Positions 1 through 43,746 of a stretch of DNA of 43,746 bases are shown in pieces. The notes under the pieces are model-generated. The model made no database searches and was not told the DNA's origin. It saw only the letters and a list, made by a program, of their open reading frames with translations. This DNA comes from Nitrosopumilus sp. Its GTDB lineage: Archaea > Thermoproteota > Nitrososphaeria > Nitrososphaerales > Nitrosopumilaceae. Made by a program: the position numbers and the translations under genes. The stretch covers positions 1 to 43,746 of the forward strand of contig NZ_JAILWA010000012.1 of the NCBI RefSeq assembly GCF_025699255.1, read 5' to 3'. Numbering within the stretch: the stretch's first letter is position 1; every line of letters begins with the position of its first letter.

Positions 1-72
1 CCTGAACCAACACCAGAACCTGAACCAACACCAGAACCTGAACCAACACCAGAACCTGAACCAACACCAGAA
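1..72 (+). repeat. 18-bp tandem coding repeat (PEPTPE)
   Basis: The unit CCTGAACCAACACCAGAA is repeated four times without mismatch, ending at base 72, and is cut by the window edge, so more copies may exist upstream. The unit length is a multiple of three, so copy-number change would keep the reading frame. Confidence 0.95.
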
Positions 73-372
73 CAACCTCATGATTCAAAAAAAATTCCTG
101 AAGAGCGAGATGTAATTTTTGTTGGAACTAAACCTATCATGACATATGTTTCAGCAACTTTGACCCAACTTTCAACAAGACCTACTGTAACAATTAAGGC
201 TCGTGGTAAACGTATTACACAAGCAGTTGATGTTTCACAAATGATTGTAAAACGAATGGATTCTGTAGGGTATGTAATAAGTGATGTTAGAATTTCATCT
301 GATTCTTTAACTTCTCAAGATGGAAAACAACGTAATGTTTCTACCATGGAAATTGATATTTCAAAAAACTAA
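1..372 (+). CDS. albA: Alba-family chromatin protein with Pro/Glu repeat N-terminal tail (5' end outside window)
   Basis: Frame 1 is open from the left edge to the stop at 370-372. The last ~85 residues match Alba, the dimeric archaeal DNA/RNA-binding chromatin protein: VGTKPIMTYV, then IKARGKRITQAVD, then a C-terminal SQDGKQRNVSTMEI strand. The KARG..I..AVD stretch is the family's nucleic-acid-binding core. Ahead of the domain lies a low-complexity tail built from PEPTPE units (four exact 18-nt copies in bases 1-72) followed by a short charged linker. Typical Alba is about 90-100 residues without such a tail, so this is an extended version. The true start is not visible; the internal ATG at 139 falls inside the Alba domain and cannot be the start. 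Confident about Alba; the tail's role is unknown. Confidence 0.9.
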   Translation, partial: PEPTPEPEPTPEPEPTPEPEPTPEQPHDSKKIPEERDVIFVGTKPIMTYVSATLTQLSTRPTVTIKARGKRITQAVDVSQMIVKRMDSVGYVISDVRISSDSLTSQDGKQRNVSTMEIDISKN

Positions 373-592
373 TCCAAAATATTATGTATTAATTTTAGTT
401 GGATGTTTTTTTCTGGTGATGTTTTTTTTATTCTCAAATAATTCATGTGATGTTAATTATTTTATGATTTCTACAGATATTTCTTCTTATGAACAATCCC
501 TTGATCCTGAATTTTGTGAAAATATTCTTGAACGGATTGACTTGTATAATGATATGTGTCCTTCCCAAATTGAAATATTGGATTGTGGTTAA
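320..592 (+). CDS. Small Cys-containing membrane-anchored protein, unrecognised
   Basis: No family recognised. The product has one hydrophobic segment (YYVLILVGCFFLVMFFLF) near its N-terminus, followed by about 45 polar residues with four cysteines (SC, FC, MC, DC), which fits a single-pass protein with an exported, possibly disulfide-bonded tail. The start is uncertain: ATGs at 320 and 335 both lie inside the 3' end of the Alba gene in another frame. Its stop overlaps the stop of the convergent LysE gene. Expressed status is not certain. Confidence 0.5.
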   Translation: MENNVMFLPWKLIFQKTNPKYYVLILVGCFFLVMFFLFSNNSCDVNYFMISTDISSYEQSLDPEFCENILERIDLYNDMCPSQIEILDCG

Positions 593-1209
593 GAAATTAC
601 ATCTATCAAAAAACTTATTCCAAAATATATTAACACTAAACTTAATCCGAACATCAACATTTTGTAATTTCTATTAGATAGAATTTGTGAACTTTTAGAT
701 ATTAAAAAAGAAGTTCCTCCCAACCAAACAAAATCCATCCAAATATGAAGAAAGAATACTATGAGAATTCCTGAGAATGCCCAAATTAGCATTGCATCTG
801 AAATCAATTTGAGTCCTATTGTAAGCCACCAAATGATGAAAAATGGATTAAATGCACTTAACACTATTCCTGTAATTAATGGGCCTTGTTTTGGAACTGA
901 TTCTTTGTTTTTTCTTTTTTGAAATACTGTTCTAATTTGTAAACTTGCAAATCCAAAAAGTGTAATGGAACCAACAATTGAAACTATTGTTTTAAATTCT
1001 GGAAATGCTTCTAACGAAAAAATTCCTATTCCTAACACAATTACTAATGGAAATTCCACAATTGAATGTCCTATTGCCATCTTCAATCCTGATTTACTAT
1101 CTTTTTGTAATCCATATGATACGTTAGCTACAAAAAGTGGTCCTGGCGCCATGACTCCTGACGCTGAAATTACAATAACCATTACGACAAATTCAAAAAT
1201 CTGTACCAA
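589..1209 (-). CDS. LysE/RhtB-family amino-acid exporter
   Basis: A 206-residue membrane protein with about six hydrophobic segments. The N-terminus carries the LysE-family signature SGVMAPGPLF...VSYGLQKDSKSGLKMAIGHS, in which the APGP motif and the following G...G.G are typical. The family exports basic or neutral amino acids and related metabolites across the cytoplasmic membrane; the substrate cannot be read from the sequence. Length is normal for the family. Read as a single gene, convergent with the small protein to its left. Confidence 0.85.
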   Translation of the reverse strand: MVQIFEFVVMVIVISASGVMAPGPLFVANVSYGLQKDSKSGLKMAIGHSIVEFPLVIVLGIGIFSLEAFPEFKTIVSIVGSITLFGFASLQIRTVFQKRKNKESVPKQGPLITGIVLSAFNPFFIIWWLTIGLKLISDAMLIWAFSGILIVFFLHIWMDFVWLGGTSFLISKSSQILSNRNYKMLMFGLSLVLIYFGISFLIDVIS

Positions 1210-1254
1210 TCTGCAATTTTACTTATTTATTATAAAATAAATTTGATTGACTCT

Positions 1255-1968
1255 CTACATGTACATAGAATCTTTGAGATGTTGTGATTCTTCTTGAGTT
1301 TCTTTGATGATGATTTCAGCTTTTTCTGCTTCTTTCTCTAATGATGGAATATTACATGATACCCCTGGAATCAATTTTGACATTGTCATACATAACTGCG
1401 CACTTGATTTAAAATCTGGACCTTGACCATTTGAATGAAATACTATGACAATCACGTCTTGTCCTGAAATATTCCCTTCGTTAAGAAGTATTCCTGGAAT
1501 TCCCGGTATTGTTCCATGTTCTAATACTTTCAAACCTGCTTCTTTGATCTTGCTTCTGGCAGACTCTGTACTTCCGACTCCTATCATCTCTTCTTCTCCT
1601 TTGTCAGATTTTACTGCAACACTACTGACAATTAGTTTTATTTTGTGTTTTTTTGCCCATGACAGCATTGTTTTTGCTGCATCTCTGTGAAGTGATTGTT
1701 CTAAAGTTAGATACGAAAGAAAAACCCCTACCTTCAAATCTTCATTAACAAATATTCTTGTTGCAAAATTTGGTTTTCCATCTTTAATCACACTAATTGG
1801 TGGGAAACTTTCTGAAGATATTACTCCCCCAATTTCAAACTTCGATGTATGGATCATTGATTCTGTAGCAATCGCACTACTAAATCCTATGGATGGAAAA
1901 CCATCTATGAGATAACCATCTTCTAAATTTATTTTCTTTAATTCTCTGATTCTAATTTTATGACTCAA
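1255..1968 (-). CDS. PAC2-family protein (proteasome assembly chaperone-like)
   Basis: A 237-residue protein matching the archaeal PAC2/ATP-grasp-associated family: N-terminal LIDGFPSIGFSSAIATESMI, then a KPNFATRIF strand, the central VSSVAVKSDKGEE, and GIPGILLNEG. The eukaryotic relatives PAC1/PAC2 help assemble the 20S proteasome; the archaeal members are widespread but their role is less settled. The C-terminus ends in a charged helix. It precedes deoxyhypusine synthase on the same strand but across a 37-bp gap, so co-transcription is possible. Confidence 0.8.
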   Translation of the reverse strand: MSHKIRIRELKKINLEDGYLIDGFPSIGFSSAIATESMIHTSKFEIGGVISSESFPPISVIKDGKPNFATRIFVNEDLKVGVFLSYLTLEQSLHRDAAKTMLSWAKKHKIKLIVSSVAVKSDKGEEEMIGVGSTESARSKIKEAGLKVLEHGTIPGIPGILLNEGNISGQDVIVIVFHSNGQGPDFKSSAQLCMTMSKLIPGVSCNIPSLEKEAEKAEIIIKETQEESQHLKDSMYM

Positions 1969-2005
1969 TAAACTACTTGAACTATTATCAAATAATAGCT
2001 TTTAT

Positions 2006-2974
2006 CTAATTCTTTTTTTGTAATTTTGAAACTAATGCCGCATAAATGAATGGCAAAATTGTTGTAACTTCTGCATGAAGTGTTGATTGTTTTGCTATTT
2101 GTGTGACTTTGCCCCATGAAATTGCTTCCCTAACTAGTGCTCCACTTAAACTTCCATCAAATTCTTGAGCTGTAGTAATGTAAAATGCATAATCTAATCC
2201 TTCTCTGTATTGATTCCACCATAAAGTATGGTGCTTTGAAATTCCTCCGCCAATCATAAATGCTCCTGATTTTTCAGCTTTGAAAATTAATCCTGAAAGT
2301 AAATTTGCATCTCCAGCCATGTTTAATTTGAAATCACTATGTTTTTGTGTGAATAACCAAATCTGACTTCCTACCGCTCCGTCCATAATTCCTGGAACTA
2401 CTACATCTATCTCATTTTTGTATGCCCAATAAAGAAATGAATCTTCTCCTAAATGTTTTCCAATCATTTTGCAAATTTCAGATGTACTCATTTCTTTATT
2501 CCCTTTTTGATATTCTTCTTCAAGAAATGCTTGCATTTTTTCTTCAATTAATGGACCATAACTGTCCATTGGAACTAACACATTGCCTAGTCTGTGGATG
2601 TTCTGATTTGCAAGCTCATTATCATCCATTGTAAATGAACCTTCTTTGTAATGTGAAAAATGTCTTGCAATATCATGATCCAATGCACCACATGTTGTAA
2701 TTGTTACATCAAACCATTTGTTTTTAATCATATTTTTGATAATACCTCGTAATCCTGTTGACACTACAGCTCCTACAAATGAAACAAATCGTAAACATTG
2801 TTCATCTGATATCATTTCCGTCAAAATTTGTAATCCGTCTGATAGATTGACTGATTCAAACCCTCCCGACTGTGCTAATTCATCAAAAATTTTTTCTATT
2901 GATGTATTTGAGTCAATTTCAATATCCTTTACTGGACGACCTGGTTCTATCATGATCTTAATCGTCGAAGTCAA
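2006..2974 (-). CDS. dys: Deoxyhypusine synthase (family)
   Basis: Deoxyhypusine synthase transfers the aminobutyl group of spermidine to a lysine of initiation factor aIF5A, using NAD. The 322-residue product shows the family landmarks: FVSFVGAVVSTGLRG, TTCGALDHD, GGGISKHH, TAQEFDGSLSGA and the AISWGK motif holding the active-site lysine. The tail after SWGK (QIAKQSTLHAEVTTILPF) differs from textbook archaeal DHS in wording but not in layout. Homospermidine synthase-like paralogs share this fold, so exact substrate is inferred. It is divergent from the inositol-phosphate synthase gene. Confidence 0.88.
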   Translation of the reverse strand: MTSTIKIMIEPGRPVKDIEIDSNTSIEKIFDELAQSGGFESVNLSDGLQILTEMISDEQCLRFVSFVGAVVSTGLRGIIKNMIKNKWFDVTITTCGALDHDIARHFSHYKEGSFTMDDNELANQNIHRLGNVLVPMDSYGPLIEEKMQAFLEEEYQKGNKEMSTSEICKMIGKHLGEDSFLYWAYKNEIDVVVPGIMDGAVGSQIWLFTQKHSDFKLNMAGDANLLSGLIFKAEKSGAFMIGGGISKHHTLWWNQYREGLDYAFYITTAQEFDGSLSGALVREAISWGKVTQIAKQSTLHAEVTTILPFIYAALVSKLQKKN

Positions 2975-3025
2975 GTATAAAATTCTGCCTTAATCTGCTT
3001 GCTTTTTTTATTTCATTAAGAAAAC

Positions 3026-3031
3026 TTTAAA
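3026..3031 (+). promoter_or_regulatory. TATA box of the inositol-phosphate synthase gene
   Basis: TTTAAA preceded by an A-rich BRE-like AAAAC lies 26-31 nt before the ATG at 3057. That spacing implies transcription starting at or next to the start codon (leaderless mRNA). Confidence 0.55.
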
Positions 3032-3056
3032 CCCGCCCAATAACACTCATTTTCGA

Positions 3057-4151
3057 ATGGCAGGTAGAATTAAGGTAGGTTTAGTAGGGATTGGTAATTG
3101 TTTTTCAGGATTAATTCAAGGAATTGAATACTATAGAAAAAATCCTGATCAAGAAGTTACTGGAATTATTCATGATAAATTAGCTGGTTATGGTATTCAT
3201 GATATTGATTTTGTTTGTGGGTTTGATGTTGGCGAAAATAAAGTTGGCAAACCCCTTCATGAAGCAATCTATGCATTCCCAAACATGGTTGACTGGATTC
3301 CAAAAGATGAATTACCAAAAACTGATGCCAAAATTTACGAAAGCCCAATTTTAGATGGAGTTGGTTTATGGGTAGAAAATAGAATTAAACCAATCGAAAA
3401 TCCAAAATCTGTCGAACAAATTACTGAAGAAGTTAAACGAGTCATCAAAGATACTGGTGTTGAAATTATTGTTTCTTATTTACCTGTAGGTTCTGATAAG
3501 GTGACTGAATATTGGGCACAAATTTGTCTTGATACCAATACTGCATTTGTTAATTGTATTCCATCATTTATTGCATCTGATGAAACTTGGGCAAAGAAGT
3601 TTGCAGAAAAAAATATTCCATGTATCGGTGATGATATCAAAGGACAAGTTGGTGCAACTATTGTTCATAGAACTCTGGCCAAATTATGTAATGACAGGGG
3701 TACTAAAATTGAAAAAACATATCAAATCAATGTAGGCGGCAACACTGATTTCTTAAATATGAAAGAACAAGATAGACTTGTTTCAAAGAAAATTTCTAAA
3801 ACCGAAAGTGTACAAAGTCAACTAAATGAAAGATTAGATGATGATCAAATTTACGTTGGTCCTTCAGACTTCATTCCTTTCTTAGGTAATACAAAACTCA
3901 TGTTTATGAGAATTGAAGGACGTCAATGGGCAAATATTCCTTACAATATGGAAGTTCGCCTAGAAGTTGATGACAAAGCAAATTCTGCAGGAATTGTAAT
4001 TGATGCAATTCGATTAGCAAAAATTGCTCTTGATCGGGGCGTTGGTGGTCCTATCAAACCTGCAAGCGCATATTTGATGAAACATCCTATTGAACAAACA
4101 TCTGATGTTAAAGCAAAAGCTGAATGTGAAAAATTCGTTGCTGGTGACTAG
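3057..4151 (+). CDS. ino1: myo-Inositol-3-phosphate synthase
   Basis: Converts glucose-6-phosphate to inositol-3-phosphate in an NAD-dependent isomerisation; the product feeds inositol phospholipids or inositol-based solutes. The 364-residue protein starts with the nucleotide-binding strand KVGLVGIGNCFSGLIQGIEYY and carries the family motifs VSYLPVGSD, FVNCIPSFIASD, GDDIKGQVGATIVHR (active-site region), NVGGNTDFLNM and KISKTESVQS. Length agrees with archaeal and bacterial short-form enzymes. It stops one base before the convergent nitrilase-family gene. Confidence 0.93.
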   Translation: MAGRIKVGLVGIGNCFSGLIQGIEYYRKNPDQEVTGIIHDKLAGYGIHDIDFVCGFDVGENKVGKPLHEAIYAFPNMVDWIPKDELPKTDAKIYESPILDGVGLWVENRIKPIENPKSVEQITEEVKRVIKDTGVEIIVSYLPVGSDKVTEYWAQICLDTNTAFVNCIPSFIASDETWAKKFAEKNIPCIGDDIKGQVGATIVHRTLAKLCNDRGTKIEKTYQINVGGNTDFLNMKEQDRLVSKKISKTESVQSQLNERLDDDQIYVGPSDFIPFLGNTKLMFMRIEGRQWANIPYNMEVRLEVDDKANSAGIVIDAIRLAKIALDRGVGGPIKPASAYLMKHPIEQTSDVKAKAECEKFVAGD

Positions 4152-4889
4152 TCACTGAAAATTATTTGAATCTGAGAATCTTATTTTTCTGTTCTTTTCA
4201 TATTTTGTTAAATCAAATTCTTTATTCAATCCATATTCTCCTTTTAATTTAGTCACTTTAGTTGTTACAACTTTATTATTTTCAACTAGATCTATCATGA
4301 GACTATTTCCTCCATATTTTTGGCTCTCTACATTAGCAGCTAAAATTGGAATTCTGTTTTCTAAAGATCTTACCTGAACATACATCTTCCAAGGCTCAAT
4401 GCCTCTTTTGACTATTCTACTTGGTGAGAATAACACTTGAGCCCCTTTTTTTACTAATGTGTTGGCTACATTGGGAAACACCATATCATAACAAATCACT
4501 ATCCCAAATTTGCATGCTGTTTGGAAGATTTTGGCCTCTTTCCCAGGTTTGACATTGTTTTTTTCATAGTCAAAAGGATGTATTTTTTCCTGTTTTCCTA
4601 CAAAATCCCCGTTTGAGCCTATTATTGGAGATACAATTGACGTTCCAGTTTTTGTGGTTTCATAAAATGCGCCTGGAATGATGGTCATAGAGAACTCTTT
4701 TGCTATTTTCTTAAATTCTGAAAACTCAGAATCAAAGTCATTTATCTCATTATTTTTCAGCCATTGTTCTGGCAAACATACGATGTCTGTGTCTCTCTTG
4801 CCTAATTTTTTTAGAATTTTTGATGCACACTCTATTCCTTTTTCATTTGTACTTTGTGGTGTAGTTTGGATCAATCCTAGCTTTACCAT
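4152..4889 (-). CDS. Carbon-nitrogen hydrolase (nitrilase superfamily)
   Basis: A 245-residue cytosolic amidase of the nitrilase superfamily. The Glu-Lys-Cys triad is visible: Glu in VCLPEQWL, Lys in QEKIHPF, and Cys in FGIVICYDMVFP. Related enzymes hydrolyse omega-amides, N-carbamoyl compounds or deaminated glutathione; the substrate here is not identifiable. The end of the protein is shorter than in some branches but the fold appears complete. Confidence 0.85.
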   Translation of the reverse strand: MVKLGLIQTTPQSTNEKGIECASKILKKLGKRDTDIVCLPEQWLKNNEINDFDSEFSEFKKIAKEFSMTIIPGAFYETTKTGTSIVSPIIGSNGDFVGKQEKIHPFDYEKNNVKPGKEAKIFQTACKFGIVICYDMVFPNVANTLVKKGAQVLFSPSRIVKRGIEPWKMYVQVRSLENRIPILAANVESQKYGGNSLMIDLVENNKVVTTKVTKLKGEYGLNKEFDLTKYEKNRKIRFSDSNNFQ

Positions 4890-5070
4890 GATTTTACAAT
4901 TCCTTCTTAGTAATTATAGTAGGCGTAATCTTGCGATCATGTGACAAAAAATGCTAAAAAATAATTTTACCACTACGAAAAATGTCATAACATAACAAGA
5001 AAAATTATGCAATTATGTCAACTAAACTTGTTAACCATCGATTATCCTTCGTATTGAGAATTTACTATCA

Positions 5071-8000
5071 TTGGTTCATGTCAAAAAAGTTGAGATCTTT
5101 GGTTTCAAGTCATTTGGATTTAAAAATACTACAGTACAGTTTGAACCAGGTCTAGTTTCAATTTCCGGACCAAATGGATCTGGTAAAAGTAACATTTTAG
5201 ATGCTATAATTTTTGCAATGGGAGAAAATAAACCCAAAGTTATGAGAGTCGATAAGCTTCGATCATTAATTCATGATATTGAAGGAAATAGACGTGGACC
5301 AAAAATGGCACGCTCCAGTGTACATTTTGATAATTCTGATAGAAAAATTCCTGTTGATTCAGATAATGTCGAAATTACTCGAGAAATGGATGCAAGTGGT
5401 GAAAATACATACTATCTGAACAAAAAGAAAACTAATCGAAGTCATGTACTTGATTTACTTGATATGGCTAATGCTGGTTTAGGACAATTAAACGCAGTAC
5501 AGCAAGGAACTGTAACCAGAATTTCAGAATTTACATCTGAAGAGAAAAGAAAAACCATTGAAGATTTGATTGGACTTTCTTATTTTGATGATAAAAAAAC
5601 AGAGTCTGTCAAACAACTTGATGAGGCTGATAGGAGATTAGAAATTGCTCTTGCAAAAATGGGTGAAATCAAAAAAAGAATTGATGAGCTTGAAGAAGAA
5701 AGAAACCAGAAATTACGCCATGATATACTTGAGCGTGAACTAAATCGCTACAAGGCAATTGCCGCTGCCAATAAAATGAAGGTAATTTCTGCCCAAAAAA
5801 CCTCAAAAGAGTCCACTTTGAGAGAATTAACTGCTGAAATTACCACTTTTGACACTGAGAGAACTGCATTAAGAGAAGAAATTGGTGCATTAGAATCTGA
5901 AAAAAATAAACTAATGGCAGAAGCTAATGATTACAGTCAAGCCAAAGCTTCACTTGATGCAGAAATAAGTTCTGCAATGGAACAATATGAAATTGATAAT
6001 AGTGCTATCTCTGCATCAAAAAAACGATTAGAACAAATCAACTCTAGATTGCCTGAGATTCAATCTGAAATCGATGATATTGATAATGCAAGAACTGATA
6101 TTGATACACAAATTCAAAAAATTAAAGAATCAATTGAAGAAACAAATGTAAAGAAAAATAAAATTAATGATGATCTACAAATAATTGATTCACAAAGAAA
6201 CAAAATTTTAACTGAACAGTCAGAAGCAGCCACAAAAAAATCTGAAATTGATAATAAAATTAAATCTCTCACAACCCAACTAAATGATACAAAATTAAAA
6301 CTCTCTAAAGTTTTACATGAAAAAGATGAATCAAAAATAAAAATTGATACCAACTCTACAAAGTTTTCTGAATTAGAAAGTGACATTGAAAAACTTACTG
6401 GTTATCAAAAACAACTAGAATCAATGCTAAATAATCATAGTGCTTCTATCACTGAATTAAAATCTAGAATTAAAAAACTACAAACAAAAAAATCAAAAAT
6501 TTATAATGATATGGATGAACTGGGATTAATTTTAGAAAAGTCTAGCAAGGCTGCAAACCAATATGAATCAAAAATTAAAACTGTAAAAGGATTCATGCAT
6601 GAAGATTACACTGTTGCAAAATTAAAAGAAGATGCAGACAAACTCGGTATTGAAGGATTAGTTTATGAAATGATTTCATGGGATAAAAAATACGAACGTT
6701 CTGTCTTGGCAGTGAGCTCTGATTGGATTAAAGCAATTGTTGTAAAAGATTTTGCAACACTACTTGGAATTGCTGAAGTTGCTAGAAGTAAAAATCTCCC
6801 TAAACTTAAGATAATTCCATTGGACGCAATTCCAAAATTCAAACTTTCATTGCCTAAAGGTTCTGGAATCTTAGGGGTATTATCTGACTATGTTGCATGT
6901 GATTCTGCTTATTCTTCTCTTAAAACATTCTTGTTTGGGAATATTGTACTAACTGAAACAAGAGAATCTGCCTATAATATTTCTCAAAAAGGCTACAAAT
7001 CTGTTACATTGGATGGTGAATTCTTTGAGGCAAAAGGTGGTACTGTTGTAATTGATATTAATTCAAAAATTTCAAAACTAACTAAGCTTATTTCTATGAG
7101 TAGTGACATTGATGGATTGTTCCAATCTATCAGCATCATTAAAAAATACCTGCTAAAGAAAAAACATTCTTTGAAAAAATTAGAAGAATCTATTCAATCT
7201 TATGATGAAAGACTTTTGATTTCTGAAAAATCTCTAACATCTACTACTGAAAATTATTCTAATCTGAAATCTCGAATCACATCTGCCTTTACCATGAAGG
7301 AACAACTGTCAAAAAGAATTTCTGAATTAACTGCTAGAAATGATATAATAGAATCTGAAATAAGTACAAACGAATCTCATGTTGAATCCTTACAAGATCG
7401 TATTACTATTGTTGAAGAAAACTATGCCAGTGGAGAACAAGATCGTATTGCCAATGAATTATCTAGAATCAATATAAAAAAATCTGATATTGAAAAATTA
7501 TACACGACAATCATGAATGAATATCGTGATAAATCTTCTCAATTGACAACTTTGCAAACTCAGTATACTAGAGAACAATCTCAATCAAATCGTTTGAATG
7601 ATGAAACTAATTCTTTAAACCTTGAACATCAGGAAATAGAAACAAAAATCCAAGAACTAGAAAAACAAAAAGAATCCAAGAATGAGATTCTTGTATCGTT
7701 ACGTGAAAAAGAACAAGAATTAATTTCTACTTCTGGTTCTTCCATTGGCCATCTTAAAGAATTTGATGATAAACTAAAAGTTATGACTGAAAAAGATAGA
7801 GAACTAACAAAACAAATCAACACTTTGGAACGACAAACAGATTCACTAAATCGTGATTTGCATGATTTGATTGAAAATGAGGCTAAATTACAACAAATTC
7901 TATCTGCGTTTGGCTTTGATAGGGACATGGAAACGTTTGATGTTGAATCTATTGTTCAAGGATTAACATCAGAATTAGCCTCCCTTAATGCATTGAATGC

Positions 8001-8595
8001 TAAAGCTCCTGAAACGTATCTTGAAGTATCTTATGGTTATCGTTCAATGTCTACTAGAAAGAATTCTCTTGAAGCTGAAAGAAACTCTATTGTTAAATTC
8101 ATTGAAGATATAGAGAAAGATAAACGTCAAACTTTCTTAGATGCATTTGACAAAGTCGATAAGGAAATACGTTTAATCTTTAATAAAATGACTAATGGAA
8201 ATGCTTGGTTAGAATTACAAAATGAAGATGACATATTTAATTCTGGAATTTCTTATTTGATTCAATTCCCAAATAAACCAAAAAGAGAATCTACTTCAAT
8301 TAGTGGTGGTGAAAAAACTTTAGCAGCTATTGTGTTTGTTCTTGCTTTACAAAAGCTAAAACCTTCTCCATTTTACTTGTTTGATGAAGTTGATGCTCAC
8401 CTTGACGCACCAAACTCTGAAAGACTTGCAAAAATCTTAGAAGAAAGATCTAAAGAAAGTCAATTTATCATGGTTTCTTTAAAAGATTCTGTAATCCAAA
8501 AAGCAAAACTGATCTATGGTGTCTTCCCAAAGAATGGTGTTTCAAACGTTGTTACATACAAAGACAAGCGTTTGCCTTCTGTGAAAACTTCTTAA
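5071..8595 (+). CDS. smc: Chromosome segregation protein SMC
   Basis: A 1174-residue SMC ATPase that compacts and segregates the chromosome as a dimer with kleisin partners. Walker A is GPNGSGKSN near residue 35; two long coiled-coil arms run from about 170-500 and 670-1010; the hinge, about 505-650, contains GIEGLVYEMI and SVTLDGEFF; the C-terminal head has the signature SISGGEKTLAA and Walker B YLFDEVDAHLDAPN. The start is a TTG giving VHVKKVEIFGFKSFG, the usual beginning of archaeal SMC. No ScpA/ScpB gene is visible nearby. It overlaps the convergent ATPase gene by 4 bp. Confidence 0.95.
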   Translation: MVHVKKVEIFGFKSFGFKNTTVQFEPGLVSISGPNGSGKSNILDAIIFAMGENKPKVMRVDKLRSLIHDIEGNRRGPKMARSSVHFDNSDRKIPVDSDNVEITREMDASGENTYYLNKKKTNRSHVLDLLDMANAGLGQLNAVQQGTVTRISEFTSEEKRKTIEDLIGLSYFDDKKTESVKQLDEADRRLEIALAKMGEIKKRIDELEEERNQKLRHDILERELNRYKAIAAANKMKVISAQKTSKESTLRELTAEITTFDTERTALREEIGALESEKNKLMAEANDYSQAKASLDAEISSAMEQYEIDNSAISASKKRLEQINSRLPEIQSEIDDIDNARTDIDTQIQKIKESIEETNVKKNKINDDLQIIDSQRNKILTEQSEAATKKSEIDNKIKSLTTQLNDTKLKLSKVLHEKDESKIKIDTNSTKFSELESDIEKLTGYQKQLESMLNNHSASITELKSRIKKLQTKKSKIYNDMDELGLILEKSSKAANQYESKIKTVKGFMHEDYTVAKLKEDADKLGIEGLVYEMISWDKKYERSVLAVSSDWIKAIVVKDFATLLGIAEVARSKNLPKLKIIPLDAIPKFKLSLPKGSGILGVLSDYVACDSAYSSLKTFLFGNIVLTETRESAYNISQKGYKSVTLDGEFFEAKGGTVVIDINSKISKLTKLISMSSDIDGLFQSISIIKKYLLKKKHSLKKLEESIQSYDERLLISEKSLTSTTENYSNLKSRITSAFTMKEQLSKRISELTARNDIIESEISTNESHVESLQDRITIVEENYASGEQDRIANELSRINIKKSDIEKLYTTIMNEYRDKSSQLTTLQTQYTREQSQSNRLNDETNSLNLEHQEIETKIQELEKQKESKNEILVSLREKEQELISTSGSSIGHLKEFDDKLKVMTEKDRELTKQINTLERQTDSLNRDLHDLIENEAKLQQILSAFGFDRDMETFDVESIVQGLTSELASLNALNAKAPETYLEVSYGYRSMSTRKNSLEAERNSIVKFIEDIEKDKRQTFLDAFDKVDKEIRLIFNKMTNGNAWLELQNEDDIFNSGISYLIQFPNKPKRESTSISGGEKTLAAIVFVLALQKLKPSPFYLFDEVDAHLDAPNSERLAKILEERSKESQFIMVSLKDSVIQKAKLIYGVFPKNGVSNVVTYKDKRLPSVKTS

Positions 8596-9557
8596 TCTAG
8601 TTTAACATAACACGCCGAATAATGTTCATCGTTTATTTTCTCTAGATGAGGTTCATTAACACATTTTTCAATAGCATATGGGCACCTTGCTCTGAATCTA
8701 CATCCTTCATAGACGTCAATGTTTGCTGGTTCGTTAATCCTGATTTTTCTTTCTCTGTGTAAATTTTCTGGATCTGGTTCTGAAATTGCATCAATCAGTG
8801 CCTGCGTGTATGGATGTTTGGGCTTATCTAACACTTGGTCAATTGGTCCAATTTCAACAATTTTTCCCATATACAAAATTCCTATTCTTTGACCAAAATA
8901 TCGTGCAGTTGCTAAATCATGAGTGATATAGATAAAAGAAATATTGTATTTTTTTTGCAGTTCTTGCATCAATTCCAACATCTCTGCTCTTATTGAAACA
9001 TCTAACATGGAGACTGGTTCGTCTGCAAGAATTATTTTTGGCTTTAGTGCCAATGCCCTAGCTAACACAACTCTCTGTCGTTGTCCTCCTGACAACATGT
9101 GCGGATATCTTTTTCCAATATCTTCTGCTGGTTCTAATTTCACTTCTTGTAACACTTCGATGGCTCTTCTGAATCGTTCTTCTTTACTTCCTACATTGTG
9201 TATTTCCAATGGTTCTGAAATAATATCTGCTATTTTCATTCTTGGATTTATTGAATCATAAGGATCTTGATGAATCATTTGACAATTCATTCTAATTTTA
9301 GATAAGTTTTCTTTATGATTATCAATTTCACTACCTTCAAAGAATATTTTTCCTGAGTCTGATTCTATTGATTTAAGAATTAATTTTGCAATTGTTGATT
9401 TACCTGAACCTGATTCTCCTGCTAAAACAAAAACTTCTCCCTTTTTTATCGAAAATGACACATCGTCTGCTGCTCTTACTGTTGTTGATTTTTTTCCAAA
9501 CATTCCTTTTTTTGTAAAATATTTTTTCAAATGTTCCACTTTTAGTATTTCGTTCAC
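8592..9557 (-). CDS. Oligopeptide/dipeptide-type ABC transporter ATPase (OppF/DppF-like)
   Basis: A 321-residue ATP-binding subunit: Walker A GESGSGKST, Q-loop MIHQDPYDSINPR, signature LSGGQRQR, Walker B ILADEPVSMLD, and switch His in YITHD. The C-terminal Cys-rich extension (CRFRARCPYAIEKC) is the oligo_HPY domain of the peptide/nickel importer family. No permease, substrate-binding protein or OppD-like partner lies next to it in the window, so it must act with subunits encoded elsewhere or have lost its partners. Confidence 0.88.
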   Translation of the reverse strand: MNEILKVEHLKKYFTKKGMFGKKSTTVRAADDVSFSIKKGEVFVLAGESGSGKSTIAKLILKSIESDSGKIFFEGSEIDNHKENLSKIRMNCQMIHQDPYDSINPRMKIADIISEPLEIHNVGSKEERFRRAIEVLQEVKLEPAEDIGKRYPHMLSGGQRQRVVLARALALKPKIILADEPVSMLDVSIRAEMLELMQELQKKYNISFIYITHDLATARYFGQRIGILYMGKIVEIGPIDQVLDKPKHPYTQALIDAISEPDPENLHRERKIRINEPANIDVYEGCRFRARCPYAIEKCVNEPHLEKINDEHYSACYVKLD

Positions 9558-9651
9558 AAGATATTGTTAAAATAAGAAGTATATCAAGAAATATCTTTTA
9601 TGCGTAAAAATTGGGATAAAGCATTTATGTTAAATAAAGATTATTTTATAC

Positions 9652-10674
9652 TTGAACGAAACAATCCAGAAAAATTTAGAATATAAAAAATATGTAATTG
9701 ATTCTAAACTTCAATACTTTAAACCACATGCTAGTAAAATTGAAAAAACTTTTGCTGAGGAAATATCTTTCAGCTTAAACCGAAATACAAAATTCATTTC
9801 GCCCAAGTTCTTTTATGACAAAAAAGGATCTGATTTATTTGAAAAAATCTGCACTCTTCCCGAATATTATCCTACAAGAACGGAAATCCGTATTCTTCAG
9901 AATTTACAGGATGAATTACCTTCTTTTATTGACAATTCCTATAGATTAGTTGAACTGGGTAGCGGTGCATCCGTCAAAACTAGATTATTACTTGACATTT
10001 TTACAAAATCTCAGGAAAAAACTGAGTATTTCCCAATTGATATATCTGAAATTTTAGCTGAAAGCTCAGAACAGCTCCTTCAAGATTATGATAATTTACA
10101 CATAACAGGAATAATTGACACCTATGATGGTGGTTTAGAATTTCTAAAAAATTACGACAAGAAAAACAATTTAATTATTTTCTTGGGTTCTAGCTTTGGA
10201 AACTTTTCTCATATTGATGGTGAGAACTTTTTAGAAAAAATTAATTCTACCATGAAATCAGGTGATCTATTTCTAATCGGATTAGATCTGGTTAAAGATA
10301 CAAAAATTTTAGAATCTGCATATGATGATTCACAAGGAATCACCTCTGAATTCAATCTTAATGTCTTATCTAGAATTAATGATGAACTTGATGCAGATTT
10401 TGATTTGAATAATTTCTCACATTATTCTATTTACAACAAAGATGAACAACGTATTGAAATGTATTTGAAATCTCTTGTAAATCAATCAGTAATTATTTCA
10501 AAATCTAATCTATCACTAAATTTGAAGAAGAACGAACTGATTCACACCGAGCATTCTCATAAATACACATTAGACCAGATCAAAACTCTTCTCAAAAAAA
10601 CTGGATTTAATATTATACATACGTGGTTGGATGATGATACATATTTTTCATTAACTTTAGTATCTAAGAATTAG
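9652..10674 (+). CDS. egtD: L-histidine N-alpha-methyltransferase EgtD
   Basis: Trimethylates histidine with SAM to hercynine, the first step of ergothioneine synthesis. The 340-residue protein has the family's N-terminal FISPKFFYDKKGSDLFEKIC...YYPTRTE block, the SAM-binding LVELGSGASVKT, FPIDIS, and FLGSSFGNF. It begins at a TTG. It runs convergently into egtB with a 4-bp overlap, which ties the two genes to one pathway. Confidence 0.93.
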   Translation: MNETIQKNLEYKKYVIDSKLQYFKPHASKIEKTFAEEISFSLNRNTKFISPKFFYDKKGSDLFEKICTLPEYYPTRTEIRILQNLQDELPSFIDNSYRLVELGSGASVKTRLLLDIFTKSQEKTEYFPIDISEILAESSEQLLQDYDNLHITGIIDTYDGGLEFLKNYDKKNNLIIFLGSSFGNFSHIDGENFLEKINSTMKSGDLFLIGLDLVKDTKILESAYDDSQGITSEFNLNVLSRINDELDADFDLNNFSHYSIYNKDEQRIEMYLKSLVNQSVIISKSNLSLNLKKNELIHTEHSHKYTLDQIKTLLKKTGFNIIHTWLDDDTYFSLTLVSKN

Positions 10675-11981
10675 ATGTCTTCAGCACATCTGAATCCTGA
10701 AAATAACCAACGTTCATCTAGTCTAAAGAAGTTTCTGTAACTTCCTCTAATTGACATTTTTGGTGTTCCAAAAGATCCTCCTCTCAAAACTTTTTGATTT
10801 GTAAACCATTTGTCATTATATTCATCAAAACCTGACTTGAATCCTGGATAACCTGTAAATTCTGATGATGTCCATTCCCAAATATCTCCTATCATCTGAT
10901 GGCATCCATAATGACTAATTCCATCTGGATATGCCCCTATTTCTGAACAGCCCCAATTGTATGATTCAAGTAAATTACATTTTTCTGACGTTGGGTTTTC
11001 ATTTCCCCATGGAAAGACTGTTTTTTCTTGTTTTTCTTTATTCCAACATGCTGCTTTTTCCCATTCAGCCTCTGATGGTAGTCTTTTTCCTGCCCATTTA
11101 CAGTATGCATCTGCTTCGTAAAAGCTAACATGACAAACTGGTTCTTTTGGATTAATTTTTCTAATTCCTAGAAAATCTCTTACATACCAAATATTGTCAA
11201 TTTTTTCCCAATACATTGGAGATGTCCATTTGTTGTCTTTGACTTTCTCCCATCCATCTGATAACCAATACTTGTATGTACTATATCCTCCATCTTCAAT
11301 AAATTCAAGATATTGCTCATTTGTAACAGGAAATATGTCGATTTTGTAATTTTCTAGGAACACCTTGTGTTCTGGTAATTCAATATCATAACAAAATCCT
11401 TTTCCATTATTTCCCATGGTGTAAATTCCCCCCTCTATCGTAACTGACTTTTTCTCCATTTCACTTGTTTTTGGGATTTCATTTTTTTTAACTGGTCTAT
11501 ATTGCTCTGCAAGTAAATGTTGCAAATCATATACTAACAGCTCTTGATGTTGACATTCATGATGGAATCCCATAACGATCATTTTAGCTGATTCTTCACT
11601 CAGTTTTTGTGTTTCAATAAATTTCTCAACTCTTTGATTTATTGTGTTAAAGTATTGGAAAATTTGGTCTGTTGTTGGCCTTGACACAACTCCTCGTAAG
11701 CCTTTGTCATGTGGAACCCCAAATTGTTGATAATAGGAATTAAGATATTCTGAAAATTCTTTAGAATAAAATTCATAATTTGTGTCAATTTTACTCATTA
11801 TTGCTTCATAAATCCAACTAACATGACCTATGTGCCATTTTGGTGGACTCATAAAAAATGCTGTTTGTACAACAAAGTCATCTTTTTCTAAAGTTTTTAC
11901 TAATTCTAAAGTTCTATTACGAGTTTCTTTAAATTGTTGAAGTAGTGAATTTCTTGAATCTAGCTCTAGATTTGAAGCCAT
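10671..11981 (-). CDS. egtB: Ergothioneine sulfoxide synthase EgtB
   Basis: Iron- and O2-dependent C-S bond forming enzyme joining hercynine to a thiol donor. The 436-residue protein has an N-terminal DinB-like domain with the three iron-ligand histidines by pattern: His53 (HIGH) and His141/His145 (HHECQHQE), followed by an FGE-sulfatase domain with GGIYTMGNNGKGFCYD, PVTNEQYLEFIEDGGY, CKWAGKRLPSEAEWEKAA, and the closing RGGSFG...FSGFRCAED. Donor preference (gamma-glutamylcysteine or cysteine) cannot be read with confidence. No egtA, egtC or C-S lyase gene is nearby. Confidence 0.92.
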   Translation of the reverse strand: MASNLELDSRNSLLQQFKETRNRTLELVKTLEKDDFVVQTAFFMSPPKWHIGHVSWIYEAIMSKIDTNYEFYSKEFSEYLNSYYQQFGVPHDKGLRGVVSRPTTDQIFQYFNTINQRVEKFIETQKLSEESAKMIVMGFHHECQHQELLVYDLQHLLAEQYRPVKKNEIPKTSEMEKKSVTIEGGIYTMGNNGKGFCYDIELPEHKVFLENYKIDIFPVTNEQYLEFIEDGGYSTYKYWLSDGWEKVKDNKWTSPMYWEKIDNIWYVRDFLGIRKINPKEPVCHVSFYEADAYCKWAGKRLPSEAEWEKAACWNKEKQEKTVFPWGNENPTSEKCNLLESYNWGCSEIGAYPDGISHYGCHQMIGDIWEWTSSEFTGYPGFKSGFDEYNDKWFTNQKVLRGGSFGTPKMSIRGSYRNFFRLDERWLFSGFRCAEDI

Positions 11982-12029
11982 AATTGAAAAATCTTTTTTT
12001 CTATTATTATATTTGTGGGTGTTTTGATA

Positions 12030-13472
12030 CTAGTACCCTCTTGCAAAAATTGGTATTGATGCACTTTGCTCTTGACAATAGATGCATTTTTGACTGGTAT
12101 CTTCACTCTCAAATGGAATTACTCTGATTTCTGCTCCCGTTTCTTCTTTGATTTTGTCTTCGCATTCTAATTTTCCACACCATGGTGAATTGAAGAATCC
12201 TCCTTTTTCGATTTTAGATTTAAAATCTGTATAATTTGAAATGTTTATTGTGTTGCTGTCTGCATCTTTTCTGGCTTTTTTCAGCATCTCTATTTGAATT
12301 TCATCTAGAATTGCAAATATTTTTTCTATTTCTGCAAAATTTATTGTTAATTTTTCTGAATTGTATCGTTTAGCAACAATCATGCTATCTTTTTCTAAGT
12401 CTTTGGGGCCTATTTCAATTCTTAATGGGACTCCTTTCATTTCCCAATCATTAAATTTGTAACCTGGAGACAATCCTTCTCTATCATCTATGCTTACTCT
12501 GATTTCTTTAGCTTCAAGTTGATTTCTAATTTCTTCCACTTTTGGCATTACTTTGTTTTCCCCTTCTTCGTTTCGATAAATTGGAACAATTACTACTTGA
12601 ATTGGTGCTACTTTTGGTGGCAACACCAACCCTTTGTCATCACCATGAGCCATGATCATTGCGCCAATTAATCTCCAAGACACTCCCCATGATGTTTGCC
12701 AAGCAAAATGTTCGACATTATCTTTATCAGCAAATTTTACTTCAAATGGTTTTGAAAAATTTTGTCCTAAGAAATGTGATGTGCCCATTTGCAATGCCTT
12801 TCCATCTGGCATGATTGATTCCATGGTTGTTGTGTATACTGCGCCCACGAATTTCTCTTTTTCACTTTTTTTACCTGTTGTTACAGGAATTGCCAATTCT
12901 TCTTCAACTGTATTTTTGTAGATGTCTAGTATTTTCATTACTTCTTTTTCTGCCTCTTCTTTTGTGGTGTGAACTGTGTGGCCTTCTTGCCACAAAAATT
13001 CTGACGTTCTAAGAAATGGTTTCGTTGCTTTAATTTCTGCTCTTAATGCGGTATTCCAAAAGTTGATTTTTAGAGGTAAATCTCTCCAACTCTGAATCCA
13101 TTTTGAATATAATGTATATGCTAAAGTTTCTGATGTTGGCCTTAATGCTAATCTGTCTCCGACTTCGTTTGTTCCAGAATGTGTTACCCAAAACACTTCT
13201 GGATTGAACCCTGCAAAATGTTTCTGTTCTTTTCCTAACAGTGATTCAGGAATCAAAATTGGCAAAAACCCATTTCTAATCCCATTTTTAGAAAATTTCT
13301 TATCAAATGTGTCTCTTAACGATTCCCAAATTGAATATCCATCTGGTCTTAGTACGATTAATCCTTTTACAGGTGCATAATCTGCAAGTTTTGCTTTGAG
13401 AACCACTTGGGTATACCATTCACTGAAATCTTCTTTTTTTGAAACTGTAATTCCTACGTCTTCTTTACCCAA
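12030..13472 (-). CDS. proS: Prolyl-tRNA synthetase (archaeal/eukaryotic type)
   Basis: A 480-residue class II synthetase charging tRNA-Pro. Motif 2 lies around NFWNTALRAEIKATKPFLRTSEFLWQEGHT (read in pieces: LRAEIK, FLRTSEF, QEGHT), motif 3 near HGDDKGLVLPPKVAP, then the anticodon-binding domain. The C-terminal zinc-binding extension typical of the archaeal type is present (CGKLECE ... CIYCQEQ) and the protein ends in an aromatic residue (RGY), as usual. Length is normal for this type. Confidence 0.95.
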   Translation of the reverse strand: MGKEDVGITVSKKEDFSEWYTQVVLKAKLADYAPVKGLIVLRPDGYSIWESLRDTFDKKFSKNGIRNGFLPILIPESLLGKEQKHFAGFNPEVFWVTHSGTNEVGDRLALRPTSETLAYTLYSKWIQSWRDLPLKINFWNTALRAEIKATKPFLRTSEFLWQEGHTVHTTKEEAEKEVMKILDIYKNTVEEELAIPVTTGKKSEKEKFVGAVYTTTMESIMPDGKALQMGTSHFLGQNFSKPFEVKFADKDNVEHFAWQTSWGVSWRLIGAMIMAHGDDKGLVLPPKVAPIQVVIVPIYRNEEGENKVMPKVEEIRNQLEAKEIRVSIDDREGLSPGYKFNDWEMKGVPLRIEIGPKDLEKDSMIVAKRYNSEKLTINFAEIEKIFAILDEIQIEMLKKARKDADSNTINISNYTDFKSKIEKGGFFNSPWCGKLECEDKIKEETGAEIRVIPFESEDTSQKCIYCQEQSASIPIFARGY

Positions 13473-13526
13473 ACTAGAATTTGATGAATTAATTTAACTA
13501 ATGAGCCTTTCGTGATAATTTGAATC

Positions 13527-13814
13527 CTATAATTTGTCGCCTTTACAAAGTACTTTTCCCATTACTCTGCTTTGGAAATTTGGACATACAAAACACTGGA
13601 TGAAATGAATATCTTCTTTTAGAACAGGACATTCTACAAATTCCTGCTTCATCCTTTTGAGCATTTTTGGACTGACTCCTTTTAATTTCAATTTTCCTTT
13701 TTCATCCATCATGCCTGATGCTTTTAGTTCTTCTTTAACTGGATCTGGTAATTTTTGTCTTCCTTCTCTTTCTTGTATTTCTACTTCGTATTTACGGTCT
13801 AATTCATCAGCCAT
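13527..13814 (-). CDS. Small Cys-rich thaumarchaeal protein, function unknown
   Basis: A 95-residue protein with a charged helical N-terminal half (DELDRKYEVEIQEREGRQKLP) and a C-terminal cluster of four cysteines (CPVLKEDIHFIQCFVCPNF...VLCKG) that could bind zinc or an Fe-S cluster. No family recognised. It precedes proS on the same strand with a 54-bp gap and is divergent from the HAD phosphatase. Confidence 0.7.
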   Translation of the reverse strand: MADELDRKYEVEIQEREGRQKLPDPVKEELKASGMMDEKGKLKLKGVSPKMLKRMKQEFVECPVLKEDIHFIQCFVCPNFQSRVMGKVLCKGDKL

Positions 13815-13917
13815 GTCCTTTAGAAAACATTCGGTGATTTATTATTAGCGTTTTTTAGATCCAAAAGCAGTTTAAACTTTAATATAATTAGCGATTTTTT
13901 TCCAAATCAGAAATCTA

Positions 13918-14568
13918 TTGTTAGTAATTTTTGATGTTGAGGGAGTTTTGTATGATGAAGAATATCTCCCAATTCTTGCAGAAAAACTCAACAAACAAGA
14001 TGAAATTTGGGAAATTACAAAACAAGGAATTCAAGGAAAAATTAACTGGGAAGAAGGATTGCGAACTAGAGTAGCTGCACTAAAAGGACTAGATGAAAAA
14101 ACTTGTCAAGAAGTTTCTGATGCTTTACCTATAATGACAGGTGCAAAAGAAGCTTGTAGAGCATTAAAGGCTGCTGGATGGAAGTTGATGGCTGTATCTG
14201 GCGGATTCACTTTGATGATGGAACGATTACAAAAAGAATTAGGCTTGGATTATGTTTATTCAAATGAATTGTTATTCAAAGATGGAAAACTTGATGGCGT
14301 CACCATTAACGTCGATTCTGATAAATCCAAATCTGCAAGAATAAAAATTGAAGAATGGGGAGAGAAAAAAGAAGATATTGTATGTGTGGTAGATGGCGCA
14401 AACGATGTAAAATTATTTGATATTTGTGGATTGGGAATTGCCTATCGAGCACAAGATCTTGTAAAAGATTTGGCAACTACAACTCTGGAAGAAAAAGATC
14501 TTTCTAAAATTATTGATATAATCAACAAACACTACAAGCTTGAATTAGAAGCTGTCACTCCTGCATAA
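13918..14568 (+). CDS. HAD-IB phosphatase, SerB-like
   Basis: A 216-residue haloacid dehalogenase-fold phosphatase resembling phosphoserine phosphatase. Motif I reads FDVEGVLYD (nucleophile Asp6), so the second acidic residue, usually Asp, is Glu8. Motif II is AVSGGFT, the motif III lysine is in SDKSKS, and motif IV is VVDGANDVKLF. Phosphoserine phosphatase (last step of serine synthesis) is the best guess, but the Glu substitution leaves another small phosphoester possible. Start is TTG, 4 codons before the motif I Asp, as usual for the family. Confidence 0.8.
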   Translation: MLVIFDVEGVLYDEEYLPILAEKLNKQDEIWEITKQGIQGKINWEEGLRTRVAALKGLDEKTCQEVSDALPIMTGAKEACRALKAAGWKLMAVSGGFTLMMERLQKELGLDYVYSNELLFKDGKLDGVTINVDSDKSKSARIKIEEWGEKKEDIVCVVDGANDVKLFDICGLGIAYRAQDLVKDLATTTLEEKDLSKIIDIINKHYKLELEAVTPA

Positions 14569-14602
14569 ACAATTTTTTAGTCCTCTGCTTTAGATATTTT
14601 AC

Positions 14603-15328
14603 TTGCAAATTATTCCTGTTCATTTTGAAAAAGAAATCAGTCCTTCTGATGATCTTTCTGATATTTTACTAAAATTTGACAACCTAAATGACGGGGATAT
14701 TATAGTAATTGCCCAAAAAGTAATCTCCAAACAAGAAAAAAGATTAGTAAGCTTGTCCAGCGTTGTTCCTTCCTTGTTGGCTCAAGGGATCGCGTCTCAA
14801 TACAAAAAAGATCCTCGAATTGTTGAATTGATTTTATCTGAATCAAAGAAAATTGTTAGGATGTCTCGTGGAATTTTAATTGTTGAAACTCATCATGGAT
14901 TTATTTGTGCAAATGCTGGAATAGATGAAAGCAATGTTGAAGAGGGATTTGTAACTCTGCTACCCGTCGATTCTGATAAATCTGCACAATTAATTCGGAA
15001 AAAAATTTTTGAACGTTCTGGAAAAAATATTGCTATAATTATTTCTGATACATTTGGTCGTTCATTTAGACTTGGACAAACCAATCATGCAATAGGAGTA
15101 TCTGGACTAAACCCAATTTTAGATTATGAAGGAACTTTGGATTCTTTTAACAAAATTTTGCGAGTTACTGCAATTGCAGTTGCTGATGAACTTGCATCGT
15201 CTTCTGAATTGGTGATGGGAAAATCTTTGAAATGTCCTTTTGCAATTATTCGTGACTATTCTTTTGAATTCGAAGAATGTTCTATTGACAAATTAATTCG
15301 TCCTGAAAATGAAGATCTTTTTAGATGA
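14603..15328 (+). CDS. cofE: Coenzyme F420-0:L-glutamate ligase
   Basis: GTP-dependent addition of glutamates to F420-0, the last steps of the deazaflavin cofactor F420. The 241-residue protein contains DIIVIAQKVISKQEKR, RILIVETHHGFICANAGIDESN, IISDTFGRSFRLGQTNHAIGVSG (seen as SDTFGR and GQTNHAIG) and VADELASSSELVMGK, all family landmarks. Starts at TTG 34 bp after the HAD gene, so both are probably in one operon. It is the last housekeeping gene before the integrase. Confidence 0.93.
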   Translation: MQIIPVHFEKEISPSDDLSDILLKFDNLNDGDIIVIAQKVISKQEKRLVSLSSVVPSLLAQGIASQYKKDPRIVELILSESKKIVRMSRGILIVETHHGFICANAGIDESNVEEGFVTLLPVDSDKSAQLIRKKIFERSGKNIAIIISDTFGRSFRLGQTNHAIGVSGLNPILDYEGTLDSFNKILRVTAIAVADELASSSELVMGKSLKCPFAIIRDYSFEFEECSIDKLIRPENEDLFR

Positions 15329-15387
15329 TGGTTTTGAAATTTTGTTAAGACCAAAAATCGGGCAAGATAAACTCAAATAGATTTTAT

Positions 15388-15406
15388 AGCTACGTGAAGT
15401 GTAGCT
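15388..15406. repeat. 6-bp inverted repeat with 7-nt spacer ahead of the integrase
   Basis: AGCTAC-GTGAAGT-GTAGCT, 28-46 bp before the integrase ATG. The arm-spacer geometry (7 nt) matches the overlap size common in tyrosine-recombinase core sites, but it would also fit an operator for int. Function is inference. Confidence 0.5.
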
Positions 15407-15420
15407 TAAATAAATTAGCC
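15394..15420 (+). repeat. Left copy of an imperfect inverted repeat bounding the accessory region
   Basis: Bases 15394-15420 match the reverse complement of 28992-29019 at about 23 of 28 aligned positions with one gap; the identical blocks are GTGAA, TGTAGCT and AAATTAGCC, the last two with the same 5-nt spacing. It overlaps the 15388-15406 inverted repeat. Confidence 0.6.
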
Positions 15421-15433
15421 CCTAATACATAAT

Positions 15434-16510
15434 ATGAGTTCCAGGGCTGTTTTGTTATTTGAAAATAGCATAAAATCCGATTCTACTAGAAAAACTTACA
15501 ATTATTGTCTTAGAAGATTTGTAGATTATTACAAGCTAAAAGGAATTGATGCATTACTTTCAGTGGAACCTAAACCATTACAAACAATGCTTGAAGATTA
15601 TCTGTTTCATTTGAAAAAATCAGTCAAAGTTGCAACTATCAGAACTCATTTTGCAGCCATTGAGCTATTTTGTATAGTAAATGATCTTGATGGAGTCAAT
15701 TTTAGAAAGATTCGAAAAATGTATCCTGCATCTGAAAAGATACAGGGTCGCAATGCCTGGTCAACAACTGATATTCAAAAGATATTGGAATCTACCAAGG
15801 AACTACGTACAAAAACACTCATTCACTTTCTTGCTTCTACTGGGTGTCGAATCGGTGCGATACCTGATCTAAAAATTGGTAATCTAACTGAGATGCCCGA
15901 TGATTGTTTGGCAGTAATGTTTTATGAAGGCACTAATGATGAGTATGTTGGATTTCTTCATCCAGAGGCTGCATCATACATGCGTTCATATCTTGAAAGA
16001 AGATCTTCTGATGGAGAAAAACTCGACAAAAATCACCCTCTATTCCGAGAACGATATAGTATAGGTATAGCCAAACCTAGGAGTATCAGTCAGCCCAATC
16101 TGAGAACAATTATCCATAGACTGGTCACATCCACAGCACTACAAAGAGAAAAAACTGATGGACGGTTTGATGTAATGACCATTCATGGGTTTAGAAAAAG
16201 ATTCAACACTGTTCTCAAGCTAAACAAGACAATCAATCCTGCAATAATTGAAAAACTAATGGGACACAAGATTAACCTAGACGGTGTCTATCTTACACCA
16301 ACACGAAATGATTTGTTTGAAGAATTTAAAAAAGGAATTTCTGATCTTACCATATCTGACTCTGAAAGATTAAAGTCTAGAAACAAGAAACTGGAAGTTG
16401 AAAAGAAAAATTCAGAAAATCAATCAACCAAAATTAATGAACTGGAATCAAAGATTGACATACTTACACACAAAATGGAACTGATTTCAAAAACTCAAGA
16501 ATCTAAATAA
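15434..16510 (+). CDS. int: Tyrosine recombinase / integrase
   Basis: A 358-residue site-specific recombinase. The N-terminal half is the SAM-like core-binding domain (SDSTRKTYNYCLRRFVDYY). Catalytic residues visible: Arg139 (TGCRIGA), His251 and Arg254 (HGFRKRF), His278 (LMGHK) and nucleophile Tyr286 (GVYLTP). The usual catalytic Lys of the beta hairpin is not obvious; that position reads MFYEGTNDEYVGFL. After the Tyr there is a ~45-residue Lys/Glu-rich coiled coil (residues 309-358), an unusual tail. It sits 105 bp after cofE, with no tRNA gene seen beside it. Confidence 0.88.
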   Translation: MSSRAVLLFENSIKSDSTRKTYNYCLRRFVDYYKLKGIDALLSVEPKPLQTMLEDYLFHLKKSVKVATIRTHFAAIELFCIVNDLDGVNFRKIRKMYPASEKIQGRNAWSTTDIQKILESTKELRTKTLIHFLASTGCRIGAIPDLKIGNLTEMPDDCLAVMFYEGTNDEYVGFLHPEAASYMRSYLERRSSDGEKLDKNHPLFRERYSIGIAKPRSISQPNLRTIIHRLVTSTALQREKTDGRFDVMTIHGFRKRFNTVLKLNKTINPAIIEKLMGHKINLDGVYLTPTRNDLFEEFKKGISDLTISDSERLKSRNKKLEVEKKNSENQSTKINELESKIDILTHKMELISKTQESK

Positions 16511-16515
16511 TTTTC

Positions 16516-17238
16516 TTAGAAATCCCATCCTCCTGTTGGAGTCTTGTTTGAAAACCATATTGGTTGGAATTGTAATTTTCTATCATATTCTTTTGGTGTA
16601 TCTTTTATGGTTCTTGTAAGTAAAGCCATCCATCCTAACATTCTCTTAAAGTCATCATGAAAAGAATACCAAATTTGACTAGATGAGTATTCGTTGCTTA
16701 TCACGGTATCCATATAATCTCCTATAATTCCTAGAATCTGATACATTAGCCCCACTCTGAAATCTGTAATGGGTTTGCCTCTCTCATAATTTTTCATATG
16801 AATTGATAATGCAGCATCAACCAATCTTGCAAGATTGTTATTTCTAAATTGAATGCTGCTCATTCTCATTCTGTTTCCACTAAATGTTGCAGCATCTTTT
16901 GATTTTCTAGGATCTAGTATCTCTTCAAGCTCCTCTTCAAATCCCTTAGCTAATCTTGGGCTAGCTGCCATGGCTTCAAAGAAGTAAGTTAAATTTGCAA
17001 AAGCTGGAAAAATCGTATTGTCGATATAATCTACTTTCTTTTTGTCTAGGGCTCGTAATTTCTTCTTGTCTTCTGATGATAGTTCTTTTCCTTCTTTGGT
17101 TAATCGCTCTCTTTTTTTGTGAATATGTAACCAATCCTGAATAAAGGTCACAAGTGTCTCATCAGGTATGTAACTTTTTTCATCTTTGATCTTCTGAACC
17201 CCTTTAATTATCCCTTTTTTCATGTAACATCTACTCAT
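16516..17238 (-). CDS. Unrecognised 240-residue protein of the accessory region
   Basis: No family recognised. The product is soluble, mostly helical and rich in Lys/Arg in the first 70 residues (KKRERLTKEGKELSSEDKKKLRALDKKK), with a more hydrophobic C-terminal half containing NNLARLVDAALSIHMKNYERGKP. The start may be the second Met (MKKGIIKG) rather than MSRCY. It is convergent with the integrase (5-bp gap) and divergent from the AbrB-like gene. Confidence 0.65.
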   Translation of the reverse strand: MSRCYMKKGIIKGVQKIKDEKSYIPDETLVTFIQDWLHIHKKRERLTKEGKELSSEDKKKLRALDKKKVDYIDNTIFPAFANLTYFFEAMAASPRLAKGFEEELEEILDPRKSKDAATFSGNRMRMSSIQFRNNNLARLVDAALSIHMKNYERGKPITDFRVGLMYQILGIIGDYMDTVISNEYSSSQIWYSFHDDFKRMLGWMALLTRTIKDTPKEYDRKLQFQPIWFSNKTPTGGWDF

Positions 17239-17267
17239 ATTGTTACATAAGTCTATTATTATCTATA

Positions 17268-17453
17268 ATGAAAAGAGATACTGAGATTTCAAAAATCTGG
17301 GTTACTGGCAAGAGTTCCTATACCATGGTTATCCCAAAAAAATTTGCTTTAGATCTAAAACTTGATTCTGAATCCTATCTGGTAATTGAGAAAACCACTG
17401 AAGGTCTGATAATCAAAAAATTGGAGGTTGGACATGAAATCAAAAATTCTTGA
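17268..17453 (+). CDS. AbrB/SpoVT-type DNA-binding protein
   Basis: A 61-residue swapped-hairpin protein: KIWVTGKSSYTMVIPKKFALDLKL followed by YLVIEKTTEGLIIKKL is the AbrB pattern (TGKS..VxIPK...L.L). Such proteins are transcription regulators or antitoxins. Its 3' end overlaps the next reading frame and lies in a compact + strand unit with the Rep candidate, so it may control element replication or maintenance. Confidence 0.75.
   Translation: MKRDTEISKIWVTGKSSYTMVIPKKFALDLKLDSESYLVIEKTTEGLIIKKLEVGHEIKNS
17423..17428 (+). promoter_or_regulatory. Shine-Dalgarno GGAGGT before the 71-residue gene
   Basis: GGAGGT inside the end of the AbrB-like gene, 5 nt before ATG 17434. It sets the start of the following gene at 17434 rather than at the TTG 17428 that it overlaps. 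Confidence 0.6.
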
Positions 17454-17649
17454 AAGTCTTAGAGAATGTTGTAATAACACAAAATCTTACATTGTAATTT
17501 ATGACGGTGCAGGTACTGGAGATTTACCTCTTTTAGTTTGTGAGGGTTGCTTAAACAAACCCTCATTCCAAAAATTCATTTTAGCTAAATTCAAATTTAC
17601 TCAAAAAAATACAGTTGAAGACATTTTAAGAAATTATTTACAGAACTAA
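17434..17649 (+). CDS. Small Cys-containing protein upstream of the Rep candidate, unrecognised
   Basis: A 71-residue protein of unknown family with three cysteines (RECC, VCEGC) and a pattern YDGAGTGDLPLLVCEGCLNKPSFQKFI. CEGC may be half of a metal site. Start chosen by the strong Shine-Dalgarno; it overlaps the AbrB-like gene by 20 bp and ends one base before the Rep start, so the three genes look co-translated. Confidence 0.6.
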   Translation: MKSKILESLRECCNNTKSYIVIYDGAGTGDLPLLVCEGCLNKPSFQKFILAKFKFTQKNTVEDILRNYLQN

Positions 17650-17650
17650 A

Positions 17651-18610
17651 ATGACCAATCATTCTTTGTTCAAGTTTATGAGTCCTGCCTTTGAGCAAAG
17701 TAATTCTACTTTAAAAAATACACAAGAGTTTGTTTCAGAATCAAAGTTTCTTACTAACTGGTTAGAAGTAGAACATCAAGGTTGGAAGCTTCCTGCAATA
17801 GAAGAGCCACATGATTGGTGTGGATTGTGGAAAACTGTTGGTTGTAACAAAGTAGATGTCCATGAAAAACTAGGCAAAGGGAGATTAACATATGTTAAAC
17901 AGTTTCGTCGTTCATGTTATCGTGCAAAATGTAAGTCATGTTATACCAACTGGATTGTACGACAAGCTAATGCCTCAACAAGAAGGATAGAAACTTTTGA
18001 GAAAAAATCAAACCAAAAACCAATCCATTTGATATTTGCAGTACCTGTAGAACAAAGACATACTCCAATCAAAATATTACGTCAAAGACTAAGTCATATA
18101 CTAAAACTTGGAAACATTCATGGTGCATCAGTAATATTCCATCCATTCAAGTTTGATAAGAAAACACGAAGATGGTATGCATCACCTCATTTTCATCTAG
18201 TGGGATTTGGTAAATCATCCGACATTCAAAATGCCTTTGGGCGATACAAATGGTATATCAAAGAAACAGAAGAACGAAATTCTATATTTCAAACTTTTTG
18301 CTATTTGTTATCTCATTGTGGTATTCAGAAAGGATACCATGCTGTTACCTGGTTTGGCAGTCTCTCTTATAGCGAATTGCCTGTTGATAAAGAGCCCAGA
18401 ATCACCAAATGTCCTCTCTGTAACGGAGAATTTGAGGAAATTTACTATGAAGAACCAATCCATCCGATAATACCGCCTGATAAGCACTTTGAAGGGGCAG
18501 TTGAAGGTGAAGGATGGCACAAGGTGTTTACTGTAGAGTATGCAGAGCCAACATATGAATATGCTCCAACTAGGGATTTGGATGAATTGTTGAAAGGATT
18601 AGCAAATTAA
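17651..18610 (+). CDS. Putative rolling-circle replication initiator (HUH Rep)
   Basis: A 319-residue protein. Cys57/65/89/94/97 form an N-terminal zinc-finger-like cluster (SCYRAKCKSC). The core shows HLIFAVP (res. 126-132), His164, then SPHFHLVGFG with the His180-x-His182 pair of HUH endonucleases, and Tyr218 in FCYLLSHCGI as candidate nicking tyrosine; WFGSLSY follows, then a second CPLC knuckle. This order (Zn cluster, HUH, Tyr) fits archaeal plasmid/virus Reps such as the SNJ1 type; the family link is from pattern only. Followed by a short hairpin with T-run. Confidence 0.6.
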   Translation: MTNHSLFKFMSPAFEQSNSTLKNTQEFVSESKFLTNWLEVEHQGWKLPAIEEPHDWCGLWKTVGCNKVDVHEKLGKGRLTYVKQFRRSCYRAKCKSCYTNWIVRQANASTRRIETFEKKSNQKPIHLIFAVPVEQRHTPIKILRQRLSHILKLGNIHGASVIFHPFKFDKKTRRWYASPHFHLVGFGKSSDIQNAFGRYKWYIKETEERNSIFQTFCYLLSHCGIQKGYHAVTWFGSLSYSELPVDKEPRITKCPLCNGEFEEIYYEEPIHPIIPPDKHFEGAVEGEGWHKVFTVEYAEPTYEYAPTRDLDELLKGLAN

Positions 18611-18645
18611 GCATTCATTCTAAATTTTGGTTGTGTGGGATCCTG

Positions 18646-18667
18646 TCTTATTTTTAAGATTTTTTTA
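18646..18667 (+). terminator. Small hairpin plus T-run after rep
   Basis: TCTTA-TTTT-TAAGA followed by a run of T, 36 bp past the rep stop. The stem is only 5 bp, so the T-run may be the effective archaeal termination signal. Confidence 0.35.
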
Positions 18668-18729
18668 TTTTATGAATTTAATATTTCGTTATACCATTCC
18701 TATAAATTCAAGATTCGTGTAAATAATGT

Positions 18730-19434
18730 ATGAGTCTGATTGAATCCCTTAGTGAGTTTTATACAAATTATGCTTGGTTTTTATGGATTCTGGGAATTTT
18801 AATCCCTTCTGTCATATCAGCTGTAATTCCTAAGATTAGAAGGAAATTCAAAACACTATTTTTTAGAATGATATTAAAAATTCAAGGAAATGATGTTGGA
18901 ATAAATGCAGTTTATTTAAAAAATTATCTTGAACCTCCACAAGGAAAAATGAATAATGATATTTTTGATCAAATAAAAAATGAAATCTCCTATGATAAAA
19001 TAGATAAAGTCAGCATGCACCCAAGGTTCCTAAAAATCCGTTCAAATAAACTTGGAATGAAACTTATAATTTCAATTGAGAAAGAATATTTGGAAATTGA
19101 AGATGAGGAATTACAAAGTATTCCATATAATGTAACAATTGAGATGGATGCGGATATCAAAGGTACCTCTAACATACACAATTTGGATGATTTTGTCACA
19201 ATATCTGAAAAAATTCAAGAAATTATTAGAACAAAATTATTTCCAAATGCAGAAGTTGGGCAATCTTATGTTGTATGTACTGTCAACAATATTCTAAATG
19301 ATGTATCTATAGATAATGAAAAGAAATTTGAATTTGAAGATAATCAAATCACTATGAGTGGAAACACTACAACCATTCTCTCTCATACTCCTCGTAACCT
19401 TACTCAAATTCTGAAGAAGTACGTCTACGCCTAA
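18730..19434 (+). CDS. Membrane-anchored protein, function unknown
   Basis: A 234-residue protein with one N-terminal hydrophobic segment (AWFLWILGILIPSVISAVI), a basic stretch (RRKFKTLFFRM) and a soluble domain of mixed alpha/beta character containing YNVTIEMDADIKGT. No family recognised. Its last 35 bp overlap the convergent gene at 19400, an unusually long overlap for this window. Confidence 0.6.
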   Translation: MSLIESLSEFYTNYAWFLWILGILIPSVISAVIPKIRRKFKTLFFRMILKIQGNDVGINAVYLKNYLEPPQGKMNNDIFDQIKNEISYDKIDKVSMHPRFLKIRSNKLGMKLIISIEKEYLEIEDEELQSIPYNVTIEMDADIKGTSNIHNLDDFVTISEKIQEIIRTKLFPNAEVGQSYVVCTVNNILNDVSIDNEKKFEFEDNQITMSGNTTTILSHTPRNLTQILKKYVYA

Positions 19435-20149
19435 TCACTTTACCTAATACAACGTAATCCATTAACTCATTAATGAAATACTCAATAAATTGACTATCTG
19501 AAATATCATCACCTTCATCTAGATTTAGTGAAACTCCTCCATATTTTGAAACTGATACACTTAGATTCATTTTCTCAAAATATCCTGATTCAAATGTAAT
19601 GGAACTTTTTAACATTTGAGCATATTCTTTTGCAAGTAGGGGATCTTTAGCTATGTCTATTCCATGAATAGTTCCTCCTTGCCAGAATCCTGATCTTTTC
19701 ACATTACTTTTCTTATGTTTCGGAAAATCTGTTTCTAATTTTTGCATGTTGAAGTGTACGGGCCTTGCAGTGTTCTTGTTTCCTCCTAATGCAATTGATA
19801 GAGCTTTAATGACTATTGGACGTTCTTTAATGTTGTTTGTTCTTACAAATTTATCATTAATTATTTGAAAAGTAAATAATCTAGGTACTAAAGAATATTT
19901 TATTTTAATTGAATATCTTCCTGTGTCTTCATCTTTATCTCTAGTATGTCTTCCAACTTGAATATAATCAATTAATTCACAATTCAGAATTCTATCCTCT
20001 TCTATTTTGTATTCTGATTGTGTTTCTCGTAATTGAATTACTCCTTCTACAGATTCTCCTTCCACCTCATGATTGAATGTAAAAATTTTTGAGAATTTTC
20101 CTTTTAATTTCATTTCTTCTTCAAATGCACTAAAAACACCATTAGTCAT
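19400..20149 (-). CDS. Unrecognised 249-residue protein
   Basis: No family recognised. A soluble, beta-rich looking protein with a central KRSGFWQGGTIHGIDIAKDPLLAKEYA stretch (GGTIHGID is the most distinctive part) and a basic C-terminus (KVIRRRRTSS). It overlaps the convergent 18730 gene and is followed upstream by the 400-bp non-coding region. Confidence 0.6.
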   Translation of the reverse strand: MTNGVFSAFEEEMKLKGKFSKIFTFNHEVEGESVEGVIQLRETQSEYKIEEDRILNCELIDYIQVGRHTRDKDEDTGRYSIKIKYSLVPRLFTFQIINDKFVRTNNIKERPIVIKALSIALGGNKNTARPVHFNMQKLETDFPKHKKSNVKRSGFWQGGTIHGIDIAKDPLLAKEYAQMLKSSITFESGYFEKMNLSVSVSKYGGVSLNLDEGDDISDSQFIEYFINELMDYVVLGKVIRRRRTSSEFE

Positions 20150-20349
20150 ACTGTATTTTTGAGATAGTCTGATTTAATCTTGTTCATATTATAGTAATTT
20201 CTTAAATTTTATATCTGCATATTTTAGCCATAATCATACTTTCAAGTGTCCATCTTGACTAGAAATTGCTTCAAAATACAACTTGTGACGTTTCTAGTTA
20301 ATCATCACGAGTAAGATATTGTTTGATCTTTGACCAACTGTAATACTAA

Positions 20350-20369
20350 TGTTCATTTAACAATGAACA
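20350..20369. repeat. Perfect 8-bp inverted repeat
   Basis: TGTTCATT-TAAC-AATGAACA, a perfect 8-bp stem with 4-nt loop in the non-coding region. Confidence 0.7.
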
Positions 20370-20380
20370 GTTCTCATTAA

Positions 20381-20407
20381 ACCAATACTCATAAAATGAC
20401 TATTGGT
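20381..20407. repeat. Inverted repeat / hairpin 7+4 bp
   Basis: Outer arms ACCAATA and TATTGGT (20381-20387, 20401-20407) enclose inner arms TCAT/ATGA around AAA, separated by one C-C mismatch on each side. Lies 11 bp after the preceding inverted repeat. Confidence 0.65.
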
Positions 20408-20550
20408 CTGTGATGCTACTCGAATTATTCTTAGTAACACTGATACTGACGGAACTTATGGTCTATGCGAAGAAATGACTTCTCCTAGAGAAAGCATCCT
20501 ACTCATTTGTAAACAAAACCCATTGTTAATTGAAATGTAAAATATTTGAT

Positions 20551-20925
20551 CTATTTCAAACGTCTGTAAATTTCCTTAAATTCTTTTGAAAGATCGTATG
20601 AAATGTTTAGTATGTGTGTGAGTCGGTTCATCGATACCATACCATTGCCCACCTGTCTTAGGATGGTCAGGGCTTTCTGAGGCGATGTTGCAGATGGCTG
20701 TTTCTGATTAGACCATGTCTTAAAGGAGTCCTCTACATCCAGACAGAAATTCAATACAAATTCTTTCCATTCTGGGGTTTGATTCAGCTTATCTTTTCCT
20801 AGAAATGCTTCTGCTATTGTGCGAAATTCGTTTTGCCTATCTGCATACAGCATTTTGAGTGATTCCTGAATTTTTTCTTCAGTATATTCTGGTGTCTTTA
20901 GCATGTACATTCCCTTAATTTCCAT
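20551..20925 (-). CDS. Unrecognised 124-residue helical protein
   Basis: No family recognised. Predominantly helical and polar (EEKIQESLKMLYADRQNEFRTIAEAFLGKDKL), with conserved-looking LTHILNISYDLSKEFKEIYRRLK at the end. Several Met codons near the start (residues 1, 6, 8) make the exact start uncertain. Confidence 0.55.
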   Translation of the reverse strand: MEIKGMYMLKTPEYTEEKIQESLKMLYADRQNEFRTIAEAFLGKDKLNQTPEWKEFVLNFCLDVEDSFKTWSNQKQPSATSPQKALTILRQVGNGMVSMNRLTHILNISYDLSKEFKEIYRRLK

Positions 20926-20988
20926 GATCTTAATTTGAAGAGTTTGTAATTAAACCAATCTGAGATTTCATTTTTTGAAAACGTCATG

Positions 20989-21192
20989 TCAAATCCTCTG
21001 GATCTTTTTTTGATAGATTCTGTTTTTTGCCCTTACTCGAAGTTTTGTATTGCAACAAGTACATCGAACAAGATCTGTCTTAATGAATCTGGAGCATACA
21101 CTGCACCATTTTAATCCATTTTGATATTTGATTCCTCCATCAAATCGTTTTATCTTAAAATCTATACAATGTCCTTTGCATCTTGGTGCCAA
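20989..21192 (-). CDS. Zinc-ribbon protein, paralog 1 (divergent from nirK-like 1)
   Basis: A 67-residue basic protein with cysteines arranged CKGHC ... WCSVC ... CTCC. It is clearly related to the 73-residue protein at 23569-23790: both read C-x3-C, F, G-x2-YQ-G-x-K-x-C-x2-C, then C-x-C-C-x3-LR and a final RI. Likely binds zinc; DNA/RNA binding or transcription function is only inferred from size and charge. Each paralog is transcribed away from a NirK-like gene. Confidence 0.75.
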   Translation of the reverse strand: MAPRCKGHCIDFKIKRFDGGIKYQNGLKWCSVCSRFIKTDLVRCTCCNTKLRVRAKNRIYQKKIQRI

Positions 21193-21235
21193 GACAAATT
21201 AAAGAAAATCACTATACATAAGAACACTGTATTAC

Positions 21236-21255
21236 AATGTTTGCAAATGTTTGCA
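21236..21255. promoter_or_regulatory. Tandem 10-mer / palindrome between zinc ribbon 1 and nirK-like 1
   Basis: AATGTTTGCA occurs twice back to back (one helical turn), and the sub-sequence TGCAAA-TG-TTTGCA (21242-21255) is a perfect dyad. It lies 50-63 bp before the zinc-ribbon start and 44-57 bp before the nirK-like start: a candidate operator. Confidence 0.55.
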
Positions 21256-21298
21256 GAATAAACTTCCTTGTTAAATGTAATATGCAGAATTATGATTC

Positions 21299-22648
21299 AT
21301 GGATAGAAATATGATCATGATTGCAGCACTAGTCTCCTTTGGAGTGGCGTTTGGTTTGTGGTTCATTGTTTCTGAGACCCCCTCAGTATCATATGCAGAA
21401 AATATTTCTATCCAAAATCCCCCAGTCACACGAACCTTTACTGTGTTTGCTGAAGATACTACTATCGAGATTGCACCTGGCAAACGAATTGAAGCTTGGA
21501 CTTACAATGGAACCATTCCTGGTCCTACTTTGCGAGCAACTGAAGGTGACAGAGTAATAATCAATTTCATCAACAATGGCAAACTTCCACATACTATGCA
21601 TTTTCATGGAGATCATAATGAGAAAAATGATGGTGTATTCCAAGAAGTACTTCCAGGCGATTCTTACACCTATGATTTCATCGCCGAACCTGCTGGGGCA
21701 TTCATGTATCACTGTCATGTAATGCCTGTATCTGAACACATACGAAATGGATTGTATGGGGCATTCATTGTAGATCCTAAAGAAGGATTAGAACCCGCAC
21801 GAGAATATGTCTTAGTTAAAGGAGAATATGATTTGGAAAATCAAGAAACATGGACTCCTGATTACGTATTTTTCAATGGTTATGCTGACCAATACTGGAC
21901 AAATCCATTGCCTGCAAAAACCAACGAGCTAGTCCGATTATACTATATTGACATGGGGGCAATTGCAGCCTTTGGCTTCCATATCCATGGAACGATATTT
22001 GATACAATTACTTCGGGAATCTGGGAAAATGAACCAATCAAGACACAGACATGGGAAGTAAGTCCTGGAAATGCCGCAATCTTTGAGGCAAAATGGAAAG
22101 AGCCTGGAAGATACCTATTCCATTTGCATGGAGTACCAGAAGAAAAGGGAACTATGGCTTACTTTGATGTAAGAGATGCCTCTTCTGATGCAGTTGATGG
22201 CGTTGATGTTGCAAAAACTAAATCTATTGATATGTGGGAATGGCAGCAAGAGATTGCAAATAGTTTGCAACAACCTGATCCTGATGCAGAGATTACCCAA
22301 ACGTCTGTAGTTTCATCTGATCATGGACAACATAATGTCCCTACGTCAGATGATGTTGATACTTCACAGATAGTTGAAACAACTCTTTGTGAAGTGGAAG
22401 AAGGCTCTGCAGTAAAGTCATCAAACAAATCATATTATCCAAAAATTACTCAGATAAAAGCTGGAGACACTGTTACATGGACAAACAAGGACATCTCTGT
22501 TCATACTGTTACAAGCAATGATGATATCTTTGATTCTGGAATGATGATGTCTGGTGATTCGTTTGAACAAACTTTTGATGAGATTGGTTTGTATGAATAC
22601 TATTGCATGCTTCATCCTTGGATGACTGGAACCGTGAAAGCTGTGTGA
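21299..22648 (+). CDS. NirK-like multicopper oxidase with C-terminal blue-copper domain, copy 1
   Basis: A 449-residue exported protein: N-terminal hydrophobic segment to about residue 33, then two cupredoxin domains and a third, amicyanin-like domain. Copper residues: HFH (His101/103), HCH (His138-Cys139-His140) with His147; domain 2 HIHG (228/230) and HLHG (275/277). The C-terminal type-1 site is His402, Cys436, His439, Met442 (C-x2-H-x2-M). In AOA such proteins are called NirK (nitrite to NO), but HCH also fits a two-domain laccase-like trinuclear site. The axial ligand position of the first type-1 site is Leu152, not Met as in copy 2. Confidence 0.85.
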   Translation: MDRNMIMIAALVSFGVAFGLWFIVSETPSVSYAENISIQNPPVTRTFTVFAEDTTIEIAPGKRIEAWTYNGTIPGPTLRATEGDRVIINFINNGKLPHTMHFHGDHNEKNDGVFQEVLPGDSYTYDFIAEPAGAFMYHCHVMPVSEHIRNGLYGAFIVDPKEGLEPAREYVLVKGEYDLENQETWTPDYVFFNGYADQYWTNPLPAKTNELVRLYYIDMGAIAAFGFHIHGTIFDTITSGIWENEPIKTQTWEVSPGNAAIFEAKWKEPGRYLFHLHGVPEEKGTMAYFDVRDASSDAVDGVDVAKTKSIDMWEWQQEIANSLQQPDPDAEITQTSVVSSDHGQHNVPTSDDVDTSQIVETTLCEVEEGSAVKSSNKSYYPKITQIKAGDTVTWTNKDISVHTVTSNDDIFDSGMMMSGDSFEQTFDEIGLYEYYCMLHPWMTGTVKAV

Positions 22649-23182
22649 TTATTTCTCAAAAGATATTTCCATCATTCTATCCTTGATGACGAAATCGATT
22701 TTTTTCTCAAATCCTTCATTGAAAATCAATTCTAGAACTGTTTTGTGATACAACGACCAGTTATATCCCAAATCATGTTTAATGATATAATTGTGCGTTG
22801 TATCTTTGATGGTGTGATTCATTTCAAAATCTGATATTTTCATTCTTGTAACAAACCATGCCACAAATGAATCCAGATCCATTGATCCTTTCATGAATGT
22901 GGCAATATCTGACACAATGCTTTGTCCAATTTTTTTTGCCATGTCTACTGTTTCTTGTTTTGAAAGTTTTTGAAACAATGCACTTACAATCGGCTTGGCT
23001 ATTGGAACCATACCTACTTTGGGCACAAACATGTCCCATTCTACATATCGTGAAAAAATCTTATTTGCTAATACGTTTAAGCTAATTCCCTGAGATTCTG
23101 ATTCGGCTCTAAGTTTTTCTAGGTTTTCACTGTCAAGTCTAAATGACATTGTCTCTGTTTTCTTTTTTTGTTCCGCAACCAA
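22649..23182 (-). CDS. Ribbon-helix-helix-like regulator, 177 residues
   Basis: The N-terminus (TETMSFRLDSENLEKLRAESESQGISLNVLANKIFSRYVEW) fits a ribbon-helix-helix DNA-binding domain: a beta strand followed by two helices. The remaining ~120 residues are of unknown family and may sense a ligand or dimerise. It ends exactly where the convergent nirK-like 1 gene ends, and a perfect palindrome (23252-23265) lies 70-83 bp before its start, suggesting autoregulation; inference. Confidence 0.7.
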   Translation of the reverse strand: MVAEQKKKTETMSFRLDSENLEKLRAESESQGISLNVLANKIFSRYVEWDMFVPKVGMVPIAKPIVSALFQKLSKQETVDMAKKIGQSIVSDIATFMKGSMDLDSFVAWFVTRMKISDFEMNHTIKDTTHNYIIKHDLGYNWSLYHKTVLELIFNEGFEKKIDFVIKDRMMEISFEK

Positions 23183-23251
23183 TTGCGTTTTTACAATAAT
23201 TATTAGTTAATTATGTATTGTGATTTGAAGTCTATACTCTGTAATGTAAGC

Positions 23252-23265
23252 TTGTCATATGACAA
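23252..23265. promoter_or_regulatory. Perfect 14-bp palindrome TTGTCATATGACAA
   Basis: Lies between the ribbon-helix-helix gene (minus) and the tiny zinc-finger gene at 23308 (plus). Fits a dimeric repressor site. A GTAAGCTTG match to the sites at 23839 and 27381 lies immediately before it (23246-23254). Confidence 0.55.
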
Positions 23266-23307
23266 ATCACTCATGTAGTTTACAATCTAATATAATTTAG
23301 AAAGATA

Positions 23308-23454
23308 ATGTATAACATGGAAACATGTCCGAAATGTTCAAGTTTGATTCAAACAAGTGATACAAACATCTCTCTTCATGCAAAACAACCTTGGAGAAAA
23401 ATTCAAGCAAAATTCTGCATTGGTTGTGATTTTGTAGAATTATTTCATAACTAA
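23308..23454 (+). CDS. 48-residue zinc-ribbon microprotein
   Basis: ATG at 23308 (or 23317) opens a 48-residue frame ending at TAA 23452-23454. Two CxxC knuckles (METCPKCSS and FCIGCDF) 27 residues apart are typical of a rubredoxin-like zinc ribbon. Too short for usual ORF cut-offs. Followed 4 bp later by another tiny zinc-finger frame, which supports both being real. Confidence 0.6.
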   Translation: MYNMETCPKCSSLIQTSDTNISLHAKQPWRKIQAKFCIGCDFVELFHN

Positions 23455-23458
23455 TATT

Positions 23459-23554
23459 ATGAAAATTATAAAAAAATGCATCCATTGTGGACGAGAGTTT
23501 GTAAGTTTATTTGAAAAAATTTGCTCAAACAAATGTAGAAAAGAGATTTCTTGA
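23459..23554 (+). CDS. 31-residue zinc-finger microprotein
   Basis: ATG 23459 to TGA 23552-23554. Sequence has C-x2-C (KKCIHCGREF) and C-x3-C (ICSNKCRKE), a treble-clef-like layout; net charge strongly positive. Four bases after the preceding tiny zinc ribbon, so probably co-transcribed with it. Very short, hence moderate confidence, but four spaced cysteines in 31 residues are hard to explain otherwise. Confidence 0.5.
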   Translation: MKIIKKCIHCGREFVSLFEKICSNKCRKEIS

Positions 23555-23568
23555 CTTTGAATAACAGT

Positions 23569-23790
23569 TCAAATTCTTGAAACATCCCCTTCATATCTTT
23601 TGAATCTAGGCTTTGTTCGTAAACGGTTGTTGCAGCAAGGACAAAACACTCCTTCGTACAACAGCCATTGCTCGCATTTCTGACATCGCTTGTGCCCTAA
23701 TTGATACCTTCTTCCCAAATTTGACCTTTGAACTTCAAACTCTTTGCATTTTCCAATACATGCTGGATGTGGACCTGAATTACGTGACAT
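23569..23790 (-). CDS. Zinc-ribbon protein, paralog 2 (divergent from nirK-like 2)
   Basis: A 73-residue basic protein, paralog of 20989-21192. Cysteines: CIGKC, RCQKC, FCPCC, followed by NNRLRTKPRFKRYEG and a final RI. It is transcribed away from the nirK-like 2 gene, repeating the arrangement of copy 1, with 324 bp between the two. A dyad at 23839-23852 sits 49-62 bp before its start, the same distance as the dyad before paralog 1. Confidence 0.75.
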   Translation of the reverse strand: MSRNSGPHPACIGKCKEFEVQRSNLGRRYQLGHKRCQKCEQWLLYEGVFCPCCNNRLRTKPRFKRYEGDVSRI

Positions 23791-23838
23791 CTACTCGTAT
23801 ATCGTGTTTGTATGTCATAGTATGTCGTATGTTTTTGT

Positions 23839-23864
23839 GCTTACACGTAAGCTTGAGAGCTTAC
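23839..23864. promoter_or_regulatory. Three-half-site element upstream of zinc ribbon 2
   Basis: GCTTAC, 2-nt gap, GTAAGC, 6-nt gap, GCTTAC: an inverted pair plus a direct third copy. The same three-part spacing recurs at 27381-27406, and in both cases TAATCATC begins 7 nt after the last half-site. Confidence 0.55.
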
Positions 23865-23900
23865 CAAGGTTAATCATCTCTAACTATCTATTACAATCAT

Positions 23901-23967
23901 GCGAGAACAATATTTCCCTAGACACAAAAGAAATTGTGAGTTTTTTTCACAATGTTCTCGCTTTTTT
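23901..23967 (+). terminator. Two-level hairpin followed by T6
   Basis: Outer arms GCGAGAAC (23901-23908) and GTTCTCGC (23954-23961) pair perfectly; inner arms ATTGTGA (23933-23939) and TCACAAT (23947-23953) pair perfectly around a T-rich loop, stacked directly on the outer stem with a 24-nt bulge on one side. Six T follow. Terminator, attenuator or small structured RNA ahead of nirK-like 2. Confidence 0.5.
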
Positions 23968-23981
23968 CTAGTGAGTGTGAT

Positions 23982-24101
23982 ATGATGAATTTTTTACTTA
24001 AACAAAAAACAAAACAGATTGTACCCCGTCACAAAAAGGCTTTCTATGGCTTCTATGTTTTTACAGCTAGTCTGATTATTGTTTTATCTTTGGTACTATA
24101 G
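23982..24101 (+). CDS. 39-residue membrane microprotein before nirK-like 2
   Basis: ATG 23982 (or 23985) to TAG 24099-24101. A basic N-terminus (KQKTKQIVPRHKK) precedes one hydrophobic helix (FYGFYVFTASLIIVLSLVL), the typical inside-positive single-pass layout. It ends 13 bp before the nirK-like 2 ATG and could be its co-transcribed partner. No homolog known to me. Confidence 0.5.
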   Translation: MMNFLLKQKTKQIVPRHKKAFYGFYVFTASLIIVLSLVL

Positions 24102-24114
24102 GTAATATCTGAAC

Positions 24115-25449
24115 ATGAAACAAAATACTACCCTCTACGTGATTGTAGGAGTTGTGATTGGGATTAGCTTGGCATTTGTTGCATTCATACAATCTCCTGA
24201 AATTCAAACAAGTGTTGCAGAATCGACTGATATTTATCCCAAATTTGAAAACCCAAATCCTCAAACACTGCATTATACTCTGATTGCTCAAGATGCAGAA
24301 ATTGAAGTAAATCCTGGCGTACGGGCAAAAGTTTGGACGTATAATGGAACAGTTCCAGCCCCTACTCTGAGGTTTTCAGAAGGTGATGATGTCACAGTCA
24401 AGTTTGTAAACGAAACTCCGTATGCACATACTATTCATTTTCATGGAACTCATGATTCCGTAAATGATGGCGTGTTTCCAATGATAATGCCTGGCGAAGA
24501 ATACACGTATCATTTTGTTGCAGAAGAGGCAGGACTGTTCATGTATCACTGTCATGCATTTCCTACATCTGAGCATGTTAGGATGGGTATGTTTGGTGCA
24601 ATGATTATTGATCCTGCAATACGTCCAATGGAACCTGCAAGAGAATATTTTTTCACATTAAGTGAGTTTGATCCTACCAATGCTTTGGAATATTTTACAG
24701 AATACTATCCAATTAACGGATATGCAGGACAATACATGGATCATCCAATCAAGGTTGTATCTGGGGAATTGAATAGGTTTTACGTAGTAGGAATTGGCGG
24801 AGTATTACAATCCCCATTTCACATACACAGTACTATCATGCAAGTATATCCGTCAGGGATTCTATGGAATGAACCTTATTTTGCACAAACTCATTTGATT
24901 GGAAATGGTGATACTGCAATAATTGAAGCAACTTGGGATACTCCTGGAAAATACCTCTTTCATGTTCATGGCATTCAGGAAGAACGTGGCTCTATGGCGA
25001 TAATTGAGGTGTTAGAAGATGATTCATCATTAAAGGATATTCAAACACCAAGCAATAACAAAGGAAGTTATTCAATGATCAAGTGGCAAGAAGACTTGAT
25101 TAAAACACTGGAGGCTCCTGAATTAATCATCTATGAAAATCTTGGAGAAGTCAAAGTCAGTACTGCTGAAAAAATCAACACTGACAAAATAACAATTGCT
25201 AAAGATTCTTGGAATCCTGACATTGTAGAATCTTATGCCCCTACGTCAATTGAAATATCCTCTGGCACTACAGTTACTTGGACTAATGTTGATTCTGTAG
25301 TGCATACTGTAACAGATAATGAAGATTCTTTTGATTCAGGATTTATTCAAGCAGGAAATACTTGGAGTTATACATTCAAACATCCTGGAGAAATTGATTA
25401 TTTGTGTACCTTACATCCGTGGATGACTGGTACAGTTTCTGTGAAATAA
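24115..25449 (+). CDS. NirK-like multicopper oxidase with C-terminal blue-copper domain, copy 2
   Basis: A 444-residue paralog of copy 1, with an N-terminal hydrophobic anchor/signal (LYVIVGVVIGISLAFVAFI), two cupredoxin domains and a C-terminal amicyanin-like domain ending CTLHPWM. Copper residues: HFHG, His145-Cys146-His147, His154 and axial Met159 (MGMFG), HIH and HVH in domain 2. Probable copper nitrite reductase-like or laccase-like oxidase on the outer face of the membrane. Compared with copy 1 it keeps the ordinary Met axial ligand. Followed by a small helical protein and a hemerythrin on the same strand. Confidence 0.86.
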   Translation: MKQNTTLYVIVGVVIGISLAFVAFIQSPEIQTSVAESTDIYPKFENPNPQTLHYTLIAQDAEIEVNPGVRAKVWTYNGTVPAPTLRFSEGDDVTVKFVNETPYAHTIHFHGTHDSVNDGVFPMIMPGEEYTYHFVAEEAGLFMYHCHAFPTSEHVRMGMFGAMIIDPAIRPMEPAREYFFTLSEFDPTNALEYFTEYYPINGYAGQYMDHPIKVVSGELNRFYVVGIGGVLQSPFHIHSTIMQVYPSGILWNEPYFAQTHLIGNGDTAIIEATWDTPGKYLFHVHGIQEERGSMAIIEVLEDDSSLKDIQTPSNNKGSYSMIKWQEDLIKTLEAPELIIYENLGEVKVSTAEKINTDKITIAKDSWNPDIVESYAPTSIEISSGTTVTWTNVDSVVHTVTDNEDSFDSGFIQAGNTWSYTFKHPGEIDYLCTLHPWMTGTVSVK

Positions 25450-25515
25450 TTGGCTTGATGTCATCGTTGAAAGATGTATTGTGATTTTAAATAATATGTT
25501 GGAGAATATTTTGTG

Positions 25516-25740
25516 ATGTTATTATCTAGAGAAGATTTAGAATTGAAACTTGAGGACAATAAAACAGATTTAGATACTGTTGAACAGATTTTACAATACT
25601 ATGATGATGCTAAAAAATATCGACAACTTAGAGAAAAAATTAATGAAATAGAAACTGATTCTTATCTTCTAGATAGGTTGGAAGCATGCGATACTTCAGG
25701 TGCTGCTGAAATTCTCATGAATTTCTTATCCGAAAAATAA
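25516..25740 (+). CDS. Small helical protein, unrecognised
   Basis: A 74-residue, highly charged helical protein (DLELKLEDNKTDLDTVEQILQYYDDAKKYRQLREKI) with one Cys. GTG 25513 is one codon earlier; ATG 25516 is preferred, with GGAG at 25501. It lies 14 bp before the hemerythrin gene and likely shares its transcript. Confidence 0.6.
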   Translation: MLLSREDLELKLEDNKTDLDTVEQILQYYDDAKKYRQLREKINEIETDSYLLDRLEACDTSGAAEILMNFLSEK

Positions 25741-25754
25741 TTGGTTGATGTTAC

Positions 25755-26297
25755 ATGAGTGCTACAAATCAATTACGTGCAGATCATGATCAGGTAAAAC
25801 GACTAGAAAAAATAGTCTTCAAATGCTCTGATGAATTAAAACAAGGGACTGACATCCCTTTTTCTGATTTGACAAAGATTACTATTGTAATTTCAGAATT
25901 TGTAGATACCATTCACCATTCTAGGGAAGAGGATTTCTATTTTCCTTGTGTTGCAAGTCACGAATCTCTAAAAGATGAAATTCATAGGTTTCTAGTAGAA
26001 CATGAATTTGGTAGAAATGTGGCACGACTGATTTCACGTCATCTTAAACTATGGAAAACTGGATCTGATGAACGAGAACCTGTTTCAAGATATCTCAAAG
26101 CATATGGTGTGTTTCTCAAAGATCATCTACACAAAGAAAACAAGTTTTTTGATGATGCTGAGGCTCAGGTATTGACAAAACAAGAAGAATCTGAGATGTA
26201 TGAGGAATACAAGTCTGTATTTGCTATCGTAAAAAAAGCTGAAGATATGATATTGGAGATTGATTCTTTAGAGTCTTGTTCTTGGTATCAAAAATAA
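25755..26297 (+). CDS. Hemerythrin-domain (HHE) protein
   Basis: A 180-residue di-iron four-helix-bundle protein. Ligand pattern: His11 (RADHDQV), His54 or His55 and Glu59 (IHHSREED), His83 (VEHEFGR), His124 and Glu128 (LKDHLHKEN), matching the HHE family. Such proteins bind O2 or NO, or act in iron/NO stress repair. Its position after a NirK-like oxidase and before a regulator suggests NO or O2 sensing or scavenging; inference. Confidence 0.85.
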   Translation: MSATNQLRADHDQVKRLEKIVFKCSDELKQGTDIPFSDLTKITIVISEFVDTIHHSREEDFYFPCVASHESLKDEIHRFLVEHEFGRNVARLISRHLKLWKTGSDEREPVSRYLKAYGVFLKDHLHKENKFFDDAEAQVLTKQEESEMYEEYKSVFAIVKKAEDMILEIDSLESCSWYQK

Positions 26298-26365
26298 ACT
26301 GCTGTATGCCTGAGCCAAATCTAAATTTCAACTAGCTTTTTAGTACATGTGTAAATTGATAGTGT

Positions 26366-27166
26366 ATGGTTGATCTGATTGATGAGACTGCAGATTATGT
26401 ACTGGAGCTTTCCAGTCCTCAAAGACTGAATATTCTGTTTAAATTATTGGGTAAAAATTTGACTCCTTCAACCTGTGCTAAGGAAGTTGATGCAACAAGA
26501 CAGGAGGTTCATAGGAATTTCACCCGTCTTGAAAAAAATGGATTGATAAAAAAAACAATGGATGGCACATATGCATTAACAACATTTGGAAAAAGTATTT
26601 GCACCCAAGTTCCGTCTTTAGTGTTTCTTATGCAAAACAGGAAATACTTTGAGAATCATGATTTTGGCGATATTCCTAACAAATTCAATATGAGATGTGG
26701 TCAACTTGCAATTAGTAATCGTGTCAAAGGAGTATCCAAAGTCTTAGAACAATGGAAAAATATCTATAAAAATTCTGAAGATTATATTTATGAGGTAATA
26801 CCTGAGGTGCCTCTTGACATTATTGAACCTCTTGTAAAGCAAGTAAAAAATGGTGTTAAATTCCATTATATTTTTTCAGAATCTACAGTTGTTCCAAAGG
26901 GAAGAAAGGCTCTTTTGAAAAAATTGGGATTTGATAAATTAATTGAAAAAGGATTGGTTGAACGTAGAATGGTTGCAAAAATTCAAACTACGCTTGTTCT
27001 TAATGAAAAAGAAGCATGTGTAATGTTCCCTGGAAATGAAGGTGAACCAGACATAACTGAAATGTTTTATTCTGATGATCCACTGTTTCATGAATGGTGT
27101 CTTGATTATTTCAGATATTGTTGGTATGGATCTGACATATTCAAAGAAAGCAAGCTAAAAGAATAA
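26366..27166 (+). CDS. Winged-helix regulator with FilR1/DUF1724-type C-terminal domain
   Basis: A 266-residue protein. The first ~85 residues are an ArsR-like winged helix (LSSPQRLNILFKLLG...ATRQEVHRNFTRLEKNGLIKK). The rest resembles the archaeal FilR1/DUF1724 ligand domain (VKNGVKFHYIFSE, RMVAKIQTTLVLNEKEACVMFPG, ...DPLFHEWCLDYFRYCW). Ligand unknown. Placed after the hemerythrin gene and 68 bp away, it is a candidate controller of the oxidase/hemerythrin unit. Confidence 0.8.
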   Translation: MVDLIDETADYVLELSSPQRLNILFKLLGKNLTPSTCAKEVDATRQEVHRNFTRLEKNGLIKKTMDGTYALTTFGKSICTQVPSLVFLMQNRKYFENHDFGDIPNKFNMRCGQLAISNRVKGVSKVLEQWKNIYKNSEDYIYEVIPEVPLDIIEPLVKQVKNGVKFHYIFSESTVVPKGRKALLKKLGFDKLIEKGLVERRMVAKIQTTLVLNEKEACVMFPGNEGEPDITEMFYSDDPLFHEWCLDYFRYCWYGSDIFKESKLKE

Positions 27167-27187
27167 AAGAATAAAAAAATAGTGTTG

Positions 27188-27334
27188 TTAGCCTAAAATT
27201 CCGCTATCAACAAGATATGCTCCAGCTCCTATTCCCATCACTATGCCCATTCCCATGCATAGAAGATCGAATTTGACGACCTTTTTGAAAGGAGCATGAA
27301 CCATCATGTCCCATGTTGAGATATTTGTTTTCAT
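27188..27334 (-). CDS. 48-residue single-pass membrane protein
   Basis: Read on the minus strand from ATG 27334 to the stop at 27190-27188. It has a Lys/His-containing N-terminus (HAPFKKVVKFD) and a Gly/Met-rich hydrophobic helix (LLCMGMGIVMGIGAGAYLV). The GxGAGAY pattern is regular enough to suggest helix packing. No known family. It is convergent with the regulator gene. Confidence 0.55.
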   Translation of the reverse strand: MKTNISTWDMMVHAPFKKVVKFDLLCMGMGIVMGIGAGAYLVDSGILG

Positions 27335-27380
27335 GGTTATTGTTAATGCTAATAATACATAGTATGTGGTAAAAACAACA

Positions 27381-27406
27381 CATTACGTGTAAGCTGAGTA
27401 GCTGAC
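27381..27406. promoter_or_regulatory. Second three-half-site element
   Basis: CATTAC, 2 nt, GTAAGC, 6 nt, GCTGAC: 17 of 26 bases equal to 23839-23864 with identical spacing, followed 7 nt later by TAATCATC as there. Sits just before the small regulator-like gene at 27441. Confidence 0.5.
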
Positions 27407-27440
27407 AATGACTAATCATCCAATTATTTTTATGAATGAA

Positions 27441-27596
27441 ATGGCAAAAAAAGTGACCATTGTATTGGACGATGACCTTGTAAAAAAATTAAGGGTGATT
27501 CAATCTGATATGATAATAAAATTACAAAAACCTGTTCCTTTTTCAAAACTAATTGTTTACATGCTTAGAAAGGCTTTGACACCAAAGTTGCCATGA
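27441..27596 (+). CDS. Small ribbon-helix-helix-like protein
   Basis: A 51-residue protein from ATG 27441 (KKVTIVLDDDLVKKLRVIQSDMIIK...PVPFSKLIVYMLRKAL), which fits a CopG/ribbon-helix-helix fold: one strand, then two helices. Earlier ATGs at 27408 and 27432 are possible, but the 27408-27420 stretch belongs to a sequence shared with a non-coding site, so a later start is preferred. Its TGA overlaps the ATG of the next gene (ATGA), implying coupling. Confidence 0.6.
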   Translation: MAKKVTIVLDDDLVKKLRVIQSDMIIKLQKPVPFSKLIVYMLRKALTPKLP

Positions 27597-27985
27597 TCTT
27601 ATTGTCTTCACCATCGTTTAAAAGACGATTAAGCTTTGTTACATTTTCATTGATGTTATTGTATATTTTTGGACTGATAAATATTGAGCATTCGTATTTG
27701 GGATTACCTTCCCCTCTTTTTGAAATTACATATGAATCCAAACTCGTATTTGATGTTATTTTTTGGATAATTGTTTGTCTTTTGGCATTGGAGTTGGTGA
27801 TTGCCTATATCAAAATACGAAATACCAAAACTTTTCTAAAAAAATATTGGCTTGAGATGATTTTACTTATTTTTATGCCTGTTTTTGCTGGATTTAAGAT
27901 GTTGAAAATTACTTTGAAAGTTTTAAAACAAATCAAAGTAGGAAAAACTGCATTTAAGATATTTCAAAAAATAAAGAAGATTTAG
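27593..27985 (+). CDS. Voltage-sensor-like small membrane protein
   Basis: A 130-residue membrane protein with three clear hydrophobic segments. The last third, FKMLKITLKVLKQIKVGKTAFK, has Lys every third or fourth residue in an amphipathic helix, resembling an S4 voltage-sensor segment, preceded by an S3-like KKYWLEMILLIFMPVF. No pore or selectivity filter (TVGYG) follows, so it would be a sensor-only fragment or an unrelated Lys-rich helix. Overlaps the small ribbon-helix-helix gene by 4 bp. Confidence 0.65.
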   Translation: MILLSSPSFKRRLSFVTFSLMLLYIFGLINIEHSYLGLPSPLFEITYESKLVFDVIFWIIVCLLALELVIAYIKIRNTKTFLKKYWLEMILLIFMPVFAGFKMLKITLKVLKQIKVGKTAFKIFQKIKKI

Positions 27986-28000
27986 TTATTGGAATAAATC

Positions 28001-28336
28001 TTAACTCGACTTGAGAATTTCTTTTGCTTTAGATATTATTTTGTAATAATCTGCTTCTGGTTCGGTGCTGATTAACATTAGTTCATTTTTATTTATCGGG
28101 ATGGTGATCATTGTAACTTTGTCATATTCTGTTACAGCTGATTTTTCATTACCTATCTTATGTGCTAGATTTGTATTCTTACCCGATCTGTCTAAAGTGT
28201 AATGAATTGACATCATCATTTCGTCCTTGCTTAGAAATTTATCTTCTGGATTTTTTGAGATATCGTTTATAATTCCACAAAAGCGAATACTTGAATCAAA
28301 ATTCAATATATTTTTACACGTATTTTCATATTCCAT
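28001..28336 (-). CDS. Conserved-looking 111-residue protein, roadblock/profilin-like guess
   Basis: No certain family. The order SIRFCGIINDISKNPEDKFLS, a helix, then DKVTMITIPINKNELMLISTEPEADYYKIISKAKEIL gives a beta-beta-helix pattern like roadblock/profilin-type small sensor domains. Soluble, no metal motif (two isolated Cys). Convergent with the 27593 gene. Confidence 0.6.
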   Translation of the reverse strand: MEYENTCKNILNFDSSIRFCGIINDISKNPEDKFLSKDEMMMSIHYTLDRSGKNTNLAHKIGNEKSAVTEYDKVTMITIPINKNELMLISTEPEADYYKIISKAKEILKSS

Positions 28337-28484
28337 TTTTTTTATTTTACGTCTGTTTTCTATTAATATCTGATGGTAATTTGTAACATCAAAAATGATT
28401 TATCTCTAAATTTTCATAATGTCTTATCACCATTTTTGAAATTTAGATGTCTAATTTAATACGGTTAAAATTAATACCTAATCT

Positions 28485-28952
28485 ATGGTAAAAATCCCTG
28501 ACCCTATTATTCAGTTTATTGAAACTCAGGGAATTTTTGTAGTGGGAACGATTAGTGGCAATAAATTTGTTAATGTTTCTCCTAGAATTTTCTTTCATGT
28601 TGATGAAGATGTAATTTATTGGTTGGATTTTTTCAAACATAAATCATACAAAAACATGCAAGTAAATCCTTTGGTTACTGTTTCTGTTTTTAACAAAGAT
28701 GAACTGAAAGGATATCAGTTTAGAGGAATTGTTAGTTTTATTACTGATGAACCTGTAAAATCTGAAATAAAAAATTTAATTATAGACAAAGTCTTAAAAT
28801 CAAACTCGTCTCCTAAGCTCAAATCTCTTTCAGAAAAAGAGGTAAACGTAATTCAGTTTGAACCCCGTGTTTGCTATTCATTAAATCCTGAAGAATACTC
28901 CAACTTATCAATTGGCTCAGATGTGGATTCTGAATACTTTTTTCAGAAATAA
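28485..28952 (+). CDS. Pyridoxamine 5'-phosphate oxidase-family flavin-binding protein
   Basis: A 155-residue split-barrel protein: FVVGTISGNKFVNVSPRIFFHVDEDVIYWLDFFKHKSYKNMQVNPLVTVSVFN (in parts: GTISGNKFVNVSP and HKSYKNMQVNP) is the PNPOx-like pattern of a small FMN- or F420-binding protein. The N-terminus begins directly with PDPIIQFIETQG. Real pyridoxine oxidase activity is unlikely; a flavin or F420 reductase/regulator role is more usual for such short members. Confidence 0.78.
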   Translation: MVKIPDPIIQFIETQGIFVVGTISGNKFVNVSPRIFFHVDEDVIYWLDFFKHKSYKNMQVNPLVTVSVFNKDELKGYQFRGIVSFITDEPVKSEIKNLIIDKVLKSNSSPKLKSLSEKEVNVIQFEPRVCYSLNPEEYSNLSIGSDVDSEYFFQK

Positions 28953-28991
28953 CTCCTTTCTCACAACTCTTATGCGTATAATGCATGGTAA

Positions 28992-29019
28992 GGCTAATTT
29001 GTTATAGCTACAATTTCAC
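28992..29019 (-). repeat. Right copy of the imperfect inverted repeat bounding the accessory region
   Basis: Reverse complement matches 15394-15420 at about 23 of 28 positions (blocks GTGAA, TGTAGCT, AAATTAGCC). Lies between the PPOX-family gene and tusA. Confidence 0.6.
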
Positions 29020-29071
29020 TTGTTAAAATAGATTTTAATATGACAAATCGCTCTTTAGCATTTAGTTACTG

Positions 29072-29308
29072 ATGTCTGAATCTACTGAAAAAAAATTGGA
29101 TGCAACAGGATTGTTTTGCCCTGAACCTGTATTTCGAACAAAAATTGAAATTGAAAGAATGCAAGTAGGTGAAATCATAATTGTATCTGCTGATGATCCA
29201 GCTGCAGAAGACGATATTTCGAGATGGGTTACAAGAAATGGCCACGAATTACTAGATCTGTCTAAAGATGGCGAAACAATTACTTTTAAAATTAAAAAGG
29301 TGAAATAA
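29072..29308 (+). CDS. tusA: TusA-family sulfur carrier
   Basis: A 78-residue protein with the invariant LDATGLFCPEPVF motif (Cys16, CPxP), the persulfide-carrying site of TusA, and the two-layer alpha/beta sandwich pattern after it (VGEIIIVSADDPAAEDDISRW). TusA passes sulfur to tRNA thiolation, molybdopterin or other pathways. It is directly followed (8 bp) by a cysteine-synthase-family gene, an arrangement consistent with sulfur handling. Confidence 0.9.
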   Translation: MSESTEKKLDATGLFCPEPVFRTKIEIERMQVGEIIIVSADDPAAEDDISRWVTRNGHELLDLSKDGETITFKIKKVK

Positions 29309-29316
29309 TTCTAATC

Positions 29317-30309
29317 ATGACTGCTGTCACTGATACTGATGTCTTGAATCGTGTAGGCAATACACCTCTTGTGAAATTAGATTCGCTTTCACATGATAAT
29401 GTAGAATATTTTGCAAAATTAGAAGGTCATAATCCATTTGGCTCTGTCAAAGACCGAGCTGCATATTGGATGATTAAAGATGGTGAAGAAAAAGGGATTC
29501 TGACAAAAGGAAAAAGCATAATCATTGAACCTACTTCTGGCAATACTGGTATTGCGTTAACTGGAATTGCAAATGTTTTAGGCTATAAAGTCGAAATTGT
29601 AATTCCTGAAAAAGCAAGTAATGAAACAAAAGAGATTATTCGAAAATTGGGTGCTAAAGTATTTGAAACAAGTGATGATTTGTGTCCAAAAGTTGGTGCT
29701 GGAACTGATCAAAGCATTGCACTTGCTACATCCATTGCTTCATCTAGACCTGATACCTATTATTCTCCCAATCAATATGCCAATGAAGCAAATTTTAAAG
29801 GTCATTATGTTGGAACAGGACCTGAAATTTGGAAACAAACTGAAGGTAAAGTAACTCATTTCTTTACTGGTGTGGGTACTGGTGGAACAATCACCGGTAT
29901 TGGTGCTTTTTTGAAAGAAAAAAATCCTGATGTAAAAATAATTGGTTGTCAACCTCAACAAAACCATTTGATTCAAGGTTGGAGGAATTTTGAAGAATCA
30001 GCAAAACCTGATTTGTTTTTAAAACGAGAAAATGTTGTCGATGACTGGGTTTCTGTTGATAATGACGAAGCATTCTCTGTTGTAAAAGAAGTCTATACTA
30101 AAGACAAACTCTTGATAAGTCCTTCATCTGCTGCTGTATATGCATGCATGAAAAAATATCCTATTGAAGGAGATGCATGCGTAGTTGGAATTTTTGCTGA
30201 TGATGGTAGGAAATTCAAAAGTGTATATGCAACTCAAAATGTAATGACTGAAGAAGAATTTGATACTTCTTTAAAAGATGCAAAATACATGTCTGAATTG
30301 GCTTATTGA
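29317..30309 (+). CDS. Cysteine synthase-family PLP enzyme
   Basis: A 330-residue fold-type II PLP enzyme: VGNTPLVKL, PLP Lys45 in GSVKDRAAY, substrate loop EPTSGNTGIAL, glycine-rich GVGTGGTITGIG, and ISPSSAAVY near the end. O-acetylserine, O-phosphoserine sulfhydrylase or cystathionine beta-synthase-like activity cannot be told apart from motifs. Co-oriented with tusA at 8 bp, so sulfide/persulfide to cysteine is the plausible job. The reductase at 37855 would supply sulfide. Confidence 0.9.
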   Translation: MTAVTDTDVLNRVGNTPLVKLDSLSHDNVEYFAKLEGHNPFGSVKDRAAYWMIKDGEEKGILTKGKSIIIEPTSGNTGIALTGIANVLGYKVEIVIPEKASNETKEIIRKLGAKVFETSDDLCPKVGAGTDQSIALATSIASSRPDTYYSPNQYANEANFKGHYVGTGPEIWKQTEGKVTHFFTGVGTGGTITGIGAFLKEKNPDVKIIGCQPQQNHLIQGWRNFEESAKPDLFLKRENVVDDWVSVDNDEAFSVVKEVYTKDKLLISPSSAAVYACMKKYPIEGDACVVGIFADDGRKFKSVYATQNVMTEEEFDTSLKDAKYMSELAY

Positions 30310-30312
30310 TAA

Positions 30313-30804
30313 TTATTCAAGAATTTTTTTCAAGTGTTTATCGTAAAATTCTCTGAACAATGTATTCATATCCATCTCATGTCGTAAGCATTGATTACTT
30401 TGATCTGTAATTTGATTTTTAATTTCTCTACTCCAATGACTTTGTTGTTTATCTTTAGAATTTATAATTGAAGGATTGTCTTTAATTTTCTCCATTGTCT
30501 CTAATAATATAGTACTTAATTGTCTCCATTTACTAATTCGTAAAAGAAACAACTGAGACTCTTCTTTATTTACTAAATCCATTATTGCATGAACTTGATT
30601 GTAATACTCTAAACCTTTCTTGTTGTATTTTTCAAAATCTTCTATTCTTTGTTTCCAATATTCTTTAGTTACTTTTTCTTCAATTCTATAACTGAATTGA
30701 ATTTCTCCTAATGCCATGCCTAATTTTGCTAGGTTGTCACTGTGCTCTTTAGCCTCTTTTTTTAGATTTTCTGGTTTATTTCTCATTGTTTTTGTTTTAT
30801 TCAT
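30313..30804 (-). CDS. Helical protein, 163 residues, unknown
   Basis: No family recognised; almost entirely polar helix (KPENLKKEAKEHSDNLAKLGMALGEIQFSYRIEEKVTKEYWKQ), coiled-coil-like, no transmembrane part. Third gene of an apparent trxB operon (trxB, small zinc protein, this gene) separated by 15 bp from the second. Confidence 0.6.
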   Translation of the reverse strand: MNKTKTMRNKPENLKKEAKEHSDNLAKLGMALGEIQFSYRIEEKVTKEYWKQRIEDFEKYNKKGLEYYNQVHAIMDLVNKEESQLFLLRISKWRQLSTILLETMEKIKDNPSIINSKDKQQSHWSREIKNQITDQSNQCLRHEMDMNTLFREFYDKHLKKILE

Positions 30805-30819
30805 CTGACAATAAAGAGT

Positions 30820-31035
30820 TTAGATTTTTGACTTTGCCCATGTATTTTGTGATTCTTCTGAATATTTTGACATGCATTCTTCACAAAAAGAATCCCACTC
30901 TGTAATTCCTAATTTTTTAAAATAATTCACTGACCATTTGTATGGTGGTTCCTTTCTATATTGAAATTGTTGAATAGTGTAAATCTCTTTTTCATGAAAT
31001 TTATTCAGACATTTTTTGCATTGTGCATTTTTCAT
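30820..31035 (-). CDS. Small zinc-knuckle protein coupled to trxB
   Basis: A 71-residue protein with CKKC near the N-terminus and CEEC near the C-terminus (FCEECMSKYSEE), a likely zinc site or redox pair. Its start codon overlaps the trxB stop by 4 bp (ATGA), so translation is probably coupled. No known family; a redox partner of thioredoxin reductase is a reasonable but untested idea. Confidence 0.65.
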   Translation of the reverse strand: MKNAQCKKCLNKFHEKEIYTIQQFQYRKEPPYKWSVNYFKKLGITEWDSFCEECMSKYSEESQNTWAKSKI

Positions 31036-32030
31036 TTATCTGCACTTTCAGTGAGATATTTATCAACATCAATTGCTGCCATACATCCAAAAGCTGCAGC
31101 TGTTATTGCTTGTCTGTAACTTCGATCATGTACATCACCTGCTGCAAAAACTCCTTCTATATTGGTATACGTTTTATTTTTTAGTACTACGTATCCTTCT
31201 TCGTCTAAATCTATTTGACCTTTAAACAATTGAGTATTTGGCTCATGCCCAATAGCTACAAACAATCCTCCTGCATCAAGAGTTGTTTCTTCATTGGTTT
31301 TTAGATTTTTTAAAACTGCTTGTTGCATTTTTTGATCTCCTTTAATTTCAATAACTGCTGAATCCCAATGGAATTTAATTTTCTCATTGTTTAATGCTCT
31401 TTCTTGCATAATTTTACTTGCACGTAGTTCCCCTCGTCTGTGAACAAGATGAACATTTGTTGCAAATTTAGTAAGAAATGTTGCTTCTTCAATTGCAGAG
31501 TCTCCTCCACCAACAACAACAATCTCTTGATTTCTAAAGAATGGTCCATCGCATGTTGCACAATAAGATACTCCTTTACCTCCAAACGTTTCTTCACCTT
31601 CTAATCCTAATTTTCTAGGATTGGCTCCTGTTGCAATAATCACTGCCCGTCCTTCATATTCTTCAGATGCAGTTAAAACTTTGAATGGTTTTCGTCTAAA
31701 ATCCACATCTACTGCAACATCATCTACTATTGTAGTCCCCATTCTTTGAGATTGTTTTCTCATATCAATCATCAAATCTGGACCCATGATCCCATTTTCA
31801 AATCCTGGATAATTTTCAACTTCTGTTGTGTTTACCAGCTGTCCTCCTGGTAAAATGCCTGATAAAATCAATGTATCATAACCTGCTCTTGAACAATAAA
31901 TTCCTGCAGTGTATCCTGATGGTCCTGCACCTATGATAATTACATCATATTTTGTTTTATTTTTGTCTGGAATTTTTGGTTCATCATCTTTAATCTCTAA
32001 AACTGATGCATCTGCATCTGCTGCCATCAT
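31032..32030 (-). CDS. trxB: Thioredoxin reductase
   Basis: A 332-residue FAD/NAD(P)H disulfide reductase: FAD motif VIIIGAGPSGYTAGIY at residue 30, active-site Cys157-Ala-Thr-Cys160 (SYCATCDGPFF), second nucleotide motif VVVGGGDSAIEEATFL, and the closing GVFAAGDVHDRSYRQAITAAAFG. A ~25-residue charged N-terminal extension precedes the FAD motif and may be mis-assigned start. First gene of a three-gene operon on the minus strand. Confidence 0.93.
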   Translation of the reverse strand: MMAADADASVLEIKDDEPKIPDKNKTKYDVIIIGAGPSGYTAGIYCSRAGYDTLILSGILPGGQLVNTTEVENYPGFENGIMGPDLMIDMRKQSQRMGTTIVDDVAVDVDFRRKPFKVLTASEEYEGRAVIIATGANPRKLGLEGEETFGGKGVSYCATCDGPFFRNQEIVVVGGGDSAIEEATFLTKFATNVHLVHRRGELRASKIMQERALNNEKIKFHWDSAVIEIKGDQKMQQAVLKNLKTNEETTLDAGGLFVAIGHEPNTQLFKGQIDLDEEGYVVLKNKTYTNIEGVFAAGDVHDRSYRQAITAAAFGCMAAIDVDKYLTESADK

Positions 32031-32077
32031 GATGCTACTAGTCTTAATTCCAATAATTTAAGTGAATATCCTTTTGA

Positions 32078-32515
32078 TTACTCTTTTTCCATTCTTAAAA
32101 GAATTTGATCACAAATTCTTCGCATTTCTGAATCTGAACCAACACTTGAAATTCTTACAATGTCTGATGTTGTGATGATTCCTACAATTTTTTCATTTTC
32201 TTTCACAGGTAGTTTGTGGATTGATTTTTCTTTCATGGCTTCTGACGCTTCCCAGATCGTTTCTTCTGGATCTATTGTGATCAAAGGAGATGACATCACT
32301 TCTTTAATCTCAGTAAATAATGGTCTGCCTTCTGCTGCAACTTTTATTACAAAATCTCTTTCTGTAATAATTCCTATAGGACTGTCATTATCTGTCACTA
32401 TAACACATCCTACACTCAATCGCTTCATATGTTCTGCAGCTTCTTGTATTGTAGATGATTTCTCTAAAGTAAGTACATTTTTGCTCATTACATCATTTAC
32501 AAATGTGTTATTCAC
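32078..32515 (-). CDS. CBS-domain pair protein
   Basis: A 145-residue protein made of two CBS motifs: VMSKNVLTLEKSSTIQEAAEHM...GIITERDFV and VMSSPLITIDPEETIWEASEAM...IVGIITTSDIVR. CBS pairs bind adenosine nucleotides or SAM and sense energy state. Separated from trxB by 47 bp, and next to the universal stress genes, with which it may be functionally linked. Confidence 0.88.
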   Translation of the reverse strand: MNNTFVNDVMSKNVLTLEKSSTIQEAAEHMKRLSVGCVIVTDNDSPIGIITERDFVIKVAAEGRPLFTEIKEVMSSPLITIDPEETIWEASEAMKEKSIHKLPVKENEKIVGIITTSDIVRISSVGSDSEMRRICDQILLRMEKE

Positions 32516-32596
32516 ACAACAGAATCTTAAATCAATTATATGAGATAATTTCTAAATTATCATCTTTGAAAATCAACCTAGGTAATCGTTATATTC

Positions 32597-32602
32597 TTTA
32601 AA
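32597..32602 (+). promoter_or_regulatory. TATA box of the UspA pair
   Basis: TTTAAA 25-30 nt before ATG 32627, implying a leaderless transcript for the two UspA genes. Confidence 0.5.
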
Positions 32603-32626
32603 ATTAAAAAACTACACAGGTTCTAC

Positions 32627-33058
32627 ATGGCAATTAAAACAAAGAAAATTCTTGTTCCTCTTGATGGCTCTAAAAATTCAATTCGTGGGTTAGATATGGC
32701 TATTCATATTGCAAGACAGTCTCATGGAACTATTACTGCATTGGCCGTTAAATCTGTGCCTGGAATATATGCAATTCATCCTTTAGGGTTTTTAGATTTC
32801 ACTTCTATGACTGAAGTTAAAAAATTACTAAGTGATGCAAAAATCAGAGCTGCAAAAAAAGGAATTCAACTTACAGGTAAGGCAATTGCAGGAGACCCTG
32901 GTTATGATATTGCAAGGTTTGCAAATAACTCTAAAAATAAAATTGATATGGTTGTTATTGGAGCTCGTGGAAGGAGTTCTGCAAAAGAAATTTTCCTAGG
33001 TAGTGTTTCTAATTATGTTTTACATAAATCCAAAAAACCTGTACTTGTCGTAAAATGA
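32627..33058 (+). CDS. Universal stress protein UspA family, copy 1
   Basis: A 143-residue UspA-fold protein: N-terminal KKILVPLDGSKNSIRGL and the ATP-binding G-x2-G-x9-GS motif GARGRSSAKEIFLGS, ending VLVVK. Overlaps copy 2 by 4 bp, so translated together. Family members respond to starvation and redox stress. Confidence 0.92.
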   Translation: MAIKTKKILVPLDGSKNSIRGLDMAIHIARQSHGTITALAVKSVPGIYAIHPLGFLDFTSMTEVKKLLSDAKIRAAKKGIQLTGKAIAGDPGYDIARFANNSKNKIDMVVIGARGRSSAKEIFLGSVSNYVLHKSKKPVLVVK

Positions 33059-33480
33059 GTAACAATTTTCAGAAAATTCTTGTTCCTCTTGATGGTTCTG
33101 TTTATTCTGAAAAGGCATTAGAACGGGCTTGTGAATTGGTTAACACATTTGATTCTAGTTTAATTTTGATTTATGTTGTAGAAAAATCCCTTCCGATTAA
33201 TCTGCTTGATCGTAAAGAGTATTTAGATATTCTAAGAAAATTTGGTACTAAAGTATTAAAAAAAGCAAATGTAAAATTAGCAAAAAGAGGAATTACTGCA
33301 AAAACTTTTCTTAAAGAAGGAAACATCGTTAGTGAAATTCAAAAAACTGCAAAAAAAGAAAAATGTAATTTAATTATTGTTGGAAATAAAGGGTTAGGTT
33401 CTGTTTCTAGATTACTACTTGGCAGCATTTCAAATAAAATTTCTCAGTCTTCTTCTTGTTCTGTATTGATCGTAAAATAA
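33055..33480 (+). CDS. Universal stress protein UspA family, copy 2
   Basis: A 141-residue UspA-fold protein starting KILVPLDGSVYSEKALERAC and carrying GNKGLGSVSRLLLGS as the nucleotide loop. Starts inside the stop of copy 1 (ATGA-type overlap). Diverged from copy 1 rather than a recent duplicate. Confidence 0.92.
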   Translation: MSNNFQKILVPLDGSVYSEKALERACELVNTFDSSLILIYVVEKSLPINLLDRKEYLDILRKFGTKVLKKANVKLAKRGITAKTFLKEGNIVSEIQKTAKKEKCNLIIVGNKGLGSVSRLLLGSISNKISQSSSCSVLIVK

Positions 33481-33482
33481 AA

Positions 33483-34346
33483 TCAACTAGCTAACGCATT
33501 TACAATATCTGTTTTTGTAATAATCCCTACTAATTTTGAATTTTTTACTACTGGAAGGCCACTAATATCATATTTGATCATTTTAGTTATTGCCTGCTTA
33601 ACTTCATCATTTTCATTGATTGTAATTGGTTTGGTGGACATGATGTCTGTGGCATGAAATGGAAAGAGATAACTCATCTGATTTGAATGCATTTCTTTTA
33701 ATCCTTTTTTGAATTTATACTCTTGAACTTCTTTAGGATCTGCAGATTCTGCAATCCATTGGGGAATTTTAGCAGGAACAAAATCTCTGAAGGTTACTAT
33801 GCCTACTGGAATTTGATTTCTTTTGATAATTACTCTTGAAATACCATATTTGATAAGCAAACTTTCAATGTGTAAGATTGGATCACTTGGGGCACTTGTT
33901 ATAACCTCTGTTTTCATAATCTTTGAAACTTTGATTGAATCTGAGCTTTTTGTTAGAAATGCCTTTACTAGATCTGTCTTTGTTACAATTCCTTGAAGTG
34001 TTTTGTTTCTGCCAAGTATGATCACTAAACTAATTCTGTGTTTTTTCATTAATTTTGCACAATCTTTGACAGAGTCTTCTTTAGTTAATGTATACAGATT
34101 TTTAGGTTTGAAATCTTTTGCTTTGACTGAATTGATTGGTTTTGTTCCTAGTTCATAGATTTTTTTTGCAATATCCTTTTCTGTAATTACTCCTATTGGA
34201 TTTTTTTTATCAATTACAATTACTCTTTTTACTTTTTTCTCTAGTATGATCTCTCTTGTTTTCAATAACGATGTGTTAGGACTAACTGTAATTGGATTAG
34301 AAATTAATTCTGATAATCCTAGATTTTGGATATTCATTACAAACAT
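33483..34346 (-). CDS. Four-CBS-domain protein
   Basis: A 287-residue protein with four CBS repeats, seen as ISNPITVSPNTS...GVITEKDIAK, then ...GIVTKTDLVKA, VITSAPSD...GIVTFRDFV, and MSTKPITINENDEVKQA...GIITKTDIVNA. Two tandem Bateman modules; probably adenosine-nucleotide sensor. Convergent with the UspA pair and divergent from the HPF-like gene. Confidence 0.9.
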   Translation of the reverse strand: MFVMNIQNLGLSELISNPITVSPNTSLLKTREIILEKKVKRVIVIDKKNPIGVITEKDIAKKIYELGTKPINSVKAKDFKPKNLYTLTKEDSVKDCAKLMKKHRISLVIILGRNKTLQGIVTKTDLVKAFLTKSSDSIKVSKIMKTEVITSAPSDPILHIESLLIKYGISRVIIKRNQIPVGIVTFRDFVPAKIPQWIAESADPKEVQEYKFKKGLKEMHSNQMSYLFPFHATDIMSTKPITINENDEVKQAITKMIKYDISGLPVVKNSKLVGIITKTDIVNALAS

Positions 34347-34448
34347 TTCTAACTATTTGATAAATATATCATTAACAATATCAATTTTGAAAATCATAGT
34401 TGGTAATTGTTATGCTGACTTTTTAATTCTGTGGTATTTTATTGAATT

Positions 34449-34790
34449 ATGACTAATTTGGTTCCCGTGTATGTTATTGGACTATCTACTGATGAACCTG
34501 CAAATGAAGTTCTCTCATCAAAATTTTCTGGTTCTTTGGAAAAAGTTAAACAAGTATTGCCTGATATTATTGAAGCAAAAATTTCTGTAAAATCTCAAAA
34601 TACTGAGGGTACTAGAACACATTATGATGTTACTGCTACTGTTCTAACATCTAAAAACCAGTTAATCTATACTGATTCTGATTGGGACATTTTAAAAATT
34701 GCCGATAATTTATGTAGAAAACTAGAAGGTGAATTATCCAAACATGATGATAAGCGTCAACGAGAAAGTATTCGTAAGAGGGAGATTTAA
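34449..34790 (+). CDS. HPF/RaiA-like ribosome-associated protein
   Basis: A 113-residue protein with the layout of the ribosome hibernation factor N-terminal domain: SLEKVKQVLPDIIEAKISVKSQ, then THYDVTATVLTSKNQLIYTDSDWDILKIADNLCRKLEGELSKHDDK and a basic tail KRQRESIRKREI. In bacteria this domain blocks the tRNA sites of resting ribosomes. Its place among UspA and CBS genes fits a stationary-phase or energy-limitation role. Family call is by pattern only. Confidence 0.65.
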   Translation: MTNLVPVYVIGLSTDEPANEVLSSKFSGSLEKVKQVLPDIIEAKISVKSQNTEGTRTHYDVTATVLTSKNQLIYTDSDWDILKIADNLCRKLEGELSKHDDKRQRESIRKREI

Positions 34791-34792
34791 CC

Positions 34793-35224
34793 TTGTTTCA
34801 AAATATTCTTGTTCCATTTGATCTTTCAAATCAATCTACTAGGGCATTTAAAGTCGCATTGGATATTGCTAAAAATTATAATTCTAAAGTTACTTTACTA
34901 ACTTGTATTGAAGGTGATGCCTGGCATCACAAATACTATGATGCCCGTGCAGATGCAGAACTAATTAAAAAACAGAAAAAAGTTTCTAAAAAATATCTTG
35001 AAAAATTAGAAATGTCTGCAAAGAAAAACAACGTTTCTATCAAATCACAAATAATTGCATCCAAATCTGTTGTAAATGATATTGTAAATTTTGCAAAATC
35101 TCGTAAACATGATTTGATTGTAATTGGTTCTCATGGCCGAACTGGTTTTGATAAATTACTTTTAGGAAGTGTTGCTAATGGTGTTTCCCAAAAAACTAAA
35201 TGCCCTGTACTGATAGTCAAATAG
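34793..35224 (+). CDS. Universal stress protein UspA family, copy 3
   Basis: A 143-residue UspA-fold protein starting at TTG 34793, two bases after the HPF-like stop: NILVPFDLSNQSTRAFKVAL and GSHGRTGFDKLLLGS. Clearly co-transcribed with the HPF-like gene and probably with malate dehydrogenase 15 bp downstream. Confidence 0.91.
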   Translation: MFQNILVPFDLSNQSTRAFKVALDIAKNYNSKVTLLTCIEGDAWHHKYYDARADAELIKKQKKVSKKYLEKLEMSAKKNNVSIKSQIIASKSVVNDIVNFAKSRKHDLIVIGSHGRTGFDKLLLGSVANGVSQKTKCPVLIVK

Positions 35225-35239
35225 AGGAAATATTGCATT

Positions 35240-36142
35240 TTGATCTCCATTGTTGGTAGCGGAAGAGTTGGCTCTTCAATTGCATTTCTTTGTGTATCTC
35301 ATGGACTAGATGATGTTTTGCTTGTAAATAGAGATAGGAAAAAGGCAATTGGTGAAGCATTAGATATTGCAAGTGCTATCCCTGCAAACTCTAAATTCTC
35401 TATCAGTGGAACTGATGATTATTCCCGATTATCTGGTTCTAATGTTGTAGTGATTGCTGCAAGTGTTAGTATGTACAAAAAAGCCCGAACTGAAAATATA
35501 GATGCACAAGTAAAAATGATTAAAGAAATTGCACAACAAATTAAGAAGTATTGCCCTTCTGCAATAGTTCTAATTGTTTCAAACCCTCTTGATGTTTTAA
35601 CATATTTCTTCCAAAAAGAAACTAATTTTGATAGATTCAAGGTGATTGGCATTGCATCTAGCTTAGATTCTAGTAGATTCCGCTATTACATATCTGAAAC
35701 ATTATCTGTTCCCCAATCTTCAATCTCAAATGCAATTGTCTTAGGTGAGCATGGTGATTCGATGGTACCTGTTTTTTCTGGAGTAAAAGTTGGCGGTAAT
35801 CCTCTTTTCTCTATGATTGATACACGTGATGTAATTACAGAAAATGTTCGAAATTATTGGAAAAAGTTACGAAATTATAAAAGCAGATCTCAATTTGGAA
35901 TTGCCAAAAATACCTTTGACGTCATTAATTCTATTTTGCAGAAAAACAATCTTGAAATCCCCGTTTCTGTTGTTCTTAATGGTGAATATGGTGAAAGCGA
36001 TGTTGCCATGGGTGTTCCAGTAAAAATTGATCAAAATGGAATATCTGAAATACAGAAAATCAAACTTGATGACACTGAATCCTCTTCTCTAAAAAAATCG
36101 TCTGCAAAGATTAGAACTCTTATCCAATCAATTCATACTTGA
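35240..36142 (+). CDS. mdh: Malate dehydrogenase (lactate/malate family)
   Basis: A 300-residue NAD(P)-dependent enzyme of the citric acid cycle: Rossmann start ISIVGSGRVGSSIAFL, VIVLIVSNPLDVLTYFF, catalytic GEHGDSMVPVF, and the SSLDSSRFRYYI pattern. Starts at TTG. A Gln/Arg specificity residue near the active loop (AASVSMYKKARTEN) suggests malate rather than lactate, which fits an autotroph. Overlaps the convergent gene by 10 bp. Confidence 0.9.
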   Translation: MISIVGSGRVGSSIAFLCVSHGLDDVLLVNRDRKKAIGEALDIASAIPANSKFSISGTDDYSRLSGSNVVVIAASVSMYKKARTENIDAQVKMIKEIAQQIKKYCPSAIVLIVSNPLDVLTYFFQKETNFDRFKVIGIASSLDSSRFRYYISETLSVPQSSISNAIVLGEHGDSMVPVFSGVKVGGNPLFSMIDTRDVITENVRNYWKKLRNYKSRSQFGIAKNTFDVINSILQKNNLEIPVSVVLNGEYGESDVAMGVPVKIDQNGISEIQKIKLDDTESSSLKKSSAKIRTLIQSIHT

Positions 36143-36906
36143 GATGTTAATTCCTTGAATTTGATTTGATGTTTGGAACAAAATTTTTTGTTTTCTACCT
36201 GTGAATGAATCAGTTCCTTTTGCCAGTGTGCATTGTATAGTCTGCATTCTTTATCTTCACAAAATGTATCTCCTGTTTCATAATACATAATGGATTGTAA
36301 AACATATCCTTCACTAATTTCCGATATCCTTGAATCATTATAATCTAAAAATACTCCTTTGTATTTTTCTTTAATTTCTTCAGTTTTTTCTTCATTAAAA
36401 TTAGTCATCAAATCAAGATAGTATTTTTTTGGTTTTGCAGGAGCTTCAATCATCCCTGTAGTGGATATGATTACCGGATTTGGACCAATCCATGTTCTTG
36501 CATGGTATCTATAATCTCCTTCATCAAATGTACATGTTAACTTGTTTGTAAAAATTATTTGAAAAATATCATCTTGATTTTCGTCTACAGGAATAAACTC
36601 TTTGATGACTTTCTGAAGTTCAAATCCGTCGTACAGAATCATTTCTTTTTTGTTTGACATGTCTTTGTTTTGAATTTCCATTTGGGTTTCATATGTTGAA
36701 GGTAGGTGTGTTTTAAACGGTTTTTTTAAATCAAAAATCCTGCAACTTGCAATTTTTTCATATATTGTTTGATCGTGTTGTGCAAAGAAATTTTTTCTTA
36801 TCTCTGTTTTTACTGGAAATGTATCTGTGATGATTCTCTCTAATTTTTTTAATTGAATTTGAGGTACTGTAGGTTCATCATATAGAATAATTTTAGAAAT
36901 TTTCAC
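36133..36906 (-). CDS. Archaemetzincin-like / DUF6775-type putative metalloprotease relative
   Basis: A 257-residue protein ending with C-x4-C-x ... C in FCEDKECRLYNAHWQ and KKFCSKH, the same cysteine spacing as the C-terminal zinc site of archaemetzincins; IISTTGMIEAPAKPKKYYLDLM is its most distinctive block. The zinc-protease HExxH motif is not seen, so catalytic activity is doubtful. I recall a related family under the name DUF6775 but cannot verify it here. Confidence 0.55.
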   Translation of the reverse strand: MKISKIILYDEPTVPQIQLKKLERIITDTFPVKTEIRKNFFAQHDQTIYEKIASCRIFDLKKPFKTHLPSTYETQMEIQNKDMSNKKEMILYDGFELQKVIKEFIPVDENQDDIFQIIFTNKLTCTFDEGDYRYHARTWIGPNPVIISTTGMIEAPAKPKKYYLDLMTNFNEEKTEEIKEKYKGVFLDYNDSRISEISEGYVLQSIMYYETGDTFCEDKECRLYNAHWQKELIHSQVENKKFCSKHQIKFKELTSQV

Positions 36907-36928
36907 AAAATAACATTATTGGTATTGT

Positions 36929-37756
36929 TTATCTTTCTAACTCTTTGATTTTAGATGCTGCAATCTCAGCTGCTCTTTTACCTGAAAATAGCATTGAACC
37001 AAATGTTGGTCCCATTCTAGCTAACCCGTGGGTTTCAGTTACTGACATTCCGGCTGCAATCAAACCTGGATAAATTTCACCTGTTTTGTGAACTACATGT
37101 TCTTCTCCGTCATTTACAAACATTGGTTCCATTCCTTTCCATTCTGCAAGTCCTCTATCTACCAATCTTTTTACTGCTACAGAATCATGACCAGATGCAT
37201 CTATAATCACTTTAGCTTCAAAAGCAACTGGATCAACACATGTGATATTTCGTGGCAATGCTGAAACTGGCATCCAATTGACCACAATTCCTGCAACTCT
37301 TCCATTCTTTAGTACCAAATCATCAAATTTTGTTAATTGAAGAAATTTTACTCCTGCATCACATGCTCCTGCAATCAATTTTGAAACTGCATGTGGTCCT
37401 GGTGTCATGTATAATCCGTCTTGTACTTTTTTATATGGAACTCCTAATTCATCCCAAATTTTTTGGGCTGGTTCTCTAACTGTAACTGGATTCATCATGT
37501 ATCCTCCTAACCAATAACCTCCTCCAAGATAGTTATTTTGTTCAATGACTAGGACTTTGTATCCCATATTTGACAACTCTCTACTTGCTGTTAATCCTGC
37601 AGGTCCTGCACCAATTATGATCACGTCTGACTCTGCTCTGTCAATTAATACATCATGAAATTCATTTGCAATTGCACGAGTAATCTCAACTTCACGTACA
37701 TCGGTAAAAATTTTCTCTGATTTCTCTGCAACAGCTGCTTCTTGCATGAAAAACAT
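36929..37756 (-). CDS. thi4: Thiazole synthase Thi4 (thiamine biosynthesis)
   Basis: Makes the ADP-thiazole precursor of thiamine from NAD and glycine. The 275-residue protein has the FAD/NAD motif DVIIIGAGPAGLTASREL, EQNNYLGGGYWLGGYMMNP, and VVNWMPV. The position that is His in methanogen Thi4 and the sulfur-donating Cys in yeast Thi4 is Cys173 here (ITCVDPVAF), so it may be a suicide-type or Cys-dependent enzyme. C-terminal landmark GMSVTETHGLARMGPTFGSMLFSG agrees. Divergent from the sulfite reductase. Confidence 0.92.
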   Translation of the reverse strand: MFFMQEAAVAEKSEKIFTDVREVEITRAIANEFHDVLIDRAESDVIIIGAGPAGLTASRELSNMGYKVLVIEQNNYLGGGYWLGGYMMNPVTVREPAQKIWDELGVPYKKVQDGLYMTPGPHAVSKLIAGACDAGVKFLQLTKFDDLVLKNGRVAGIVVNWMPVSALPRNITCVDPVAFEAKVIIDASGHDSVAVKRLVDRGLAEWKGMEPMFVNDGEEHVVHKTGEIYPGLIAAGMSVTETHGLARMGPTFGSMLFSGKRAAEIAASKIKELER

Positions 37757-37854
37757 GAATTTTGTGAATAATTAATACTTTGCCTAATCTTTTTTAAAAA
37801 ATTAGGTGATACTAATTTTCCTTATTTTATTCTCTTAATGGATATAGGAAAATT

Positions 37855-39741
37855 TTGTACTCTGAAGAAATTATTTCTCCTAAAAACTCCATATATCAAA
37901 AATTTATATCCAAACTAAAAGGAATTTCTTTGTATTTGTCTAATCTAAAACAATCTATTTCTGATCCTGTAAAATCCAAAATTAATTGGGCTAGAATTGA
38001 AGAAGCTGATAATTTTGCTAAAACTGTAAAGTTATTCCGTCAAGGAAAATATGATGAAGATAGTTTTAGAAGATTTAGACTTCAACATGGTGCATATGGT
38101 ACACGAATGACTGGGGATTATGCAATGGTTAGAATAAAACTCCCTGCAGGAGAAATTTATCCCAACCAAATTGAAAAAATTTCCCAACTAAGTGAACAAT
38201 ATTCTATAGGTAGTGCTCATTTTTCTACTCGTGAAAATCTCCAACTTCATTGGGTAATTCTTGAAGATGTATCTGAAATATTCCGTGGTTTAGCTGAAGT
38301 TGGATTAACATCTAGAGAAGCATGTGGTAATTCTGTTAGAAATGTGATGTGTAGTCCTTTATCTGGTGTATGTCCTGATGAAAAATTTGATTCCACTCCT
38401 TACGCACTTGCAACTGCAAGATTCTTTTTACGAAACCCTATGGCCCAAAATTTGCCTAGAAAATTCAAATTTAATTTTACATGTTGTGAAAAACATGGAA
38501 TGGTTAGAATTGTCGATGTAGGACTAATTCCTCAGATTAGAAATATTGATGGCACTACACAAAAAGGTTTCAAAATTTTCTTAGGTGGTGGATTAGGTAA
38601 CAAATCATATGTAGGACATCAACTTGAAGACTTTACTCCTGAAGAAGATTTACTTTATACCTCTATTGCGGTAATGCGAATTTTTGATAGATTAGGTGAC
38701 AGAAAAAATCTTGCAAGAAATAGAATGCGTTATCTTGTTAATGATATGGGCTGGGAAAAATTTCAAAACCTTGTTTTCAAAGAACGAGCTATTGTTAGAG
38801 CTACTCAATCCGTAATTACTCAATTGGATGTTGATCATACTACAAACGAAGTTAAACGACCAATACGAATTTCTGATGAAAGTGGTTCTGATACAATTCC
38901 TGATGGCTATGCTAGATGGCTAAAAACAAATACTGTTAAACAAACACAACCTGATTATCGCTCTGTATTCATTACGTTGGAAGCTGGTGATATTACGTCC
39001 AGTCAACTAAATTCATTAGCTGATGTGATTCGCAATTTTTCTTCAGAAGGCAAAGCCAGATCTGGTTTTAATCAAAATGTTGCTTTACGTTACGTTCATG
39101 AAGATGATCTTCCACGCCTATATTCAAAACTGTTAGAAGTGGGATTAGCAAAATCTGGTGCTTTAACTATGACTGCTCCAATTGGTTGTTCTGGAACAAC
39201 TTCATGTAATCTTGCATTGACTAATTCTCACAGACTTGCAAAAGAAATCCAAAGAAAATTCCTTGAACTAAAACTTGATGAAGATGATGATCTTAGTGAT
39301 GCTTCAATCAAAATTAGTGGATGTCCTAATTCATGTGGACAACATGGTATTGCAACATTAGGTTTCTTTGGTGGTGGAGGTCGTGTTGGAAAAGACATGT
39401 ATGCTAATTATCAAATGTCTATTGGTGGTCGTTCTGATGGTGATACCATGTTGGGACAAACCTTACTTCGAGTTCCTGCAAAAAGAGTTATTCCTGTTAT
39501 CTTAAAGATAATTGATATTTTCAAGGAAAATAAAAAACCTGATGATACTTTGAAAACATGGATTCATAGAGTTGTTAATGGTAATGAGGACTCTAATATC
39601 AAATCCATTGGAGATATTAAAAAAATTATTGAGCCTTTGACAATTCCTCCTACTATTGAAGAAGATCCTGACTTTTACTTGGATTATGGAAGTGATACAA
39701 GCTATCATACAAAAACTGGAAAGGGTGAATGTGCTGCTTGA
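37855..39741 (+). CDS. Siroheme [4Fe-4S] sulfite/nitrite reductase
   Basis: A 628-residue assimilatory-type reductase, with two ferredoxin-like half domains. Siroheme/iron-sulfur cysteines visible: Cys445 and Cys451 (GCSGTTSC, C-x5-C) and Cys490 and Cys494 (GCPNSC, C-x3-C). Other blocks: FSTRENLQLHWV, REACGNSVRNVMCSPLSGV, and SGFNQNVALRYV. Whether it reduces sulfite to sulfide or nitrite to ammonium cannot be told from motifs; neighbours rhodanese, Thi4, TusA and cysteine synthase favour sulfite. Start is TTG 37855. The N-terminal 55 residues are unique. Confidence 0.88.
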   Translation: MYSEEIISPKNSIYQKFISKLKGISLYLSNLKQSISDPVKSKINWARIEEADNFAKTVKLFRQGKYDEDSFRRFRLQHGAYGTRMTGDYAMVRIKLPAGEIYPNQIEKISQLSEQYSIGSAHFSTRENLQLHWVILEDVSEIFRGLAEVGLTSREACGNSVRNVMCSPLSGVCPDEKFDSTPYALATARFFLRNPMAQNLPRKFKFNFTCCEKHGMVRIVDVGLIPQIRNIDGTTQKGFKIFLGGGLGNKSYVGHQLEDFTPEEDLLYTSIAVMRIFDRLGDRKNLARNRMRYLVNDMGWEKFQNLVFKERAIVRATQSVITQLDVDHTTNEVKRPIRISDESGSDTIPDGYARWLKTNTVKQTQPDYRSVFITLEAGDITSSQLNSLADVIRNFSSEGKARSGFNQNVALRYVHEDDLPRLYSKLLEVGLAKSGALTMTAPIGCSGTTSCNLALTNSHRLAKEIQRKFLELKLDEDDDLSDASIKISGCPNSCGQHGIATLGFFGGGGRVGKDMYANYQMSIGGRSDGDTMLGQTLLRVPAKRVIPVILKIIDIFKENKKPDDTLKTWIHRVVNGNEDSNIKSIGDIKKIIEPLTIPPTIEEDPDFYLDYGSDTSYHTKTGKGECAA

Positions 39742-40535
39742 CCGGCACCGATAAAATAACAACTGATGTAGATTCTTTACGTTCAGAAATTAGAGACAAA
39801 AGCATTAGAGTCATTGATGTTAGAAGGGAGGGAGATTACAAACAAGATCATATTCCTTCTGCTGTAAATTTACCCCTTGCAAATTTACTATCTGATGATA
39901 GTCCTGAAAGAGTAGTCAAACTTGTAAATTCAATGGGTATTGACGATGAAACTCCTGTGGTTGTATATGATGATACTTTTGGTGCATTAGCATCTCGAGT
40001 TGCATGGACGTTGGAATATCTTGGTCATTCAAATGTTACTTTACTTGAAACAACTTATAGTAATTGGAAATCTCTTGGACTGGAAAATGATTCAAATGTT
40101 CCTGAAATTCAGGCCAAGGAACATTCTGTGAATTTGCAATCTGATATATTAGCAACATCTGATTACTTAGAATCTGCAAAATCTAGAGATGATGTAATTT
40201 TGATTGACAATAGGGAACGACTTAATTTTCTTGAACAGCATATTCCAGGAGCTATCAGCCTTCCTTACCGTACTCTGGCATCAAATGATAAAATTTTACG
40301 CTCAAAAGAAGATATGAAAAGATTATTGGAAAATCGAGGCATTACTGGTAATTCTGAAATTATTACTTACTGTGGTAGTGTGGGTACTCTTTCTGGTCTG
40401 GCATACTATGCATTGAAATCTGCTGGGTTGCCCAACGCAAAGCTATACGTTCGTTCTTTTAAAGAATGGAAAAACCTTCAGAAACCTACTGAAAAACAAG
40501 AAGATGCTAGTTATTGGGATTTATCTGCCGAATAA
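39738..40535 (+). CDS. Two-domain rhodanese (thiosulfate sulfurtransferase-like)
   Basis: Tandem rhodanese domains. The first (VIDVRREGDYKQDHIPSAVNL, VVVYDDTFGALASRVAW) lacks the active Cys; the second (IDNRERLNFLEQHIPGAISL) has it in TYCGSVGTLSGLA. Such proteins transfer sulfane sulfur to cyanide or thiol acceptors. TTG 39738 overlaps the reductase stop as TTGA, an economical coupled start; ATG 39729 three codons earlier is possible. Confidence 0.9.
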   Translation: MTGTDKITTDVDSLRSEIRDKSIRVIDVRREGDYKQDHIPSAVNLPLANLLSDDSPERVVKLVNSMGIDDETPVVVYDDTFGALASRVAWTLEYLGHSNVTLLETTYSNWKSLGLENDSNVPEIQAKEHSVNLQSDILATSDYLESAKSRDDVILIDNRERLNFLEQHIPGAISLPYRTLASNDKILRSKEDMKRLLENRGITGNSEIITYCGSVGTLSGLAYYALKSAGLPNAKLYVRSFKEWKNLQKPTEKQEDASYWDLSAE

Positions 40536-41669
40536 TTAGGAAATTTCACTTCTGAGCTTTTTTGTGACTGTTCCTTCTATGTTGTCAAACAAAATGATCA
40601 TTTTTTCTTTGTTGTCTATTAGATAATCTACTCCTCTATCTTTTAATCTGATTTTCCATAATCTGATTTCTCTATGTTCATCAAAGAAATTTTCTATCAT
40701 TTGTTCACCTGATTTTTTTGGGTCAATGAATTCTTCAAAAATTTCAATCGTTTTATCAACATCTTCCTCATCAATTGCTTCTTTAACTGATTGTATTGCT
40801 TGACTTAACTGTTTTAAATTCTTCACTGGTTTTGGCAATGTTTTTTTGGTAATTCCAAACAATCCTTTCTTTTCTTTACCAATCTTTTCTGCAATGTTGT
40901 CTGCAAGATCATAAACTGGGATTTTACTTAAGCCATCTCGTTTTTCATTTTGAACAATTAGTCCTTTCTCTAACAATTTCTTTAATGCTGTTTCTGCATC
41001 AACTTTGTCTAGAAATGTTGTCCAAACAATAGCACCTAATGTATGGTATCCTTGCCTAATTGATTCCAACACTACTACTTCTTCAATTCTTTTGAACCCT
41101 TCTTCAATTCTTACATTCATGAAATCTTTATCTCTAATTGACTTTCTTGCATTTTTGACATCAATTTCGATTGAACGTTTTAGTGATTCTAGTGCTTCGG
41201 GAACTTGATTTAACAATGATAAGAAACAAGCTTGATTGTACCATGCCATTCCATATGTTGGATCTGATTCTATTGCTTTCTGTGATGCATCAAGTGCTTT
41301 TGCATAATTTTTTTGTTCATAATGCACCAATCCCTTAAGATTCCAAGCTTCTGGGTTTGTTACATCTATATCTAAAATTTTATCATACACTTTTAGGGCT
41401 TCTGGATATTCATCTAAGTGGAATCTCGCATATCCTAATTTCATTAATGTTTCAACATTATCTGGATCAATTCGTAATGCTTGCTCAAAAATTTCTATGG
41501 CATCTTCTAATTTCTCATCTGCCATGAGGTTGACTCCTTTTTTGAATAATTTTTTACGATTATAATCAATATCTACTAGACTACGTTCTTGTGGGATGGT
41601 TTCGGTGGATTTTGATTCTTCTGCCGTCTTCTTATTTTCCTTTGATTTTCTACCAAATGGTTTCTTCAC
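40536..41669 (-). CDS. TPR-repeat protein with C-terminal winged-helix-like part
   Basis: A 377-residue protein. A charged ~35-residue N-terminal tail precedes four TPR units (e.g. KLEDAIEIFEQALRIDPDNVE, EALKVYDKILDIDVTNPEA, KALDASQKAIESDPTYG). After them is a short helical region, TFLDKVDAETALKKLLEKGLIVQNEK (winged-helix-like), then GLFGITKKTLP and a final DEHREIRLWKIRLKDRG. Scaffold or regulatory role likely; function unknown. It is convergent with the rhodanese gene and divergent from the collagen-like gene. Confidence 0.78.
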   Translation of the reverse strand: MKKPFGRKSKENKKTAEESKSTETIPQERSLVDIDYNRKKLFKKGVNLMADEKLEDAIEIFEQALRIDPDNVETLMKLGYARFHLDEYPEALKVYDKILDIDVTNPEAWNLKGLVHYEQKNYAKALDASQKAIESDPTYGMAWYNQACFLSLLNQVPEALESLKRSIEIDVKNARKSIRDKDFMNVRIEEGFKRIEEVVVLESIRQGYHTLGAIVWTTFLDKVDAETALKKLLEKGLIVQNEKRDGLSKIPVYDLADNIAEKIGKEKKGLFGITKKTLPKPVKNLKQLSQAIQSVKEAIDEEDVDKTIEIFEEFIDPKKSGEQMIENFFDEHREIRLWKIRLKDRGVDYLIDNKEKMIILFDNIEGTVTKKLRSEIS

Positions 41670-41770
41670 AGCTCAATTATCTGTTTTATCTAGATAAATA
41701 CCAACCTTAATTGAGCCTACTACTAATCCTAAATTTCTAATAGATTCATGCGATCTAAATACAGAAATAC

Positions 41771-43426
41771 TTGAAATATACACAAACGATTGTGTCATCT
41801 CAGCCACGATTAGAGATTCAAGGACAGGCACCATTCAAGCAATCTGGTGTATATGAGGCTCAAATTGCTATTGTTGATAATAAACCGACTGATGAGCAAA
41901 TTCGGACAAAACAATTTTCATCTTTGTGGCGAGGAAATTTTCATCTTAGAGTAAAAGATGGAATATTTTCTGAAACTCTAGGTTCTACTACAAACCCTCT
42001 TCCTACATCTATTACTAATCTTGACAAAGTTTGGATTGTTGTCACTGACTTGTTTTCTTCCTTACATACTGTATTTGATATTCCATTGACAAAATCTTCC
42101 ACATCTGAAACAATATCTGAACCAAAAACTGAATCTGTTTCTAATCCAAAAACAATTTCTGATGGCCCTTCACCTAAACGTTCTAACCCCAAGATTTCTA
42201 CATCTGGTCCTAGCGGTCCACCCGGCGACAAAGGTTCTACTGGTCCACAAGGTCCACCCGGCGACAAAGGCCCCTCTGGTCCTCCTGGTCCACAAGGTCC
42301 ACCTGGAACTAAAGGCCCTGAAGGTCCACAAGGTCCACCCGGCGACAAAGGTTCTACTGGTGACAAAGGTCCACAAGGTGACAAAGGAATTTCTGGAGAT
42401 AGAGGATTAACTGGCGATAAAGGGATTACTGGCGATAAAGGTGATAAAGGTGACAAAGGAATTTCAGGTCCACCCGGCGACAAAGGTGAAAAAGGTGCAA
42501 CTGGTCCAATTGGCGACAAAGGCCCTAGTGGATTAAAAGGTCCAATTGGCGACAAAGGTGAAAAAGGTCCGACAGGACCTGTTGGTGAAAAAGGTGCAGG
42601 TGGATTAAGAGGTGTCCCTGGTGAAAAAGGCGACAAAGGTCCGCAAGGTGTTCCTGGTGATAAAGGATTAACTGGTCCGACTGGTCCCCCCGGTGAAAAA
42701 GGACCTACTGGATTATCTGGTGTTCAAGGTGAAAAAGGCATTCAAGGAGGTCCCGGTCCAATTGGCGACAAAGGCCCTAATGGTCCACCCGGCGACAAAG
42801 GCCCTATTGGCCCTCCCGGTCCCCATGGTGATAAAGGATTAACTGGTTCTAATGGTCCAATTGGCGACAAAGGCCCTATTGGCCCTCCCGGTCCAATTGG
42901 TGAAAAAGGAAACAAAGGAACAGAAGGTCCAATTGGTGAAAAAGGCCCACAAGGCCCACAAGGTCCAGCTGGCTCTAAAGGATTAACTGGAGTACCTGGC
43001 CCACAAGGTGAAAAAGGTGAAAAAGGCCCTAATGGTCCAATTGGTGAAAAAGGACAAACTGGTCCACTTGGCGCTCCCGGCGACAAAGGCCCACAAGGCC
43101 CACAAGGCTCACAAGGAGAACGAGGAACAACTGGTCCTTCTGGTGAAAAAGGCCCACAAGGCCCACAAGGAATCCAAGGCCCACAAGGAGAACGAGGTCC
43201 AACTGGTCCAATTGGTTCTATTGGCGAGCAAGGCCCTGTAGGCGGTCAAGGCCCTGTAGGTCCTCCTGGTCCTAGAGGTCCTCCTGGTCCACCAGGTGAA
43301 AAAGGCCCTGCAGGTGGAGTCTCATCCGAACAAAAAGCACTTCTAAAAGATTTGTTGGAAATACTTACAAGCAAAGACATTATCACCACTGAAGAACAAA
43401 TCAAATTGATGAGTTATCTTTATTGA
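41771..43426 (+). CDS. Collagen-like triple-helix protein
   Basis: A 551-residue protein starting at TTG. Residues 1-145 form a globular domain of unknown family ending in a Ser/Thr/Pro-rich linker. Residues 146-515 are 123 uninterrupted Gly-X-Y triplets, dominated by GDK, GEK, GP(I/S/T/P) and GPQ. The charge pairs K-G-E and K-G-D can stabilise a triple helix without hydroxyproline. The C-terminus (residues 517-551, [28 protein letters not shown]) looks like a short trimerising or SHOCT-like helix. No signal peptide is obvious, so whether it is exported is unclear. Confidence 0.88.
42206..43315 (+). repeat. Collagen Gly-X-Y coding repeat
   Basis: Nine-base-periodic GC-richer block inside the collagen-like gene; many near-identical words such as GGCGACAAAGG and GGTCCAATTGG recur, which would allow slippage or recombination. 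The frames opened on the opposite strand (Pro-rich) are by-products of this periodicity. Confidence 0.85.
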
Positions 43427-43680
43427 TAAATAATACATTTATTTTTAAAATTTTTTCATCGTAAATTATTTCTGATTTTAGATCTTGTGATGTTTTTCAT
43501 TTTTTAATCTTTTTATCAACTTCAACACAAAGATTTTTTCTATTTTTATTTGAAGCTAAACTGTTTCAATATTTTTCACATGGTGACTAAAATGTTTTTT
43601 AAAATATCTAGTTTCCACTAAAGAATTTAGAAAAATGAAAACAATTCGCCTGCTTGACGATTGTTAGTATGTTGAAGAGA
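43427..43680. other. Intergenic region, nothing recognised
   Basis: 254 bp of AT-rich sequence between the collagen-like gene and the basic-tail gene, both ending here (convergent). No credible reading frame, repeat or RNA was seen; several T-runs could act as terminators. Confidence 0.6.
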
Positions 43681-43746
43681 TTATCGTCTTCTTGCTGCCT
43701 TTCTCTTTGGAGCTGCTTTTTTAGTTGCAGTTTTTCTCTTTGGAGC
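43681..43746 (-). CDS. C-terminal tail of a Lys/Arg/Ala-rich protein (5' end outside window)
   Basis: On the minus strand the last 66 bases read APKRKTATKKAAPKRKAARRR then a stop, open to the window edge. The repeated AAPKRK is typical of histone-H1-like or other nucleic-acid-binding basic tails. Identity beyond that cannot be judged from 21 residues. Confidence 0.6.
   Translation of the reverse strand, partial: APKRKTATKKAAPKRKAARRR

Follow-up and report, generated by a model that had tools for sequence, protein, structure and literature searches.

Descriptions of prokaryotic collagen-like proteins usually present them as surface proteins with a patchy distribution. Among them are the LPXTG-anchored streptococcal adhesins Scl1 and Scl2. 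BclA-type exosporium proteins and the collagen-like phage tail fibers are rods that carry no Sec signal and are assembled from the cytoplasm. Bacterial collagens fold without hydroxyproline (PMC8968730), and in a 2015 count, 14 of the sequences in the Pfam collagen family were archaeal (PMC4565658). Among the Nitrosopumilaceae, proteins named "LPXTG-anchored collagen-like adhesins" were reported to show high expression at low salinity, one of them being detected in the "Ca. N. chungbukensis" proteome, and a surface role was assumed in that study (PMC13037477). Beyond this paper, we found no other mention of a Nitrosopumilaceae collagen-like protein in a search of the non-subscription literature, and an earlier description is therefore possible.

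Here, we describe a collagen-like gene from Nitrosopumilus sp. that lies in a window of 43,746 nucleotides, which is the entire contig 12 of the source genome (1.65 Mb, 99.5% complete). In contrast to the patchy pattern described above, it is a near-universal, single-copy, and syntenic gene. The collagen-like protein is real, conserved, and specific to the Nitrosopumilaceae, some members of which are very abundant in the ocean, and it combines private end domains with the absence of an export signal. It scores below the cut-offs of both NCBI models for the Scl-type LPXTG-anchored adhesins (NF038329, 217.6 vs. 325 bits; NF038330, 174.5 vs. 400 bits). Since the model of that name matches the source protein below its cut-off, PMC13037477 may have seen this same protein under what is, in this case, a misleading automatic name.

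The gene, its repeat, and its end domains

The earlier note had placed a collagen-like protein in an ORF from 41771 to 43426. The ORF exists, lies on an archaeal chromosome as had been proposed, and does carry the repeat, but the true start codon is further downstream. The TTG at 41771 sits inside a conserved A/T-rich promoter element, whereas the GTG at 41792 (position 8 of the same ORF) aligns to an ATG in many orthologs, a number of which also have in-frame stops upstream of the aligned start. Thus, we assign the gene and its parts as follows.

41757 to 41772, plus strand: TATA-box-like element AAATACAGAAATACTT, a conserved promoter 20-35 nt ahead of the start codon
41792 to 43426, plus strand: collagen-like protein gene (544 aa, GTG start; PF01391 at 2e-58)
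41795 to 42100, plus strand: N-terminal head, ~102 aa, beta-sandwich (ortholog alignment; AlphaFold2)
42101 to 42205, plus strand: S/T/P/K-rich linker, variable in length between orthologs
42206 to 43321, plus strand: Gly-X-Y repeat, 124 triplets without interruption, unbroken in 73 distinct complete orthologs
43322 to 43423, plus strand: C-terminal cap, 34 aa, two short helices (alignments; AlphaFold2)

In nearly all of 27 orthologs drawn from many genera, the start is preceded at ~20-35 nt by an A/T-rich, AAATACAgAAATACTT-type element, and transcription of the gene is likely to be leaderless. Within the source genome, whole-protein searches matched the collagen gene alone. At the far end of the window (43661 to 43746, minus strand), we also read by eye the final part of a basic protein that is very rich in Lys, Ala, and Arg (...KKAAPKRKAARRR) and is truncated by the contig end.

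The repeat matches the Pfam Collagen family model with 194.5 bits against a cut-off of 27.2. It had been counted as 123 perfect triplets, a long uninterrupted run that we confirmed, although 123 is reached only if the last triplet, GGV, is left out. In the source protein, the X positions are occupied by P (44%) and D/E (29%) and the Y positions by K (29%), Q (15%), and P (15%), the commonest triplets being GDK (19), GPP and GPQ and GEK (13 each), and GPI (10). A richness in K-G-D/E pairs had been proposed as well, but KG[DE] is in fact depleted, at 5.6 per 100 triplets vs. 8.4 expected across 66 orthologs (three KGD and three KGE in the source protein). The charged motif is instead GDK/GEK, with within-triplet G[DE][KR] enriched to 27.3 per 100 triplets vs. 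10.2 expected in the same 66 orthologs, 62 of which also have a GPPGPPG adjoining the cap.

Each of the 73 distinct complete orthologs contains a single run (68-163 triplets, median 122), such that the broken repeat in relatives that the earlier note had named as a refutation was seen in none of them. Because Gly replacements within a run are uncountable by construction, the relevant test is the lack of any second run of at least 4 triplets. Among equal-length orthologs, X/Y identity is 0.61 in register vs. 0.15-0.27 when shifted, while the Gly codons of the seventeen orthologs with exactly 124 triplets differ silently 2057 times in pairwise comparisons. The single unbroken run in all 73 orthologs and the in-register X/Y identity together exclude a chance origin of the repeat. 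Separately, the ortholog of one single-contig genome (G041; L097, C1:38000-54000) contains a stop and apparent frameshifts that split it, reflecting either sequencing error or a decaying gene. The repeat is also highly hydrophilic and a collagen-like protein of a relative has been linked to hypo-osmotic growth (PMC13037477), as might be expected of a soluble protectant or crowding protein in which the composition of the repeat matters rather than a triple helix. A disordered protein would tolerate breaks in its repeat, however, whereas here the Gly of each triplet is kept without exception in 73 orthologs, X and Y are conserved in register, and both protein ends are strongly conserved. We therefore regard a protectant as quite improbable.

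The distinct N-terminal domain and the helical C-terminal cap that had been noted from the sequence were both supported. The head has invariant G, P, E, W, H, F, D, and S positions in the ortholog alignment and is modeled by AlphaFold2 as a beta-sandwich with pLDDT 91.7 and pTM 0.83. The cap is predicted to form two helices and its C-terminal ending is near-invariant across orthologs; the models of both domains are single-chain. The head occurs once per genome and the cap as one strong copy per genome (20 genomes checked for the cap). No match to the head was obtained in Pfam or PDB sequences or above noise in PHROGs, nor at E ≤ 0.001 in fold searches. Bacterial relatives of the head were considered and set aside, given its lack of Pfam and PDB sequence matches and the non-significance of its fold matches. 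The cap likewise has no Pfam match. By eye, a SHOCT domain had been suggested for the cap, but 18 caps gave no SHOCT match at E up to 10; according to the SHOCT paper, moreover, experiment did not support oligomerization (PMC3581485). As judged by sequence, the head and cap are private end domains that match no known family.

Distribution and gene neighborhood

A search of ammonia-oxidizing archaeal genomes for the N-terminal domain, as the earlier note had suggested, found the head in 206 of 250 Nitrosopumilaceae genomes, in 122 of the 131 good genomes, and in all 22 sampled genera. In a profile search of 400 genomes of the order, the head was present in 192 genomes from 22 of 66 genera, which equals the genus count of the Nitrosopumilaceae, and none of the matches listed fell in another family. 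Named loci encoding the head belong to Nitrosopumilus, Nitrosarchaeum, and further records of the same archaeal group. Of the 166 genera in a phylum sample, only 31 have a collagen repeat of whatever type, with the Nitrosopumilaceae near-saturated. Thus, the statement that collagen-like proteins are rare in archaea holds for archaea at large, but not for this family.

Ten apparent absences in good genomes were examined via the TPR gene that neighbors the collagen gene. In three genomes (G013, G130, and G219), the TPR gene lies ~0.2 kb or less from a contig end on the collagen side; in two (G157 and G170), the TPR gene is itself cut off; and in G206, a collagen fragment without the head ends at a contig edge. 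All six are consistent with assembly breaks in the repeat. Three further genomes (G127, G093, and G095) are without both the TPR and collagen genes. Only G028 (L139, C20) has cleanly lost the collagen gene from its place between the TPR gene and the gene that comes next in the conserved order, with the TPR gene followed by what translate as apparent protein-isoaspartate methyltransferase and Hsp20 genes. From this loss, we can conclude that the collagen gene is not essential everywhere.

The neighbor itself is arranged divergently:

40536 to 41669, minus strand: TPR protein gene, sharing a common 122-bp promoter region with the collagen gene

The order of a sulfite/nitrite-reductase-type gene, a rhodanese gene, the TPR gene (minus), and the collagen gene (plus) is retained in nearly all of 20 loci from ~18 genera. 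Other families of the order have the TPR protein as well, without the collagen gene, and it is therefore older and not an obligate partner of the collagen. Co-evolution of the two was accordingly rejected, the shared promoter region being their only link.

The fiber-like anatomy without a signal peptide could also suggest a viral or mobile-element fiber that was domesticated in the ancestor of the Nitrosopumilaceae, as collagen-like phage fibers similarly lack signal peptides and as tail proteins of phages and archaeal viruses are among the weak and non-significant fold matches of the head. This origin seems rather remote to us, considering that the chromosomal position is fixed beside metabolic genes and that no relative of the head was found by a pattern scan of 2.9 million viral contigs or in phage or plasmid records.

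Cellular location and proposed assembly

The absence of an evident signal peptide, noted at the outset for the source protein, was borne out across the inspected orthologs, which have neither a signal peptide nor a hydrophobic N-terminus by eye or hydropathy scan. Hydropathy scanning and inspection likewise revealed no membrane helix in the orthologs, their most hydrophobic stretch being a strand of the head, and there is no LPXTG in any of 66 orthologs. With no export signal, the collagen probably either acts within the cell or is assembled from its interior, a location call that is based upon the absence of known signals by eye and hydropathy scan. This absence is not general to Nitrosopumilaceae collagens. 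In another genus of the family, a 2518-aa ORF (L152; G222:C1:1246000-1260000, minus strand) encodes a giant secreted collagen-like protein with a signal peptide, an A/D/K-rich region, and 559 perfect Gly-X-Y triplets in one run, and ORFs of 1189 aa (L153, G136) and 525 aa (L156, G217) both combine clear signal peptides with short Gly-X-Y runs. A different repeat was observed in a DnaK-like protein (L159; G097:C57), in which about nine GAEGQQ repeats form a C-terminal tail.

Most characterized prokaryotic collagen-like proteins are found on the surface or in the exosporium (PMC8968730), and the expressed "collagen-like adhesin" in the proteome of a Nitrosopumilaceae strain was discussed as S-layer-associated (PMC13037477). 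Hence, the protein could be a cell-surface or extracellular adhesin or stalk that leaves the cell by a route needing no cleavable signal peptide. We consider this unlikely, because its orthologs lack a signal peptide, membrane anchor, and LPXTG, whereas the secreted collagen-like proteins of the same family have clear signal peptides. Our tentative reading, which we hold with less than even confidence, is of an intracellular collagen, a trimeric rod of ~100 nm that serves as a core structural or spacing element within marine ammonia-oxidizing archaea, the cells of which are very small. On the same tentative reading, the rod would have been fixed in the ancestor of the Nitrosopumilaceae and kept in nearly all members.

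Building upon the observed anatomy, end-domain models, conservation, synteny, and lack of export signals, we infer a homotrimeric collagen-like rod, synthesized and most likely kept or assembled at the cytoplasmic side of the membrane, a proposal for which we see about even chances. Three chains would be brought into register by the 34-residue helical cap and the adjacent GPP-rich stretch, after which the triple helix would zip up from the C-terminal end toward the N terminus, as animal collagens do. The helix may be stabilized without hydroxyproline by proline in the X position and by Asp/Glu-Lys pairs within triplets. At 0.286 nm per residue in a collagen helix, the product would be a stiff rod of ~106 nm for the source protein and 58-140 nm across orthologs, displaying three beta-sandwich heads on a flexible linker. 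If the heads bind one conserved partner, as we propose, the molecule would function as a fixed-length spacer or scaffold.

Two modifications were considered and rejected. Prolyl hydroxylation was set aside because the 2OG-Fe(II) oxygenase family PF13640 is absent from the source genome. A lysyl oxidase homolog (PF01186; L161, G000:C2:103657-104040) is present there, but it has a signal peptide and is probably secreted, and its occurrence across the order is sporadic, with 14 of 221 genomes having it, among them G028, which lost the collagen gene. It is therefore unlinked to the collagen, which argues against cross-linking by this enzyme. Thus, the prolyl hydroxylase and lysyl oxidase partners of an animal-type modified collagen do not accompany this protein. 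A cytoplasmic location would mean that collagen is used here as an internal scaffold, while an exported protein would point to an export route not yet recognized in these archaea.

Comparison with described collagen-like systems

The secreted proteins L152, L153, and L156 share Gly-X-Y runs and the same archaeal family with the core collagen, but they differ in having a signal peptide and different flanking domains. Like Scl1 and Scl2, the archaeal protein has a long, uninterrupted, and charged Gly-X-Y region with no need of hydroxyproline, as well as a separate terminal domain that presumably nucleates trimers. It is unlike them in lacking a signal peptide and LPXTG, in its sub-cut-off score, and in its unrelated head, and the presumed nucleator is C-terminal in the archaeal protein rather than N-terminal. 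As in BclA and the phage fibers, no Sec signal was seen in the inspected archaeal orthologs. These archaea differ in having neither spores nor virion genes, and no particle genes were seen in the neighborhood of the collagen gene. The head and cap are also unrelated by sequence to those of BclA and the phage fibers, in which the place of the 34-aa helical hairpin that caps the archaeal protein is taken by a jelly-roll.
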